From Sideroxydans sp. (lineage in GTDB: Bacteria > Pseudomonadota > Gammaproteobacteria > Burkholderiales > Gallionellaceae), in the NCBI GenBank assembly GCA_028707175.1, contig JAQTUV010000001.1:186001-250000 (forward strand): a stretch of DNA of 64,000 nt. Reading direction: 5' to 3'. The position numbers and the translations under genes are program-made. Shown piece after piece: positions 1 through 64,000 of the stretch; the stretch's first letter is position 1; the number at the start of each line of letters is the position of its first letter. The notes below the pieces were generated by a model. It was not told the DNA's origin. It made no database searches and was given only the letters and a program-made list of their open reading frames with translations.

Positions 1-166
1 ACCTTCCGTGATGAAGGATTCTTATTCCATTCGCAATGCAGCATTGCAGGGACGTGTCACGTATTACACAACCCTCTCTGGCGCACGTGCAGCATGCCTC
101 GGTATGCATCACTTGGCTGAGTTGCAAGTCTATGACGTGCAATCGCTGCACCGTCGTTTTAATTAA
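1..166 (+). CDS. carB: Carbamoyl phosphate synthase large subunit, C-terminal end (partial)
   Basis: Only the last 54 codons are in the window; the reading frame starts at base 2 and stops with TAA at 164-166. The residues resemble the end of the CarB allosteric (MGS-like) domain, with the typical GRVTYYTTLSGARAA stretch followed by a short tail. CarB makes carbamoyl phosphate from bicarbonate, ammonia (delivered from glutamine by CarA) and ATP for pyrimidine and arginine synthesis in the cytoplasm. It is followed 11 bases later by greA, a common proteobacterial order (carA-carB-greA), so the two are probably co-transcribed. The identification is supported by the motif plus the neighbour; the bulk of the gene is outside the window. 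Confidence 0.85.
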   Translation, partial: PSVMKDSYSIRNAALQGRVTYYTTLSGARAACLGMHHLAELQVYDVQSLHRRFN

Positions 167-177
167 GGAAGCATCTC

Positions 178-654
178 ATGAGTAAGGTTCCATTGACGGT
201 AGTCGGCGCAGAGATTTTGCGCAAAGAATTGCACAATCTTAAAACGGTAGAACGTCCTTCTGTTATTAATGCAATTTCAGAAGCGCGTGCGCAAGGTGAC
301 TTGTCTGAAAACGCTGAGTACGAAGCAGCTAAAGAGAAACAATCGTTTGTCGAGGGGCGCATTATTGAATTGGAATTCAAGCTCGGCAGTGCGCAGATCA
401 TCGATCCTAAAACACTGAATGCAGATGGTCGTTGCGTATTTGGTTCAACCGTGATTTTGGAAGATACCAACAGCGGTGATGTGGTGACATATCAAATTGT
501 TGGTGAAGACGAGGCGGATATTAAAAAACGCAAGATATCAATCAAGTCGCCTATTGCGCGTGCATTGATTGGTAAGTCGAGTGGTGACATTGCTGAAGTT
601 CAGGCACCAGGCGGCGTGCGTGAGTACGAGGTGGTGGAAGTTCAGTACGTTTGA
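178..654 (+). CDS. greA: Transcription elongation factor GreA
   Basis: GreA enters the secondary channel of RNA polymerase and stimulates cleavage of backtracked RNA, rescuing stalled elongation complexes. The 158-residue product has the usual family length. Residues 1-75 form the N-terminal coiled coil, including the acidic tip motif GDLSENAEY that positions the catalytic metal. Residues 80-158 are the C-terminal FKBP-like domain with the characteristic SPIARALIGK stretch. The ATG at 178 is preceded by AAGGA (167-171), which supports this start. It lies directly after carB and ends in front of a hairpin at 664-694 that separates it from the convergent yhbY. Confidence 0.97.
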   Translation: MSKVPLTVVGAEILRKELHNLKTVERPSVINAISEARAQGDLSENAEYEAAKEKQSFVEGRIIELEFKLGSAQIIDPKTLNADGRCVFGSTVILEDTNSGDVVTYQIVGEDEADIKKRKISIKSPIARALIGKSSGDIAEVQAPGGVREYEVVEVQYV

Positions 655-663
655 GTTGGATGG

Positions 664-694
664 CAGTCACAGAAAGTGGAAACTTCTGTGACTG
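664..694. terminator. Hairpin between convergent greA and yhbY
   Basis: An 11-bp perfect inverted repeat (CAGTCACAGAA / TTCTGTGACTG) with a 9-base loop sits between the stops of greA (+) and yhbY (-). There is no strong T-run on either side, so it is not a textbook intrinsic terminator. It could stabilise the 3' ends of both transcripts or act with Rho. Confidence 0.5.
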
Positions 695-709
695 AGTCGC
701 GTAGGTTCT

Positions 710-1054
710 TTAGGTTCGACTGCCCAATTGCTTCTTAGTAAGTGTTTTCCCCTTGCGCCTTTTTGGTGCTTGCGCAATGGCAACTGCGAGCGGGCGGTAG
801 ATCACTAATATTTTGCCGATGCGTTGTACAGGTCCAGCATTAAGCGCTTCGCAGATTTCTGTCATCATGATGGCGCGAGCGTCGCGGTCATCATTCATTA
901 CGCGGACTTTTAGTAAATCGTGACTTTTTAAGGAGCGCTCAATTTCGTCAAGCACTGCGGGCGTAAGGCCGGCGTTGCCAATAATGACGACTGGTTTGAG
1001 GGCGTGGGCGCGACCTTTAAGTTCGAGGCGCTGCGATACAGATAGATTCAACAT
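710..1054 (-). CDS. yhbY: YhbY family RNA-binding protein (CRM domain)
   Basis: A small CRS1-YhbY (CRM) domain protein that associates with pre-50S ribosomal subunits in bacteria. The 114-residue product carries the CRM fold over residues 1-97, with the signature GNAGLTPAVLDEI corresponding to the conserved GxxG-like loop, followed by a basic tail (KRRKGKTLTKKQ) suited to RNA binding. Its neighbour rlmE, divergently transcribed 36 bases away, methylates 23S rRNA, so both promoters share a very short region and both products act in large-subunit assembly. The greA-yhbY-rlmE-ftsH order is common in beta- and gammaproteobacteria. Confidence 0.93.
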   Translation of the reverse strand: MLNLSVSQRLELKGRAHALKPVVIIGNAGLTPAVLDEIERSLKSHDLLKVRVMNDDRDARAIMMTEICEALNAGPVQRIGKILVIYRPLAVAIAQAPKRRKGKTLTKKQLGSRT

Positions 1055-1090
1055 ATTGACCTTATTCGATTAAGGCGCGGATTCTAAACG

Positions 1091-1714
1091 ATGAAGGCTA
1101 CTAAAACCAGCAAACAATGGATGATGGAGCACGTGAATGATCCCTATGTGCAACGTGCACAGAAAGAGGGCTATCGTTCACGTGCGGCCTATAAATTGAT
1201 GGAACTGGATGAGCGCGACAATCTCATTAAGCCGGGGATGGTGGTGGTTGATTTAGGTGCAACGCCCGGTGGTTGGTGCCAAGTCGTGGCTAAGAAGATG
1301 GGGATGCAGGGTAGGATCATCGCGCTCGATTTGCTGCCCCTACAACCGCTTCCTCGCGTCGAATTTATTCAAGGTGACTTCCGTGAGGACAGCGTTTTGG
1401 TGCAGCTTGAAAAGATGCTGGATGGGCGTCAGATTGGCCTTGTAATGTCGGATATGGCCCCCAATATCAGTGGCGTTGGTTCTGCAGATCAAGCACGTTC
1501 GATGTATTTGGCTGAACTGGCTTTAGATTTTGCGGTGAAACACTTAACGCCAGGCGGTTCTTTTGTGGTGAAGATATTCCAAGGGGTCGGTTTTGAGGAT
1601 TATCTAAAGTTAGCAAGAGGCCACTTTGAGAAAGTGGTGACACGAAAGCCTAAAGCATCTCGTGATCGTAGTAGCGAACAGTACCTCGTTGGTCTGGGTA
1701 AGCTTGAGAAATAA
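1091..1714 (+). CDS. rlmE: 23S rRNA (uridine-2552-2'-O)-methyltransferase RlmE (FtsJ/RrmJ)
   Basis: RlmE uses S-adenosylmethionine to methylate the ribose of U2552 in the A-loop of 23S rRNA, a late step of 50S maturation. The 207-residue product is family length. The SAM-binding motif [12 protein letters not shown] lies near residues 52-62. The K-D-K-E catalytic tetrad of the family can be followed: the lysine of the AAYKL motif, the aspartate of SDMAPN, the lysine of VVKIFQG and the glutamate of SSEQYLV near the C-terminus. It precedes ftsH by about 50 bases, the classical ftsJ-ftsH pair, and is probably co-transcribed with it. Confidence 0.96.
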
Positions 1715-1765
1715 GCACGGACAGTGTCTAATGCAACTTCGTTTTTCGCTCGGTAAGGAGCTGGT

Positions 1766-3670
1766 GTGAATAATCTATTCAAGAGTGTCGGGATATGGAT
1801 GGTCGTAGCGTTAGTGCTGATGACCGTATTCAATCAATTCAATGCGCGTCAGCAATCGACGGCGCAGGTGCAGTTGGATTATTCACAATTCTTGGAAGAA
1901 GTGAAGGCCGGTCATGTCGACAAAGTGACGATCGAGGGGCGTACGCTTAAAGCGACTTCAACCGATGGAAAACGCATCACCACTTTTGCGCCAAGTGATA
2001 TTTGGTTGGTTTCTGATTTGCTGAAATACGGCGTTAAAGTCGAAGCTAAACCAGAAGAAGAGCAAAGTTTCCTCAGCCAAGTGTTTATTTCATGGTTTCC
2101 GATGCTGCTGTTGATTGGCGTTTGGATATTCTTCATGCGTCAGATGCAGGGCGGTGGCAAGGGGGGGGCGTTCTCCTTTGGTAAGAGTAAAGCTCGCATG
2201 TTGGATGAAGCTAAAGAGCGCGTTACGTTTGCCGATGTGGCTGGTTGCGACGAAGCAAAAGAAGAAGTTTCCGAGCTGGTCGATTTCCTGCGTGATCCTA
2301 CAAAATTCCAAAATCTGGGTGGACGTATTCCCCGCGGTGTATTGATGGTGGGTAGCCCTGGTACGGGTAAGACACTGTTGGCTAAAGCGATTGCCGGTGA
2401 AGCCAAAGTTCCTTTCTTTTCTATCTCTGGCTCTGATTTCGTTGAGATGTTCGTGGGGGTCGGTGCTGCGCGTGTGCGCGACATGTTCGAGCAGGCCAAG
2501 AAACACGCCCCGTGCATCATTTTTATCGATGAGATCGATGCGGTTGGCCGTCAGCGTGGTGCCGGCCTGGGTGGTGGAAACGATGAGCGTGAGCAAACGT
2601 TGAATGCCTTACTTGTTGAAATGGATGGCTTCGAAGGCGCGAGTGGTGTGATCGTCATCGCTGCGACTAACCGTCCTGATGTGTTGGATGCGGCGTTGTT
2701 GCGTCCTGGACGTTTTGACCGTCAAGTGGTCGTGCCATTGCCAGATATCCGTGGTCGTGAACAGATATTGATGGTGCACATGCGCAAAGTACCTGCTGCG
2801 CCGGATGTGAATGCCAATGTATTGGCACGCGGCACGCCAGGGATGTCTGGTGCTGACTTGGCAAATCTGGTCAATGAAGCTGCGTTGTTCGCGGCGCGTC
2901 GAGGCAAACGTTTTGTTGAGATGGACGATTTTGAATCTGCCAAAGATAAGATTTTCATGGGTGCGGAACGTCGCGGTATGGTGATGCCAGAGGAAGAGCG
3001 TCGCAACACGGCCTATCACGAATCTGGCCATGCCTTGGTGGCGCGTCTGATGCCGAAGACTGACCCAGTACATAAAGTGACTATCATTCCACGTGGTCGG
3101 GCTTTAGGCTTGACGATGCAACTACCATCGGAAGATCGTTATAGCATGGACAAGATACGTATCTTGTCGACTATCGCAGTGTTGTTTGGCGGGCGTATCG
3201 CGGAGGAGGTGTTCATGGGGCAGATGACCACGGGCGCATCTAATGACTTTGAACGCGCTACTGATATGGCGCGCAAAATGGTCACACAGTGGGGGATGTC
3301 CGACGCACTGGGAACGATGGTATACGGTGAGAATGAAGGCGAAGTTTTTCTAGGGCGTTCTGTCACGACCCACAAGAACATCTCAGAAACAACCATGCAG
3401 AAAGTGGATGCTGAGATACGTCGTATTCTGGATGAGCAATATGCGCTAGCGCGCAAATTGATTGAAGAGAATCGCGACAAAATGGAGGCGATGACCAAGG
3501 CTTTGCTTGAGTGGGAAACCATTGATGCGAATCAAATTGATGACATCATGTCCGGTAAACCTCCGCGTGAGCCTAAGGTGAGTCAAGCAACTCAATCTGC
3601 GGAACCTCCGAAAGATGATGCGCCGACTGCGCCAGCTACGCCCCCTGTAGCCCCGGCACAAGAAGGTTGA
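1766..3670 (+). CDS. ftsH: ATP-dependent zinc metalloprotease FtsH
   Basis: Membrane-anchored AAA+ protease that degrades misassembled membrane proteins and short-lived regulators, in E. coli including LpxC and sigma-32. The 634-residue product has two N-terminal membrane segments (about residues 6-23 and 110-128) enclosing a periplasmic loop. The AAA module follows, with Walker A GSPGTGKT near residue 195 and Walker [12 protein letters not shown]. The zinc site HESGH lies near residue 418. The last 30 residues are Pro/Ala-rich and variable in the family. The start is GTG at 1766, supported by TAAGGAG at 1754-1760. LapB, which in enterics controls LpxC turnover by FtsH, is encoded at 47142, an indirect functional link. 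A terminator follows at 3681. Confidence 0.98.
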
Positions 3671-3680
3671 AACGAGAGGG

Positions 3681-3712
3681 CTAAGCAATCTAGTTGCTTA
3701 GTCCTTTTTTTC
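3681..3712 (+). terminator. Intrinsic terminator after ftsH
   Basis: The 8-bp perfect stem CTAAGCAA/TTGCTTAG with a 5-base loop is followed by TCCTTTTTTT. This is a standard Rho-independent terminator 10 bases after the ftsH stop. It lies immediately before the folP ATG at 3721, so folP needs read-through or a promoter inside this short region. Confidence 0.85.
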
Positions 3713-3720
3713 CACGTTGT

Positions 3721-4554
3721 ATGTTCTTACGCTGCGGTAATCACCTTTTATCTTTTGAGCGCACGCTCGTGATGGGTATTGTTAATGTCACCCCAGATTC
3801 TTTTTCGGATGGGGGGCATTACGCAACCACGCAAGCCGCTATCCAACACGCCTTAAATCAAATTCAAAATGGCGCCGATATACTTGATATTGGCGGAGAG
3901 TCAACGCGACCTGGTGCATCAATAGTCAGCGAACAAGAAGAATTGGATCGTGTGCTTCCTGTCATTGAAGGATTGCGCGGGATTGAGGTGCCTATTTCGA
4001 TTGATACCTACAAGCCGCGTGTGATGCAGGCGGCACTGGCCGCTGGGGCATGTATCGTTAATGATGTGAATGCGCTACAGGCTGAGGGGGCGTTAGATGT
4101 CGTTGTGAAGAGCAATGCAGCCGTATGTTTGATGCATAAGCAGGGCGCTCCTCAAACAATGCAAGATTCCCCAATCTACAAGAATGTCACTGACGAAGTC
4201 CTAGCATTTTTGCGTGAGCGAATCGCCGCTATGGATAACGTCGGGATTTCTCATGACCGCATTATCGTTGATCCTGGTTTTGGATTTGGTAAGACGCTTG
4301 CACACAATCTTGAGCTTTTCAAAAACTTGCCCAGACTGAGCGGCTTGGGTATGCCTTTATTGGCGGGATTGTCACGAAAATCCATGTTGGGTATGTTGAC
4401 TGGGCGTGATGTGAATGAACGAATGGTATCTAGTGTTACCGCATCTTTATTAGCTGCGCAATTGGGGGCATCTATAGTTAGGGTACATGATGTACGCGAG
4501 ATGGTTGATGCGTTAAAGATTTGGAATTCTGTTAGAGAGGGATCATATGAGTAG
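3721..4554 (+). CDS. folP: Dihydropteroate synthase
   Basis: FolP condenses 6-hydroxymethyl-7,8-dihydropterin pyrophosphate with p-aminobenzoate to give dihydropteroate in folate synthesis; it is the sulfonamide target. The product is 277 residues. Visible motifs are [15 protein letters not shown] near the N-terminus (pterin/diphosphate binding), [11 protein letters not shown], the IDTYKP strand, VDPGFGFGK and SRKSMLG. The frame is open upstream to a TTG at 3694, but that codon lies inside the ftsH terminator hairpin, so ATG 3721 is preferred. The gene overlaps glmM by 8 bases, indicating translational coupling. The ftsH-folP-glmM order is widespread in proteobacteria. Confidence 0.95.
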
Positions 4555-5902
4555 AAAATATTTCGGGACGGATGGTGTACGTGGGCGTGTTGGTGATCAT
4601 CCTATTACTCCCCAATTTGTGATGCATTTGGGATATGCCGCAGGTAAGGTACTCGCGACTGCTGAGCATAGTTGTGGAGAGCGTCCCGCTGTGCTGATCG
4701 GTAAGGACACTCGAATTTCAGGATATATGCTGGAGTCCGCTCTAGAGGCTGGCTTGATCGCAGCAGGAATTGATGTTTATTTGGCAGGTCCGATACCTAC
4801 CCCCGCGGTGGCCTATTTAACACGTGCTCTGCGTTTGCAGGCTGGCGTGGTGATCTCCGCATCGCACAATCCATTCGAAGACAATGGGATCAAGTTTTTT
4901 TCAGGAAGTGGAACCAAGCTGCCTGATGCAGTCGAACTGGCCATCGAAGATGAGTTGGATAAACCGATGCAAACCAACTCTTCAGATGGTTTAGGTAAAG
5001 CTAAGCGTATTGATGATGCTGTCGGCAGATATATTGAATTCTGCAAAAGTACCTTCCCTGCTGATATGGACTTGCGAGGTTTGAAAATTGTTGTGGACTG
5101 CGCTCATGGTGCCACGTACCACATCGCTGGACACGTCTTCCACGAGCTTGGCGCAGATGTGGTGACGATTGGTGCGCAACCTAACGGAAAAAACATCAAT
5201 GATGGTTATGGGGCGACAAAGCCTCAAAATCTTCAAAAAGCAGTTGTTGAGCATAAGGCTGATATCGGACTTGCGTTGGATGGGGATGGTGATCGCCTCA
5301 TTATGGTGGATGCGGATGGTTATTTATATGATGGAGATCAATTGCTCTATGTCATCGCAAAGCATCGTCAATCCATAGGCAAGATGATGGGAGGGGTGGT
5401 GGGTACATTGATGACCAACTTGGCCTTTGAGCACGCTATGCGCCGTTTGGATATCCCTTTTGCACGGGCTAAGGTGGGTGATCGCTATGTAATGGAAGTC
5501 TTGCAGCAAAAAGGCTGGCAACTAGGTGGTGAGAATTCAGGTCACATCCTCTGTTTAGATAAACACAGTACGGGGGATGGAATTGTCTCCGCGTTGCAAG
5601 TATTGGAAGCTTTGCGGTCAAGCAAGCAGACACTTGCACAGGCTGCGCAAGACTTAGTGATGTATCCGCAGATTCTTATAAATGTTCGTGTCTCAGGTAA
5701 GGCGGCTGAGTTGCTGGAACATCCCGCTGTCCAAACAGCATCAGATGAAGCGGAACGGATGTTGAACGGTAAAGGCCGCGTATTGTTGCGGCCATCGGGG
5801 ACCGAGCCATTGTTGCGCGTGATGGTGGAGGGGGAAGATGGTGTGTTGGTCAAACAATGTGCGGAGAAAATTGCGGCTGTCGTCAAAGGGATAGCGACTT
5901 AA
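4547..5902 (+). CDS. glmM: Phosphoglucosamine mutase
   Basis: GlmM interconverts glucosamine-6-phosphate and glucosamine-1-phosphate, feeding UDP-N-acetylglucosamine for peptidoglycan and LPS. The 451-residue product has the four domains of the alpha-phosphohexomutase family. The phosphoserine loop SASHNP places the catalytic serine at residue 106, the metal loop is DGDGDR, the sugar-binding motif is GGENSGH, and the C-terminal phosphate-binding loop is [11 protein letters not shown]. It begins inside the end of folP (8-base overlap) and is closed by a strong bidirectional terminator at 5922. Confidence 0.97.
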
Positions 5903-5921
5903 CTTTCCGATAGCCTAAACA

Positions 5922-5955
5922 AAAAAATGCCGAGCGATAACTCGGCATTTTTTTT
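5922..5955. terminator. Bidirectional terminator between glmM and pstB
   Basis: The hairpin AAAAAATGCCGAG-CGATAA-CTCGGCATTTTTTTT has a T-run on both strands. It therefore ends glmM transcription on the plus strand and pstB transcription on the minus strand. Confidence 0.93.
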
Positions 5956-6004
5956 GGGGCGATGTGCAAGCTTCAACTGCCCCGAAGATAAGACGTCACA
6001 GCGG

Positions 6005-6781
6005 TTAGCCGAAGCGGCCTGTGATGTAGTCTTCAGTTTCTGCTCGCTTTGGATTCGTGAATACACTGCTGGTATCACCGAATTCGATAAGGTCTCCTAG
6101 GTACATATAGGCCGTGAAGTCGGAGATGCGAGCAGCCTGTTGCATGTTGTGCGTAACGATGACGATGGTGAAGTCCTTCTTCAGTTCGTCGATCAGTTTT
6201 TCGATATGCGCGGTCGAGATAGGATCAAGCGCGGAAGTCGGTTCGTCTAGCAAAAGAACCTGTGGCTTTACCGCAATGGCGCGAGCAATGCATAGGCGCT
6301 GTTGTTGACCGCCAGAAAGGCCCGTGCCACTTTGTTTTAGTTTGTCTTTGACCTCGCCCCACAATGCGGCTTTTTTCAACGCCCATTCGACGCGTTCGTC
6401 CATCTCATTGCGATTGAGTTTTTCATAGAGCTTTACGCCGAACGCGATGTTGTCGTAGATGGACATCGGGAACGGAGTCGGCTTTTGGAACACCATACCA
6501 ATCTTGGCGCGAAGGGTGTTCAAATCCTGTTTCTTATCAAGAAGATTCTGCCCATCCAGCAATACTTCACCCGTGGCGCTCTGCTTAGGGTATAGCTGAT
6601 ACATGCGATTGAAGGTGCGTAGCAGTGTTGACTTGCCACAACCTGAGGGGCCGATGAATGCGGTGACCATTTTTTCGGGGATGGTCAGGTTAATGTCTTT
6701 CAGGGCGCGATAGTCGCCATAAAAGAAATTCAGATCGCGTACGATCAGTTTGGGTGTGGTGATGATAGCTTCGGCGGTCAT
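6005..6781 (-). CDS. pstB: Phosphate ABC transporter ATP-binding protein PstB
   Basis: ATPase subunit of the high-affinity phosphate importer PstSCAB, acting on the cytoplasmic face of PstA/PstC. The 258-residue product carries Walker [10 protein letters not shown] (residues 44-52), a Q-loop region ([15 protein letters not shown]) typical of PstB, the ABC signature LSGGQQQR near residue 155, Walker [13 protein letters not shown] and the switch histidine in [10 protein letters not shown]. It is the last gene of the minus-strand pstSCAB operon, 12 bases after pstA. No phoU follows, because the next gene downstream is the convergent glmM. Confidence 0.97.
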
Positions 6782-6793
6782 TGCTATTCGTCC

Positions 6794-7651
6794 TTAGTGA
6801 CTGTTAGGGGTTTGGCGGAACATTACACGCGCCACGATATTTAGAATCAGTACGCTCAATGTGATGAGGAGTGCACCAGCCCATGCCAGACTTTGCCAGT
6901 CTTCGTAAGGGCTCATGGCGAACTGGAAGATGACCACAGGCAAGTTAGCCATCGGTTGGTTCATGTCTGTGCTCCAGAATTGGTTGTTCAACGCCGTGAA
7001 AAGTAAGGGCGCTGTCTCGCCACTGATGCGGGCGACTGCTAGTAACACACCCGTCAATATTCCTGCACGAGCTGCTCGCAAGGTCACGAAGTTGATGATC
7101 TTCCATTGGGGCGTTCCTAGTGCTGCTGCTGCTTCGCGCAAGCTATTGGGAATGAGGCGCAGCATATTCTCCGTAGTGCGGATAACCACAGGAATGACCA
7201 AAATAGAGAGTGCTATGGTGCCACCCCATCCTGAGAAGTGGCCGACCTTCATAACGTAAATCTCGTATACGAATAGACCGATGACAATGGAAGGGGCAGA
7301 CAGCAATACATCATTGATGAAGCGCGTGACTGGAGCTAGCCAGCCGCGTTGCCCGAACTCAGCCAGATAGGTTCCTGCGAGGATGCCGATCGGAGTGCCA
7401 ATAAATGTTGCAATGACGACCATCATCAAGCTGCCGAATATGGCGTTGACTAGTCCGCCACTACTACCTGGGGGCGGGGTGGTTTGCGTAAAGACATGCA
7501 TGCCCAATCCAGGAAGGCCATTCACCAGCAATGTCCACAAGATCCAGCCAAGCCAGAACAAGCCAAACAACATGGCGAGTACGGAGACGCCCAAACCGAC
7601 TGAATTGATGACGCGACGGCGCAAATAGAGATCAAACATATTAGGCACCAT
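6794..7651 (-). CDS. pstA: Phosphate ABC transporter permease PstA
   Basis: Inner-membrane permease subunit of the phosphate importer, which pairs with PstC to form the translocation path. The 285-residue product has about six hydrophobic segments and the permease EAA-type cytoplasmic loop ([15 protein letters not shown]) that docks PstB. The ATG at 7651 overlaps the pstC stop by 11 bases; an in-frame ATG four codons later (7639) is a possible alternative, since neither is well served by a ribosome binding site. Confidence 0.95.
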
Positions 7652-8603
7652 GCCCTTCTCGTTGTTGCAATTTGTGTAACATCAGGCGAGCGAGTGAGAG
7701 CACGACGAATGTGATGAAGAATAAGATCAAGCCTAACTCAATGAGGGAGGAGGTATAAAGCTCTCCGACCGCTTCAGCAAATTCATTCGCAAGTGCTGAT
7801 GAGATGCTATTCCCTGGCATGAGAAGTGATTGGTTTAGTTCATGCGCATTGCCGATGACAAACGTAACCGCCATTGTTTCACCCAGAGCGCGTCCTAGGC
7901 CCAGCATGATGCCACCTACTACACCGATTTTTGTATAGGGCAGCACGACTTTCATCATCACTTCCCAAGTGGTTGCTCCCAAGCCATAGGCGGATTCTTT
8001 CAGCATGGTAGGGACAACATCAAATACATCTCGCATCACTGAAGCGATAAAAGGAATGATCATGATTGCCAAAATGATGCCGGCAGTCAGCATGCCAATC
8101 CCCATTGGGGGGCCTGAGAAGAAGGGGCCGATGAGAGGCCAAGTGCCAATATGATCGTTCAGCCAAGGCTCGACGTGGTCGGCAAACAAAGGGGCGAAGA
8201 CGAAAAGTCCCCACATGCCATAGATGATGCTAGGAATGCCAGCTAGTAATTCAACCGCGATACCCAGAGGGCGACGCATCCACTGCGGAGCGAGTTGCGT
8301 CAAAAAGATAGCGATGCCTAAACTTACCGGGATTGCGATAAGAAGCGCGATTCCGGAAGTAATCAGCGTGCCAACAATGGGAATGAGTGCGCCGTATTGA
8401 TCGTTGACGGGATCCCATTCTGGGCTGGTGATGAAGCCAAAGCCAAAAGCATGGATTGCAGGCATGCTGCCTACGACAAGGGACGCAATGATGGCTGCGA
8501 GCAATCCGAGTACGGAGAACGCCGCAAAGCGAGTCAGATTGCGAAACACTGAATCAAGGACCGTTTGTCGTTTGTGAAGCGATTCGCGAAGAAAGTTCGG
8601 CAT
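7641..8603 (-). CDS. pstC: Phosphate ABC transporter permease PstC
   Basis: Inner-membrane permease partner of PstA. The 320-residue product has an N-terminal cytoplasmic segment, a long hydrophobic first helix near residues 27-47, a periplasmic loop after it, and the EAA-like loop [14 protein letters not shown] in the second half. It lies 74 bases downstream of pstS in the operon; the intervening hairpin (8632-8653) could lower pstCAB expression relative to pstS, as is usual for ABC importers. It overlaps pstA. Confidence 0.95.
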
Positions 8604-8631
8604 GTTTGGGTCGATTATTTATAAATTAAGA

Positions 8632-8653
8632 CGGGGGCTAAGCATTGCCCCCG
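8632..8653 (-). terminator. GC-rich hairpin between pstS and pstC
   Basis: Perfect 7-bp stem CGGGGGC/GCCCCCG with an 8-base loop. No U-run follows on the minus strand, so it is more likely a 3' end stabiliser or partial attenuator separating abundant pstS mRNA from the permease genes than a full stop. Confidence 0.55.
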
Positions 8654-8677
8654 CGATGGTAACTTAGTACATGCAAA

Positions 8678-9724
8678 TTACTTCCAAAGTGCTTTGCCTG
8701 AACTGTCTTTGACTTGCTCTTTCCAAGCGTCATGGATGGTTGATTTTAGCTTTGCTGGTAGAGGGACGTAATCCAAGTCCGCCGCCATCTTGTCACCATT
8801 TGCGAAGGCCCAGTCAAAGAACTTAAGCACTTCTTTGGCATTTTCAATCTTCTCGGGAGCTTTGGGGATCAATACGAAAGTGGCTCCAGTAATCGGCCAA
8901 CTCGCACTTCCCGGTTCGTTAGTTAGAATCTCGTAGAAGCCGTTGTTCTTATCCCACTTGGCATTTGCAGCAGCAGCCTTAAAGCTGTCGTCGTTAGGTT
9001 TGACGAATTGACCATCGCGGTTCTTCAGTTGTACGAAATTCATCTTGTTTTGTAACGCATAAGCGTATTCCACATAACCGATAGAATTTTTGATTGTTTG
9101 TACGAAAGATGCGACGCCTTCGTTACCCTTGCCCCCTGTGCCAACGGGCCACTTCACAGCTTTGTCTGCACCGACATCAGATTTCCATGAGGCGCTGATT
9201 TGCGCTAGATAGGTAGTGAAGATGAAGGTGGTGCCAGATCCATCGGCACGATGTACGACAGTGATTGCTTTGTCAGGCAAGGCGAGGCTGGCATTATCAG
9301 CAACGATGCGTGGGTCATTCCATTTTGTGATCTTGCCTTGATAGATGTCAGCTAACACATCGCTGCTCAACTTCAATGTTCCAGCAGAGACTCCTGCGAG
9401 GTTAACGACGGGCACGACTCCCCCGATGACCGTTGGGAATTGACTGAGACCGCTCTTAGCAAGCTCTTCAGGGCGAAGTGGGGCGTCTGAGGCGCCAAAA
9501 TCTACGGTCTTGGCTTGAATTTGTTTGATGCCACCACCGGATCCGATAGATTGATAGTTCATGCCTGCGCCAGTCTGAGCTTTGTACGCCTCAGCCCATT
9601 TGGCATAGATTGGGTAGGGGAATGTTGCGCCAGCGCCTGTAATATTGGCCGCCATTGCGCTTGCAGATGCAAGCAAAGTTGCTGACAGTGTCGCGATTCG
9701 TAGAATCGAATTCATCTTATCCAT
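8678..9724 (-). CDS. pstS: Periplasmic phosphate-binding protein PstS
   Basis: Binds inorganic phosphate in the periplasm with high affinity and delivers it to PstCA. The 348-residue product has a classical signal peptide with probable cleavage after ASAMA near residue 28. The mature part begins ITGAGATFPYPIYAKW and contains the phosphate-contact motifs SIGSGGGIKQ, FGASDAPL and HRADGSGTTFIFT. It is the first gene of the pst operon. The ATG at 9724 was chosen; ATG at 9715 (three codons later) would also leave a good signal peptide. A candidate Pho box lies 88-105 bases upstream. Confidence 0.96.
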   Translation of the reverse strand: MDKMNSILRIATLSATLLASASAMAANITGAGATFPYPIYAKWAEAYKAQTGAGMNYQSIGSGGGIKQIQAKTVDFGASDAPLRPEELAKSGLSQFPTVIGGVVPVVNLAGVSAGTLKLSSDVLADIYQGKITKWNDPRIVADNASLALPDKAITVVHRADGSGTTFIFTTYLAQISASWKSDVGADKAVKWPVGTGGKGNEGVASFVQTIKNSIGYVEYAYALQNKMNFVQLKNRDGQFVKPNDDSFKAAAANAKWDKNNGFYEILTNEPGSASWPITGATFVLIPKAPEKIENAKEVLKFFDWAFANGDKMAADLDYVPLPAKLKSTIHDAWKEQVKDSSGKALWK

Positions 9725-9795
9725 AATTCTTTAAATTCCTTAATTCTGTTGATGTTGAGCGGCTAATAAGCACATACAGAAAATCTATGGGGCGC

Positions 9796-9829
9796 ATCCT
9801 AAGTTAAGTATGTTACGTAATTATTACAC
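9796..9829 (-). promoter_or_regulatory. Candidate Pho box and -10 element for pstSCAB
   Basis: Read on the minus strand, GTGTAAT-AATT-ACGTAAC (9829-9812) matches the 7-4-7 layout of the PhoB box (CTGTCAT-AWAW-CTGTCAY) at about 9 of 14 positions and has an all-A/T spacer. Ten bases later comes TAGGAT (9801-9796), a reasonable -10 for a PhoB-dependent promoter, giving a leader of about 65 bases before pstS. This is pattern matching only; the box is imperfect. Confidence 0.4.
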
Positions 9830-9968
9830 AATCGCAATAACTGGTTGCCAAGCTGAATAATCGGTAGCTTCAGTCAACCATTATCTGCAAGTAGTGGAAC
9901 TGTCGGATTGACCGAGATGCGTTTCATCGTTACTATCTCGAACCTCAAAACGTATAAAAAGAAACCAA

Positions 9969-10721
9969 ATGCGTCGTAAGTTAGTGGTTGGAAACTGGAA
10001 AATGTACGGCAATCTAGCGCGCAATAAGTCGTTGCTGGAGGACGTTCTGAGTGGTGTCCGTGAGTTGCGCAATGCTGATTATGGTGTTTGCGTGCCTTAT
10101 CCGTACTTGGCTCAAGCTCAATCGATGCTGCAGGGCAGCAACATTGCTTGGGGGGCTCAAAACGTTAGCCAAAACGAGCAGGGTGCATTCACTGGTGCGG
10201 TTGCGGCAGGGATGTTGGTCGATTTTGATTGTCGTTATGTAATCATCGGTCACTCGGAGCGACGAGCCCTCTTTCATGAGAGTAACGATATCGCTGCTAC
10301 TAAGTTTGATACCGCGATCAAAGCTGGCTTGACCCCGATTTTTTGTGTCGGTGAGACATTGGCTGAGCGTGAGGCTGGAGTGACCGAGCAAGTAGTTGCG
10401 CGCCAGTTGGAAGTTATTCTCAATCACGTGGGCGCGCAAGCTGTGGCCAAATCGGTCATCGCTTATGAGCCTGTGTGGGCGATTGGTACAGGAAAGACTG
10501 CGACGCCCGAGCAAGCTCAGGCAGTGCATGTATTTATTCGTCAGCGTGTCGCTCAGTTGGATGAGGCGGTCGCTAAGGAGTTAAAAATTCTATATGGCGG
10601 AAGTATGAAGCCTGGTAATGCGGTTGAGTTGTTGTCTCAGCCGGATATTGATGGTGGTTTGATTGGCGGTGCCTCATTGGTTGCCGAAGAGTTCGTGGCT
10701 ATCTGTCGCGCTGCGCAATAA
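9969..10721 (+). CDS. tpiA: Triosephosphate isomerase
   Basis: Interconverts dihydroxyacetone phosphate and glyceraldehyde-3-phosphate in glycolysis and gluconeogenesis. The 250-residue TIM barrel shows the catalytic residues in their usual places: Asn9 and Lys11 in VVGNWKM, His95 in IIGHSERR, and the base Glu167 in AYEPVWAIGTGKTATP (the mobile loop 6). The phosphate-binding LYGGSMKPGN and GGLIGGASL loops follow. It is divergent from pstS and is followed by secG, the usual tpiA-secG order. Confidence 0.97.
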   Translation: MRRKLVVGNWKMYGNLARNKSLLEDVLSGVRELRNADYGVCVPYPYLAQAQSMLQGSNIAWGAQNVSQNEQGAFTGAVAAGMLVDFDCRYVIIGHSERRALFHESNDIAATKFDTAIKAGLTPIFCVGETLAEREAGVTEQVVARQLEVILNHVGAQAVAKSVIAYEPVWAIGTGKTATPEQAQAVHVFIRQRVAQLDEAVAKELKILYGGSMKPGNAVELLSQPDIDGGLIGGASLVAEEFVAICRAAQ

Positions 10722-10743
10722 TTATTAGTGGTTGGAGTTGAGA

Positions 10744-11079
10744 GTGGAAACAATCGTTTGGGTAGTGCATATCATCACAGCAGTTGTCTTAATTGGTTTG
10801 GTTCTGGTTCAGCATGGTAAGGGAGCTGATATGGGCGCTGCTTTCGGCACGGGTTCTGCTGGTAGTTTGTTTGGGTCCAGTGGCTCTGCAAATTTCTTAA
10901 GTCGAAGCACTAAATATGCGGCAACGATTTTTTTCGTGACGAGTTTGTCGTTGACTTATTTGTATGCCAAGCCGCAGCAAGCAGTCGGTGTGATGGATAG
11001 GGTTGATGTGAATGCAATTCAGAAGGTGGCGCCCGTTGATGCTGTTGCACCTTCTAAATCACAAGAAATTCCTAAGTAA
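10744..11079 (+). CDS. secG: Preprotein translocase subunit SecG
   Basis: Small membrane subunit that assists SecYEG protein export. The 111-residue product has two hydrophobic segments (about residues 3-22 and 53-70) joined by the glycine/serine-rich loop [20 protein letters not shown] diagnostic of SecG, then a short variable tail. The GTG at 10744 is preferred because GGAG (10734-10737) lies six bases upstream; an in-frame TTG at 10732 lacks such a site. It sits 22 bases after tpiA and just before tRNA-Leu, as in many beta- and gammaproteobacteria. Confidence 0.93.
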
Positions 11080-11088
11080 AAGAATAAT

Positions 11089-11175
11089 GCGGAGTTGGCG
11101 GAATTGGTAGACGCGCAGCCTTGAGGTGGCTGTGTCCGTAAGGACGTGAGGGTTCGAGTCCCTTGCCCCGCACCA
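11089..11175 (+). tRNA. leuU: tRNA-Leu (anticodon GAG)
   Basis: A complete 87-base class II tRNA with encoded CCA. The anticodon stem CAGCC/GGCTG encloses the loop TTGAGGT, giving anticodon GAG (CUC/CUU codons). The variable arm TGTCCGTAAGGACG forms a stem, and the T loop reads TTCGAGT. The acceptor stem has an apparent A5-C68 mismatch (5' GCGGAGT against 3' GCCCCGC). It is located between secG and nuoA, a conserved position. Confidence 0.95.
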
Positions 11176-11269
11176 GAATAGAATATATAAGAACCAAGGC
11201 CGATAAGGCGAAGGTCGAAAACTACAACACGTTAATATTGCGAGCCTTCAAAGGGAGGGGAACTCAAAA

Positions 11270-11626
11270 ATGTTGGAAAATTACTTTCCGGTTCTGTTGT
11301 TTATCGGTATCGCTCTCGTGATGGGTGTTGCGCCTATTGTGTTGGGGATGCTGGTTGGTCCTAATCGTCCTGACGATAAAAAACTATCTCCGTACGAATG
11401 TGGCTTCGAAGCTTTCGAAGATGCGCGTATGAAATTTGATGTGCGTTTTTATCTCGTTGCAATCCTATTTATCCTCTTCGATCTTGAGATCGCGTTCCTG
11501 TTTCCGTGGGCAATCGTTCTTAAAGAGATCGGTACTTTTGGTTTCGTTTCCATGATGGTCTTCTTGGCCATCCTTGTGGTTGGCTTTATCTACGAATGGA
11601 TGAAAGGAGCCTTGGAATGGGAATAG
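11270..11626 (+). CDS. nuoA: NADH-quinone oxidoreductase subunit A
   Basis: Small membrane subunit of respiratory complex I, near the junction of the peripheral and membrane arms. The 118-residue protein has three hydrophobic helices and the conserved loop [21 protein letters not shown] between helices one and two. It is the first of fourteen contiguous nuo genes (A to N) in canonical order. AAAGGGAGGGG (11249-11259) forms a strong ribosome binding site. Its end overlaps the nuoB start by ten bases. Confidence 0.97.
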
Positions 11627-12096
11627 AAGGCATTTTGGAAAAAGGCGTTGTTACTACGACTGCCGATACCATTATCAACTACGCACGCACGGGTTCTTTA
11701 TGGCCAATGACTTTTGGCTTGGCTTGTTGTGCGGTGGAGATGATGCATTTGGCGCTAGCGCGTTATGACTTGGATCGTTTTGGGGCTGGAGCTTTTCGTC
11801 CTAGTCCGCGTCAATCTGACGTGATGATCGTAGCTGGGACGCTGTGCAACAAGATGGCGCCAGCCTTGAGAAAAGTTTACGACCAGATGGCAGAGCCGCG
11901 TTGGGTGATCTCGATGGGGTCATGTGCTAATGGTGGGGGCTATTATCACTATTCCTATTCTGTTGTTCGTGGTTGCGATCGCATTGTTCCTGTCGATATC
12001 TATGTTCCCGGTTGTCCTCCAACTGCTGAAGCGTTGCTTTATGGCGTAATCCAGTTGCAGAACAAGATCAAACGCACCAATACCATTGCGCGCTAA
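11617..12096 (+). CDS. nuoB: NADH-quinone oxidoreductase subunit B
   Basis: Carries the terminal iron-sulfur cluster N2 that reduces quinone. The 159-residue product shows the cluster ligands: the tandem cysteines of ACCAVEMM, the cysteine of GSCANGGG and the cysteine of [11 protein letters not shown]. The ATG at 11617 is preceded by AAAGGAG and gives the expected N-terminus [10 protein letters not shown]; codons upstream in the same frame lie inside nuoA. Confidence 0.97.
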
Positions 12097-12100
12097 AAAT

Positions 12101-12730
12101 ATGGCTAATGATCTGAACACACTAAAGTCCAGCTTGACTGAGGCATTCGCCGAAAAGGTCGTGAATTTGGATGAGAAGTTGGGTGAGTTGACTTTGGTCA
12201 TCAAAGCGGCGGATTTGCTTGCTGTTTTATCTCGTCTACATAGCGATGCAAAGTTCTGTTTTGAAGAGTTGATTGATGTTTGCGGCGTTGATTATTCTAC
12301 TTATGGTAGCGAGACTACTGAAGATGGAAAATATGTAGCGGATGTCGAGCATGTCGGGCCGCGTTTTGCTGCGGTTTACCACTTACTTTCGATAACGAAC
12401 AACTTCCGCCTACGTGTGCGCGTCTTCGCTGAAGATGACGCGATGCCAATGTTGGACTCTGTCATCACAATTTGGTCATCGGCTAATTGGTATGAGCGTG
12501 AGGCATTTGATCTTTACGGAATTATCTTTGTTGGACATCCGGATTTGCGGAGACTTCTCACTGATTATGGATTCGTTGGCAATCCATTCCGCAAAGACTT
12601 CCCATTATCGGGTACGGTGGAAATGCGTTACGACGCGGCACAACAGCGCGTGATCTACGAACCTGTCTCTATCGAGCCGCGCGAAGTCACTCCGCGTTCG
12701 CTGCGTGAAGAGAATTTTGCACGTCACTAA
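12101..12730 (+). CDS. nuoC: NADH-quinone oxidoreductase subunit C
   Basis: Peripheral-arm subunit (30 kDa family) that packs beside NuoD. The 209-residue product shows the family signature ERExFDLYGIxFxGHPDLRR near residues 130-150. It is a separate gene here, unlike the fused nuoCD of enterics. ATG 12101 was chosen over an in-frame TTG at 12086, which overlaps nuoB; neither has a strong ribosome binding site, so coupling to nuoB translation is likely. Confidence 0.95.
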
Positions 12731-12750
12731 TCGCGTATAGAAAGCTCGTT

Positions 12751-14004
12751 ATGGCTGAGATAAAAAACTACACGATGAACTTTGGGCCGCAGCATCCTGC
12801 TGCGCACGGTGTATTGCGCTTGGTGTTGGAATTGGATGGCGAAGTGATTGAGCGCGCTGATCCTCACATTGGCCTCTTGCATCGTGCAACGGAAAAGCTG
12901 GCTGAGCACAAGACATATTTGCAGTCTGTTCCTTATATGGATCGCTTGGACTATGTGTCCATGATGGTCAATGAACATGCTTATGTGATGGCGATTGAGA
13001 AGATGGCCGGTATCCAAGTGCCGCTTCGCGCTCAATACATTCGCGTGATGTTTGATGAAATTACGCGCATCTTGAATCATCTGTTGTGGTTGGGCGCTTC
13101 AGGTATTGACCTGGGGGCGATGACGATGTTCTTCTACACGTTCCGTGAACGTGAAGACTTGTTCGACGTGTACGAGGCCGTTTCTGGCGCACGTATGCAC
13201 GCCGCTTACTACCGTCCAGGTGGTGTTTATCGTGATTTGCCCGATACGATGCCACAGTATCAGCCAAACAAGATTCGTAGTGCGGCTGATGTAAAACGTA
13301 TGAACGAGAATCGCCAAGGTTCAGTGTTGGATTTCTTGGAAGATTTCACCAATCGTTTCCCCGGCTATGTCGACGAATACGAGACCTTGTTGACGGATAA
13401 CCGTATCTGGAAGCAGCGTACCGTGGGCATCGGTGTCGTATCACCTGAGCGTGCGATGGCGATGGGCTTCACTGGGCCGATGTTGCGTGGTTCTGGCGTG
13501 GTCTGGGATCTGCGTAAGAAACAACCGTATGAAGTCTATGACCGTTTGGATTTCGATATTCCCGTCGGTGTCGAGGGCGATTGCTACGATCGTTACCTAG
13601 TACGTATCGAAGAGATGCGTCAATCTAATCGCATCATCAAGCAATGTATTGATTGGCTCCGTAAGAACCCAGGATCTGTGATCGCGGATAGTGTGAAGTT
13701 CGTTCCGCCCAAACGCGAAGCGATGAAGCAAAACATGGAAGAGCTGATTCATCACTTCAAGCTGTTCACCGAAGGTTTCCAAGTGCCAGCAGGTGAGGCT
13801 TATGCCGCTGTTGAGCATCCTAAGGGAGAGTTCGGTATCTATCTGGTATCTGATGGAGCGAACAAGCCATACCGTATGAAGATTCGCGCACCAGGCTTCC
13901 CCCATCTGGCTGGGCTGGATGAGATGGCGCGAGGGCACATGATTGCTGACGTGGTTGCCATCATCGGCACACAAGACATCGTTTTCGGGGAGATTGATCG
14001 CTGA
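12751..14004 (+). CDS. nuoD: NADH-quinone oxidoreductase subunit D
   Basis: The 49 kDa subunit forming the quinone pocket with NuoB, related to [NiFe]-hydrogenase large subunits. The 417-residue protein opens with the conserved [15 protein letters not shown] loop, whose histidines line the quinone site, and contains [14 protein letters not shown] and [11 protein letters not shown]. The stop codon overlaps the nuoE start by one base (TGATG). Confidence 0.97.
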
Positions 14005-14489
14005 TGTTATCCCAACAAGTTACAACGCTCATCGACAAAGAGCTGAAGAAGTACCCCGCTGACCAACGTCAATCTGCTGTGATGGCGGCCTTGCGTTTTG
14101 TTCAAGACGAAAAAGGTTTGATTACACCAGAAGACATGTCTGATGTTGCCGCTTATCTAGGGATGCAACAGATGGCGGTGTACGAAGTCGCTACCTTCTA
14201 TCACATGTATAACCTGAAGCCGATGGGGAAGCACACCTTGACGGTGTGTACCAACCTCTCTTGCACCTTGTGCGGTTCGGGAGATACGGTTGCCTATCTC
14301 GAAAAGAAACTGGGCATCAAGATGGGCGAAGTGACAGCCGACGGTAAGTTCGGTCTGCGCGAAGGTGAGTGCATGGGGGCATGTATTGATGCCCCCTTGT
14401 TGACACTGAACAACAAGAAGATGTGCGGCAAATTGACGACTGCGAAGATCGATAAGATTTTGGCAGATCTGGAAGGGGGGAAAGCATGA
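14004..14489 (+). CDS. nuoE: NADH-quinone oxidoreductase subunit E
   Basis: The 24 kDa subunit with the [2Fe-2S] cluster N1a in a thioredoxin-like fold. The 161-residue product has the four cysteine ligands as a CTNLSC pair and a CMGAC pair (about residues 85-130), and the helical N-terminus typical of the family ([13 protein letters not shown]). It overlaps nuoD by one base and nuoF by four, indicating tight translational coupling. Confidence 0.96.
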
Positions 14490-15748
14490 GCAAATCTATC
14501 CTTCTGGTAACGGCGGCAGATGGACTGGCTAATCTGGACAATTATGTCAAGGCGGGCGGCTATCAAGCCTTGCGCAAAATCTTGACGGAAAAGATGTCTC
14601 CTGAGGCGATCATCGCAGAAGTTAAGGCTTCTGGTCTGCGTGGTCGTGGTGGTGCGGGCTTTCCGACGGGGTTGAAGTGGAGCTTCATGCCTCGCAACTA
14701 CCAAGGCGATAAATACATTGTATGCAACTCGGATGAAGGTGAACCAGGTACCTGTAAGGACTGGGACATCTTGCGCTACAACCCTCATGCGCTGATTGAA
14801 GGTATGGCCATTGCGGCCTACACCATAGGTGCGAAAACAGGTTACAACTACATCCACGGTGAAATTTTCGAAGCCTACGAAGTCATGGAAGCAGCTTGTG
14901 AGGATGCACGCAAAGCAGGCTATCTAGGCAAAGATATCTTGGGCTCCGATCTGGAATTCGATTTGCACAACCACTTAGGTTATGGCGCATATGTGTGCGG
15001 CGAAGAGACTGCGCTGTTGGAGTCGATCGAAGGCAAGAAAGGTCAGCCACGCTTCAAGCCGCCTTTCCCTGCCAGCTTCGGTTTGTACGGCAAGCCAACC
15101 ACCATCAACAACACTGAGACTTTGGCCAGCATCCCTTACATTATCGCTAAAGGCGGTAAGAGCTTCGCAGACATCGGCGTGCCTAACAGTGGTGGATTCA
15201 AATTGTTCTCAGTCTCTGGGCATGTGAACAATCCAGGTAACTTCGAAGTGCCTATGGGTACTCCATTCTCCAAGTTGTTGGAGATGGCGGGGGGCGTGCG
15301 TCACGGTCACAAACTCAAGGCGGTGATCCCCGGTGGGTCTTCCATGCCTGTGTTGCCAGCCGAGATCATCATGGATGTGAACATGGATTACGACTCCTTG
15401 CAAAAGGCGGGTTCGTATCTGGGCTCTGGTGCGGTCATTGTGATGGATGACACCACCTGCATGGTGCGAGCACTCGAGCGTTTGTCCTACTTCTACCATG
15501 AGGAATCTTGTGGTCAATGTACGCCTTGCCGTGAAGGTACGGGTTGGTTGTATCGCATTGTGCATCGCATTGAAAAAGGTGAGGGCAGACCCGAGGATTT
15601 AGATCTGTTGTTGGATCTGTGTGACAACATCGCAGGGCGCACCATCTGTGCATTGGGAGATGCGGCGGCATGGCCAGTACAAGGCATGCTGAAGCATTAC
15701 CGCAAAGAATTCGAATATCACATCGAGCATAAACGCTGCTTGGTATAA
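14486..15748 (+). CDS. nuoF: NADH-quinone oxidoreductase subunit F
   Basis: The 51 kDa subunit that oxidises NADH through FMN and passes electrons to cluster N3. The 420-residue protein shows the FMN/NADH glycine-rich motif [13 protein letters not shown] (about residues 53-65), the second glycine-rich motif [13 protein letters not shown]-like (here [14 protein letters not shown]), and the [4Fe-4S] ligands in [14 protein letters not shown] near residue 340. A four-base ATGA overlap links it to nuoE. Confidence 0.97.
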
Positions 15749-15768
15749 GGCTGACGGACGGGTGAGCA

Positions 15769-18051
15769 ATGATCAACATTGAAATTGACGGCAAGCACAT
15801 CGAAACGGAAAACGGTTCAACCGTGATCGAAGCCGCGCATAAAGCCGGCATCGCGATTCCGCACTTCTGCTACCACAAAAAATTATCCATCGCTGCCAAT
15901 TGCCGTATGTGTTTAGTGCAAGTGGAAAAGGCTCCCAAGCCTTTGCCCGCATGCGCAACACCTGTGACTGAGGGCATGAAGGTATTCACACATTCTGATC
16001 AAGCTGTTAAAGCTCAAAAAGGTGTGATGGAATTTCTGCTTATCAATCATCCACTGGATTGTCCTATCTGCGATCAAGGTGGCGAGTGCATGCTGCAAGA
16101 CATCTCCGTCGGTTATGGTGCTGGTCATTCGCGCTATCAAGAAGAGAAGCGCATGGTGTTGAGCAAGGACATTGGCCCATTGGTTTCTGCTGAAGAGATG
16201 AGTCGCTGTATCAATTGCACCCGTTGCGTTCGCTTCGGTCAGGAAATTGGCGGCAAAATGGAGTTGGGGCAGGCATTTCGCACCGAACATGCAGAGATTG
16301 TTTCGTTCCTTTCTTCTACGGTGGACTCTGAACTGTCTGGCAACATGATTGATCTGTGCCCCGTTGGCGCACTCACCAGCAAACCGTTCCGTTACAAAGC
16401 ACGCTCGTGGGAATTGTCGCGCAGGCGCTCGATCAGCGCTCATGACAGCCTAGGTTCCAATCTCGCGGTACACACCAAGAATAATCAAGTGTTGCGTGTT
16501 CTGCCTATAGAGAATGAAGCAATCAATGAGTGCTGGCTTTCTGATAAAGATCGATTTGCCTACGAAGGACTTAACACATCTGATCGCTTGACTAAGCCGA
16601 TGATCAAGCAGGACGGAAAGTGGCAAGAAGTAGAATGGCAAGTTGCTTTGGAGTATGCCGCTAATGGTTTGCGTCACATTGCTAACGGAGCAGGTGCTGA
16701 GCAAGTTGGTGGATTAGCAACCGGAGGCTCTACCCTTGAAGAAATGTATCTGCTGCAGAAATTGATGCGCGGCATGGGGAGTGACAACGTTGATTTCCGT
16801 TTGCGTCAGTCTGATTTTAGTGCTGATGGTAAACAACAAGGTACTCCATGGCTGGGACTGTCGGTTGCAGACATCAGCCGTGCAGATCGTCTGTTGATTG
16901 TGGGTAGCTTCCTGCGTAAAGACCATCCTGTATTGGCAGCGCGAATTCGCCAAGCAGTGAAGAAGGGTTTGAATGTCAGCCTGATTCATTCAGCAGATGA
17001 CGATCAACTGATGCACATTGCTCATAAGACAATCGTTGCACCCGATGCGCTAGTCAATACCCTATCGCAAGTAGCGCAGGCGGTGGACGCAAAACAATCA
17101 GACGGAATTGCCGGTAGCTTGCTGAGCGGTGAACGCGTTGCAGTTTTATTGGGTAATTTTGCGCAACAACATCCTCAAGCGTCTCAGCTCCAGACATTGG
17201 CGCAACAGATCGCAGTGTCGACTAAGGGCAAGTTTGGCTTTATAGGTGACGCTGCGAATAGCGTTGGCGGATACATCGCTCAAGCTACTCCAGGCGCGAA
17301 GGGAATGAATGCCGCATCAATGATGGCATCGCCTCGTAAAGCCTATGTGTTGTTGAACGTCGAGGCAGAGTTGGATTGTGCCAACCCACAACAAGCGATG
17401 GCTGCATTGCAGTCTGCGGATACCGTCATCGTGTTGTCTGCTTACAAGAACAAGGCGCTGGATTACGCTGACGTGTTGTTGCCTATCGCACCGTTCACCG
17501 AGACTTCAGGCACCTTCATCAGCACGGAAGGTAGAGTACAAAGCTTTAAGGGGGTAGTGAAACCTCTAGGTGAAGCTCGTCCTGCTTGGAAAGTGTTGCG
17601 TGTGTTAGGGAATCTTCTCAAGCTAGATGGATTTGATTTCGATACTTCTGAGTCGGTTCGTGATGAAGCGCTCGAAGGTGTGGATGTGTCTGCCAAATTA
17701 AGCAACGCGATCACGGGTGTCGAAGTGAAAGCTGAAGTGTCTGCAGCAGGTATGCAGCGCGTGAGTGATGTGCCTATCTATGCGACAGATGCTGTCGTAC
17801 GCCGATCAGTACCATTGCAAGCGACAGCGGATGCTGCGATACCTAAGGTGTGGATGCATAGCGAAGAGTTGAACAACATCGGTGTTAAATCTGGCATGAA
17901 CGTCAAAGTTAACCAAGGCTCAGGAAGTGTCAAATTAGCTTGTTGTGCCGATGATAAGTTACCTAAGGGTGTGGTGCGGATCGCGGCAGGTCATCCAGCG
18001 ACCTCAGCGCTTGGTGCGATGTTTGGAACGATCACAGTGGAGCGCGCATGA
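15769..18051 (+). CDS. nuoG: NADH-quinone oxidoreductase subunit G
   Basis: The 75 kDa subunit carrying several iron-sulfur clusters. The 760-residue product has an N-terminal [2Fe-2S] ferredoxin domain (cysteines in HFCYHKK, CRMC and PACATP), a HxxxCxxCxxxxxC [4Fe-4S] site in [14 protein letters not shown], and a further site in [12 protein letters not shown] long molybdopterin-oxidoreductase-like domain that has lost its cofactor follows from about residue 220. The C-terminal third is Ala-rich and less conserved. The stop overlaps nuoH by four bases. Confidence 0.96.
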
Positions 18052-19115
18052 TGGAGTTGCTACAAACGTTACAACTACTCGGGCAAGATCTTCTCGGTCC
18101 GGCATGGCTCCCAGTTTGGACTGCCATCAAAATCATGGTCATCGTGCTTCCTATCATGGGTGGGGTGGCTTATCTCACACTGGCAGAACGCAAGGTGTTG
18201 GGTTTCATGCAGATTCGTCCGGGTCCGAATCGTGTGGGTTACTGGGGCTTGTTGCAACCTGTAGCCGATGGACTGAAATTGCTAACAAAAGAATTCATCA
18301 TCCCAAACGGTTCCAATAAATTTCTTTTTGTTGCGGCACCTGTATTGGCGCTCACTCCTGCACTGGCTGCATGGGCGGTAGTGCCGTTCGATGATGGTTT
18401 GATTTTGGCGGATGTGAATGCGGGGCTGTTGTATCTATTGGCAATGACCTCTCTGGGGGTGTACGGAATCATCATCGCAGGTTGGGCATCCAACTCTAAG
18501 TATGCGTTCTTGGGGGCGTTGCGTTCCGCAGCGCAAATCGTCTCTTACGAACTGGCGATGGGTTTCGCACTGGTCTGCGTGTTACTCGCTGCACAGAGTA
18601 TGAATCTGGGCGAGATCGTGCGTGGTCAGTCGCATGGTACGGGTATGTTGGGTTGGTACTGGATACCGTTGTTCCCGATGTTTATCGTCTATTTCATCGC
18701 AGGTGTGGCGGAGACTAACCGTGCACCATTCGACTTGGCTGAAGGTGAGTCAGAGATCGTAGCGGGTTTCCACGTTGAATATTCTGGCATGGGATTCGCA
18801 ATCTTCTTCTTGGCGGAATATGCCAATATGATTCTCATTGCCGCTATGACATCAGTGATGTTTATGGGTGGGTGGCTCAATCCATTCCATGGCTGGCCGG
18901 TACTCGGTGCAATGACAGATGCAATACCAGGATTGATCTGGATGCTAGGCAAAATGTCAGTCATGTTGTTCATCTTCCTGTGGTTCCGTGCAACCTTCCC
19001 GCGTTATCGCTATGACCAATTGATGCGCCTAGGTTGGAAGGTATTCATTCCACTCACTCTGATCTGGGTCGTGGTTGTCGCGGCGTGGATGCAGACTCCC
19101 TATTGGCTGTGGTAA
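18048..19115 (+). CDS. nuoH: NADH-quinone oxidoreductase subunit H
   Basis: Membrane subunit (ND1 homologue) that connects the quinone cavity with the proton-pumping arm. The 355-residue product has about eight hydrophobic helices and the conserved cytoplasmic motifs [18 protein letters not shown] and [20 protein letters not shown]. It starts within the nuoG stop; a second ATG immediately follows the first, so the exact start is uncertain by one codon. Confidence 0.97.
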
Positions 19116-19147
19116 TCGGTCAAGGACAGGATATTTAGGGACAAACC

Positions 19148-19636
19148 ATGAATAAATTAATCAAATTTTTTAAGAGTTTCCTGCTGTTGGAATTACTCAA
19201 GGGCATGTCAGTGACGGGCAAATATTTCTTTGCGCGCCACATCACTGTTGAGTACCCAGAAGAAAAGACACCGCAGAGTTTCCGCTTTCGTGGTCAACAC
19301 GCACAACGCCGTTATCCGAATGGCGAAGAACGTTGCATCGGTTGCAAATTGTGTGAAGCTGTTTGTCCCGCGATGGCGATCAAGATTGAAGTGGCTGAGC
19401 GTGCTGATGGTTCGCGTCGTACGACACAATACGACATCGATCTGACCAAATGTATTTTCTGCGGATTCTGTGAAGAGTCTTGCCCTGTCGATGCAATCGT
19501 CGAAACACGAGTGTTTGAATATCACGGAGAAAAACGTGGTGATTTGTACTTCACCAAAGAAATGTTGTTGGCCGTAGGTGACAAGCACGAAGAACAGATT
19601 GCTAAAGACCGTGCCGCCGATGCGAAGTATCGGTAA
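19148..19636 (+). CDS. nuoI: NADH-quinone oxidoreductase subunit I
   Basis: Ferredoxin-like subunit (TYKY) with two [4Fe-4S] clusters, N6a and N6b. The 162-residue product shows both motifs clearly: [12 protein letters not shown] and [12 protein letters not shown], about 40 residues apart. A short amphipathic N-terminal helix ([17 protein letters not shown]) anchors it to the membrane arm. Confidence 0.97.
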
Positions 19637-19650
19637 ATAGAGGACGCCAC

Positions 19651-20283
19651 ATGAACTTTGAAACTATTTTGTTCTACCTGTTCGCTGCAGTGACCGTGTT
19701 TGCGGCACTTCGCGTCATCACTGCGCGCAACCCATTACACGCGGTGCTGTTCCTTGTATTGGCCTTCGTAAGTTGCGCGGGTATTTGGCTTTTATTAGAA
19801 GCTGAGTTCCTCGCAATCACCTTGGTGCTTGTATATGTGGGGGCGGTGATGGTGTTGTTCTTGTTCGTGGTGATGATGTTGGATATCAATCTTGAACAAT
19901 TGCGAAAAGGTTTCTGGCAATGGCTACCTGTTGGAGCCATGTTGGCCGCACTGATAGTTGTGCAGATGGTGTATGTGTTGGGTGACGACTCCATGGGCGC
20001 GGGCATGACAGCGATTAAGCATGCAGCGGACTACGACAACACTAAGGAGCTCGGTCGTTTGATCTATACAGATTATGTATATCCATTCGAGCTTGCAGCA
20101 GTTTTACTTTTGGTTGCGATGGTTTCAGCGATTGCACTTACATTCCGTCGCCGTCGTGATACGAAGACTCAGGATATCAGTAAGCAGGTCAACGTTAAAC
20201 GAGCAGATCGTATCCGTCTCGTTTCTGTTCCAGCAGTAAAAAAACATGACGCGGATGAGTCAAAGACTCAGTCTGCAGAATAA
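19651..20283 (+). CDS. nuoJ: NADH-quinone oxidoreductase subunit J
   Basis: Membrane subunit (ND6 homologue) with the pi-bulge helix implicated in coupling. The 210-residue protein has about five hydrophobic helices including the conserved VYVGAVMVLFLFVVMML. The last 45 residues (from about residue 165) form a strongly charged Arg/Lys/Asp tail that is predicted to be cytoplasmic and is variable between species. It precedes nuoK by nine bases. Confidence 0.95.
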   Translation: MNFETILFYLFAAVTVFAALRVITARNPLHAVLFLVLAFVSCAGIWLLLEAEFLAITLVLVYVGAVMVLFLFVVMMLDINLEQLRKGFWQWLPVGAMLAALIVVQMVYVLGDDSMGAGMTAIKHAADYDNTKELGRLIYTDYVYPFELAAVLLLVAMVSAIALTFRRRRDTKTQDISKQVNVKRADRIRLVSVPAVKKHDADESKTQSAE

Positions 20284-20292
20284 GGGGATGCC

Positions 20293-20604
20293 ATGTTGGA
20301 ATTAAGTCTGTCGCATTATCTTGTTTTAGGAGCGGTACTGTTCGCCATCAGCGTGGTCGGCATTTTTTTGAACCGCAAAAACCTCATCGTATTATTGATG
20401 GCGATTGAGTTGATGTTGTTAGCGGTGAACACCAATTTCATCGCGTTCTCTCACTACTTGAACGATGCATCAGGTCAGGTGTTTGTGTTTTTCATTTTGA
20501 CTGTAGCGGCTGCTGAAGCTGCCATCGGTTTGGCAATCCTCGTGGTGTTGTTCCGCAATCTGCGTACGATTAACGTGGATGATCTAGGTACTTTGAAAGG
20601 TTGA
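20293..20604 (+). CDS. nuoK: NADH-quinone oxidoreductase subunit K
   Basis: Small three-helix membrane subunit (ND4L homologue) of the proton channel path. The 103-residue product is family length and contains the two membrane glutamates, in [11 protein letters not shown] and [10 protein letters not shown], that are conserved for proton transfer. Its TGA overlaps the nuoL start. Confidence 0.96.
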
Positions 20605-22607
20605 TGCACATGGATATGCATACTCTGTATCTAATCGTTCCGTTGGCTCCGCTGTTGGGGGCTATCGCGGCGGGTTTGTTTGGCAAGGTGTTGGGCCGTG
20701 CATGGTCGCACCGCATCACGATCTCGTTGGTCGCAGTGTCTTTCTTTGCTTCGCTGGCGATTTTCCAAGATGTATCCGCAGGTAATCACTTCAACGGCCC
20801 AGTCTATACTTGGCTTACGGCAGGCGATACCAGTTTTCAAGTTGGATTTTTGATTGACCAACTTACTGTAACGATGATGTTGGTCGTCACCTTCGTCTCA
20901 TTGATGGTTCACATCTATACCATCGGTTACATGGAAGAAGATCCAGGTTATCAACGTTTCTTCAGCTACATCTCCTTGTTTACTTTCTCCATGCTGATGC
21001 TGGTGATGGCGAACAACTTCATGCAACTGTTCTTTGGTTGGGAAGCGGTGGGCCTGGTTTCCTATCTGCTCATTGGTTTTTGGTACACCAAGCCAACAGC
21101 GATCTATGCCAACCTCAAAGCTTTCTTGGTCAACCGCGTGGGTGACTTCGGCTTCTTGTTGGGAATTGCGCTGGTGTTGATGGTGTTCGGCACGCTGGAC
21201 TATCAGACCGTGTTCGCTAATGCACACAACTATGCGAATGATCTAGCGCCTATTCCTGGCGTATCGTGGAATCTGATTACAGCAATTTGCATCTTGCTGT
21301 TCATCGGCGCGATGGGTAAGAGCGCACAGTTTCCCCTGCATGTTTGGTTGCCTGATTCGATGGAAGGTCCGACACCGATTTCCGCGCTGATCCACGCAGC
21401 GACCATGGTGACAGCCGGCATCTTCATGGTTGCGCGTATGTCGCCCTTGTTTGAAATGTCGGATGCGGCCCTTTCTTTCGTGTTGATCATTGGTGCGATC
21501 ACCGCCTTGTTTATGGGGTTCTTGGGCATTATCCAGAACGACATCAAGCGTGTCGTGGCTTATTCGACTCTGTCACAACTCGGCTATATGACAGTGGCAC
21601 TGGGTGCTTCGATGTACACGGGCGCGATCTTCCATTTGATGACACACGCATTCTTCAAAGCTTTGCTGTTCTTGGCAGCAGGTTCGGTCATCATCGCGAT
21701 GCATCACGATCAGGACATTCGTAACATGGGCGGATTGCGCAAATACATGCCGATCACGTGGATCACTTCATTGATTGGTTCGCTGGCGCTGATTGGTACG
21801 CCGTTCTTCTCGGGTTTCTATTCGAAGGACAGCATCATCGAGGCGGTGCAACTGACTAACATTCCAGGTGCGAGCTTTGCGTATTTCGCAGTCGTCGCGG
21901 GCGTATTTGTCACTGCCTTCTATTCTTTCCGTATGTACTTCCTTGTATTCCACGGCGAAGAGCGTTTCGGTAAAGCACATCATGGTCATGACGACCACGG
22001 GCACGATGAACATCATGGTTTGGCTCCAGGACAGAAACCGCATGAGACATCATGGGTCATCACCTTGCCATTGATCTTGTTGGCGATCCCCTCTGTCGCA
22101 ATCGGTTTCTTCACCATCGGCACGTTCTTACACACCGACTATTTTGGTGATGCCATCTTCATCTCAGATGAACATCCTGCGATGCATGAGATGTATGAGC
22201 ACTACGAAGGCGCTGTTGGAATGGCCTTGCATGGCATGACGACCTTGCCGTTCTGGTTGGCTGTGGCCGGTGTGGCATCTGCATGGTTCCTGTATCTGAA
22301 GCGTCCAGAGATCCCTGCACTCATTCAAAAGAGATTCTCTTGGGTGTACACCTTGCTTGATCAGAAATATTACTTCGACCGTTTCAATGACTGGTTCTTT
22401 GCAGGTGGTGCTCGCGGTGCGAGCCGTTACCTGTGGAAATTCGGCGACGTGAAATTGATTGACGGTTTCTTCGTCAACGGTACAGCGAAAGTGGTGGGTA
22501 TGTTTTCTGGTGTATTGCGAGGCTTCCAGACCGGCTATGTCTACCACTATGCGTTTTGGATGATCGTCGGGGTATCACTCCTGTTAACGGTACGTACTTG
22601 GTTCTAA
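20604..22607 (+). CDS. nuoL: NADH-quinone oxidoreductase subunit L
   Basis: Distal antiporter-like proton pump of complex I (ND5 homologue). The 667-residue product has many hydrophobic helices, the conserved glutamate in FFGWEAVGLVSYLLIGFW, and the channel lysine region KSAQFPLHVWLPDSMEGPTP. A histidine/aspartate-rich stretch near 21976-22020 interrupts the loop before the last helices. The ATG at 20604 overlaps the nuoK stop by one base; an ATG at 20610 has a better-spaced AAAGG (20596-20600) and is a fair alternative. Confidence 0.96.
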   Translation: MHMDMHTLYLIVPLAPLLGAIAAGLFGKVLGRAWSHRITISLVAVSFFASLAIFQDVSAGNHFNGPVYTWLTAGDTSFQVGFLIDQLTVTMMLVVTFVSLMVHIYTIGYMEEDPGYQRFFSYISLFTFSMLMLVMANNFMQLFFGWEAVGLVSYLLIGFWYTKPTAIYANLKAFLVNRVGDFGFLLGIALVLMVFGTLDYQTVFANAHNYANDLAPIPGVSWNLITAICILLFIGAMGKSAQFPLHVWLPDSMEGPTPISALIHAATMVTAGIFMVARMSPLFEMSDAALSFVLIIGAITALFMGFLGIIQNDIKRVVAYSTLSQLGYMTVALGASMYTGAIFHLMTHAFFKALLFLAAGSVIIAMHHDQDIRNMGGLRKYMPITWITSLIGSLALIGTPFFSGFYSKDSIIEAVQLTNIPGASFAYFAVVAGVFVTAFYSFRMYFLVFHGEERFGKAHHGHDDHGHDEHHGLAPGQKPHETSWVITLPLILLAIPSVAIGFFTIGTFLHTDYFGDAIFISDEHPAMHEMYEHYEGAVGMALHGMTTLPFWLAVAGVASAWFLYLKRPEIPALIQKRFSWVYTLLDQKYYFDRFNDWFFAGGARGASRYLWKFGDVKLIDGFFVNGTAKVVGMFSGVLRGFQTGYVYHYAFWMIVGVSLLLTVRTWF

Positions 22608-22642
22608 TGACGCAGCACTAGATAAGAACTGAAGGAATAAGC

Positions 22643-24127
22643 ATGATTTTTGGATATCCCCTATTAAGCGTCGCCATCTGGCTTCCCATCATCTTTGGTC
22701 TGCTGGTACTTGCGACTGGCAATGACCGTAACGCACCCATGGCAAGAATCATTGCGCTGGTCGGCTCTGTGTTGGGATTGCTCGTGACAATACCGCTGTA
22801 TACCGGTTTTGACCGTATGACGAGTGCGATGCAATTTGTTGAGATGAAGGATTGGATTCCACTATTCAATATTCATTACAACTTAGGCGTGGATGGCATC
22901 TCGATGCTGTTCGTTTTGCTCAACAGTTTCTTCACCGTTATTGTGGTGATTGCAGGTTGGCAGGTCATCGAGAAGCGCGTGGCGCAATACATGGCCGCCT
23001 TCTTGGTGATGTCGGGTCTTATCAACGGTGTGTTTGCAGCCCTAGACGCGATGCTGTTCTACGTGTTCTGGGAGGCGATGCTAATTCCGATGTTCCTCAT
23101 CATCGGTGTGTGGGGCGGTCCAAACCGAGTGTATGCGGCGGTCAAGTTCTTCCTCTACACTTTGCTCGGTTCCTTGTTGATGCTGGTTGCGTTCTTGTAT
23201 CTGTACCTACATTCAGGTGGAAGCTTCTCGATCTTGGACTACCACCAACTGCCTATCCCGCTAGATGCGCAGATACTCATCTTCATCGCCTTCTTCTTCG
23301 CTTTCGCGGTGAAGGTGCCGATGTTCCCTGTCCATACTTGGTTGCCTGACGCGCACGTCGAAGCACCTACCGGTGGTTCGGTGGTGCTAGCTGCGATCAT
23401 GTTGAAGGTGGGTGCCTACGGCTTCATCCGCTTTGCTATGCCTATCGCACCCGATGCGAGCCATGAACTGGCAGGCGTCATGATCGCGCTGTCGCTCATC
23501 GCAGTGGTATACATCGGATTAGTCGCTTTGACGCAAGCTGATATGAAGAAGCTGATCGCTTATTCTTCCATCTCACACATGGGCTTCGTCACCCTTGGCT
23601 TTTTCATCTTCAATGCCTATGGTATGGAAGGCGCGTTGTTGCAGATGATCTCGCACGGCTTCGTGGCTGGTGCATTGTTCTTGTGTATCGGTGTGATGTA
23701 CGACCGTGTGCATTCGCGTCAGATCGTAGACTATGGTGGCGTGGTCAACACCATGCCTGTATTCGCCGCATTCTTCATGCTGTTCGCTATGGCTAACAGC
23801 GGTCTGCCGGGAACCAGCGGTTTCGTGGGCGAATTCATGGTCATCATGGGCGCGGTCAAAGTGAATTTCTGGTACGCCTTCGCAGCGGCAAGCACGCTGG
23901 TGTTCGGTGCTGCTTACACTTTGTGGATGTACAAACGTGTCGTGTTCGGCGCAGTAGCGAACGATCACGTTAAACACCTGCATGACATCGGTGCGCGTGA
24001 GATCTTTGTGATGGCAGTATTGGCGATCAGCGTGTTGGTGATGGGGCTGTACCCATTGCCTTTGAGCGAGATCATGCATGCTTCGGTGAACGACCTGTTG
24101 GTCCACCTAGCACGCTCAAAAATCTAA
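22643..24127 (+). CDS. nuoM: NADH-quinone oxidoreductase subunit M
   Basis: Antiporter-like proton-pumping subunit (ND4 homologue). The 494-residue protein has about fourteen helices. The key glutamate is in VFWEAMLIPM, the lysine in FAVKVPMFPVHTWLPDAH, and the second lysine in ADMKKLIAYSSISHMG. It follows nuoL after a 35-base gap containing GAAGGAA as ribosome binding site. Confidence 0.97.
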   Translation: MIFGYPLLSVAIWLPIIFGLLVLATGNDRNAPMARIIALVGSVLGLLVTIPLYTGFDRMTSAMQFVEMKDWIPLFNIHYNLGVDGISMLFVLLNSFFTVIVVIAGWQVIEKRVAQYMAAFLVMSGLINGVFAALDAMLFYVFWEAMLIPMFLIIGVWGGPNRVYAAVKFFLYTLLGSLLMLVAFLYLYLHSGGSFSILDYHQLPIPLDAQILIFIAFFFAFAVKVPMFPVHTWLPDAHVEAPTGGSVVLAAIMLKVGAYGFIRFAMPIAPDASHELAGVMIALSLIAVVYIGLVALTQADMKKLIAYSSISHMGFVTLGFFIFNAYGMEGALLQMISHGFVAGALFLCIGVMYDRVHSRQIVDYGGVVNTMPVFAAFFMLFAMANSGLPGTSGFVGEFMVIMGAVKVNFWYAFAAASTLVFGAAYTLWMYKRVVFGAVANDHVKHLHDIGAREIFVMAVLAISVLVMGLYPLPLSEIMHASVNDLLVHLARSKI

Positions 24128-24136
24128 GAGGAAGTC

Positions 24137-25588
24137 ATGACTTATATCTCCACATTATTCCCTGCTTACGCTGAGATATTCCTGCTCATCATGTTGAGCG
24201 CGATCTTGGTTCTGGATGTACTCTTCCCGGGCAAAACCAGAACAATGACGTACCTATTGGTGCAAATGAGTTTGCTGGGTTGTTCTTTGATTACAGTTGC
24301 TACTCATCAGGTCGGCGTCGCTCACTTGTTCAACAATATGTTCGTTGATGACCTGATGTCTGATGTATTGAAGTTGCTGACCTATTTGTCTGTTTCCATG
24401 ATGTTGGTCTATTCGCGTAGCTACCTCATCACGCGAGGATTGTTCTCTGGTGAGTTCCTTAGCCTAGTGTTGCTCTCCACGCTGGGTATGATGGTGATGA
24501 TCTCTGCCAGCAACTTTGTCACGCTGTACATGGGACTTGAGATTTTGGCACTGAGCCTGTATGCGATGGTCGCGTTGCAACGCGATTCAGCAACAGCTAC
24601 AGAATCAGCGATGAAATATTTCATCCTCGGGGCGATGGCATCTGGCTTCTTGTTGTACGGAATGTCGATGATTTACGGCGCGACGGGTTCTCTCGATATC
24701 CAAACTATCTCTAACGTCATCGCACACGGCACAGCCAATACTTCACTGTTGGTGTTCGGTCTCGCATTCTTAGTTGCGGGGCTGGCATTCAAGCTGGGCG
24801 CTGTTCCTTTCCATATGTGGGTGCCAGATGTCTATCACGGTGCACCGACAGCAATGACCATGTTCATCGGTTCTGCTCCTAAGTTAGCGGCTTTTGCATT
24901 CTTGATGCGTATCTTGGTCGAAACCCTCCAGCCGATGATGATTCATTGGGCAGGTATGCTGATGGTGCTGGCTGTGTTGTCAATGGCTGTGGGTAATATC
25001 ACCGCTATCGCACAAACTAACCTGAAGCGTATGTTCGCTTATTCCACCATTGCTCACATGGGCTTCATGTTGATTGGTGTCTTGAGCGGCTCCATCGAAG
25101 GCTACGGCGCTGCGATGTTCTACGCAGTGGTTTATGTGTTGATGAGCTTGGGCGGTTTTGCGATGATTATGTTGTTGTCGCGAGAAGGTTTTGAGGCAGA
25201 TTCTTTGAACGACTTTAAAGGACTCAACCAACGCAGCCCTTGGTTGGCATTCATGATGATGTTGCTGATGTTCTCAATGGCGGGCGTCCCTCCCACAGTC
25301 GGTTTCTATGCCAAGTTTTCTGTGTTGAGTGCAGCGGTTCAAGCGGGACATATACCGCTGGTCATCATGGCCGTGTTGTTCTCATTGATTGGTGCGTTCT
25401 ACTATCTGCGCATCGTCAAACTGATGTATTTTGATGCACCTGAAAGCCACGAGAAAGTCTACGTGCAACCTGATAGTGCATTGCTCATCTCCATCAATGG
25501 CCTTGCCGTGCTGGCCTTGGGTATCCTACCAGGGGCGTTGATGTCGGTATGTGCGGTTGCAGTGCAACAGTCTTTGTTGTTGCATTGA
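24137..25588 (+). CDS. nuoN: NADH-quinone oxidoreductase subunit N
   Basis: Third antiporter-like subunit (ND2 homologue) and last gene of the nuo operon. The 483-residue product has about fourteen helices, with the conserved glutamate in [17 protein letters not shown], the lysine in [21 protein letters not shown], and the [16 protein letters not shown] loop. It starts nine bases after nuoM. A strong hairpin at 25608-25633 closes the operon. Confidence 0.97.
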
Positions 25589-25607
25589 TAGCAACATTCA
25601 ATGAACA

Positions 25608-25640
25608 AATACTCCCGCTACGGCGGGAGTATTGCTTTGT
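25608..25640 (+). terminator. Hairpin ending the nuo operon
   Basis: An 11-bp perfect stem AATACTCCCGC/GCGGGAGTATT is capped by a C-TACG-G loop, an UNCG-type extra-stable tetraloop. It is followed by only a weak T-rich stretch (GCTTTG). Position after nuoN and stem strength argue for termination or 3' end protection of the 14-kb nuo message; some read-through into the Nudix gene is possible. Confidence 0.75.
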
Positions 25641-25651
25641 AGGGAGTGAAA

Positions 25652-26194
25652 ATGGACCTCACGGAAAAACAAATCGATAGCGAAGTGATATACAACGGCG
25701 GATTCCTTGAAGTACGCAAAGACAGCGTACTCCTGCCCGATGGATCGACTAGTCATCGTGAATATCTGCTTCATCCCGGTGCTGTCGTCATTCTGGCATT
25801 GTTAGACAACGGCAATCTGGTGATGGAGCGTCAGTATCGTTATCCACCACGTCAGGAGTTTATCGAACTCCCCGCGGGTAAGATCGACAAAGGGGAAGAC
25901 ATCCTTGTTACTGCGCAACGAGAGCTACTGGAAGAGACTGGCTATGTGGCGAAGGAGTGGGTGCACCTTACCTGCACATATCCTTGCATCGGTTACTCTG
26001 ATGAGCGTTTGGAATACTTCGTCGCTCGTGGCCTGACACACCAAGGCCGTCAGCTAGATGAAGGTGAATTCCTTGATGTGTTCGAGCTCACTTTGAACGA
26101 GGCACTTCAGTGGATACGGGTGGGTAAGATCACTGACGGCAAAACGATTGTTGGTTTGTTCTGGCTGGAAAAGCATCTTCAAAATTGGCTGTGA
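25652..26194 (+). CDS. nudF: Nudix hydrolase, probable ADP-ribose pyrophosphatase
   Basis: Likely cleaves ADP-ribose or related nucleotide sugars into AMP and a sugar phosphate. The 180-residue product carries a full Nudix box, GKIDKGEDILVTAQRELLEE followed by TGY, around residues 74-97 (GX5EX7REUXEEXGU). The upstream LPAGK and the downstream CIGYSDERLEYFVA segment fit the ADP-ribose-hydrolase subgroup. ATG 25652 is chosen because AGGGAG (25641-25646) is well spaced; an in-frame GTG at 25646 overlaps that site. Specificity within the subgroup is inferred. Confidence 0.85.
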   Translation: MDLTEKQIDSEVIYNGGFLEVRKDSVLLPDGSTSHREYLLHPGAVVILALLDNGNLVMERQYRYPPRQEFIELPAGKIDKGEDILVTAQRELLEETGYVAKEWVHLTCTYPCIGYSDERLEYFVARGLTHQGRQLDEGEFLDVFELTLNEALQWIRVGKITDGKTIVGLFWLEKHLQNWL

Positions 26195-26200
26195 CTGGAC

Positions 26201-26228
26201 GCACTTGAATGGTGCAAAATGGTGGTGC
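26201..26228 (+). promoter_or_regulatory. NtrC-like enhancer sites upstream of amtB
   Basis: GCACTTGAATGGTGC (26201-26215) is an exact match to the GCAC-N7-GTGC dyad of NtrC sites. A second, overlapping site GCAAAATGGTGGTGC (26214-26228) matches in seven of eight arm positions. Both lie about 120-145 bases before the predicted sigma-54 start point, a typical enhancer distance, and begin seven bases after the Nudix stop codon. Confidence 0.65.
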
Positions 26229-26322
26229 ATCAGTCATTAAGTGCACTGTTTCGGCACATTTTATTGCTCCGCGCCGCTGTCTAACAAATGTATCTCTATA
26301 ACTTTCAATTGCTTACTTATCG

Positions 26323-26337
26323 GGAACACTTCTTGCA
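26323..26337 (+). promoter_or_regulatory. Sigma-54 promoter for amtB
   Basis: GGAACACTTCTTGCA has the invariant GG-N10-GC layout of sigma-54 promoters with a perfect TTGCA -12 element and a near-consensus -24 element (GGAAC for GGCAC). Transcription would start near 26348, leaving a leader of about 23 bases that contains the ribosome binding site TAGGAG. Together with the upstream NtrC-like sites this predicts nitrogen control. Confidence 0.65.
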
Positions 26338-26370
26338 AGCTGTTTTTCGTTCGCACATTAGGAGAGCGGT

Positions 26371-27573
26371 ATGGATGAGTTGAAATTTAGCAGTGATGTT
26401 CTATTTGTTTTGTTGGGCGCAATCATGGTGCTGGCGATGCACGCTGGTTTTGCTTTTCTCGAATTAGGGACAGTACGTAAGAAGAATCAAGTAAATGCCT
26501 TGGTAAAAATCTTAAGTGATTTGGCGATATCAACATTAGCGTATTTTTTTATTGGATACAGCATCGCTTATGGTGTCGATTTCTTTGTGGGCGCTGAGCA
26601 GCTCGCTCAGAAAAATGGCTATGACCTCGTCAAATTTTTCTTCCTAATGACTTTTGCTGCGGCCATCCCTGCAATCGTCTCAGGTGGTATCGCTGAACGT
26701 GCGAAATTTAATCCGCAGCTCGCAGCTACTTTTATGCTGGTTGGTTTTGTTTACCCTTTCTTTGAGGGTATCGCTTGGAATAATCACTACGGTATTCAAG
26801 AGTGGTTAAAGATAACTTTTGGTGCAGCCTTCCATGACTTTGCTGGTTCGGTCGTGGTACATGCGGTCGGAGGCTGGATTGGTTTGGCTGCTGTGCTATT
26901 GCTTGGCGCACGTCGTGGACGTTACAACAAAGAAGGGCGCATTTCTGCGCATCCTCCCTCAAGCATACCGTTCTTGGCGCTTGGAGCATGGATACTGACC
27001 GTAGGCTGGTTTGGTTTTAATGTCATGTCTGCACAGACTATTACGGGCATAAGCGGATTGGTTGCGGTGAATTCGTTGATGGCGATGGTCGGCGGTACGC
27101 TCACTGCGTTGTGGTTGGGTAAGAACGATCCGGGTTTTGTACATAATGGCCCATTGGCTGGCTTGGTGGCCGTCTGTGCTGGGTCGGATTTGATGCATCC
27201 TATCGGTGCGCTGGTCGTTGGTGGCATCGCGGGCGCGTTGTTCGTCGTCATGTTTACGCTTACTCAAAATCGTTGGAAGATTGATGATGTGCTTGGTGTA
27301 TGGCCTTTGCATGGCTTGTGCGGTGCATGGGGTGGAATTGCCGCGGGGATATTTGGTGCAAAAGCGCTGGGTGGAATTGGTGGCGTTAGTTTTATGTCAC
27401 AACTCATTGGCACGCTGATGGGGATAGGGATTGCTTTGGCTGGGGGACTTATTGTGTACGGATTGCTGAAGAAAATTGTGGGGATTCGTCTCGATGCAGA
27501 GGAAGAATTTAATGGAGCTGACCTAACCATTCACAAGATCACATCCTCACCTGAGCGTGAATCGGGCTGGTGA
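26371..27573 (+). CDS. amtB: Ammonium transporter (Amt family)
   Basis: Trimeric inner-membrane channel for ammonium uptake. The 400-residue protein has about eleven membrane helices and the twin pore histidines, His164 in SVVVHAVGG and His314 in WPLHGLCG. The cytoplasmic C-terminal segment GIRLDAEEEFNGADLTIH corresponds to the conserved GlnK/PII-responsive tail. No N-terminal signal peptide is evident. No glnK gene is adjacent, unlike the common glnK-amtB pair. The promoter region carries sigma-54 and NtrC-like elements, so expression is probably induced by nitrogen limitation. Confidence 0.95.
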   Translation: MDELKFSSDVLFVLLGAIMVLAMHAGFAFLELGTVRKKNQVNALVKILSDLAISTLAYFFIGYSIAYGVDFFVGAEQLAQKNGYDLVKFFFLMTFAAAIPAIVSGGIAERAKFNPQLAATFMLVGFVYPFFEGIAWNNHYGIQEWLKITFGAAFHDFAGSVVVHAVGGWIGLAAVLLLGARRGRYNKEGRISAHPPSSIPFLALGAWILTVGWFGFNVMSAQTITGISGLVAVNSLMAMVGGTLTALWLGKNDPGFVHNGPLAGLVAVCAGSDLMHPIGALVVGGIAGALFVVMFTLTQNRWKIDDVLGVWPLHGLCGAWGGIAAGIFGAKALGGIGGVSFMSQLIGTLMGIGIALAGGLIVYGLLKKIVGIRLDAEEEFNGADLTIHKITSSPERESGW

Positions 27574-27592
27574 TTGACTCTGTTGAATAAAT

Positions 27593-27625
27593 AAAAAGGC
27601 CACCGAAGTAATCGGTGGCCTTTTT
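27593..27625. terminator. Bidirectional terminator between amtB and tmRNA
   Basis: AAAAAGGCCACCGA and TCGGTGGCCTTTTT form a 14-bp hairpin with a 5-base loop and T-runs on both strands. It serves amtB on the plus strand and the tmRNA gene on the minus strand. Confidence 0.93.
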
Positions 27626-27631
27626 GCTTGT

Positions 27632-28001
27632 TGGTGGAGATGGGGGGAATTGAACCCCCGTCCGCAAGCCCTCTACAGGCAGTTCTACATACTTAGTCTA
27701 GTTATTTAATTTTATCCTGCAGACGCCAACCGACAGGCTGCTACAGGACGAGTCACCTTAGTTTTAGCTTCGTACAAAGTAACCCTGCACGACACGATTC
27801 CATGTAGATGACCTCACTCATCGCGGCATTACTGCCTTGAGCCCCTCCATGGACAGCAGGGTGTGAGGTCTAACCGATTAAGCGGCTAGAGAGTACTTTT
27901 CGTCGTTTGCGACTATTGGTTTTCCAGCTGATTTACGAGGTTGCGGGTCCTCGGTATGCCCTACACTGCTTTGTAGCCCACGTCGAAGCCATGTCATCCC
28001 C
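27632..28001 (-). ncRNA. ssrA: Transfer-messenger RNA (tmRNA)
   Basis: tmRNA rescues stalled ribosomes by acting first as tRNA-Ala and then as a short message. The 370-base gene begins GGGGATGACATGGCTTCGAC and ends with a T arm (GGGGGTTCAATTCCCCC) and encoded CCA; the ends pair as GGGGAUG/CAUCUCC. The tag reading frame is at 27910-27878 and encodes ANDEKYSLAA before TAA, close to the E. coli tag ANDENYALAA. The gene lies between the cyclase gene (same strand, upstream) and convergent amtB. Confidence 0.95.
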
Positions 28002-28028
28002 GGTTCGATATTTGCTGCCAGCTGTGTG

Positions 28029-28034
28029 ATTGTA
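28029..28034 (-). promoter_or_regulatory. Candidate -10 element for tmRNA
   Basis: On the minus strand TACAAT lies 27 bases before the mature tmRNA 5' end. A start about seven bases after it would give a precursor with a leader of about 20 bases, to be removed by RNase P. No convincing -35 was seen. The element sits between the cyclase stop codon and the tmRNA. Confidence 0.35.
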
Positions 28035-28040
28035 GCAGTT

Positions 28041-29423
28041 TTATTTTGATGTGCTGTGATGTTGCTGATGTCGTGCGAAGTGCCGATCCGCTTTTACGGC
28101 GTGAGATGCGAACCAATCGAGTAACAGAAGTGCGGTTCGATAAGCGAGATAGCGTGGTGAGCCAGAGTGCGATTCCATTTGCTTTTCTAGATTGGTGAAG
28201 AGTTCGACAAAACGTGCGTGTTCTCGTGCATGACTTTGTGCAAATGGATATGCGTGTGCTTCCATTAAGCGCTCTTCTAGCGGGAAAATCGTGTGAGAGT
28301 ATTGCCTTAAAAAATCAAAGATGCCGCTGTATTTATTCAACTCATTTTGTTGGATGAGTTCGAGGTATTGGTTGATCTGTGTGAGCAGTGCGTGATGAGC
28401 ATTGTCCAAATCTGCATTGTCGGTTTGATATTCTTTTTTCCAAACTAGGGGAGTGTCTAATTCATTTGTCCCTTGATGTTTTTGGCTGGCTTGAAATTCA
28501 TAACAACGTTCAAGGTAGATGTGGGCGGATAAATCCCCTGGGCACAAACTGGTGCATCGAATGAGCAATGGGATTGCATTGGCAATTTCTTTGAGGTGAT
28601 AGTAAGCGACAGCTTGTTCAAAGATGGTGAGTGTTTCGTCCTTTGCTTGTCTCAGTTCAACAGGGTCATCATCAAATACTTCATATAGTGATAGAGGTTG
28701 TGATTTTCCTTTAACACGAATTCGATCGAGGAATCTGATATGGAAGCGCGCCGGATCGTTGAGGTCGTAAAGCGTGTTTTGACTAATGATAAGAGGAGTG
28801 TTGTAGGTTTTTGTGACTTCTTCAATGCGCGCAGCGAGATTGACTGCGTCCCCAATGACTGTGCTGTCCATTCGATTCAAGCCGCCCACAGTTCCAATCA
28901 TCACCATGCCTGTATTTAGCCCGATGCCAATGTGTATTGGGGTGTAGCCAGCGCGTTTGCGTCCTTCGTTGTAATAGTTCAGCCGAGAAAGCATGGCGAT
29001 AGCGCCATTCAATGCATCGTCCGCGCCTTTTTCGAATAAGGCCATAATGGCATCGCCGATAAACTTGTCGATTATTCCGTGATGACGGCTAATGACCGGT
29101 TCCATTTGACTCAAATAGGAATTAATGAATTCAAAGTTTTCCGCAGGCGTCATGGATTCAGACAGAGGAGTGAAATCTCGGATGTCTGAAAATAAGATGG
29201 TCATCTTGCGTTCTACTTGATCGCCCAGCTTTACATCAACAATGCTTTTTGCTTGAAGGAGGGTGAGTAGTTGATGGGGGATAAGGCGACTGTACGCAAC
29301 TTCAGTTTGCTGCAAAAGCGCTAAGGATTGTTGATGCGCGATGATGACCTTATGCAGTATCTCTTGAATACTGCTTGAGTCTGGAATTACAGAGGCATTA
29401 GGAGGGTTGGATTCTTCACTCAT
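28041..29423 (-). CDS. Class III adenylate cyclase fused to a hemerythrin-like domain
   Basis: The 460-residue soluble protein has an N-terminal helical segment (1-65), a class III nucleotide cyclase domain (about 70-250), a helical linker resembling a degenerate TPR (255-315) and a C-terminal bacteriohemerythrin-like domain (328-450). The cyclase residues appear complete: metal-binding Asp80 (FSDIRDFT) and Asp124 (FIGDAIMALF), Lys120 and Asp186 indicating ATP preference, Asn195 and Arg199 in VNLAARIE. In the hemerythrin part His343, Glu383, His398, His402, His441 and Asp446 align with iron ligands, but the expected second histidine (HFxxEE) is Ile379, with a histidine two residues earlier. 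It probably couples oxygen, iron or redox state to cAMP production; this is inferred. It is followed on the same strand by tmRNA. Confidence 0.85.
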   Translation of the reverse strand: MSEESNPPNASVIPDSSSIQEILHKVIIAHQQSLALLQQTEVAYSRLIPHQLLTLLQAKSIVDVKLGDQVERKMTILFSDIRDFTPLSESMTPAENFEFINSYLSQMEPVISRHHGIIDKFIGDAIMALFEKGADDALNGAIAMLSRLNYYNEGRKRAGYTPIHIGIGLNTGMVMIGTVGGLNRMDSTVIGDAVNLAARIEEVTKTYNTPLIISQNTLYDLNDPARFHIRFLDRIRVKGKSQPLSLYEVFDDDPVELRQAKDETLTIFEQAVAYYHLKEIANAIPLLIRCTSLCPGDLSAHIYLERCYEFQASQKHQGTNELDTPLVWKKEYQTDNADLDNAHHALLTQINQYLELIQQNELNKYSGIFDFLRQYSHTIFPLEERLMEAHAYPFAQSHAREHARFVELFTNLEKQMESHSGSPRYLAYRTALLLLDWFASHAVKADRHFARHQQHHSTSK

Positions 29424-29462
29424 ATACAGCTTTTCTTTTTGAGCGTGAGAATCATGCTGTTC

Positions 29463-30116
29463 TCAGAGTGAGAGATATCGTAATAATGCAAATGGAGTTT
29501 GCACGCTACCAGCGATGTGCAAGCCGCTGAGATCTGTATCGGGATCAATATAGCCATAGCTTGCGACGATCCCGACCATGTTGGCTGCGTGCGCGGCTTG
29601 CATGTCGCGGATATCATCCCCTAGATATAGGCAGCGTTGCGGATCTACTCCTATCAAATTAGCGGCATGAATCAACGGCATCGGGTGTGGCTTTGCGTAC
29701 TGACAAGTATCGCCGCTCACCAAACAAGAGGCACGCTTTGCATAACCTAATTTTTCCATCAATGGAACGGTGTACCGATGTGGCTTGTTGGTGACGATTC
29801 CCCAAGGTAACTCTCGTTCTTCCAACTCTGCAATTAACGCGGACATTCCAGAAAATAAGTGCGTTTTGTCACAGATATGTGCTTCATAGTGAGCTAAGAA
29901 AGCCTCTCTCAAGGTGTCATATTCAGGCGCATCAGGGGTGATTCCTAGGCCGAGTTTTAAGAGTCCTGGTGAGCCGTGGGATGCTTGAGGGCGAATGATA
30001 GACAGCGGGAGTGCGGGCATTCCGCGTAGGCTTAAAACATGGTTGAGTGCCGCGCCCAAGTCTGGCGCGGTATCGGCGAATGTGCCGTCAAGATCGAAAA
30101 GTACAGCTTCAATCAC
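29463..30116 (-). CDS. gph: HAD-IA phosphatase (phosphoglycolate phosphatase / MupP-like)
   Basis: A 217-residue haloacid dehalogenase phosphatase with motif [11 protein letters not shown] (nucleophile Asp8 and acid Asp10), motif II VTNK, the motif III lysine in AKPHP and motif IV GDDIRD, with a four-helix cap between motifs I and II. It overlaps the end of ubiG by eight bases. In Pseudomonas the gene in this position next to ubiG is mupP, an N-acetylmuramic acid 6-phosphate phosphatase of peptidoglycan recycling, so that function competes with phosphoglycolate phosphatase. The sequence alone does not decide between them. Confidence 0.8.
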
Positions 30117-30804
30117 GTCTGCACGCCATTAGGTAATTGACGCTGGTGTCACGTCCGAGCGAATAGGTTTGATTGAACGGGTTGTAGCTCATCCCTTTTA
30201 CCTCCGTGACATTCAAATGTGCATTTCGGCATGACTGCGCTAATTCGGAAGGTTTAATGAATTTGGCAAATTCATGGGTTCCGCGTGGCAGCATGTTCAA
30301 TACGTATTCTGCCCCGATAATTGCGAATAGGTAAGACTTGGGGTTGCGATTGAGTGTCGAAAAAAATACATGACCGCCAGGTTTGACGAGTCGCGCGCAG
30401 GCCGCAATGATTGAATCTGGATCTGGGACATGCTCAAGCATTTCCATGCAAGTTACGATGTCGTAGTGTTCGGGTTGCTCCTCTGCGAGCGCTTCTACAG
30501 CAATTTTTCTGTATTCAACGTGTTGACCACTTTCAAGTAAGTGCAATTTTGCTACTTGTAAAGACCGATCCGCAAGATCAATTCCCGTCACGTTTGCGCC
30601 AGATGCGGCCATGCTTTCAGCCAAGATGCCGCCGCCACACCCCACATCTAATATCGTTTTGCCAGTGAGCTGAGCAGTTTGATCTATGTAATCTAGGCGG
30701 AGTGGGTTGATTTCGTGCAATGGTTTAAATTCACTTTTAGGGTCCCACCATTTGTGTGCGAGTTTGATAAATTTCTCTAATTCGAGAGGGTCTGCGTTTT
30801 GCAT
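30109..30804 (-). CDS. ubiG: Ubiquinone biosynthesis O-methyltransferase UbiG
   Basis: SAM-dependent enzyme that performs both O-methylations in ubiquinone synthesis. The 231-residue product begins [12 protein letters not shown], the usual UbiG N-terminus, and shows motif [14 protein letters not shown], the acidic IDLA and motif [11 protein letters not shown]. The frame is open for another 74 codons upstream (to 31026), but that extension is rich in Phe, His and Thr and unlike the family, so ATG 30804 is preferred. A quinone function fits the complex I operon earlier in the window. It is translationally coupled to the downstream phosphatase gene. Confidence 0.94.
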
Positions 30805-30946
30805 GATATCGGTCGAGTAGTTTCGCTGGAGTGTGAATGTAACAAAAGCGTCGAGAATTAAGAAGCGGCTGTGTTGCAAAGTGGAATGAAAGAAGGTGAC
30901 GTTCTGTCGACTTGAATGACGGATTTGCTTCGTAGTTATGGGGGCA

Positions 30947-30975
30947 ATTTTAGTGGCGAAGGGATAAAAGTTTAA
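30947..30975 (-). promoter_or_regulatory. Candidate ubiG promoter
   Basis: On the minus strand TTAAAC, a 17-base spacer and TAAAAT give a plausible sigma-70 promoter with a good -10 and a weak -35. It would leave a leader of about 135 bases before the ubiG ATG. Confidence 0.35.
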
Positions 30976-31030
30976 TCTTACACAGGAGATTGCGGACAAA
31001 TGGTCTAAAATCCTCATTTTCCCCACATTG

Positions 31031-31078
31031 TTTATATGATTGGCTCGATATGTGCTCTAATTAACTAAATCATATAAA
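31031..31078. repeat. 11-bp A/T-rich inverted repeat
   Basis: Arms TTTATATGATT and AATCATATAAA are perfect and separated by 26 bases, ending 34 bases before the FimV-like start. It could be a paired operator or a weak hairpin; nothing else identifies it. Confidence 0.55.
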
Positions 31079-31112
31079 AACAATAAGTCATCAAGGTGTT
31101 ATCGCAATTCAT

Positions 31113-32678
31113 ATGCAGGTTGGTAAAAAATACGTACGCAAGCGAATGTCTCAGATCGGATTATTTTCCGTTCTGTGTCTTTTTGCGTCTACATTGAGTG
31201 CATTAGGGTTAGGGGAAATAAAGGTTTCAAGCAGCTTGGGGGAGCGACTTAAGGCGCAGGTAGAGCTTCTCGATATGGAGCGAGAAGACCCACAAGATGT
31301 AAAAATAAGACTCGCCCCTCTTCTGGAATACAAAAAAAACGAACTGTTTTATCCTGCCGGATTGAAGTTCATATTCAAGGTTGATCACTTACCAAGCGGC
31401 AAGACGGTGCTCAATATCAATAGCAACGAGACCGTCGAAGACCCGTTTCTGAATTTGTTGATTGAAGTTTCGTCGTCGTCCACCAGCGGCAAAGTGTACA
31501 AAGAATTTACTTTATTGCTTGATCCTGCAAATCAGGTAGATGTTAGCCCTGTCGTAGTTAATGCGCCGCAGTTGCCTGCGGTTGATCTTTCGAAGAAAGC
31601 TGATGCATCCTCAGGGCTTGAATCGCTCCCTTTGTCGTCGCAAGTTAAGAAAAATATACTGCCACCTTCGCAGTCTATTGCAGAAGTTTTGCCAACGACT
31701 CAGCCTGTTCGACGCCCACCCAAAAAGCGTATTCAAGGAAATACGTCATCGCCTGATAGAGTGGTTAGGAAAAATAACTCATCAGGTCAGTTGGCGCTGA
31801 CACTGTCTAATGCTCTCTCCTTAAATAGGGAGGCGGCGAATGGTGGTGCTGGATTGTCAATCTCTAGAAGTGATCCTAACGCGCCCAAAGGCTGGTCTCT
31901 AATGATGGGTGATTCTTTGCAAGAAGATATCATTGCCAAAGAAAAATCAATTAGCGATATGAAGTCGCAAATCGGTGAAATGGAAGCGCTGGTTCAAAAT
32001 CTGAAGGCAAAATTAGCGCAGACGGGGATGTCGGGTGTGGGGGCTCCAGTATTGTTGTCGGCTAGTCAGGTGCCGGCTGATGCCGAGATGATTGTGGCGA
32101 CCAGCGCAACTCTTTCGGCGAGTGCGGTTTCGCCCACCCCTGTGGCTTCACCGCAACCAGACGTGGCCGTGGGCACAGAGGCCGTGGCGTGGAAAAAATG
32201 GTTAGAGGTGTATTGGAAAAAATTGGTAGTGATTGTTGCGCTATTGGTAGTTGGTGTGGCGGCTCTGTTTGAATATAAGCGACGTCAGCAGTTAACCGCA
32301 TGGAATCACGGGATATTCGATGATTTGGATACGCCTGTTGCGGGGGCGACGGGGCCTAGCGCTTTAGATCGTTCCATGAAAGTGCCCCTATACAAAGAAA
32401 AGAAAGTGGTGCCCGAGGCCGCTGCCGAGTATGACTTGTTAGAAGCTGCCGATATATATTTGCGTTTCGATAACGACGAATTGGCAGAAGAGTCATTGCG
32501 TGATGCACTCAAGATCAATGCAAAAAATCCTCAAACTTATCTTTCTCTGTTGGGTATCTATGAGTCGCGCGGCGATGCAAAAGCCTTTGCCGAAACAGCT
32601 GAAGCGCTGAAGATGTTGGGAGATGCAGAGGCGTGGAAAAAAGCACTTGAGTTAGGTAAAAAATTCGAATCTGCGTAG
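31113..32678 (+). CDS. FimV-like inner-membrane protein
   Basis: A 521-residue protein with the FimV layout. An N-terminal hydrophobic signal (about residues 12-33) precedes the FimV core LGEIKVSSSLGERLKAQVEL and the adjoining beta-rich region to about residue 150. A long low-complexity Ser/Pro/Ala stretch and a short coiled coil (about 275-305) follow. A single transmembrane helix (KLVVIVALLVVGVAALF) starts near residue 369. The cytoplasmic C-terminal TPR-like FimV domain ends in YLSLLGIYESRGDAKAFAETAE. FimV supports polar assembly of type IV pili and polar signalling in Pseudomonas. This copy is short and I see no LysM motif. It is not flanked by pilus genes here. ATG 31113 has no strong ribosome binding site; ATG 31146 is an alternative. 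Confidence 0.8.
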   Translation: MQVGKKYVRKRMSQIGLFSVLCLFASTLSALGLGEIKVSSSLGERLKAQVELLDMEREDPQDVKIRLAPLLEYKKNELFYPAGLKFIFKVDHLPSGKTVLNINSNETVEDPFLNLLIEVSSSSTSGKVYKEFTLLLDPANQVDVSPVVVNAPQLPAVDLSKKADASSGLESLPLSSQVKKNILPPSQSIAEVLPTTQPVRRPPKKRIQGNTSSPDRVVRKNNSSGQLALTLSNALSLNREAANGGAGLSISRSDPNAPKGWSLMMGDSLQEDIIAKEKSISDMKSQIGEMEALVQNLKAKLAQTGMSGVGAPVLLSASQVPADAEMIVATSATLSASAVSPTPVASPQPDVAVGTEAVAWKKWLEVYWKKLVVIVALLVVGVAALFEYKRRQQLTAWNHGIFDDLDTPVAGATGPSALDRSMKVPLYKEKKVVPEAAAEYDLLEAADIYLRFDNDELAEESLRDALKINAKNPQTYLSLLGIYESRGDAKAFAETAEALKMLGDAEAWKKALELGKKFESA

Positions 32679-32788
32679 TGTATTAATTCCTTTTTTCGCT
32701 TCAAGCCATCTCGCAGTGGTTTACTTTTAACCATATCAATCTGGACATACTTTAAAGTCATCATGCCATCTAATTTCGCATCGCTGCT

Positions 32789-33934
32789 ATGAGTTCGAGC
32801 TTTTCAACGATCCACTGGCAGGAAAATGGTGAAGAGCACTCTGCCCGTTGGCGTGCTGAGTCTGGCGCACCGGCACCTAAACGAGTTCAAATCGCTAATG
32901 ATCAAATGAATGCTGACACAGCTTTTCGCTTGGCTTGCGAAGGTACAGCATTATTGTGGCGTGGAGATTTTCAGAATGCACGCCAATTACTACAAGCCAT
33001 GGCTCGTCGCGCAGATGAGCCGCCGCGCAAAGCTAAGCCGAAACCAACTTCGCTCAAAGACGCATTCAATCTGCACCGCCAAGCGCAATCACAACGTGCT
33101 CGTACCTTGGGTATGTTGCTGTTGCCGTTCGAGGCCGACCACAGTGTACCGTTGCGTCGTGCGCCGGATGTCACTGCCGCATGTGAGGGGGCTTACGGTG
33201 TGGTCACAGAACCTTACATCGCCTCCTTACGCAGCTTACAAGGACTCATCGGAGCGTATGAATGGCGTAAGAACGGTGTTGAGATACCGGCTTTGGGCGA
33301 GCGTATCTGTCCGCATTACGGCGTGTTCTCCCCCATCCGAGGTGAATATGTGGGGTTAGTGAATCAAGCGTCGCTTCCTGCCGCGTTGAAAAACAAATCC
33401 GTCGCATTCGATATTGGTACAGGCACTGGTGTGTTGTCTGCCGTGCTGGCGAAGCGTGGTGTCCAGTGCATCGTAGCTACGGATCAAGACACACGTGCAC
33501 TCAACTGCGCCAAAGAGAATATGAGTCGATTGGGCTACGCGGCGCAAGTGGAAGTGGTGCAAGCTGACCTATTCCCCGCAGGCCGTGCCTCGCTCATCGT
33601 GTGTAACCCGCCGTGGGTTCCTGCACGCCCTAGCTCCCCACTCGAATATGCCATCTTCGACCCCGAGAGTCGTATGTTGAAAGGCTTTCTCAACGGGCTG
33701 GCAGAGCATCTGGATGAAGGCGGCGAGGGATGGTTGATCCTCTCCGACCTGGCAGAACATCTTGGATTGCGTACGCGGGACGAATTGCTCAGTTGGATTG
33801 ATATGGCCGAGTTGAAAGTATTGGGCAAGATGGATGTGAAGCCGACTCATCAGCGAGCATCAGATACTACCGACATGTTATACGTCGCCAGAGCGGCGGA
33901 GGTGACTTCGCTCTGGCGTTTGGTTGCTAAATGA
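32789..33934 (+). CDS. Class I SAM-dependent methyltransferase (N5-glutamine/HemK-like), target unknown
   Basis: The 381-residue product has a methyltransferase domain from about residue 180, with motif I FDIGTGTGVLSAVLAKRG (starting near 207), the acidic ATDQD, and the NPPW motif (273-276) typical of enzymes that methylate amide or exocyclic amino nitrogens, such as PrmC/PrmB or N6-adenine RNA methylases. The first 170 residues do not resemble the PrmC helical bundle; they are Arg/Ala-rich with the basic stretch KAKPKPTSLK and may bind RNA or protein. It stands alone between the FimV-like gene and a convergent gene. The substrate cannot be assigned. Confidence 0.75.
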   Translation: MSSSFSTIHWQENGEEHSARWRAESGAPAPKRVQIANDQMNADTAFRLACEGTALLWRGDFQNARQLLQAMARRADEPPRKAKPKPTSLKDAFNLHRQAQSQRARTLGMLLLPFEADHSVPLRRAPDVTAACEGAYGVVTEPYIASLRSLQGLIGAYEWRKNGVEIPALGERICPHYGVFSPIRGEYVGLVNQASLPAALKNKSVAFDIGTGTGVLSAVLAKRGVQCIVATDQDTRALNCAKENMSRLGYAAQVEVVQADLFPAGRASLIVCNPPWVPARPSSPLEYAIFDPESRMLKGFLNGLAEHLDEGGEGWLILSDLAEHLGLRTRDELLSWIDMAELKVLGKMDVKPTHQRASDTTDMLYVARAAEVTSLWRLVAK

Positions 33935-34019
33935 CGCCGCAGAGTTGAGGTGTATTCTCACGTTTTGCAGGCTGTTAGATCAACTCGTACAAAGAACGAT
34001 GTGGGCTTTGTTCAGGCAA

Positions 34020-34316
34020 TCATTTCCACGAAACGTGCTTGCCGGCTTTAGTGGCTGCGGTCAATAAGCTGATCAAAGGAAGGCTTCTATTGGCCATGCT
34101 TACAACAATTTCTTCGCCTTGTTTTTGTGAGGTAGGCGAGGTTGTCTTTTGTGCTTCGATGGCGGATTTGAGCAGGCTGAGTGCATTGGGAACGTCTTCT
34201 GCTCGGATCGCGCTGGGAACAGTGCCGCTGTGCCCCATCATTTTAAGCAAGGGGATAGCGTGTTCGCCAAACATGGTGATGTCTGCATAGGCTTCGGTTG
34301 TAAATGTGACGAGCAT
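34020..34316 (-). CDS. DUF1840 family protein
   Basis: A 98-residue protein beginning MLVTFTTEAYADITMFGEHA, the start typical of the DUF1840 family found in beta- and gammaproteobacteria, with the conserved LLKMMGHSGTVPSAI segment. A polar linker follows residue 60 and a basic C-terminus (TKAGKHVSWK) ends it. No function is established for this family, and the neighbours (a methyltransferase and a MazG-like enzyme) do not suggest one. No signal peptide or membrane helix is seen. Confidence 0.8.
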   Translation of the reverse strand: MLVTFTTEAYADITMFGEHAIPLLKMMGHSGTVPSAIRAEDVPNALSLLKSAIEAQKTTSPTSQKQGEEIVVSMANRSLPLISLLTAATKAGKHVSWK

Positions 34317-34402
34317 GGAATGATCCTTGATGGGTTATCGTTGCTGAAGTGGCGTTTAGGAATGTACGAATCGGACGCCATTATGTTACGCATGTTCGAT
34401 AG

Positions 34403-34765
34403 TTAAAGAAGGGTGTATTTGTTGGGATTTCCTTTCGCTTTTTCTACGGGGTATTTCAGCGCATTCTTTTTAATTTTCTCCAGCACGATTTCCTTCACGT
34501 CAAAGCCGTAGCTATTTGCCAATAGGAAGGCGTAGGCGAAAACGTCCGCCAATTCTTCACGAACCTCATCTTTGTTTGCAGCGTCAGCAGATTTCCATAA
34601 GTAGGTTTCTAGTAATTCACTGGTTTCTATGTTTAGCGCCAATGCGAGGTCTTTGGGATTGTGGAACTGCGCCCAATCCCGTTCGTCGCGGAATTGGAGG
34701 AGTGCTTGGGTGGTTTCGCGGATGTCGCTCACTAAGTGTCCTAATTTGTGTGGAAGTTGGGCCAT
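34403..34765 (-). CDS. MazG-like nucleotide pyrophosphohydrolase
   Basis: A 120-residue all-alpha NTP pyrophosphohydrolase related to MazG and the dCTPase RS21-C6. The metal-binding pattern ExxE followed by ExxD is visible as ETSELLE and EELADVFAY. The C-terminal KYPVEKAKG motif is typical of this small subgroup. Such enzymes remove non-canonical or excess (d)NTPs. It sits just upstream of gyrA on the opposite strand, so the two share a 178-base divergent region. Confidence 0.85.
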   Translation of the reverse strand: MAQLPHKLGHLVSDIRETTQALLQFRDERDWAQFHNPKDLALALNIETSELLETYLWKSADAANKDEVREELADVFAYAFLLANSYGFDVKEIVLEKIKKNALKYPVEKAKGNPNKYTLL

Positions 34766-34871
34766 TTCTGGGGTTGGGTAAATTGTAGCTTATGGCTTGA
34801 TTGCTATGGGCTTTGTATAGGCAAATGTGGGCGGTGGCGAATGAGGCTCGTGGCTAGTCGGGGAGGGATGT

Positions 34872-34885
34872 GGGTGTGCTAGAAT
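34872..34885 (+). promoter_or_regulatory. Candidate extended -10 promoter for gyrA
   Basis: TGCTAGAAT is an extended -10 element (TG-N-TAGAAT, -10 hexamer at 34880-34885) about 60 bases before the gyrA ATG. The -35 region is weak (GTCGGG at 17-base spacing), which an extended -10 can offset. Confidence 0.4.
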
Positions 34886-34943
34886 GCCCCCTTCGTTTTA
34901 ACACCTAAACGCCCCGCGTTAAGGGTTTATTCATAGGTCGCTC

Positions 34944-37529
34944 ATGGAACAACAATTCGCTAAAGAAACTCTGCCAGTCAGCCTTGAAGAAGAGATGCGT
35001 AGGTCCTATCTCGATTACGCGATGAGCGTGATCGTGGGGCGTGCTTTGCCGGATGTGCGTGATGGTCTGAAACCAGTTCATCGCCGCGTGTTGTTTGCGA
35101 TGCATGAACTGTCTAACGATTGGAACCGTGCGTACAAAAAATCGGCGCGTATCGTTGGTGACGTGATCGGTAAGTACCACCCGCACGGCGACACGGCGGT
35201 GTATGACACCATCGTTCGTATGGCGCAGGATTTCTCGTTGCGTTACACGCTGGTGGATGGTCAGGGTAACTTCGGTTCGGTGGATGGAGATAACGCAGCG
35301 GCGATGCGTTACACCGAGATCCGCATGGCAAAGATCGCACATCAATTGCTTGAAGACCTAGACAAAGAGACTGTGGATTTTGGCCCGAACTATGACGGTT
35401 CGGAGCATGAGCCGCTGGTGTTCCCCGCGCGTTTCCCAAATCTACTGGTGAACGGTTCGTCCGGTATTGCTGTGGGGATGGCGACTAATATCCCGCCGCA
35501 CAACATGACCGAGGTGGTGGATGCGTGCCTCGCGTTGCTGCGTAATCCAGAGATGGATATCGAAGAAATCATTGACCTCGTACCCGCACCTGATTTCCCC
35601 ACCGCCGGCATCATTTATGGTTTGGCGGGGGTGAAGGAAGGCTATCGCACTGGGCGTGGTCGCGTGATCATGCGTGGTCGTACGCACTTTGAAGACATCG
35701 GTAAAGGTGATCGTCAAGCCATCATCATCGACGAGTTGCCCTATCAAGTGAATAAAGCGAACCTGCTCATCAAGATTGGTGAATTGGTGCGCGAGAAGAA
35801 GATCGAAGGCATCACCGAAATTCGCGACGAGTCGGATAAATCCGGTATGCGTGCGGTCATCGAGTTGCGTCGTGGCGAGATGCCAGAAGTTGTGCTCAAC
35901 CATCTGTACAAGCAGACTCAGTTGCAAGACAGTTTCGGTATCAACATGGTCGCAATTATTGATGGCCAACCTAAGCTGCTTAACCTGAAGGAAATTATCG
36001 AAGCGTTCTTGCGTCATCGCCGCGAAGTGGTGACACGCCGCACTATTTTTGAATTGCGCAAAGCGCGTGAACGCGGCCATATCTTGGAAGGTTTGGCGGT
36101 CGCGTTGTCCAACGTGGACGAGATTATTGCGCTCATCAAGGCGGCGCCCACCCCCGCTGATGCGAAGCGCGAGTTGATGGCGCGCTCGTGGCGCTCATCG
36201 CTGGTGGAAGATATGTTGAGTCGCGTGAGCGATGCTTCGCGTCCTGATGGATTGGCGCCTGAGTTTGGATTGGTGGGGGCTGGCAATGAGCGCGGGTATC
36301 ACCTCTCTGAGGCGCAGACACAAGCTATTCTAGAGTTGCGTTTGCAGCGCTTGACAGGTTTGGAGCAAGACAAGATTGTGGGCGAATATCGTGAAGTGAT
36401 GGACAAGATTGCAGACTTGCTCGACATTTTGGCGAAGCCTGAGCGTGTGACGCAAATCATCGGCGATGAGTTGGTGATTATTCGTTCACAGTTCGGTGAT
36501 AAGCGCCGCAGCGAAATCGTGACGCACACGCAAGATATGAGCATGGAAGACTTCATCGCACCTGAAGATGTGGCTGTGACTTTGTCGCATAGCGGTTACA
36601 TGAAAGCGCAGAAGTTGGATGAATATCGCGCACAAAAACGAGGTGGGCGTGGCAAACAAGCGGCCTCCACTAAGGAAGACGATTTTGTTGATAACTTGTT
36701 CATTGCTAACACGCACGATTACATTCTGTGTTTCTCCAACCGTGGTCGTGTGTATTGGATGAAGGTCTATGAAGTGCCCTTGGGGACACGTATCAGTCGC
36801 GGCAAGCCGATTGTGAATTTGCTGCCGCTAGAAACAGGCGAGCAAATCAACGCAATTTTGCCGGTCAAAGAATTCTCCGAAAATCAATTCGTATTCTTTG
36901 CGACAACTGACGGTACTGTGAAGAAGACGCCATTGTCAGATTTCGCCAACCCGCGTAAGGCTGGCATCATCGCCATCAATTTGGACGAAGGTGACTTCCT
37001 TATCGGTGTTGCACTGACCGATGGTCAGCATGACGTGATGTTGTTCTCTAACGAAGGCAAGGCGGTACGTTTCGATGAGAACGATGTACGTTCCATGGGG
37101 CGTGTGACACGCGGTGTGCGTGGTATGAATCTGTCTAAAGGCGGCAAAGTGATTGCTTTGTTGGTTGCCGAAAACGAACAACAAAGTGTGCTGACCGCGA
37201 CTGAAAATGGTTATGGAAAACGAACGCCAATCGTTGAGTACACGCGCCATGGTCGTGGCACGCAAGGCATGATGGCAATCCAAACTTCCGAACGTAACGG
37301 CAAAGTGGTAGCGGCTACTCTGGTACAGCCAGAGGACGAAATCATGCTCATCGGCACCAACGGTGTATTGATTCGTACACGTGTGAGTGAGATACGTGAG
37401 ATGAGTCGCGCAACGCAGGGTGTGACGCTGATAAACCTAGAAAAAGGTGAAAAACTGGCTGGCTTGAGCCGCATTGCAGAATCTGAAGAAGAGTCCGGAG
37501 AAGGTGCAGACAGGGAGGACGCAGAATGA
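34944..37529 (+). CDS. gyrA: DNA gyrase subunit A
   Basis: Breaks and rejoins DNA in the ATP-driven introduction of negative supercoils, together with GyrB. The 861-residue product has the winged-helix/tower core and the six-bladed C-terminal beta-pinwheel. The catalytic tyrosine is in [10 protein letters not shown] (Tyr123), and the quinolone-determining stretch [12 protein letters not shown] has Thr and Asp at the positions matching E. coli Ser83 and Asp87. The GyrA box appears as QKRGGRGKQ. The stop codon overlaps the serC start by four bases, linking gyrA to the amino acid genes, an order known from other betaproteobacteria. Confidence 0.98.
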
Positions 37530-38608
37530 TCATCCATAATTTCAGCGCAGGTCCTGCGGTCTTGCCGAAAGAAGTATTGCAGCAAGCGCAGGCTGAATTG
37601 ATCGACTGGCGCGGAAGTGGCATGTCGGTGATGGAGATGTCGCACCGAGGTAAGGAGTTCATGGGCATCGCTGCGCAGGCAGAGGCAGATCTGCGCGAGT
37701 TGTTAGATATTCCCAAAAACTACAAAGTGTTGTTTTTGCAAGGTGGTGCACATCTGCAATTTTCGATGATCCCGTTGAATTTATTGCGCGGTAAGACCTC
37801 AGCTGATTACGTAAATACGGGTGAATGGTCTAAGAAGGCTATCAACGAGGCAAAGAAGTTTTGCATCGTCAACGAGGTTGCCAGTAGTGCAGATAAAAAT
37901 TTCACTTATGCACCTGATCAAACGTCTTGGCGGTTAAATAAAGATGCGGCTTATGTGCACTACACACCGAATGAAACGATTGGCGGCGTAGAGTTCAATT
38001 GGATTCCAGATGTGGGTGATGTGCCCTTGGTGGCCGATATGTCATCTAATATTTTGTCGCGCGTGATAGATGTATCGAAGTTTGGTCTGATTTATGCGGG
38101 TGCACAAAAGAACATCGGTCCAGCAGGGCTGACCTTGGTCATTGTGCGCGAAGATTTGGTGGGGCATGCCGATGCACGTTTGCCAACCATGCTTGACTAC
38201 AAGACGCATGCTGATAACGATTCCATGTACAACACCCCACCAACCTACGGCATTTACATGGCGGGCTTGGTGTTCCAATGGTTGAAGAAGCATGGTGGCG
38301 TGGCGAAGATGGAGCAAGCGAATATCGCTAAAGCGAATCTGCTATATCAAGCGATTGATGCGAGCCAAGGTTTTTATCAATGCCCGGTGGCGCAAGCAGA
38401 TCGTTCGAGAATGAATGTTCCGTTTAAGACACGTGATGCTGCAGTCGATGCAGAATTCCTCAAACAAGCGGAAGCGCGAGGTCTGATGCAACTTAAAGGG
38501 CATAAGTTGGCGGGGGGAATGCGTGCCTCTATCTACAACGCAATGCCGATAGCCGGTGTTCAAGCACTCGCCGATTTCATGGGCGAATTCGCACAGCGCA
38601 AAGGTTGA
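37526..38608 (+). CDS. serC: Phosphoserine aminotransferase
   Basis: PLP enzyme making phosphoserine from 3-phosphohydroxypyruvate and glutamate, and acting in pyridoxal phosphate synthesis. The 360-residue protein begins [10 protein letters not shown], contains [15 protein letters not shown] and the PLP-binding lysine in [12 protein letters not shown] (near residue 195), and ends with the family-typical [18 protein letters not shown]. It overlaps gyrA by four bases (ATGA) and precedes pheA by seven. Confidence 0.97.
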
Positions 38609-38615
38609 TTCTTTA

Positions 38616-39680
38616 ATGTCTGACGATTTAAAAAAATTCCGCGCACAGATTGATGGCATTGATGATGAATTGCTCAAGCTATTCAATCAGCGCGCAGCGT
38701 TGGCGCAACAGATCGGTCATGCCAAAGGCACGGGGGCTGTGCTGAGGCCAGAGCGAGAGGCGCAAGTGTTGCAGCGTATGCGGGATGCCAATCAAGGGCC
38801 GCTATCTGGACAAGGTGTCAGTGCGTTGTATACCGAGATCATGTCGCAATGTCGTGCGCTGGAAGCCCCCTTGAGGGTGGCTTACTTGGGGCCGCACGGA
38901 ACATTTAGCGAAGCCGCGGTGTTTCAGCGTTTCGGTCAGGCCACAACGGGGGTGCCGGCAGATACCATTGACGGTGTATTCACTGCGGTGGAAAGTGGTG
39001 CGGCCAATTATGGTTTGGTGCCTGTCGAAAACTCAACCGAAGGCGCGATTGGTCGTACGCTAGATTTGTTGTTGAATAGCACGTTGAATATCTGCGGTGA
39101 AGTGTTGCTACAGGTACATCAATGCTTGCTGTCGAATGAAAACGACTTGAGCATGATTCGCAAAGTCTATTCGCATCCACAATCTTTTGGGCAATGCCAA
39201 GGCTGGTTGAATGCACATCTGCCGCATGCAGAGCGGATTACCGCAAGCAGCAATGCCGATGCCGCACGCTTGGCTGCTGAAGAATCGTTCACGGCGGCGA
39301 TTGCAGGGGCGCAGGCTGCGCCACATTTCAAATTGAAAGTGCTGTCGCAGAATATTGAAGATGATGCACGCAATACCACGCGTTTCTTGCTCATTGGTAA
39401 ACAAGAGGTTGCCCCCTCGGGTAAAGATAGAACTTCACTGGCCATGTCAGCGCCGAATCGGCCCGGTGCGATGCACGATTTGTTGGCTCCGCTAGCAAAT
39501 AATGGAGTGTCCATGACGAAACTGGAATCTCGTCCATCCCGCACTGGATTGTGGGAGTACGTTTTTTACGTTGATATCGAAGGACATCAATCAGATGCCA
39601 AGGTTGCAGCCGCATTGGTGCAACTCAAACAGATTGCGGCATTTGTCAAAGTGCTGGGCTCATACCCAGTGGCTGTTTAA
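38616..39680 (+). CDS. pheA: Bifunctional chorismate mutase / prephenate dehydratase
   Basis: Converts chorismate to prephenate and then to phenylpyruvate for phenylalanine. The 354-residue product has an AroQ-type chorismate mutase (residues 1-85, with [20 protein letters not shown]), a prephenate dehydratase domain (about 92-270, starting [14 protein letters not shown] and ending with TTRFLLIG), and a C-terminal ACT domain with the ESRPSR phenylalanine-binding motif, implying feedback inhibition. ATG 38616 gives the usual [11 protein letters not shown] start; the frame runs further upstream into serC but without a suitable start. Confidence 0.96.
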
Positions 39681-39705
39681 AGCTTTTTTCAAGCAAGGTC
39701 TGAAA

Positions 39706-40809
39706 ATGAATTATTGTGATTTAGCACCATCCTATATTCGCTCGATAGCGCCTTATCAGCCGGGGAAGCCCATCGCTGAGTTGGAGCGCGAATTGGGTAT
39801 TACGGGCATCGTAAAGCTGGCATCGAATGAGAATCCTCTCGGTGCGAGTCCGGCCGCAAAAGCGGCGATGCTTGAAGCCATCAAGTCGATCGCCTTGTAT
39901 CCTGATGGCAATGGCTTTGATCTAAAAGATGCATTGGTTAAACGCTATGGCGTCACCCATGCCAGCATTACGCTAGGAAATGGCAGCAATGACTTGTTAG
40001 AGTTGGCTGCGCGTGCCTTTCTGGCCCCTGGCGACAAGGTGGTTTACTCCGCACATGCATTCGCTGTTTACGCACTTGCCTCACAAGCGGTAGGCGCAAC
40101 AGGCATCAGTGTCCCAGCGATTAACTTTGGACACGACTTGGATGCAATGCGCCAAGCGGCACAAGATAATCAAGCCAAGATAGTATTCATCGCTAATCCC
40201 AACAATCCGACGGGCACCTTTTTGTCTGCAGATGAGTTGCAATCATTCATGCGCAAATTGCCTGCGAATATTCTGGTTGTGTTGGATGAGGCTTATAACG
40301 AATACCTGCCTGAAGATAAGCGTTATGACAGTATCAGTTGGTTGAAGGATTTTCCTAATCTCATCATCTCGCGCACTTTCTCCAAAGCCTATGGCTTGGC
40401 CGGTCTGCGCGTGGGATATGCCATGGCGCATGAGCAAGTGACAGACATGATGAATCGCGTACGTCAGCCGTTTAATGTGAATAGCGTGGCACAAGCCGCC
40501 GCTGTGGCAGCCTTGCGAGATGTGTCGTTTGTTAAACGCACGTTTGAGTTGAATCAGCGCGGGATGATGCAGATCACTGAAGGCTTGACCAAGCTGGGAT
40601 TGGAATACATTCCTTCTTACGGAAATTTCGTGGCGTTCCGCATCGGCGGCGCGACGGCGATGTACCGACGCTTACTCGAACTGGGTGTGATCGTGCGCCC
40701 TATATCAAACTACGATATGCCAGATTGGTTGCGCGTGAGCATCGGTCTGGAAAGTGAGAATGCTAAATTTTTAACTGCTTTGAAGCAGGCCATTGGAGAG
40801 CAAAAATGA
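39706..40809 (+). CDS. hisC: Histidinol-phosphate / aromatic aminotransferase
   Basis: Class II PLP aminotransferase of 367 residues. It shows [13 protein letters not shown] near the N-terminus, NPNNPTGT, the aspartate of [10 protein letters not shown] and the PLP lysine in [17 protein letters not shown] (near residue 226). HisC acts in histidine synthesis, but this copy lies between pheA and the DAHP synthase gene, so transamination of phenylpyruvate, 4-hydroxyphenylpyruvate or prephenate is likely its main or additional job; such hisC2 paralogues are common in this cluster. ATG 39706 follows AAGG at 39694-39697. It overlaps the next gene by four bases. Confidence 0.92.
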
Positions 40810-41822
40810 TTATCGTAATGGGTCCAGAAGTTACCGACGAACAAGTAGGTACCGTTGTAAAAAAACTTGAAGCAGCAGGTCTAAAAGCTAACATCTCGCG
40901 CGGCATCGAGCGCACGGTGATTGGTGCAATTGGAGACGAACGCAAGTTGGCGGCAGACATGTTCACCTCGCTGCCGGGTGTTGAGTCGGCGATGCACATC
41001 GCCAAGCAATACAAGATCGTGTCGCGTGAAGCGCACAAACAGAACACCGTCATCGATGTGGCAGGTGTACCTATCGGCGGCAATCAGATCCAGATCATCG
41101 GCGGCCCTTGCTCGGTCGAGACGCAAGAGCAGATGGATCTCGCAGCAAAATTCACGCATGAAGCTGGATGTCGTTTGATGCGCGGTGGTGCCTTCAAGCC
41201 ACGTACCAGCCCCTATGCGTTTCAAGGTCACGGCGTGGAAGGTCTGGACATGTTCCGCAAGGCTGCAGACAAATACAAATTGCCCATCGTCACTGAATTG
41301 ATGGATGCGCGTCAGATTGATGCGTTCATGGAATATGACGTGGATGTAATCCAGATCGGTACGCGCAACATGCAGAACTTCGATCTGCTCAAAGAGATCG
41401 GTCGTACCAATAAGCCCGTCATTCTCAAGCGCGGTATGTCTGCCACCATCAGCGAATGGTTGATGTCGGCGGAATACATCGCGGCGGGTGGTAACCACAA
41501 CATCATCTTCTGCGAGCGCGGCATCCGCACTTTCGAGACGGCATACCGTAACGTGCTGGACGTGACTGCGATCCCAGTGCTGAAGAAAGAGACACACTTG
41601 CCAGTCATCGTCGATCCTTCGCACGCAGGCGGTAAGGCGTGGATGGTGCCAGCATTGTCGCAAGCCGCTATCGCAGCGGGTGCAGATGGTCTGTTGGTCG
41701 AGATGCATCCAAGCCCATGCGACGCATGGTGCGATGCGGATCAAGCGCTGACACCCGATGAGTTGAAGAAACTCATGGGTACGCTGGGCGTGATTGCTGG
41801 CGCGATTGGTCGTACGCTGTAA
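40806..41822 (+). CDS. aroF: 3-deoxy-7-phosphoheptulonate (DAHP) synthase, type I-beta with ferredoxin-like domain
   Basis: First enzyme of the shikimate pathway, joining phosphoenolpyruvate and erythrose-4-phosphate. The 338-residue protein starts with an ACT/ferredoxin-like regulatory domain (1-70, [15 protein letters not shown]), as in Thermotoga-type enzymes. The TIM-barrel catalytic part follows, with [26 protein letters not shown], the RNMQNF segment and [17 protein letters not shown]. The regulatory domain predicts feedback control by aromatic end products. It overlaps hisC by four bases and tyrA follows immediately. Confidence 0.94.
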
Positions 41823-42695
41823 ATGATGCAACCCGCCTTTCGAAAAATCGTCATCTTCGGCGTTGGCTTGATCGGCGGGTCTTTCTCGCTAGCATTGCGC
41901 AAGGCGGGGGCGGTGACGGAAGTCGTCGGCTTCGGGCGTAGTGCGGCGACACTTAACGAAGCCAAGCAGCTCGGCATCCTTGATCGCATCGGTGACGATG
42001 TGGCGCGCGAAGTATGTGATGCCGATATCGTATTGGTCGCCACGCCCGTGGCGCAGATGGCTGATATCTTCAAGCGTATCGCTCCGCATCTTGGTTCTAA
42101 TACTTTGGTCACCGATGGCGGCAGTACCAAAGGCGATGTGGTTGCGGCGGCACGAGCCAACCTGGGTAGCAAACTCCCCCAGTTCATTCCTGCGCATCCT
42201 ATTGCGGGTGGAGAAAAGAGCGGCGCATCGGCTGCTCTGGCTGATCTCTATCAAGGCAAGCGGGTCGTGCTTACGCCGTTGAATGAGAATGCCAAAGATG
42301 CTGTATCGCGTATTCGCAAGGCATGGGAGATGTGTGGTGCCAATGTGAGCGAATTGACTGCCGAGCAACATGACACTGTGTTCGCTGCCGTGAGTCATCT
42401 GCCACATCTGCTGTCGTTCGCCTTGGTGCATGACTTGGCTAAGCGCGACAACAAAGACCAATTGCTCTCCTTCGCAGCGAGTGGTTTCCGTGACTTCACG
42501 CGTATCGCCGCCAGTTCGCCTGAGATGTGGCGCGACATCTGCATGGCCAATCGAGATGCCCTCATGGTCGAGCTGCAACAATACGCCGCCGAACTTTTCG
42601 TCCTCCATCAAGCCCTAGAAAGCAACGACGCCGCCAAGCTGGAAGAGATTTTCAGTCTAGCGCGTGAAGTTCGTAGTGCTTGGGTGCAAAAATAA
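41823..42695 (+). CDS. tyrA: Prephenate / arogenate dehydrogenase
   Basis: NAD(P)-dependent oxidative decarboxylation of prephenate (or arogenate) in tyrosine synthesis. The 290-residue product has an N-terminal Rossmann motif IFGVGLIGGSFSLAL, the DGGSTKG segment, AHPIAGGEKSG with the catalytic-region histidine, and the helical dimerisation domain with SHLPHLLSFAL. No ACT domain is present. It begins directly after the DAHP synthase stop codon. Confidence 0.93.
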   Translation: MMQPAFRKIVIFGVGLIGGSFSLALRKAGAVTEVVGFGRSAATLNEAKQLGILDRIGDDVAREVCDADIVLVATPVAQMADIFKRIAPHLGSNTLVTDGGSTKGDVVAAARANLGSKLPQFIPAHPIAGGEKSGASAALADLYQGKRVVLTPLNENAKDAVSRIRKAWEMCGANVSELTAEQHDTVFAAVSHLPHLLSFALVHDLAKRDNKDQLLSFAASGFRDFTRIAASSPEMWRDICMANRDALMVELQQYAAELFVLHQALESNDAAKLEEIFSLAREVRSAWVQK

Positions 42696-42712
42696 TCTAA
42701 TTGGTTCTTAGC

Positions 42713-44662
42713 ATGTCTCAACACGAATTCCTTGAACTTCCTCCATTGATGTCTGCGCACGGTACGGTGCGTCTGCCTGGCTCTAAGAGCATCTCCAATC
42801 GCGTGCTGTTGTTGGCAGCCTTGGCACAAGGTACAACAGTCGTGCGTGACCTGCTGCATTCGGACGACACTGAACGCATGTTGGATGCCTTACGCGTGCT
42901 CGGTGTCGGTGTGGAGTCTTTGGGTGATAACGCCTATCGCGTCACTGGTTGTGGTGGCGATTTTCCGAATAAAGAGGCGAAATTATTTCTGGGCAATGCA
43001 GGCACTGCCTTTCGCCCATTAACGGCTGCACTGGCTTTGTCGGGTGGAAGTTATGAGTTGTCTGGCGTGCCACGTATGCATGAGCGCCCCATTGGTGATC
43101 TGGTGGATGCTTTGCGCCAACTCGGCGCGAACATTGAATATCTGGGCAACGAAGGTTTTCCTCCGTTGCAAATCAAACCTGCCACGCTGGCAGGTGATGT
43201 GGCACAGGTGCGCGGTGATGTGTCCAGCCAATTCTTGACTGGACTGTTGATGGCGCTTCCCTTGCTGGGTCGTACCGTGAGTGTGGAGGTGGTGGGGGAG
43301 TTGATCTCTAAACCCTACATCGAGATCACCTTGGCGATGATGGCGCGCTTTGGCGTAAAGGTCGAGCGTCAGGGATGGCAGCGCTTCGTGGTGTTCGGTG
43401 GGCAACGCTATGTGTCGCCACAAGAGATCTACGTCGAGGGGGATGCCTCGTCGGCTTCCTACTTCCTTGCGGCAGGTGCCATCGGTGGTGGTCCGCTACG
43501 CGTCGAGGGAGTGGGCAAGGATTCCGTGCAGGGTGATGTGCGCTTCGCCGAAGAGTTGGCGAAGATGGGCGCGCGTATCACGATGGGGCCGAACTGGATG
43601 GAGGCGCGTGCGCCGGAGTCTGGCAAGCTCAACGCTATCGATCTCGACTGCAATCACATCCCCGATGCAGCCATGACTCTAGCGGTAGCAGCTCTATTTG
43701 CTGACGGCACGACCACGTTACGTAACATCGCTAGCTGGCGCGTCAAGGAAACTGACCGTATCTCTGCGATGGCGACTGAGTTGCGCAAGGTGGGGGCAAC
43801 AGTGGAAGAGGGTGCGGACTACATTCGTATCACACCGCCCGCGCAGATCAAACATGCTGCTATCGATACCTATGACGACCACCGCATGGCGATGTGTTTC
43901 TCGCTGGCGGCTTTCGGTGCTGCGGGTGTTCGTATCAACGATCCAAAATGTGTCGCCAAGACCTTCCCCGATTATTTCGCTGAATTCGCCAAGGTGACAC
44001 AAGCCGTTCCAGTCATTGCCATCGACGGCCCATCGGCCTCCGGTAAAGGTACGGTCGCACAACGTGTGGCGACTGCCTTGGGTATGCACTACCTAGATAG
44101 TGGTGCTTTGTACCGCTTGTTGGGCTTGGCAGCGCAGCGTCGAGGTGTGGCGCTTGATGCTGAGGCCAGATTGGCTGATCTGGCTGGTGAAGTCGATATC
44201 CGCTTTGAAGGGGAAGACATTTGGCTGGATGGGGTCAAGGTCGGGGATGAGTTGCGCACCGAAGAAGCGGGCTCTGCCGCCTCCAAAATAGCCGCTTTGC
44301 CGATGGTTAGGGCAGCTTTGCTAGATAAACAGCGGGCTTTCCGCCGCGCGCCAGGGTTGGTGGCCGATGGCCGCGATATGGCTTCGGTGGTATTTCCCGA
44401 TGCCGAACTCAAGATATTCCTCACCGCCAGTGCTGAGGCGCGCGCGGAAAGACGATATAAGCAGTTGAAAGCTAAAGGGATGGGTGGTAGTATCGCCGCC
44501 CTTTTGCAGGACATACAGGCGCGCGACGAGCGAGATACTCAACGTAGCGTGGCTCCACTGCAACAGGCGCAAGGTGCGAGCTTGCTGGATACGACCCCTC
44601 TGAACATCGAGCAGGCGGTGCAGGAAGTGCTAGATCGTTACCAAGCGTTGGAGTCCAAATAG
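42713..44662 (+). CDS. aroA-cmk: Fused EPSP synthase (AroA) and cytidylate kinase (Cmk)
   Basis: A 649-residue two-enzyme protein. Residues 1-428 are 5-enolpyruvylshikimate-3-phosphate synthase, with [10 protein letters not shown] at the N-terminus, [17 protein letters not shown], and the glyphosate/shikimate-site segments [10 protein letters not shown] and [10 protein letters not shown]. Residues 432-649 are CMP kinase, with P-loop [10 protein letters not shown] (437-446), YLDSGALYR, and the lid region around [15 protein letters not shown]. The two halves join with almost no linker near residue 430, and neither shows a missing key residue. In many bacteria aroA and cmk are adjacent genes before rpsA, so the fusion probably arose in place; similar fusions are known in some betaproteobacteria. 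ATG 42713 was chosen over TTG 42701. Confidence 0.95.
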
Positions 44663-44728
44663 AAGCCTTTCTGTTTGGGTTTTATAACTAACCCCCGCTC
44701 ACCCGGGATTGCCTTGAAAGTAAATCAA

Positions 44729-46426
44729 ATGACCGAAGTTGTTGATATGGAAAGTTTTGCCTCCCTATTTGAAGAAAGCCTGACCCGCAAAGAGATGCGC
44801 GCAGGTGAATTGATCACCGCCCAAGTCGTTCGCGTTGAGCAGAGCGTGGTTGTGGTTAATGCCGGATTGAAGTCCGAAAGTTTTATTCCTGTTGAAGAAT
44901 TCAAAGACGCAGCAGGTAACATCGAAGTTAAAGCCGGTGATTTCGTTACCGTCGCGATTGAGTCTCTGGAAAACGGTTACGGCGAAACGCGCTTGTCGCG
45001 TGAAAAGGCTAAACGCCTCGCTGCTTGGATCGATCTGGAACAAGCGATGGAAGAAGGCCGTATCGTTGAAGGTTATGTCAGCGGCAAGGTTAAGGGTGGT
45101 CTGACAGCTATGGTTAACGGTATCCGCGCATTCTTGCCGGGTTCGTTGGTGGATACACGTCCAGTTAAGGACACCACTCCATACGAAAACAAGACGATGG
45201 AATTGAAGGTTATCAAGCTAGATCGCAAGCGTAACAACGTGGTGGTTTCTCGCCGTGCTGTGCTGGAAGCGACTCAAGGCGCTGACCGTGAGTCCATGCT
45301 GGAAAACTTGAAAGAAGGCGCAATCGTTAAGGGTATCGTCAAGAACATCACTGACTACGGCGCATTCGTTGACTTGGGCGGTATCGACGGTCTGTTGCAC
45401 ATCACTGACTTGGCATGGCGTCGCGTGAAGCACCCATCCGAAGTGTTGACCGTTGGCGACGAAGTCGAAGCCAAGATCCTGAAGTTCGACCAAGAGAAGA
45501 ACCGTGTTTCTCTGGGCATCAAGCAAATGGGCGACGATCCATGGAATGGTCTGGCACGTCGTTACCCACAAGGTACACGTCTGTTCGGTAAGGTCACTAA
45601 CCTGACTGACTACGGCTCTTTCGTTGAGATCGAGCAAGGTATCGAAGGTTTGGTACACGTTTCCGAAATGGATTGGACCAACAAGAACGTACATCCATCC
45701 AAGGTTGTTTCCTTGGGTGATGAAGTAGAAGTCATGATCTTGGAAATCGACGAACAACGTCGTCGTATCTCCTTGGGTATGAAGCAATGCAAGTCCAACC
45801 CATGGGACGACTTCGCAGCTAACCACCAAAAGGGTGACAAGGTTAAGGGCGCGATCAAGTCCATCACTGACTTCGGCGTGTTCATCGGTTTGGATGGCGG
45901 TATCGACGGTCTGGTACATCTGTCTGACCTGTCTTGGAGCGTCGCTGGCGAAGAAGCTGTGCGCAACTACAAGAAGGGCGACGATCTGGAAGCAGTCGTA
46001 TTGGCTATCGATGTTGAGCGTGAGCGTATCTCCCTCGGCGTTAAACAAATGGAAGGTGATCCTTTCGGCGGCTTCGTTTCTTCCGGCCACGACAAGGGCG
46101 CGATCGTTACTGGTACTGTGAAGTCTCTGGATGCTAAGGGTGCTGTGATTGCTTTGGACGGCGACGTTGAAGCGTATCTGAAGGCGTCTGAAGTTTCTGC
46201 TGACCGCGTAGAAGACATCCGCACACACTTGAAAGAAGGCGACACCGTTAAGGCTGTCATCATCAACGTGGATCGTAAGAACCGTGGCATTAGCTTGTCT
46301 ATCAAAGCGATGGATAAGGCAGATACCGCTGCTGCGATGCAGAAGTTTGCTGCTGATAACACAAGTTCCGCTGGAACAACCAATCTGGGCGCATTGCTTA
46401 AAGCCAAGATGGATTCCAAGTCGTAA
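44729..46426 (+). CDS. rpsA: 30S ribosomal protein S1
   Basis: Binds mRNA and helps load it on the 30S subunit. The 565-residue product contains six S1 RNA-binding repeats, best seen as the recurring phrases [37 protein letters not shown] and [19 protein letters not shown]; the first two repeats are the divergent ribosome-binding ones. Synonymous codon choice is markedly biased, as expected for a highly expressed gene. ATG 44729 ([17 protein letters not shown]) is preferred over an earlier in-frame start at 44675, with GAAAG at 44716-44720. It follows aroA-cmk and precedes ihfB, the classic cmk-rpsA-ihfB order. Confidence 0.97.
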
Positions 46427-46443
46427 TTGATGGAGTGGGTGTT

Positions 46444-46731
46444 ATGACTCGTTCTGATTTGATTGCGAAGCTTGCGGAACGTCACACACAGTTGCTCGGC
46501 AAAGATGCCGAGCTGGCTGTGAAAGTGATTTTGGATAGCATGTCAGAAACGCTTGCACGTGGTGGTCGTATCGAGATTCGCGGATTTGGGAGTTTTGCTC
46601 TCAATTACCGTCCACCTCGCTTGGGGCGCAATCCTAAATCGGGCGATAAAGTGCAAGTGCCGGCAAAATATGTGCCTCACTTTAAAGCAGGTAAAGAATT
46701 GCGTGAGCGTGTAGATTTGCCGCAAGCTTGA
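46444..46731 (+). CDS. ihfB: Integration host factor subunit beta
   Basis: Bends DNA as a heterodimer with IhfA; sigma-54 promoters such as the one predicted for amtB commonly use IHF bending. The 95-residue protein begins [12 protein letters not shown] and contains the HU/IHF signature [27 protein letters not shown] with the intercalating proline in the NPKSG arm. ATG 46444 follows GGAG at 46432-46435. A strong terminator lies 20 bases after the stop. Confidence 0.96.
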
Positions 46732-46750
46732 AATAAATGTAACTGAAGTC

Positions 46751-46789
46751 AATTGGCGGTGCATCGTAAGATGTGCCGCCAATTTTTTT
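46751..46789 (+). terminator. Intrinsic terminator after ihfB
   Basis: AATTGGCGG and CCGCCAATT pair, extended by six further pairs (two of them wobble) to a C-GTAA-G loop of the GNRA type. TTTTTTT follows, so this is a strong Rho-independent terminator closing the aroA-cmk-rpsA-ihfB transcript. Confidence 0.93.
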
Positions 46790-46836
46790 GCTGTTCATGC
46801 TATCTTTGCGCCCTGTTTATGGGTGGCTAAAAGCGT

Positions 46837-47136
46837 ATGCGATATTTAATTTGGGCGTTACGAGGGGCACTGTTTTTTGTCCTACTCGGTTTTGCAGTTA
46901 AAAATGATCAGCCCGTAACATTGCACTATTTTTTCAGTTACGAATGGCATACGTCATTGGTGGTTGTGATGTTCTGTTTTTTTGCGCTTGGCGCAAGCAT
47001 TGGCATCCTCGCGATGATGGGGGCTCTGTTATCTCAGCGTCGTGAGTTGGCTGGGGTGAAGCGAGAGCTACAGTTGAAACAAAAATTGGACTTGGCTGAA
47101 GAAAGTAGCCAGTTACAAAAACAACCTTCAGATTGA
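46837..47136 (+). CDS. lapA: Lipopolysaccharide assembly protein A domain protein (LapA)
   Basis: Small inner-membrane protein of the LapA (DUF1049) family, which in E. coli works with LapB in LPS assembly. The 99-residue product has two hydrophobic helices (about residues 5-20 and 40-62), the conserved VKNDQPVTLHYFF between them, and a charged coiled-coil tail from residue 67. It is immediately upstream of lapB with a six-base gap, the standard pair. Confidence 0.9.
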   Translation: MRYLIWALRGALFFVLLGFAVKNDQPVTLHYFFSYEWHTSLVVVMFCFFALGASIGILAMMGALLSQRRELAGVKRELQLKQKLDLAEESSQLQKQPSD

Positions 47137-47141
47137 ACTCA

Positions 47142-48317
47142 ATGGATTTTGAACCTTGGATGTTGCTGGTTTTTCCACTCTTCTTTGGAATGGGGTGGCT
47201 GGCTGCACGTATCGATATTAAAGAGTTGCTTACTGAATCGAATACGCTGCCGCGCTCATATTTTCAAGGTCTGAACTATCTTCTCAACGAACAACAAGAC
47301 CAAGCAATCGAGGCTTTTATCGAAGTCGTGAAGGTCGATCCACAAACGGTCGAACTGCATTTTGCTTTGGGAAGTTTGTTCAGACGTCGTGGCGAGGTGG
47401 ATAGGGCGATTCGGATGCACCTTAATTTGGTCGAGCGTGCCGATCTGGATGAAGTAAAAAAGCAGCAGGCAATATTCGAACTTGCTCAAGATTATTTGAA
47501 GGCGGGGATATTAGATCGTGCCGAGGATGCTTTTTTAAGCCTGTATGGCACGCCTTACGAAAAAGAAGCGCTTGAATTTCTGCTAGAGATTTACCAGAAG
47601 GAAAAGGATTGGTTAAAGGCGATTGATATCGCACAAAAATTCACAACACTAACAGGCGAGTCGCGTGGAAATCTTGCAGCCTTCTTCTTCTGTGAATTGG
47701 CGACAGCGGAGCTTTCGCACAAACAGATTGATGCTGCCGTTGTTCACCTCGAACAAGCCTTGGGTGTGAATCCAAAGTCGGTACGAGCTAATATCATGTT
47801 GGGAGATATCGAACTGGCAGCAGGGCGATCACTACAAGCGATTGAGATTTGGAAGCAGATCGAGCATCAAGATGCGCAATATCTCCCCTTGGTCGCTGAA
47901 AGAATATTGCAAGCGTGCCGTCAAAACGGTAATGAGGGGACGGGTATCAACCTGCTTCAAACCTACCTTCAGAAATACCCTTCACTTGATTTGATGAACG
48001 TACTGTTCGGTGTCATCGTGCAGCGAGATGGCGCGGAGGCTGCTTATCAATTGGTGCGTAATGAGTTGAAACGTAACCCCACACTATTGGGGCTAGACAA
48101 ATTGTTAGAAGCTCAGCTATTGGAAACGGTGGGTGAGCGACGTGCGGATATCGAGTTGGTTAAGGATTTGATCTATAAACGTACGCGCGGTTTAGCGATG
48201 TATCGTTGTGGGCACTGTGGTTTTAAAGCGCGTCAGTTCTACTGGCACTGTCCAGCTTGCCATAAGTGGGAAAGCTACTCACCTAAACGTAGTGAAGAAA
48301 ATGGATTGACGATATGA
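47142..48317 (+). CDS. lapB: Lipopolysaccharide assembly protein B (LapB/YciM)
   Basis: Membrane-anchored TPR protein that, in enterics, coordinates LPS synthesis with FtsH-dependent LpxC turnover. The 391-residue product has an N-terminal helix ([16 protein letters not shown]), the conserved [20 protein letters not shown] that begins an array of TPR repeats (about residues 40-330), and a C-terminal rubredoxin-type zinc site (CGHCGF and CPAC). ATG 47142 was chosen over an in-frame TTG at 47133 that overlaps lapA. It overlaps pyrF by four bases. ftsH, its functional partner in other species, is encoded at 1766. Confidence 0.94.
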
Positions 48318-49015
48318 GTGAACCTAAAATCATTGTGGCGCTTGATTACGCTCAAGCTGAGTCTGCATTGGCATTGGCGAATCGGTTAGACGCATCATTT
48401 TGCCGGCTAAAAGTGGGTAAAGAGTTATTCACCTCAGCGGGGCCTCAATTAGTTGAGCAATTGCAAAAACTTGGCTTTGATGTCTTTCTCGATTTGAAAT
48501 TCCACGACATACCGAACACCACGGCGCAAGCATGTAAAGCTGCCGCTGGCTTGGGAGTTTGGATGGTCAATGTGCATGCGCTGGGCGGGAAACGTATGAT
48601 GGAAGCTGCGCGTGAAGGTTTGGCCCATGTGCAACAACGTCCTCAGTTAATCGCCGTGACGATTTTGACAAGCATGGCGCAAGAGGATCTTTTAGGGATC
48701 GGCCTCACCGCAACCCCCGCCGAAATGGTTTCGCGTCTAGCGGGTATGGCGAAGGATAGCGGATTGGATGGGGTCGTGTGTTCTGCGCAAGAGGCTCAGT
48801 TGCTACGCCAGCAATGTGGTACAGAGTTTTGTTTGGTGACGCCTGGGATACGTCCTGCGAATGCTGCTGCAAATGACCAGTCTCGTATCATGACGCCGCG
48901 CACCGCACTAGAAAGTGGTTCGAGCTACTTGGTCATTGGACGTCCTATTACGCAAGCAGCAGACCCACTCAAAGCATTGCATGAGATATCACTCGACATA
49001 GGAGGTGTGGCATGA
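48314..49015 (+). CDS. pyrF: Orotidine 5'-phosphate decarboxylase
   Basis: Last step of UMP synthesis. The 233-residue TIM barrel has the catalytic DxKxxD motif in [23 protein letters not shown] at the N-terminus, and the phosphate-binding VTPGIRP and [11 protein letters not shown] motifs. It overlaps lapB by four bases and hldE by four bases; the lapB-pyrF linkage is widely conserved. Confidence 0.96.
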
Positions 49016-49956
49016 AGCTACCCGCATTTGATCAAGCAAGAATTTTAGTTGTCGGCGATGTCATGCTCGACCGTTATTGGTTCGGTGATGTGACACGTAT
49101 CTCACCTGAAGCGCCCGTTCCCGTATTAAAAGTTAGTCGTGTTGAAGAGCGCCCCGGTGGTGCAGCAAACGTCGCACGCAATATCGCTGAGTTGGGCGCG
49201 CACTGTACGCTGCTCTCAGTGGTGGGAGCAGACGAGGCGGGCGATTGCCTGCAAAAATTACTCACTACGCAAGGTCGTGTGAATGCTTTGCTGCATCGTG
49301 ATGCTAGCATCTCCACGATTGTGAAATTGCGTGCAGTTGCGAGGCAACAACAGTTGCTGCGTATCGATTTCGAAACACCTCCTAGCCATGAAGTTTTGAA
49401 TGCCAAATTGGCTGATTTTCATGCGCAGCTTCCCAATGCAGATGTCGTCATCCTTTCTGATTATGGCAAAGGTGGGCTGACGCATATCGCAGAGATGATT
49501 AAGGCCGCACGCGCAGCAGGCAAGCCCGTATTGGTTGATCCGAAAGGTGATGACTATGCGCGCTATCAAGGTGCGACTTTGCTCACACCTAATCGTAGCG
49601 AATTCCGCGAAGTGGCTGGGACTTGGCGCAATGATGCAGAGTTGACGGATAAGGCACAGAAGTTGCGGGTTGAATTAGGGTTGGAGGCTTTGCTGGTGAC
49701 GCGTAGCGAAGAAGGGATGACGCTATTCCGCGAGCAAGGCGTGCGTCATGAACCGACCCATGCACGTGAGGTGTACGACGTGAGTGGTGCGGGGGATACA
49801 GTTATTGCTACGTTGGCAGTCATGTTAGCGAGCGGTGCAGAGATGCCAGATGCGGTGTGTGTCGCTAATCGCGCGGCGGGCGTAGTGGTAGGTAAGCTGG
49901 GGACTGCCGTAGTGAGTCGAGACGAGATCGTTCAAGATATGAAGCAGAAAGATTAA
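49012..49956 (+). CDS. rfaE1: D-glycero-beta-D-manno-heptose-7-phosphate kinase (HldE kinase domain only)
   Basis: PfkB/ribokinase-type sugar kinase that adds the 1-phosphate in ADP-heptose synthesis for LPS inner core. The 314-residue product shows [50 protein letters not shown] and the ATP/anion-hole motif [11 protein letters not shown]. The adenylyltransferase half fused to it in E. coli HldE is absent, so that step must be encoded elsewhere; split genes are usual in betaproteobacteria. It is followed by hldD after nine bases. Confidence 0.93.
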
Positions 49957-49965
49957 GGAGAAGTT

Positions 49966-50964
49966 ATGTACTACATCGTTACTGGAGCTGCTGGATTCAT
50001 TGGTTCAAATATCGTGAAGGCGCTCAATGAGCGTGGCGAGACCAATATCATCGCTGTAGATAATCTCACCAAGGCAGATAAATTCAAAAATCTGACAGAT
50101 TGCGACATCGCTGATTTCTTGGACAAGAATGATTTCATCGAACGTCTCAAGGCAGGACATTTCAAGGGCCTGACTACGGCAGTGCTACATGAAGGTGCGT
50201 GTTCTGACACCATGGAAACGGATGGCCGTTACATGATGGAAAACAACTATCAATATTCATTGACCTTGCTTGATCATTGCCAGCGTGAAGAAGTGCCATT
50301 TTTGTATGCCTCATCGGCATCCGTCTATGGTGGCGGAGGTGTATTCAAAGAGAGTCGCGAATATGAATCGCCGCTTAATGTCTATGCCTACTCGAAATTT
50401 TTGTTCGATCAAGTCGTGCGTCGTCGTTGGAGCAAGCGCACTTCGCAAATCGCAGGTTTTAGATATTTCAATGTGTATGGACAGCGCGAACAACACAAAG
50501 GACGTATGGCGTCCGTCGCATTCCACTTCTTCAATCAATTCCGCGCGGACGGTTATGTGAAGCTATTCGAGGGCTGTGACGGTTACGGCAATGGCGGACA
50601 GTTGAGAGACTTCGTCTCTGTTGAAGATGTGGTCAACGTAAATATGTATTTCTTGGATCATCCCGGTAAATCAGGAATCTTCAATTTGGGTACCGGCAAG
50701 TCGCAAAGCTTCAACGATGTTGCTGCCGCAACCATCAATACATTACGTGCTGAAAAAGGTGAAAGTGCATTGACCTTGGAGCAGATGCATCAACAACAAT
50801 TGATTCGTTACATCCCATTCCCTGACGCATTGCGCGGAAAATATCAAAGCTATACACAAGCTGATATTACCGCTTTGCGTGATGCAGGGTATGCAGGTCA
50901 ATTTTTGACCGTAGAGCAGGGCACAGCCAATTATGTGAATCATATGTTAGGCAAAACAAAATAA
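49966..50964 (+). CDS. hldD: ADP-L-glycero-D-manno-heptose 6-epimerase
   Basis: Last step in ADP-L-glycero-D-manno-heptose synthesis. The 332-residue extended SDR protein has the NADP-binding [10 protein letters not shown], the SSASVYGGG strand, the catalytic Tyr-Lys pair in [11 protein letters not shown], and the substrate segment [20 protein letters not shown], diagnostic of HldD. AAGGAG precedes the ATG. It completes the lapA-lapB-pyrF-rfaE1-hldD envelope cluster. Confidence 0.96.
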
Positions 50965-51023
50965 ACCTTTGTTTGGCTTAATCAAGCTATATGTATTATT
51001 CAATCATCTAAAGGGGAAATAAG

Positions 51024-51371
51024 ATGAAGAAAACAACCATACTATTTGTCGTATTGTTTGCTATGGCAGGCGTTGCACATGCCGCGTCAAGGGTGGAGAC
51101 CATTCCGTTTGATGCATCCACCGTGATTGGCGATGATGAATCGTCTAGCGAAGAGCGCACTAGCAAAACGAATCGTAACGATAAAAAAGACAATAAAACA
51201 AAAAATAATAAAAAAGATAAAGATAGTCGTAAGGTCGAGCCTGAAGTGGATAAAGAGAGCAACCAAGATTCAGTGCAGAGCATCAAGCATGAAGAACAGT
51301 CACATCAACCTGACAAGCAGAAGCGAAGCAAAAAAGCAAAGAAGAGTAAGAAAGAACATAAGCACGATTGA
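51024..51371 (+). CDS. Small exported lysine-rich protein, function unknown
   Basis: The 115-residue product has a clear Sec signal peptide (MKKTTILFVVLFAMAGVAHA, probable cleavage after residue 20). After a short neutral stretch, residues 37-115 are almost entirely Lys, Asp, Glu, Ser, Asn and Gln with no hydrophobic core, so the mature protein is probably disordered in the periplasm. The end is strongly basic (KRSKKAKKSKKEHKHD). An AAGGGG ribosome binding site supports translation. I recognise no family. It might bind nucleic acid, phosphate-rich LPS or metal, but this is speculation. It may be transcribed with hldD or alone. Confidence 0.65.
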   Translation: MKKTTILFVVLFAMAGVAHAASRVETIPFDASTVIGDDESSSEERTSKTNRNDKKDNKTKNNKKDKDSRKVEPEVDKESNQDSVQSIKHEEQSHQPDKQKRSKKAKKSKKEHKHD

Positions 51372-51799
51372 TTTTCTAGCTGCTAGAGGAGTAATAACAG
51401 GCGTTGTCTGTGCGTACGGAGAACGCACCACAAAGGCTATAAGGTCTGAGTTTGGGGCATGTGTCTGACTTATGTTCGTGTCATAGTTTATGAGGTGCAC
51501 ATGACAGGAAAATATCGATGATGATCGATTCGTACGGCAATTTTCATGCAGTACACGTGATGCTTTTATTCTGACTTGCGCAGGCGGTATTCAAGAAGAG
51601 GCGCCTCTTTAGGAAAACTGTTTTTGTATGTGGAAGTAACAGAATGCTCCGATGCTGTAGTGACAGAGAGAAAGTTGGTGCACTGTATGAAGGAGAGCGC
51701 GCTTATGGGCGTTTTAGTGGCGCTATCGGAGATAGCCATCGAAGCATACAGCCGCTAATTGAGTAACAAGTTTCATTCTAAAAATTCCTGCCCTGCATT
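51372..51799. other. Intergenic region without a recognised gene
   Basis: About 428 bases. A 60-codon open frame at 51576-51758 has no ribosome binding site and no recognisable features, so I do not call it. The region contains ATCGAT-GATG-ATCGAT (51514-51529) and a perfect 14-bp palindrome AAGAGGCGCCTCTT (51596-51609). It presumably holds the promoter of the sensor kinase gene. Confidence 0.6.
51596..51609. repeat. Perfect 14-bp palindrome upstream of the sensor kinase
   Basis: AAGAGGCGCCTCTT is fully self-complementary without spacer and lies about 190 bases before the kinase start. It is long enough to be a dimeric repressor or activator site; no matching regulator can be named. Confidence 0.6.
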
Positions 51800-53881
51800 T
51801 TGAAAGCTCCTAACGACTTGAAAAACCTCATTACAAATTGGCCTGCGGTACAGGATGCTTTGGCCGAGCAACTATTTGCCTCTCATCGAGCGTCTATTGT
51901 GTCTGGCATCGTGCTTGTTTCAATGTTGGCATACATGCAGTGGGATGTTGTTGATCACACTGTAATAACAGTATGGTTTGTGTTGATGCAGGCCATTCAG
52001 GTGGCGCGCATCATGCTGCTTTCATTCTATAGAAGCAGGCCCGTTGAGAGTGGAAGCTTTGTGAAAACGCGCTTGCGAATGTTTCGAATCGGGGTGTTGT
52101 TAGGCGGAATAGGTTGGGGCGCATCGGCATATTGGTTGTACCCATTGGAGGAGCCTCAACATCAGATGTTAATCATCATTTTGTTGATCGGCCTTTCGAC
52201 AGCCAGTATTGCATCGTATGCGGCTGATCTTATCAGTGCAGGTTTGTTTCTCAATTTAACTTTGCTGCCACTGATCGTGAGGTTGTTGTTTGTTGGTGAT
52301 TCCACGTCAACAGCACTGGCACTATCGGGATTGCTGATCATTATTTTTATGTCCATTAGTATATGGAAAGTGAATAAAAGTTTAGTTGAAAACATCCAGC
52401 TACGATTAGAGGCTAATTCAAGAGAGCACCTCATTAAAACTAGCGAAGAGGGCTATCGTCTTTTACTTAGGCATTCACCTGTAGGCATCTTTCATTTTGA
52501 TAAAAATCTAGACATCACCTATTTCAATGATCGCTTTAAGGAATTGTTTGAAAATCGAGATCGATCACAGAGAAGTGCGACTGCTGTGTTTCGGAGTTTG
52601 CACTCTATTCAGGTATGGCTAAGTAAAGTAATCGATGGTGAGACTATTTCCATTGAGCACGCATGTGATCGTCTGTCTGGTCAAAGTAGCCAATCATGGA
52701 TTCAGCTATCTTGTGCACCTTCTTATGATAAGCATGGTCATGTCGACGGCGGGGTGGCGATTGTTGAAGATATCTCCCTGCGTAAACGAACTGAAGAGGA
52801 AGCTCTTCTTTCCAAGCAAGAGTTAGAGGCTAAGCGTGTTTTATTTCAAACCCTTCTAGACAATGCTCCCATAGGTATTTGGCTTTTGGGGGCAGATGGC
52901 AAGATTAAATTTATCAATCGTGCTTTTTGCAGTTCAGTGGGAGTCACAGAGGAACAGTTTAAGTCTGTTGCGCATTACTCTGAGCTGCTTACGCCGCAGG
53001 TTTCTGAAAATTGTATTAAATCAGATGAGGCGTGTTTCCAAGTTGATGGGGTGCATACATCCCAAGAGTGGATTCCTTTTGTTGATGGAAAAGAACATTT
53101 GTTGGAAATTCATAAAGTGAAATTGATCAACAATGACGGTGAAATTGTTGGATTGATTGGGCTTGCTACGGACATTTCTCAGCGCCATCATTTAGAAACC
53201 GCTCTGCTTGACTCACATCAAACGCTTCGTGATTTATCGGAGCAGTCAGAAATTCTTCGGGAAGAAGAACGCAAGTACATCGCTAGAGAAGTGCATGACG
53301 AATTGGGGCAAATTTTGACCGCATTGCGGATGGACGTCGCGCTTATCAGTTTACGCTTTGGTGCTCAGAATTTTGAGATGCTAGAGAAAACAAGGGGAAT
53401 GACAGTTTTGTTGGATAAGGCTGGGCAATGTGTGCGGAACATTGTGTCTGATTTACGTCCGAACGTACTGGATATTGGCCTTGTCTCGGCATTGAAATGG
53501 CTTGGTGATGAATATGCTGAACATACTGGGAATGCGTTTAATTTTGAGACCAATGAGGAATCCATTGACGTTGAAGAGGTGGGAGCGGCATCCATTTTTC
53601 GTATCGTGCAGGAATCGCTTACCAACGCTTCTCGGTACGCAGGTAAATGTACGCTTCATATCAAGCTGATACGGCAGGGGGATGATTTACGTATAGAAAT
53701 TCGTGATACTGGAAGGGGATTTGATTATGACGACATCCCCAAACAAAAATCCTTTGGTCTATTAGGAATGCGTGAGCGAGCAATTTCGTTAGGGGGGGAA
53801 TTGCAGATTACCTCCGAAAAAAACAAAGGTGTGTTTATTGAGTTGCTTGTGCCAATTTCTCGGAAAGGCGATGGACAATGA
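51800..53881 (+). CDS. Membrane sensor histidine kinase with two PAS domains (NarX/HisKA_3 class)
   Basis: The 693-residue product has an N-terminal membrane region of about five to six helices (residues 30-190), a PAS domain (about 215-325), a second PAS domain (345-462), a HisKA_3 dimerisation domain with phospho-acceptor His499 in AREVHDELGQ, and an HATPase domain with N box QESLTNASRYA (near 605), G1 DTGRGFD (636) and G2 FGLLGMRER. This is the NarX/UhpB/DegS class that pairs with NarL-type regulators, and such a regulator follows with a four-base overlap. The start is a TTG at 51800 without an obvious ribosome binding site, so the N-terminus is uncertain. The stimulus is unknown. Confidence 0.9.
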   Translation: MKAPNDLKNLITNWPAVQDALAEQLFASHRASIVSGIVLVSMLAYMQWDVVDHTVITVWFVLMQAIQVARIMLLSFYRSRPVESGSFVKTRLRMFRIGVLLGGIGWGASAYWLYPLEEPQHQMLIIILLIGLSTASIASYAADLISAGLFLNLTLLPLIVRLLFVGDSTSTALALSGLLIIIFMSISIWKVNKSLVENIQLRLEANSREHLIKTSEEGYRLLLRHSPVGIFHFDKNLDITYFNDRFKELFENRDRSQRSATAVFRSLHSIQVWLSKVIDGETISIEHACDRLSGQSSQSWIQLSCAPSYDKHGHVDGGVAIVEDISLRKRTEEEALLSKQELEAKRVLFQTLLDNAPIGIWLLGADGKIKFINRAFCSSVGVTEEQFKSVAHYSELLTPQVSENCIKSDEACFQVDGVHTSQEWIPFVDGKEHLLEIHKVKLINNDGEIVGLIGLATDISQRHHLETALLDSHQTLRDLSEQSEILREEERKYIAREVHDELGQILTALRMDVALISLRFGAQNFEMLEKTRGMTVLLDKAGQCVRNIVSDLRPNVLDIGLVSALKWLGDEYAEHTGNAFNFETNEESIDVEEVGAASIFRIVQESLTNASRYAGKCTLHIKLIRQGDDLRIEIRDTGRGFDYDDIPKQKSFGLLGMRERAISLGGELQITSEKNKGVFIELLVPISRKGDGQ

Positions 53882-54507
53882 TTCGCCTACTTATTGCTGA
53901 TGACCATGCGATCGTGCGTGCTGGGATCAATCAGCTGGTTGCTCTAACTAACAAAATAAAAGTGATCGCTGAGGCATCAACAGGCGGAGAGGTCCTGAAT
54001 TTTCTGAATGAGGTAGATGTCGATTTAATCTTGCTTGATTTAAATATGCCTTCGGGCGGAATTGAATTAATCCGACAAATAAAATCAGCTTTTCCGAAAT
54101 TGCCGATACTCATTTATAGCATGCACGATGATGCACATATCGCCATAGAGGCTTTTAAGGCAGGGGTCTCAGGATACTTCACAAAAAATAGCGACCCTAC
54201 GCAACTAATGTCCGCGATTTTTAAGGTATTCAACGGTGAGCGGTATATTGACCAAGCTATAGCTGAAAAAATGGCTTTTGAAAGCGCGTTCCCAGGTAAA
54301 AAGTTACCTCACACTTTACTTTCCGCCAGAGAGCTAGAAATATTTCGCTTAATGATTGTGGGAATGAGTGGGAACGAGATAGCACAGAAGTTGTTCATCA
54401 GTACCAAAACGGTCAGCACACACAAGAGCAATTTATTTCAAAAAATGGAACTCCATACTGTCGCCGATCTGGTTCTTTATGCGGTTCATCACAATTTACT
54501 CGATTAA
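53878..54507 (+). CDS. NarL/FixJ-type response regulator
   Basis: The 209-residue product has a receiver domain with the acidic pair Asp8-Asp9, phospho-acceptor Asp54 in LLDLNMP, Ser81 and Lys103, then a LuxR-type helix-turn-helix (about 145-207) with SARELEIFRLMIVGMSGNEIAQKL and STKTVSTHKSNLFQKM (each quoted in part). All switch residues are present, so it should be phosphorylated by the preceding kinase and bind DNA as a dimer. It overlaps the kinase gene by four bases (ATGA). Targets are unknown; the downstream module at 54697 is the obvious candidate. Confidence 0.93.
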   Translation: MIRLLIADDHAIVRAGINQLVALTNKIKVIAEASTGGEVLNFLNEVDVDLILLDLNMPSGGIELIRQIKSAFPKLPILIYSMHDDAHIAIEAFKAGVSGYFTKNSDPTQLMSAIFKVFNGERYIDQAIAEKMAFESAFPGKKLPHTLLSARELEIFRLMIVGMSGNEIAQKLFISTKTVSTHKSNLFQKMELHTVADLVLYAVHHNLLD

Positions 54508-54527
54508 AGCTCAATGAATCGCTGTCC

Positions 54528-54547
54528 CTAGGAATAATCCTAGTTTT
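54528..54547 (+). terminator. Short hairpin with T4 after the response regulator gene
   Basis: CTAGGA-ATAA-TCCTAG is followed by TTTT, 20 bases after the regulator stop. The stem is only six base pairs, so termination would be partial. It separates the two-component pair from the GTPase module. Confidence 0.45.
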
Positions 54548-54604
54548 GACAAGGCTATTCCTTAGGAAATTTCAGCCCCTTCTGATTACCTCATTTTCAT
54601 CCCA

Positions 54605-54614
54605 TTGCTATAGT
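54605..54614 (+). promoter_or_regulatory. Candidate extended -10 promoter for the GTPase module
   Basis: TTGCTATAGT contains TG-N-TATAGT, an extended -10 with five of six consensus bases (hexamer 54609-54614). A weak -35 (TTACCT) lies 17 bases upstream. The start point would be about 75 bases before the next ATG. Confidence 0.35.
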
Positions 54615-54696
54615 CGCTTCAAGAGTTGAGGAATGGTCAACCTGTGTATTTGGTTGAGTTCTCGCATGGAGTGATTAGCGTGATGCAGAGGGAAAT

Positions 54697-55335
54697 ATGA
54701 GTGTCGATGTTTTAAACAGGCCGAGCAGAGACGTGCTTCTCATGCCAACAATTCATTTGCTCGGAATCATTCAGCGCATTATCGCTACTGGTCAAAACAC
54801 CCTTGTTCTTTTGCCAGGCATCGGGGATGTCATGATATTTCCCAAACGAAATGAATATTATTCCTCGGTTAAAGACATGGCGGAATTTTGTGACGCGCCG
54901 ATTATTAAATACAAATTGGTGGTTATTGGGGAATCCGATTTATCGACCGAGCAATCTGTGTGTCGCGGATTAGGTGAGCTAATGTGGCATTTTGCATTTG
55001 CTTCCCCAAGCGCACAATTGCTGGATGAATATTCCATTTATGACGTTGTGAAATTCAAGCAATGGCCCAATTTGACGCGCCTTCCCTCAACACCTAACAC
55101 TTCACGAATCATATCGCTACTTACCCGTCATCCAACCACGCTTGCGCATGTGCAGCAAAAACTAAAAATTGAATCTTCTGAAATTCATCAGGTGTTCAAT
55201 GCAGCTCACTATGCGGGGATTGTTGAGGTTGTTTCTCGGGCTCGTGCCAAGGCATCGGCACCTTGTATTCAGGTCAAGCCAAGCCATGAGCAGAATTTCT
55301 TTCGCTCCTTATTTACCAAATTCGCAAAGCCCTAA
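54697..55335 (+). CDS. Unknown protein with winged-helix-like C-terminus, part of GTPase module
   Basis: The 212-residue product is not one I can place in a named family. Residues 12-125 look like a mixed alpha/beta domain (strands NTLVLLPGIGDVMIFP and IIKYKLVVIG). Residues 135-180 read like a winged helix (ISLLTRHPTTLAHVQQKL, then SSEIHQVFNAAHYAGIVEVV), resembling in size and pattern the DUF742 proteins encoded next to small GTPases in actinobacteria. A basic linker and the tail FFRSLFTKFAKP end it. It has no signal peptide or membrane helix. The stop is three bases before the GTPase start, so the two are almost certainly coupled. A role as GTPase partner or effector is inference. Confidence 0.7.
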   Translation: MSVDVLNRPSRDVLLMPTIHLLGIIQRIIATGQNTLVLLPGIGDVMIFPKRNEYYSSVKDMAEFCDAPIIKYKLVVIGESDLSTEQSVCRGLGELMWHFAFASPSAQLLDEYSIYDVVKFKQWPNLTRLPSTPNTSRIISLLTRHPTTLAHVQQKLKIESSEIHQVFNAAHYAGIVEVVSRARAKASAPCIQVKPSHEQNFFRSLFTKFAKP

Positions 55336-55338
55336 TCG

Positions 55339-55893
55339 GTGAAAAACAAAATAATAATCACGGGAGCGGTTGGGAGCGGGAAGACCACCGCCATCACTTC
55401 TGCTAGCGACACCTTGGTGGTTGATACAGAAGCTGCTGACACAGATCGGATGCGTGGGGAAAGTTCAAAAACCACAGTTGCCATGGATTATGGAACGCTG
55501 AATCTAGGGGCAGGGGCAAAGATGCATTTATTTGGCACGCCCGGTCAGGAGAGATTTAGTTACATGTGGGAAATCCTGTCTACTGGTGCAACGGGAATAG
55601 CCATTTTGATTGATGCCACCAGTGTCAATCCCCTAGGCGATTTAGATTTTTATCTGGAAGTGTTTTCAGATCTCATCTCTAAGTGCGGCGGCGTTGCTGT
55701 GATTGGAATAACACACACTGATGTCACGCGAAATTCAAGAATATTGGAGCAGTTTAATAAAAGGCTTTCTGAAGTCAGATTGTCCGTACCTGTTTTTGAG
55801 GTTGATTGCCGCCGCAGAGAGGATGTGAGGACGATGCTTTATTCGCTGCTCAGTTTGTCAGAGAGTGATGACACTCATGCTTTATCCCATTGA
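55339..55893 (+). CDS. Ras-like small GTPase (COG2229/MglA-type)
   Basis: The 184-residue protein has the P-loop GAVGSGKT (residues 9-16), a threonine-rich switch I candidate (SKTTVAMDYG) and a G3 motif written LFGTPGQERF (residues 64-73), where the usual aspartate of DxxGQ is glycine, as I recall for the COG2229 prokaryotic GTPases. G4 is THTD (125-128) in place of NKxD. MglA likewise departs from the DxxG aspartate. Such GTPases act with Roadblock proteins as switches for polarity or signalling. The start is GTG, three bases after the previous stop, with no separate ribosome binding site. The Roadblock gene follows at 56043. Confidence 0.88.
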   Translation: MKNKIIITGAVGSGKTTAITSASDTLVVDTEAADTDRMRGESSKTTVAMDYGTLNLGAGAKMHLFGTPGQERFSYMWEILSTGATGIAILIDATSVNPLGDLDFYLEVFSDLISKCGGVAVIGITHTDVTRNSRILEQFNKRLSEVRLSVPVFEVDCRRREDVRTMLYSLLSLSESDDTHALSH

Positions 55894-55995
55894 AAAAGTT
55901 GCAGCGCCTCTTGTCTTAGCGCTCTTCTTTTGAATAAGCGGGTGCTAAAACTGTAAATTGATTCGCGCTGTCCCCGTTTTTGAGGGGGCAGAGGG

Positions 55996-56016
55996 AATTT
56001 GAATAGCAGTCAAATT
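55996..56016 (+). repeat. 7-bp inverted repeat before the Roadblock gene
   Basis: AATTTGA-ATAGCAG-TCAAATT lies 27 bases before the Roadblock ATG in a 149-base gap. It could be an operator or a small hairpin affecting expression of the two downstream genes. Confidence 0.4.
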
Positions 56017-56042
56017 GGATTCCCCAAATTTTCGAGTAAACA

Positions 56043-56465
56043 ATGAAAAATGAACTTCAGCAAAGGCTTGATGCAGCAAAAGTATCAATTATGTGCGCTG
56101 CTCTTAGAGAGCTAAACGCCGCTATGTCTGATATCGAGGCATCGGCATACATTTCTCTAGATGGCTACACGATCGCAGCTGAGCTTGCTAGTGGCGTTGA
56201 TTCGAACCGATTGGGAGCGATTTGCGCATCTATGCATGCGCTTGCGCAACGCGCGTCTCAAGAAATTAAGCACGGCGCATTTAATCTGCTCTTGATAGAA
56301 AGTGAGCAGGGTTACATGTTGTTGGTGAAGAGCTCTGTAGAGGCAATGTTGGTCGTTTCGACAAAGCCAAGTAAAAGCTTGGGAATGATTGCGTCTGTCT
56401 CAAAGCAGTTTGCAGAAAAGCTCAAGCGCATTCAGGAGACCCACAAGGTCGCTGCTGCAACTTAG
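56043..56465 (+). CDS. Roadblock/LC7 domain protein
   Basis: The 140-residue product has the compact alpha-beta-beta-alpha-beta pattern of Roadblock/LC7 proteins. A long N-terminal helix (QQRLDAAKVSIMCAALREL) leads to strands AYISLDGYTIAAEL, a helix AICASMHALAQRASQEI, and the strands FNLLLIESEQGYMLLVKS and AMLVVSTK. In MglB and related proteins such dimers regulate a partner Ras-like GTPase, here most simply the GTPase encoded 150 bases upstream. No signal peptide or membrane segment is seen. Assignment rests on fold pattern and context. Confidence 0.8.
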   Translation: MKNELQQRLDAAKVSIMCAALRELNAAMSDIEASAYISLDGYTIAAELASGVDSNRLGAICASMHALAQRASQEIKHGAFNLLLIESEQGYMLLVKSSVEAMLVVSTKPSKSLGMIASVSKQFAEKLKRIQETHKVAAAT

Positions 56466-56504
56466 CAATATTCGCGGTTTCGTAAGTTAAATAAGGGGAA
56501 TGCA

Positions 56505-56972
56505 ATGGGACTGTTTGACTGGTTTTCAGCTTTATCAAAGGGGGATGAAGGCAAGGCGGCTAAGCATGTCACCCCAGTCGGAGGTATTCAAGAAAGCGCG
56601 CACATACAAGGCTTGGACTTTGTTGCAGCCATTGAGGCTCACCGTAAATGGAGAGCACGGTTGGCTGAATATGCTGAAGGCACCTCTAAAGAAGTGTTAG
56701 ACCACTCGGTTATATGTCGAGACGACCAATGCGCTTTAGGCAAATGGATTTACTCCGAAGGACAAACTTTCACGGGCCATTTACCCCTCTTTCATCAAAT
56801 CAAAGCGAAGCATGCACAGTTTCACGTCAGTGCAGCGCAAGTGGTTGAGCTAATCCAGGCAGATCGCAAGGAAGAAGCGATCAACGATTTGATGGAGGGT
56901 GAGTTCTCAAAAAATTCGCGTGATGTACAAACGTTACTGTCGCAGCTGTATATGCTGATGAAACAGTCGTAG
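56505..56972 (+). CDS. Stand-alone chemoreceptor zinc-binding (CZB) domain protein
   Basis: The 155-residue soluble protein consists of a short N-terminal segment (MGLFDWFSAL) and a CZB domain from about residue 38. The 3His/1Cys zinc ligands are recognisable: His46 in AHRKWRARL, Cys76 in QCALGKWIY, and histidines in LFHQIKAKHAQFH (97-107). CZB domains usually end chemoreceptors or diguanylate cyclases, where zinc binding tunes signalling; here the domain is free. AAGGGG precedes the ATG. It is 39 bases after the Roadblock gene and probably in the same transcript, which suggests that zinc or redox input reaches the GTPase module. Confidence 0.85.
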   Translation: MGLFDWFSALSKGDEGKAAKHVTPVGGIQESAHIQGLDFVAAIEAHRKWRARLAEYAEGTSKEVLDHSVICRDDQCALGKWIYSEGQTFTGHLPLFHQIKAKHAQFHVSAAQVVELIQADRKEEAINDLMEGEFSKNSRDVQTLLSQLYMLMKQS

Positions 56973-57111
56973 CCCACTCCCTCCTGCATCGCGGCAGAGT
57001 TTTTTCGACCGTTAGACTCAAAGCTTCATAGCTTATGACAACAGGTTAGTTAGTTTGCTACTTATATTCAGCTAAACTTTGCCCATCTGTCATCCTATTC
57101 AAGAGGCCCTT

Positions 57112-58086
57112 ATGTCGAACGTATTTGAAAACAACTCACTTTCCATTGGACGTACGCCGCTGGTCAAACTCAATCGTATTGGTGATGGTGCGAAAGCTAC
57201 GATCTTGGCCAAGATCGAAGGGCGTAATCCTGCGTATTCCGTGAAATGCCGTATTGGCGTTGCCATGGTTGATGATGCTGAGAAGCGCGGTGTCCTTGGC
57301 CCCGGCAAAGAGATCGTCGAGCCTACCAGCGGTAACACAGGTATTGCTTTAGCTTTTGTGGCCGCAGCGCGCGGTATTCCACTGACCTTGACCATGCCTG
57401 AAACGATGAGCGTTGAGCGCCGCAAACTACTCGTCGCGTATGGTGCAAAATTAGTGCTGACAGAAGGTGCTAAAGGCATGAGTGGTGCTATCGCGAAGGC
57501 GAAAGAAATTGCCGCGTCGGATTCGAAATATGTCTTGTTGCAACAGTTCGAAAACCCAGCTAACCCAGCCATTCATGAAGCCACCACGGGCCCAGAGATT
57601 TGGAACGATACCGATGGCAATATCGATATCTTGGTTTCAGGCGTAGGCACAGGCGGGACCATCACGGGCGTGTCGCGTTACATCAAGAAGACGCGCGGCA
57701 AGCTAATTCAGACGGTTGCAGTCGAGCCCTCGGCGAGCCCTATTTTGACGCAACACCGCGCAGGCCAAGAGCTCAAACCTGCCCCTCACAAGATTCAAGG
57801 TATTGGCGCGGGTTTTGTTCCTGGCGTGCTCGATCTATCGTTGGTGGACACCATCGAACAAGTGACGAATGAGGATGCCGTGTTGTATGCACGTCGTTTG
57901 GCGCGTGAAGAAGGCATCCTGTCGGGCATCTCTTGCGGCGCAGCCGTTGCTGTCGCGGCACGTTTGGCAAACAAGCTTGAGAATGCAGGAAAGACCATCG
58001 TCGTTATCCTGCCGGATTCAGGCGAGCGCTATCTGAGCTCGATTCTTTTTGAAGGAATGTTCGACGCAGCCGGCATCGCGAGTTGA
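57112..58086 (+). CDS. cysK: Cysteine synthase A (O-acetylserine sulfhydrylase)
   Basis: PLP enzyme that makes cysteine from O-acetylserine and sulfide. The 324-residue product shows the PLP lysine in [11 protein letters not shown], the substrate loop [10 protein letters not shown], the phosphate-binding [14 protein letters not shown], and a serine in PDSGERYLS near the end. The SVKCR form (Cys where CysM has Asp) is that of E. coli CysK. ATG 57112 is supported by AGAGG at 57102-57106. It is separated from cysM by a terminator, so the two paralogues are transcribed independently. Confidence 0.95.
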
Positions 58087-58109
58087 CGCTAACTCGCAGT
58101 GCAAAATGA

Positions 58110-58146
58110 AACGCCAGCAATTATCATGCTGGCGTTTTCCTATTTT
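58110..58146 (+). terminator. Intrinsic terminator between cysK and cysM
   Basis: The 10-bp perfect stem AACGCCAGCA/TGCTGGCGTT has a 7-base loop and is followed by TTCCTATTTT. It lies 24 bases after the cysK stop. Confidence 0.85.
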
Positions 58147-58160
58147 GGATTGGCAACGAC

Positions 58161-59048
58161 ATGTATAAGACACTCGACGACTACGTAGGTAATACGCCTT
58201 TAGTCAGGCTCAAACGTATTCCCGGCAACACATCGAACATCATCCTTGCGAAATTGGAAGGTAACAATCCTGCGGGGTCAGTTAAGGATAGGCCCGCACT
58301 TTCCATGATTCGTCGTGCGGAGGAGCGTGGCGCAATCAAACCGGGCGATACGCTCATCGAAGCGACTAGTGGCAATACTGGGATCGCCTTGGCGATGGCC
58401 GCAGCGATGCGTGGCTACAAGATGATTCTGGTGATGCCTGAGAATCAAAGTGTGGAGCGTCGTCAGACCATGCGCGCTTTTGGGGCGGAGTTGGTATTGA
58501 CCCCCAAAGAAGGCAGTATGGAATTGGCGCGCGACACCGCAGAAAAATTACGCGACCAAGGCCAAGGCATTATCCTTGACCAGTTTGCCAACCCAGATAA
58601 TCCGCTCGCACACTACGAAGGCACCGCCCCAGAAATTTGGCGCGATACGCAAGGGGGCATCACGCACTTTGTGAGTAGCATGGGGACGACAGGTACCATT
58701 ATGGGGAATGCGCGTTTCTTCAAGGAGCAGAGTGCCGCCATTCAAGTCATTGGTGTGCAACCAGAAGAAGGGGCACAGATCCCCGGTATTCGTAAATGGC
58801 CGGCGGCTTATTTGCCGAAGATATACAGCCCACAGAATGTGGATAAACTTGAGTATGTGAGTCAGCAGGATGCCGAGGTGATGACCCGCAGGCTGGCCAG
58901 CGAAGAAGGTATCTTCTGCGGCATCTCGTCGGGGGGGGCGCTCAGCGTGGCGCTACGGATCTCACAGCAAGTTCAGAACGCCACGATTGTATTTATCGTA
59001 TGTGATCGAGGTGATCGTTATCTTTCTACAGGGGTGTTCCCAGCCTAA
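58161..59048 (+). CDS. cysM: Cysteine synthase B
   Basis: Second O-acetylserine sulfhydrylase; CysM-type enzymes can also use thiosulfate. The 295-residue product has the PLP lysine in [28 protein letters not shown], the SMGTTGTIMG loop and the CysM-typical VQPEEGAQIPGIRKWP segment. It is shorter than CysK and the motif details (SVKDRPA, GTTGT) separate it from the neighbouring cysK. Only 14 bases separate its start from the T-rich end of the preceding terminator. Confidence 0.95.
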   Translation: MYKTLDDYVGNTPLVRLKRIPGNTSNIILAKLEGNNPAGSVKDRPALSMIRRAEERGAIKPGDTLIEATSGNTGIALAMAAAMRGYKMILVMPENQSVERRQTMRAFGAELVLTPKEGSMELARDTAEKLRDQGQGIILDQFANPDNPLAHYEGTAPEIWRDTQGGITHFVSSMGTTGTIMGNARFFKEQSAAIQVIGVQPEEGAQIPGIRKWPAAYLPKIYSPQNVDKLEYVSQQDAEVMTRRLASEEGIFCGISSGGALSVALRISQQVQNATIVFIVCDRGDRYLSTGVFPA

Positions 59049-59205
59049 CTGTAACGCCTCGAAGGGGAGGCCATCTGCGCTATGCGAGCTTAATAGCCGT
59101 CCATTTCCCCCTCTTTTCCCGCCTTTGATTTGACGTGCGCTCTCGATAATACGCATAAGCCGTGATAGCCATTTGAGGCATCCGGTAATGCGTAACGAGG
59201 GTGAC

Positions 59206-61290
59206 ATGAACAATCTGTTGCAAACATTGAAGGAAACATTGATGCGCGGCGGTATGCGCGGACTGGCAGGCCCCATCCTGATCGTGATGATCTTGTCGAT
59301 GATGGTGTTGCCACTTCCTCCATTCTTGCTCGACATTCTGTTTACCTTCAATATTGCTTTGGCAATCATGGTGTTGCTGGTGGCGATGAATACCACCAAA
59401 CCGCTCGATTTCGCCGTATTCCCCACTATCCTGCTGATTTCCACCTTGTTGCGTTTGTCACTCAACGTCGCCTCCACACGTGTCGTATTGTTGGAAGGCC
59501 ATACGGGGCCTGATGCGGCAGGTAAGGTCATCGAATCATTCGGCCACTTCCTTGTGGGCGGTAACTATGCCGTCGGTATCGTGGTGTTCATCATCCTTGT
59601 CGTCATCAACTTCGTCGTGATCACCAAGGGTGCTGGGCGTATCGCGGAAGTTGGTGCACGTTTCACCTTAGATGCGATGCCAGGCAAACAAATGGCAATC
59701 GACGCTGATCTGAATGCGGGTTTGATCGGTGAAGATGTGGCACGTAAACGTCGTGCAGAAGTCGCTCAAGAGGCTGAGTTCTACGGGGCGATGGACGGTG
59801 CTTCCAAGTTCGTTCGCGGTGATGCGGTTGCGGGCATCATCATCATGCTGATCAACATTGTGGCGGGCTTGGTCATCGGCATGGTGCAACATGATCTGGA
59901 TTTTGCGACAGCGGCAAAGTATTACACCATGCTCACCATCGGTGATGGATTGGTGGCACAGATACCTGCGTTGATCATCTCTACCGCAGCCGGTATGGTG
60001 GTCAGCCGTGTGGCGAGTGACGAGAACATCGGTCAGCAATTGGCTAAACAATTAGTTTCTAGCCCACAAGTCATCATTCTGACAGCCGTCATCATCGGCA
60101 TGCTGGGCATGATTCCTGGCATGCCTCACTTCGCATTCCTATTGTTGGCAGGCGGCATGGGTTGGTTTGCTGTGTATCTGTTACGTCAAAGCAAGCAAGA
60201 AGAAGCCAAAGAGTTGGAAGAAGAAGTGACTGCTGTGCCCAATATCGAAGCGCCTGAAGCAAGCTGGGATGATGTGGCGCAAGTTGATGTATTGGGCCTA
60301 GAAGTGGGCTATCGCATGATCTCCTTGGTGGATAAATCTCAAGATGGGGATCTGCTACGTCGCATCAAAGGAATCCGCAAAAAATTCACTCAAGAAATGG
60401 GCTTCTTGCCACCTGCAGTGCATATTCGCGATAACTTGGATCTACATCCAAACGCCTATCGCATCACCTTGAAGGGCGCAGAGATCGGCAGTGGTGAGGC
60501 GTATGCCCACCAACACCTTGCGATTAATCCGGGCAACGTGTCAGGTATCTTGCCAGGCGTACCAACCAAGGACCCTGCATTCGGATTGCCTGCAACTTGG
60601 ATCGATGCGGGCATGCGCGATCAAGCACAAGCGATGGGATACACCGTGGTGGATGCGGGCACGGTGGTCGCAACTCACATGAGCCACCTGATTCATCTAC
60701 ATGCTGCCGAATTGTTGGGACGCCAAGAGTTGCAACAACTGCTCGATCACTTGGGCAAGCTTGCTCCCAAGCTGACCGAAGATCTGATCCCCAAATTATT
60801 GTCTTTGACCACGGTTCAAAAAGTGATGCAAAACCTGTTGGACGAAGGCATGCACATCCGCGATATGCGCACCATCTTGGAGACCTTGGCCGAACACGCC
60901 ACACAGGTACAAGACCCTGCCGTGTTGACCGCTTTGGTGCGAGTCGCGCTTGGCCCAGCCATCGTTCAGCAGTTCTATCCATCGGAACAAGAGTTACAAG
61001 TCATCGGCATGGACAAAGAATTGGAATATGTATTGGGACAGGCTTTGCAAGCGGGTGGAAACGCCATCGAACCTGGACTGGCCAATACCTTGTTGCGTGA
61101 AGCACGCAATGCAGCAGAGGCTCAAGAACGTTTGGGATTGCCAACCGTGCTGTTAGTGCCCGGAGGGATTCGCGAACTGTTAGCGCGTTTCTTGAAACGT
61201 GCATTGCCACAACTCAAAGTGATTTCGCATGAAGAAGTACCCGGCTTCAAGAGCATCCGGGTGACATCTATGGTGGGAGGTAGAACATGA
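59206..61290 (+). CDS. flhA: Flagellar biosynthesis protein FlhA
   Basis: Export-gate membrane protein of the flagellar type III secretion system. The 694-residue protein has about eight helices in residues 20-320, including the FHIPEP-family signature region with RLSLNVASTR and GAGRIAEVGARFTLDAMPGKQMAIDADL (quoted in part). A linker (330-360) and a cytoplasmic domain that docks substrates and chaperones complete it. ATG 59206 has GAGGG at 59197-59201 and gives the usual N-terminus MNNLLQTLKET. It overlaps flhF by four bases. flhB, often just upstream, is not present; cysM precedes it. Confidence 0.97.
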   Translation: MNNLLQTLKETLMRGGMRGLAGPILIVMILSMMVLPLPPFLLDILFTFNIALAIMVLLVAMNTTKPLDFAVFPTILLISTLLRLSLNVASTRVVLLEGHTGPDAAGKVIESFGHFLVGGNYAVGIVVFIILVVINFVVITKGAGRIAEVGARFTLDAMPGKQMAIDADLNAGLIGEDVARKRRAEVAQEAEFYGAMDGASKFVRGDAVAGIIIMLINIVAGLVIGMVQHDLDFATAAKYYTMLTIGDGLVAQIPALIISTAAGMVVSRVASDENIGQQLAKQLVSSPQVIILTAVIIGMLGMIPGMPHFAFLLLAGGMGWFAVYLLRQSKQEEAKELEEEVTAVPNIEAPEASWDDVAQVDVLGLEVGYRMISLVDKSQDGDLLRRIKGIRKKFTQEMGFLPPAVHIRDNLDLHPNAYRITLKGAEIGSGEAYAHQHLAINPGNVSGILPGVPTKDPAFGLPATWIDAGMRDQAQAMGYTVVDAGTVVATHMSHLIHLHAAELLGRQELQQLLDHLGKLAPKLTEDLIPKLLSLTTVQKVMQNLLDEGMHIRDMRTILETLAEHATQVQDPAVLTALVRVALGPAIVQQFYPSEQELQVIGMDKELEYVLGQALQAGGNAIEPGLANTLLREARNAAEAQERLGLPTVLLVPGGIRELLARFLKRALPQLKVISHEEVPGFKSIRVTSMVGGRT

Positions 61291-62567
61291 ACGCTAGAAA
61301 ATTTATCGCGGCAAATTCGCGCGACGCACTTAAATTAGTCCGTACTGAGATTGGTGAAGATGCCGTCATCTTATCCAATCGCAAAGTGCCGGAAGGCGTC
61401 GAGATCGTTGCGATGGCCGGGGCTGAATTGGCTCACTTGAGCGAGACACGTGCGGCGCTGACGCATTTCGAACAGCCTCGCAAGGCAGCGCCAGAGACAT
61501 TGTCACCACAGGCATTGAACCAAGCCGCCGCACTCGGTGCAAAGATTCTTGAATCTAAGGCTGCGCGAATGACTGAATCCAAAGTCGCACAACCCACCAG
61601 CGCACCAGCATCGGTTGTAGAAACCGTTGATCAGAACCATCTGATCAACGAGTTGAAAACCATGCATGCGCAGATGCAAGAGCAAATGGCCTGTATGACT
61701 TGGAGCAACATCCAACAGCAAGATCCGAAACGTAGCGCACTGTTGCGCGATTTAATCAATGTTGGATTCAGCCCCTCACTTTCTCGTGTCTTGTTAGACA
61801 AGATGCCTGTTCAAGAAGACATCGCATGGGTACGCAAGTTATTGGTTCACAACCTGCGAGTGGCCGATGCGAGTGGCGATATCGTCACCAATGGCGGGGT
61901 ATATGCATTGGTCGGGCCAACAGGGGTGGGTAAGACCACCACAACAGCGAAATTGGCTGCCCGTGCTGTCGTGCGTTATGGCGCAGATAAAGTCGCCCTA
62001 GTTACAACGGATAGTTATCGCGTTGGCGCTTACGAACAGTTACGTATCTACGGCACTATATTGGGCGTTAGCGTACATGCTGTGCGTGATCTGAATGATT
62101 TGAAACTCACCTTGGCTGGTTTGAAACACAAACATCTGGTGTTGATCGACACCATGGGCGTCGGCCAACGTGACAGCCGCGTGGCAGAACAAGCCAAGAT
62201 GTTCGATGCGGCTGGCGTGCGTCGCTTGCTGTTGTTGAATGCGACCAGCGCAGGTAGTACCTTGGATGATGTGGTGAAGATGTATGGCGGCAATAACGTT
62301 ATCGGCTGCATCCCAACCAAACTCGACGAGGCCGTTACACTTGGTACCGTATTGGATGTAATCGCACGCCACAAACTGTTGATGCATTACATTGCGAGTG
62401 GTCAGCGCGTACCTGAAGATCTACATGAAGTGAACGTCGAATATTTGGTGCACCGTACTTTCAAACAGATGGGCAAGCCTGCGAGTTTCACCTTAGATGA
62501 GGTCGAATTCCCAGCATATATGGCGGGCGTATCAGTACAACAGGCCGCAAGGGGGCAATATGCTTAA
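61287..62567 (+). CDS. flhF: Flagellar biosynthesis GTPase FlhF
   Basis: SRP-like GTPase that sets flagellar position and number. The 426-residue product has an N-terminal low-complexity basic/acidic region (1-140), an N domain (150-200) and a G domain with P-loop VGPTGVGKTTTTAKLA (G1, residues 210-217), TTDSYRVGAYEQL (switch), DTMGVGQRD (G3) and TKLDEAVTLG (G4). It overlaps flhA by four bases and flhG by eight. In polar flagellates FlhF and FlhG act together on placement and counting of flagella. Confidence 0.96.
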   Translation: MNARKFIAANSRDALKLVRTEIGEDAVILSNRKVPEGVEIVAMAGAELAHLSETRAALTHFEQPRKAAPETLSPQALNQAAALGAKILESKAARMTESKVAQPTSAPASVVETVDQNHLINELKTMHAQMQEQMACMTWSNIQQQDPKRSALLRDLINVGFSPSLSRVLLDKMPVQEDIAWVRKLLVHNLRVADASGDIVTNGGVYALVGPTGVGKTTTTAKLAARAVVRYGADKVALVTTDSYRVGAYEQLRIYGTILGVSVHAVRDLNDLKLTLAGLKHKHLVLIDTMGVGQRDSRVAEQAKMFDAAGVRRLLLLNATSAGSTLDDVVKMYGGNNVIGCIPTKLDEAVTLGTVLDVIARHKLLMHYIASGQRVPEDLHEVNVEYLVHRTFKQMGKPASFTLDEVEFPAYMAGVSVQQAARGQYA

Positions 62568-63528
62568 ACATAGTGCAGTCAATCAAGCGATCATGCTGGA
62601 TAGTCCATTTTCAGATGTCGACTCCATAATGGGAGGCGCCTTCGCTTCATCGTTTGCTTCCGATCAGGCCGCGGGTTTGCGCAAATTGTTGGCTCGTTCG
62701 ACCACGCAGGTCATCACCGTGGTTGGCGCGCGCGATGGTCTGGGGGCAACCAGCATCGTCACCAATCTCGCGGCGGTGTTCGCTCACTCAGGTAAAGATG
62801 TGCTTGTGCTGGATGAGAATGTCTCGCACGACAACGTTGCCAATACGATGGGTATGCGGCCTCGTTACGACTTATTGCATGTGGTGCGCGGCGACAAAAC
62901 GTTGAATGATGTATTGCTTCAAGGCTTGGGTGGGGCGAGTGTTTTGCCTGTCGCCAGAGCGATGCAAGCATTGCCCAAGTTAGACCACATGGAGCGTGAG
63001 CGCTTGATGGAATCGTTACTGTCTGCAGCCGGAGACAAAGATGTCGTACTCGTTGACGCCGCACGCGATGGACACTCGTTGTGTGCTAGCTTGTCGGGGG
63101 ATGAGCCCTTATTGTTGGTGCTCAATGCGACCGCCAGCGGGATCACAGAAAGTTATGCATTGCTGAAACAGATGGCTACATTGAATGGTCGTCAAGCATT
63201 CGATATTGTCATCAATAAAGTCAAAGACGAGCGCGAAGCTATCGCGGTATTTGACAACATGGCACAGGTGGCGCGTCGTCACTTGCAAGTACAACTCGAA
63301 TATATGGGCTTTATCCCTTTAGACGAGCAACTCAAACGCGCAACCCAAGCCTGCCGTCCTGTGGTGGATGCCTATCCCTCATCGGCAGCATCATTCGCCG
63401 TGAGAGAGATCGCACAAGGATTATTGCGGGTGTCACAGATCAATCAGCATGCGCAAGATAAACTGAGCGGGGTGATGCATAGACTGATGCATCAAGCTAG
63501 AAGTGGTGCCGTGGTGGCGCTGACATGA
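62560..63528 (+). CDS. flhG: MinD-like flagellar number regulator FlhG (FleN) with altered P-loop
   Basis: A 322-residue ParA/MinD-family protein in the FlhG position. ATG 62560 follows AAGGGGG and overlaps flhF by eight bases. The deviant Walker A expected as KGGVGKT reads VVGARDGLGATS (residues 54-65), so both the signature lysine and the P-loop lysine (Ala63) are missing. Later parts are FlhG-like: VLVLDENVSHDN, VVLVDAARDG, LLVLNATASGITESYALLK and VINKV. A 40-residue N-terminal extension with a hydrophobic stretch precedes the fold; in other FlhG proteins this region contacts FlhF or FlrA/FleQ. ATP binding may be weak or absent, so the usual ATP-driven cycle is in doubt. Confidence 0.9.
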   Translation: MLKHSAVNQAIMLDSPFSDVDSIMGGAFASSFASDQAAGLRKLLARSTTQVITVVGARDGLGATSIVTNLAAVFAHSGKDVLVLDENVSHDNVANTMGMRPRYDLLHVVRGDKTLNDVLLQGLGGASVLPVARAMQALPKLDHMERERLMESLLSAAGDKDVVLVDAARDGHSLCASLSGDEPLLLVLNATASGITESYALLKQMATLNGRQAFDIVINKVKDEREAIAVFDNMAQVARRHLQVQLEYMGFIPLDEQLKRATQACRPVVDAYPSSAASFAVREIAQGLLRVSQINQHAQDKLSGVMHRLMHQARSGAVVALT

Positions 63529-63608
63529 TGCAGCTGTGTAGCGAGGGGGCGGTGGTTGAATTAGACTCCGCACAGGGAAATATAGGCGCTAACTTGAGGG
63601 CCAAAAAA

Positions 63609-64000
63609 ATGTACACATCAAGCGGACTGAACGACAAAGATCAATGCTTGCGCGAATTTTCGCCGCTGGTGAAACGCATCGCCCATCACATGATGCTCAA
63701 ATTGCCCGGCAGTGTAGAGGTAGATGATCTGATTCAAGCGGGCATGATCGGTCTGTTGGATGCAGCAGGGCGTTATGACGAATTGCGCGGCGCGCAATTT
63801 GAGACCTACGCCGCACAACGAATCAGAGGTGCGATGCTGGACGAATTGCGCGGAGCGGATTGGTTGCCGCGCAGTATGCGTCGCGATATGCGCAAGATCG
63901 AAGCAGCAATCAGTCGTTTGCAGCAGCGTTTCGGGCGTCCGCCAAACGAAACTGAGATTGCTAAAGAAATGCAGGTCCCTCTGGCTGAATATCAAGATAT
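63609..64000 (+). CDS. fliA: RNA polymerase sigma factor for flagellar operons FliA (partial, 5' part)
   Basis: Sigma-28, which directs late flagellar genes. The visible 130 residues begin MYTSSGLNDKDQCLREFSPL. They contain region 2 with DDLIQAGMIGLLDAAGRYD and the -10 recognition segment FETYAAQRIRGAMLDELRGADWLPRSMRR (quoted in part), then the start of region 3 (GRPPNETEIAKEM). ATG 63609 has GAGGG at 63596-63600. The frame is open further upstream to two ATGs at 63525/63528 overlapping the flhG stop, but these lack a ribosome binding site. The gene runs off the window. Confidence 0.95.
   Translation, partial: MYTSSGLNDKDQCLREFSPLVKRIAHHMMLKLPGSVEVDDLIQAGMIGLLDAAGRYDELRGAQFETYAAQRIRGAMLDELRGADWLPRSMRRDMRKIEAAISRLQQRFGRPPNETEIAKEMQVPLAEYQD

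Follow-up and report, generated by a model that had tools for sequence, protein, structure and literature searches.

A variant Group 3 MglA/MglB locus with a stand-alone CZB gene in a Sideroxydans genome

Group 3 MglA/MglB systems are described in beta- and gamma-Proteobacteria by Wuichet and Sogaard-Andersen (2014, PMC4316618), who give as a typical, though not strictly defining, neighbour a protein with a receiver-like N-terminus and a C-terminal winged helix, and who suggest a transcriptional output for the group. The mglA gene of Snodgrassella has been assigned to Group 3, with two coupled mglB genes and one orphan reported, and an allele of the orphan was reported to change pilus-dependent motility (PMC11112851). 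Actinobacterial conservons, or AGPS (PMC13343842; see also PMC8510531), combine a kinase input, a Roadblock GAP, a small third protein and a GTPase. Here we compare with these systems a run of six genes in the window, by which we mean the whole 64,000-nucleotide stretch analysed (contig JAQTUV010000001.1 of a Sideroxydans sp., positions 186,001 to 250,000), from a betaproteobacterial genome. All six plus-strand open reading frames of the initial annotation were recovered at exactly the coordinates it gave, in the order kinase, response regulator, winged-helix protein, GTPase, Roadblock protein and CZB protein, all in one direction.

The GTPase, Roadblock and winged-helix genes

The GTPase gene (55339..55893, plus strand, GTG start) encodes a protein matching the Pfam families ATP_bind_1 (3.8e-11) and Ras (2.9e-5), with the motifs GAVGSGKT, KTT, GTPGQ, THTD and DCR intact. 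It has the Group 3 features of Thr for Arg in G2 (KTT at 44-46), GTPGQ as G3 (at 66) and a G4 without lysine (THTD at 125), whereas its G5 is DCR (at 156) rather than the Group 3 DAR, the Arg being retained and the Ala replaced. In a tree of 123 rows, which carried no labelled references for Groups 1, 2, 4 or 5, it fell inside a 113-row group holding the Snodgrassella gandavensis locus (L032), and was placed weakly beside a Gallionella MAG (86/87, with the bootstrap not settled). That group also includes a few actinobacterial rows and one verrucomicrobial row; the closest relatives of the window GTPase are proteobacterial. A search of viral contigs gave 13 pattern matches, none of them a relative of the GTPase.

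The next gene encodes the Roadblock protein (56043..56465, plus strand; Robl_LC7, 1.9e-10), and its product has the Asp-Gly pair (as LDGY) that, together with a position within four genes of the GTPase, marks a coupled MglB; we presume it to be an MglB-like GAP. Upstream of the GTPase gene lies that for the 212-amino-acid winged-helix protein (54697..55335, plus strand), which gave no Pfam match over cut-off. A winged-helix fold, proposed from the letters of the sequence, is also predicted by structure modelling (mean pLDDT 86), and the protein carries a WPNLTR motif and a C-terminal basic helix, the latter modelled at low confidence. It belongs with the winged-helix proteins of Group 3 MglA loci but is short, lacking the receiver-like domain at the N-terminus of the longer members, in which this region has a receiver fold.

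These genes keep company elsewhere. Of 80 related loci, 62 had a winged-helix gene within 1.5 kb of the GTPase gene, 66 had a Roadblock gene within 3 kb of it, and 56 had both; among 20 loci anchored on the winged-helix gene, which overlap the 80 (L018 and L181 are apparently one locus), 17 had the GTPase gene either fused to it or no more than 400 bp away. With stand-alone CZB genes also present in 4 of the 80, the last four genes are neighbours in other genomes, as the module idea of the initial annotation required. On sequence grounds, the winged-helix, GTPase and Roadblock core can be assigned as a variant of the Group 3 MglA/MglB system: it shares the winged-helix protein, the Thr in G2, GTPGQ, the lysine-less G4, the coupled Asp-Gly MglB and the proteobacterial neighbourhood, and differs in the missing receiver-like N-terminus, the DCR of G5, the single MglB at the locus, the two-component pair upstream and the stand-alone CZB gene downstream. 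It is thus an unusual variant, with a short winged-helix protein, a complete kinase/regulator pair before it and a CZB gene after Roadblock.

The Snodgrassella mgl locus likewise has winged-helix, GTPase and MglB genes in a single run, but more than one mglB is reported there compared to one at the window locus, and neither CZB nor kinase was detected in L032 with the profiles used. The GTPase, winged-helix and Roadblock proteins nearest to those of the window among the 80 loci are in L016, which belongs to a cassette form with an ABC ATPase-DSP phosphatase (L016, L017, L034, L076, L079, L085, L127, L162, L163 and L165; L129, L131 and L178 are left out despite ABC-DSP profile matches). Several members of this form share the short winged-helix protein; unlike the window they have the ABC ATPase-DSP phosphatase and a second Roadblock-like gene of about 135 amino acids, and several have an FNR-globin. 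A counterpart of this ABC-DSP phosphatase elsewhere in genome G000 was considered and rejected, as the matches listed end by query residue 308 and the phosphatase domain spans residues 335-428.

The initial annotation had read the block as an independently assembled counterpart of a conservon, and a true conservon moved from an actinobacterium into a proteobacterium would bring similar components (a kinase, a Roadblock protein, a third, small protein and a GTPase); moreover, the Roadblock sequence matches the PDB structure 3leq, annotated cvnB5 (E 4.3e-6). The features tested already contradict this: the DUF742 family, that of the third conservon protein (CvnC), matched neither the window protein nor any of 41 related winged-helix proteins at E<=1 with HMMER filters on; the kinase C-terminus, reading ...LLVPISRKGDGQ, is without the LPxR motif of conservon kinases; a response regulator, absent from conservons, is present; the order is not cvnABCD; and the nearest GTPase relatives are proteobacterial. 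Descent from a conservon is rejected on the DUF742, LPxR, gene order and regulator results, which leaves an imported conservon highly improbable, and the reinvention of one, in another phylum, gives way to the Group 3 variant.

The insertion and the kinase/regulator pair

All six genes and one small open reading frame lie in an insertion of about 6.0 kb (50965..56982, no strand assigned) between hldD (49966..50964, plus strand) and a cysK-like gene (57079..58086, plus strand). In the four congeners whose hldD comes closest to that of the window (L142-L145) these two genes are about 135-170 bp apart, and the match to the congener intergenic sequence restarts at 56983, so that a terminator-like stretch at the right edge (56983..57012, plus strand) is a relic of the former hldD-cysK intergenic region. 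hldD was matched in all 34 genomes of the genus, those in G008 and G029 probably being paralogues because their identity is just 32-33%. GC content is 42-47% within the insertion and 50-53% in the flanking 2-3 kb; it is 46-48% further left, at 46000-48500, as low as in the insertion, and composition is therefore a weak argument which we left unused. The small open reading frame (51024..51371, plus strand) encodes 115 lysine-rich amino acids with a start that looks by eye like a signal peptide, and gave no Pfam match over cut-off.

The kinase gene (51800..53881, plus strand) overlaps that of the response regulator (53878..54507, plus strand) by 4 bp. The kinase, a membrane-bound sensor histidine kinase, has two PAS stretches, HisKA_3 (2.6e-11) and HATPase_c (1.3e-12), with H499, N604 and DTGRG intact; the regulator has Response_reg (9.6e-25) and GerE (6.7e-19), with D8, D9, D54 and K103 intact, and so the residues of a two-component pair (His and N-box of the kinase, Asp and Lys of the receiver) are all present. 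A NarX-type label for the kinase suits its HisKA_3/HATPase_c end but not its N-terminus, where about six hydrophobic segments are followed by PAS. Similarly, the receiver and LuxR/GerE helix-turn-helix of a NarL regulator are there, but the best scores were to PRK15369 and UvrY/GacA, each under its curated cut-off.

Between this pair and the GTPase genes lies an intergenic gap of 189 bp (54508..54696, plus strand), for which a weak hairpin and a possible promoter had been suggested; a scan of the gap listed no promoter or terminator, and its sole perfect 6-bp inverted repeat is at chance level (such a repeat arose in 281 of 1000 simulated sequences). No full-length kinase match was found among the matches listed from 80 related genomes, with a limited number of candidates scored in each, and the pair is not a conserved partner of the GTPase set across related loci. 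Its tie to the GTPase block rests on co-insertion and on scattered parallels. Three of the four loci with a stand-alone CZB gene (L055, L065 and L074, close relatives of one another) also carry a kinase-like (HATPase_c) neighbour and hence the set of kinase-like, winged-helix, GTPase, Roadblock and CZB genes, in an order different from that of the window; by BLAST their kinase shows nothing meaningful in common with the one in the window, and the L055 protein is a contig-edge fragment just below cut-off (HATPase_c 25.3 bits compared to 26.4). Directly upstream of the winged-helix gene there is a kinase in L031 (receiver and HATPase_c over cut-off, HisKA just under) and a receiver-GGDEF-EAL protein in L162, and in L034 a divergent gene for a LuxR-HTH protein adjoins it. 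The kinase-neighbour search also matched a 1081-amino-acid protein 6 kb away in L129.

The block may instead consist of three unrelated pieces (the two-component pair, the Group 3 MglA genes and a CZB duplicate) gathered in an insertion hot spot and having no joint function. The distance and lack of conservation of the pair would fit this, as would the CZB being a native paralogue and the different insertion of about 6 kb that another congener, G030 (L159), has at the same hldD-cysK site. Against it, the five-part set recurs in L055, L065 and L074, CZB directly follows Roadblock in these three loci as in the window, and the whole block runs in one direction, and we regard such a chance assembly as rather unlikely. 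The modular reading of the initial annotation thus stands in so far as the set recurs as neighbours, but not in treating the pair as a constant member or in likening the whole to a conservon.

The CZB gene and the position behind Roadblock

The CZB gene (56505..56972, plus strand) starts 40 bp past the Roadblock gene. Its product matches CZB in Pfam (6.8e-14), has a CALGKW motif, and carries what by sequence would be the zinc-site residues (H46, C76, H103 and H107), in agreement with the 3His/1Cys motif of this domain (PMC8262984); a PDB sequence search with it gave nothing at E<=0.01. It is one of 11 CZB matches in its own genome, and with CZB proteins so numerous in the genus a CZB neighbour is less surprising here. 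It is 82% identical to a CZB protein of the same genome, in which the 3His/1Cys residues are conserved, encoded next after CheW/MCP/ChpA-like genes, a position equal in congeners G020, G016 and G010; in G027 a CZB relative lies away from chpA. We take the cluster genes to be pilI-, pilJ- and chpA-like; the Pfam scan of the cluster, which covered L186, placed CheW, MCPsignal, Hpt, Response_reg and HATPase_c over cut-off and PilJ and H-kinase_dim below it. The PilT family was over cut-off at three places. Unlike the window CZB, that of the cluster adjoins a CheA-type system and has no GTPase gene beside it. The window CZB is a lineage-specific copy of the pilus-cluster CZB.

In related loci the gene behind Roadblock often encodes a stand-alone O2/redox sensor or a PhnD-like protein, which is a new generalisation: this was so for 31 of 67 Roadblock genes compared to 11 of 446 control open reading frames, counts for which the families to profile had been chosen for their recurrence, and in which neighbouring taxa are non-independent. 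The families are Aer-type PAS, protoglobin, FNR-globin, CZB and PhnD-like proteins; a further 27 of the 67 had no profiled family adjacent and 9 had another core gene, and for five of the 31 cases (L027, L081, L093, L094 and L095) no winged-helix gene was detected at the locus. Among the PAS members, which we term Aer-type, one matches the Aer structure 8dik (3.3e-38); ODP, presumably a sensor as well, lies near Roadblock in some loci, and the C14 fusion has a putative serine/threonine kinase part. A protein in which a globin is fused to Roadblock is already known (PMC4476040).

Possible functions of the block

We consider it somewhat more likely than not that 54697-56972 encodes a Group 3 MglA/MglB switch adjusted by a zinc- or redox-responsive CZB protein, likely acting on type IV pili. 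We infer that the GTPase would cycle between GTP and GDP with the Roadblock protein as its GAP or co-regulator, that the winged-helix protein would bind the GTPase as regulator or effector rather than being a plain DNA-binding repressor, and that the CZB protein, filling a slot held elsewhere by Aer-type PAS, protoglobin or FNR-globin, would sense zinc or redox state and adjust the Roadblock/GTPase pair. The output would likely be type IV pilus activity or polarity, and the kinase/regulator pair would most likely set expression of the block or stand in for the receiver domain that the winged-helix protein lacks. The pairing of CZB with the GTPase switch suggests redox-steered control of surface movement, and the polarity or motility and zinc/redox roles that had been guessed at are strengthened by the copying of CZB from a pilus-type chemosensory cluster and by the recurrence of redox/O2 sensors in the slot.

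More tentatively, Group 3 MglA in general may be a CheA-independent taxis switch, in which a Ras-like GTPase, its Roadblock GAP equipped with exchangeable stand-alone O2/redox sensors of the aerotaxis-receptor kinds, steers type IV pili and for which, here, a CZB gene was copied from the pilus chemosensory cluster as a new sensor. If so, both pilus-control systems of this genome would use one kind of input. For Group 3 MglA the slot gene and the recruited CZB offer a testable input (O2, redox or zinc) and output (type IV pili); with one sensor in the place where relatives have another, the locus amounts to a natural experiment.

The transcriptional output suggested for Group 3 competes with a pilus output. 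In such a switch the winged-helix protein would bind DNA, gated by the GTPase and Roadblock proteins, and the kinase and regulator would work on the same promoters; the predicted fold, the net charge of +4 in region 130-185 of the winged-helix protein, the adjoining LuxR-type regulator and the proposal of gene control by those who described the group (PMC4316618) are consistent with this, and we hold it to be possible though distinctly less probable than the pilus-directed switch. In structural comparisons of the winged-helix protein Foldseek alone gave nothing at E<=0.001. Subunits of GATOR1/SEA headed the structural list, yet close to unrelated rows, and a kinship with them, presumably with Npr2/Npr3, was kept as a lead.

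The hldD-cysK interval

The six plus-strand signalling genes (51800-56972) lie between hldD (49966-50964) and a cysK-like gene (57079-58086), and hldD was matched in all 34 genomes of the genus, with an identity of merely 32-33% in G008 and G029. The DNA downstream of hldD was retrieved for 20 of the 33 congeners. Of these, 14 have cysK within 1.3 kb, G030 has it at 6.0 kb behind other genes, and the remaining 5 showed no cysK within the stretch retrieved. The four congeners whose hldD is most similar have an hldD-cysK gap of ~135-170 bp, and homology to it restarts at 56983 in the window, ten bases past the CZB stop. The six genes, with a small lysine-rich ORF, therefore occupy a single ~6.0-kb insertion, unless the relatives lost them together. 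The window GTPase was detected in none of the 33 congeners, some of these genomes being incomplete. Co-insertion supports, without proving, that the kinase/regulator pair works jointly with the other genes. The GC content of the insertion is 42-47% and that of adjoining DNA 50-53%, but it is again 46-48% at 46000-48500, so composition is no proof of foreign origin. The lysine-rich ORF within the insertion (51024-51371) has a signal-peptide-like start. In congener G030 the site holds an insertion of ~6 kb that differs from that of the window (locus L159, 1080-7100), and so the site may be an insertion hot spot.

The gene position behind Roadblock

Among 80 related GTPase loci compared (L-numbers), a sensor slot was defined as the position directly downstream of Roadblock, on the same strand, at -60 to 700 bp. 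In 66 loci there were 67 Roadblock genes, 31 of them with a stand-alone sensor-type protein in the slot (Aer-type PAS 15, protoglobin 6, PhnD-like 4, FNR-globin 3, CZB 3), 9 with another core-family gene and 27 with none of the profiled families; five of the 31 cases (L027, L081, L093, L094, L095) were in loci without a detected winged-helix gene. Of 446 control ORFs lying over 3 kb away from the GTPase, 11 had such a downstream neighbour; this control is indicative only, because the families were profiled for their recurrence, and neighbouring taxa are non-independent. For each of two families one member was compared: PAS protein L069 matched the Aer PAS structure (3.3e-38) and protoglobin L019 matched globin-coupled sensors and HemAT. 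ODP-type genes were within 5 kb of the GTPase in 6/80 loci, outside the slot. In L044 and L046 Roadblock is followed by a ~550-580-aa exported protein (a similar-sized gene is there in L038 and L045) whose N-terminus looks FimV/LysM-like; for the L046 protein Pfam gave weak coiled-coil matches and nothing else.

The window slot holds CZB, at +40 bp. CZB domains have been proposed, in a preprint, to be redox sensors via zinc availability (PMC13370339), and a natural globin-Roadblock fusion is known (PMC4476040). In searches of an open-access library we found no paper tying Group 3 systems, a described beta/gamma-proteobacterial MglA/MglB class (PMC4316618), to a downstream sensor slot, or CZB to MglA, which is no proof of absence in print.

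Origin and possible role of the window CZB

The genome (G000) encodes another CZB, 82% identical to that of the window, whose gene comes directly after those for CheW, an MCP and a CheA-like protein of 1672 aa carrying four Hpt stretches, a PilI-PilJ-ChpA-like cluster. CZB holds the equivalent cluster position in congeners G020, G016 and G010, and in G027 a relative is located elsewhere. A nine-row FastTree placed both G000 copies as sisters, excluding the congener copies (support 1.0), and PilT-family matches exceeded the cut-off at three places. The identity, the pilus-cluster location and the sister relationship together indicate that a pilus-chemosensing sensor was duplicated to a site beside an MglA/MglB pair, although CZB proteins are common in the genus.

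In the likeliest mode of action, CZB would relay zinc/redox state to the Roadblock/GTPase pair. The GTP-form GTPase, together with the winged-helix protein, would act on the machinery of type IV pili, and the kinase/regulator pair would control expression or substitute for the lost receiver domain. For Roadblock and winged-helix the best analogy comes from conservons, in which the CvnB counterpart is described as a GAP and the CvnC counterpart as a likely GEF (PMC13343842). Snodgrassella has a Group 3 locus, and in this genus an orphan mglB allele reportedly changes pilus-dependent motility (PMC11112851).

CZB-only genes are beside the GTPase set in 4/80 loci (L048, L055, L065, L074), with Pfam run on the L048 protein; no Roadblock was detected in L048. 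The other three share the order kinase-like protein, Roadblock, CZB, winged-helix, GTPase, with an extra CZB in L055 and L074, and are closely related to one another. They stand apart from the window in the GTPase tree and BLAST of their kinases against the window kinase gave no meaningful similarity, and thus the window and these Thiotrichaceae-type loci appear to have reached a similar parts list separately. Two-component neighbours elsewhere are scattered, being directly upstream of the winged-helix gene in L031 and L162 and divergent in L034.

Related GTPase cassettes

The tree neighbour of the window GTPase is Gallionella MAG locus L016, with support (86/87, 123-row tree) short of what the tree tool itself counts as firm. 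An extra ABC ATPase-phosphatase-profile protein and a second Roadblock-like gene were found in ten loci (L016, L017, L034, L076, L079, L085, L127, L162, L163, L165; Pfam check on the L016 proteins only). In L016 (8599-12708), L017, L034 and L162 the cassette comprises an ABC ATPase/dual-specificity phosphatase fusion, a Roadblock-like protein of 133-136 aa, Roadblock and a 2Fe-2S/FNR-globin protein. No ABC ATPase-phosphatase protein of G000 was among the matches listed. A conserved ~240-500-aa protein (cluster c5, e.g. L046 5844-6572) is encoded no more than 3 kb away from the GTPase in 37/80 loci and is missing from the window cassette; the single member scanned had no Pfam match.

G000 has two Robl_LC7 matches. 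Its second Roadblock is part of a further Group 3-like cassette, located on contig C14, whose GTPase is fused to a domain resembling a serine/threonine kinase, judged by eye from motifs. This cassette (L008, G000:C14:182000-197000; also L010 and L140) comprises winged-helix, the kinase-like domain-GTPase fusion, a ~224-aa protein, Roadblock and a PhnD-like protein. The fusion frame also occurs in genome G056 and, judged by frame length, in G346 and G184.
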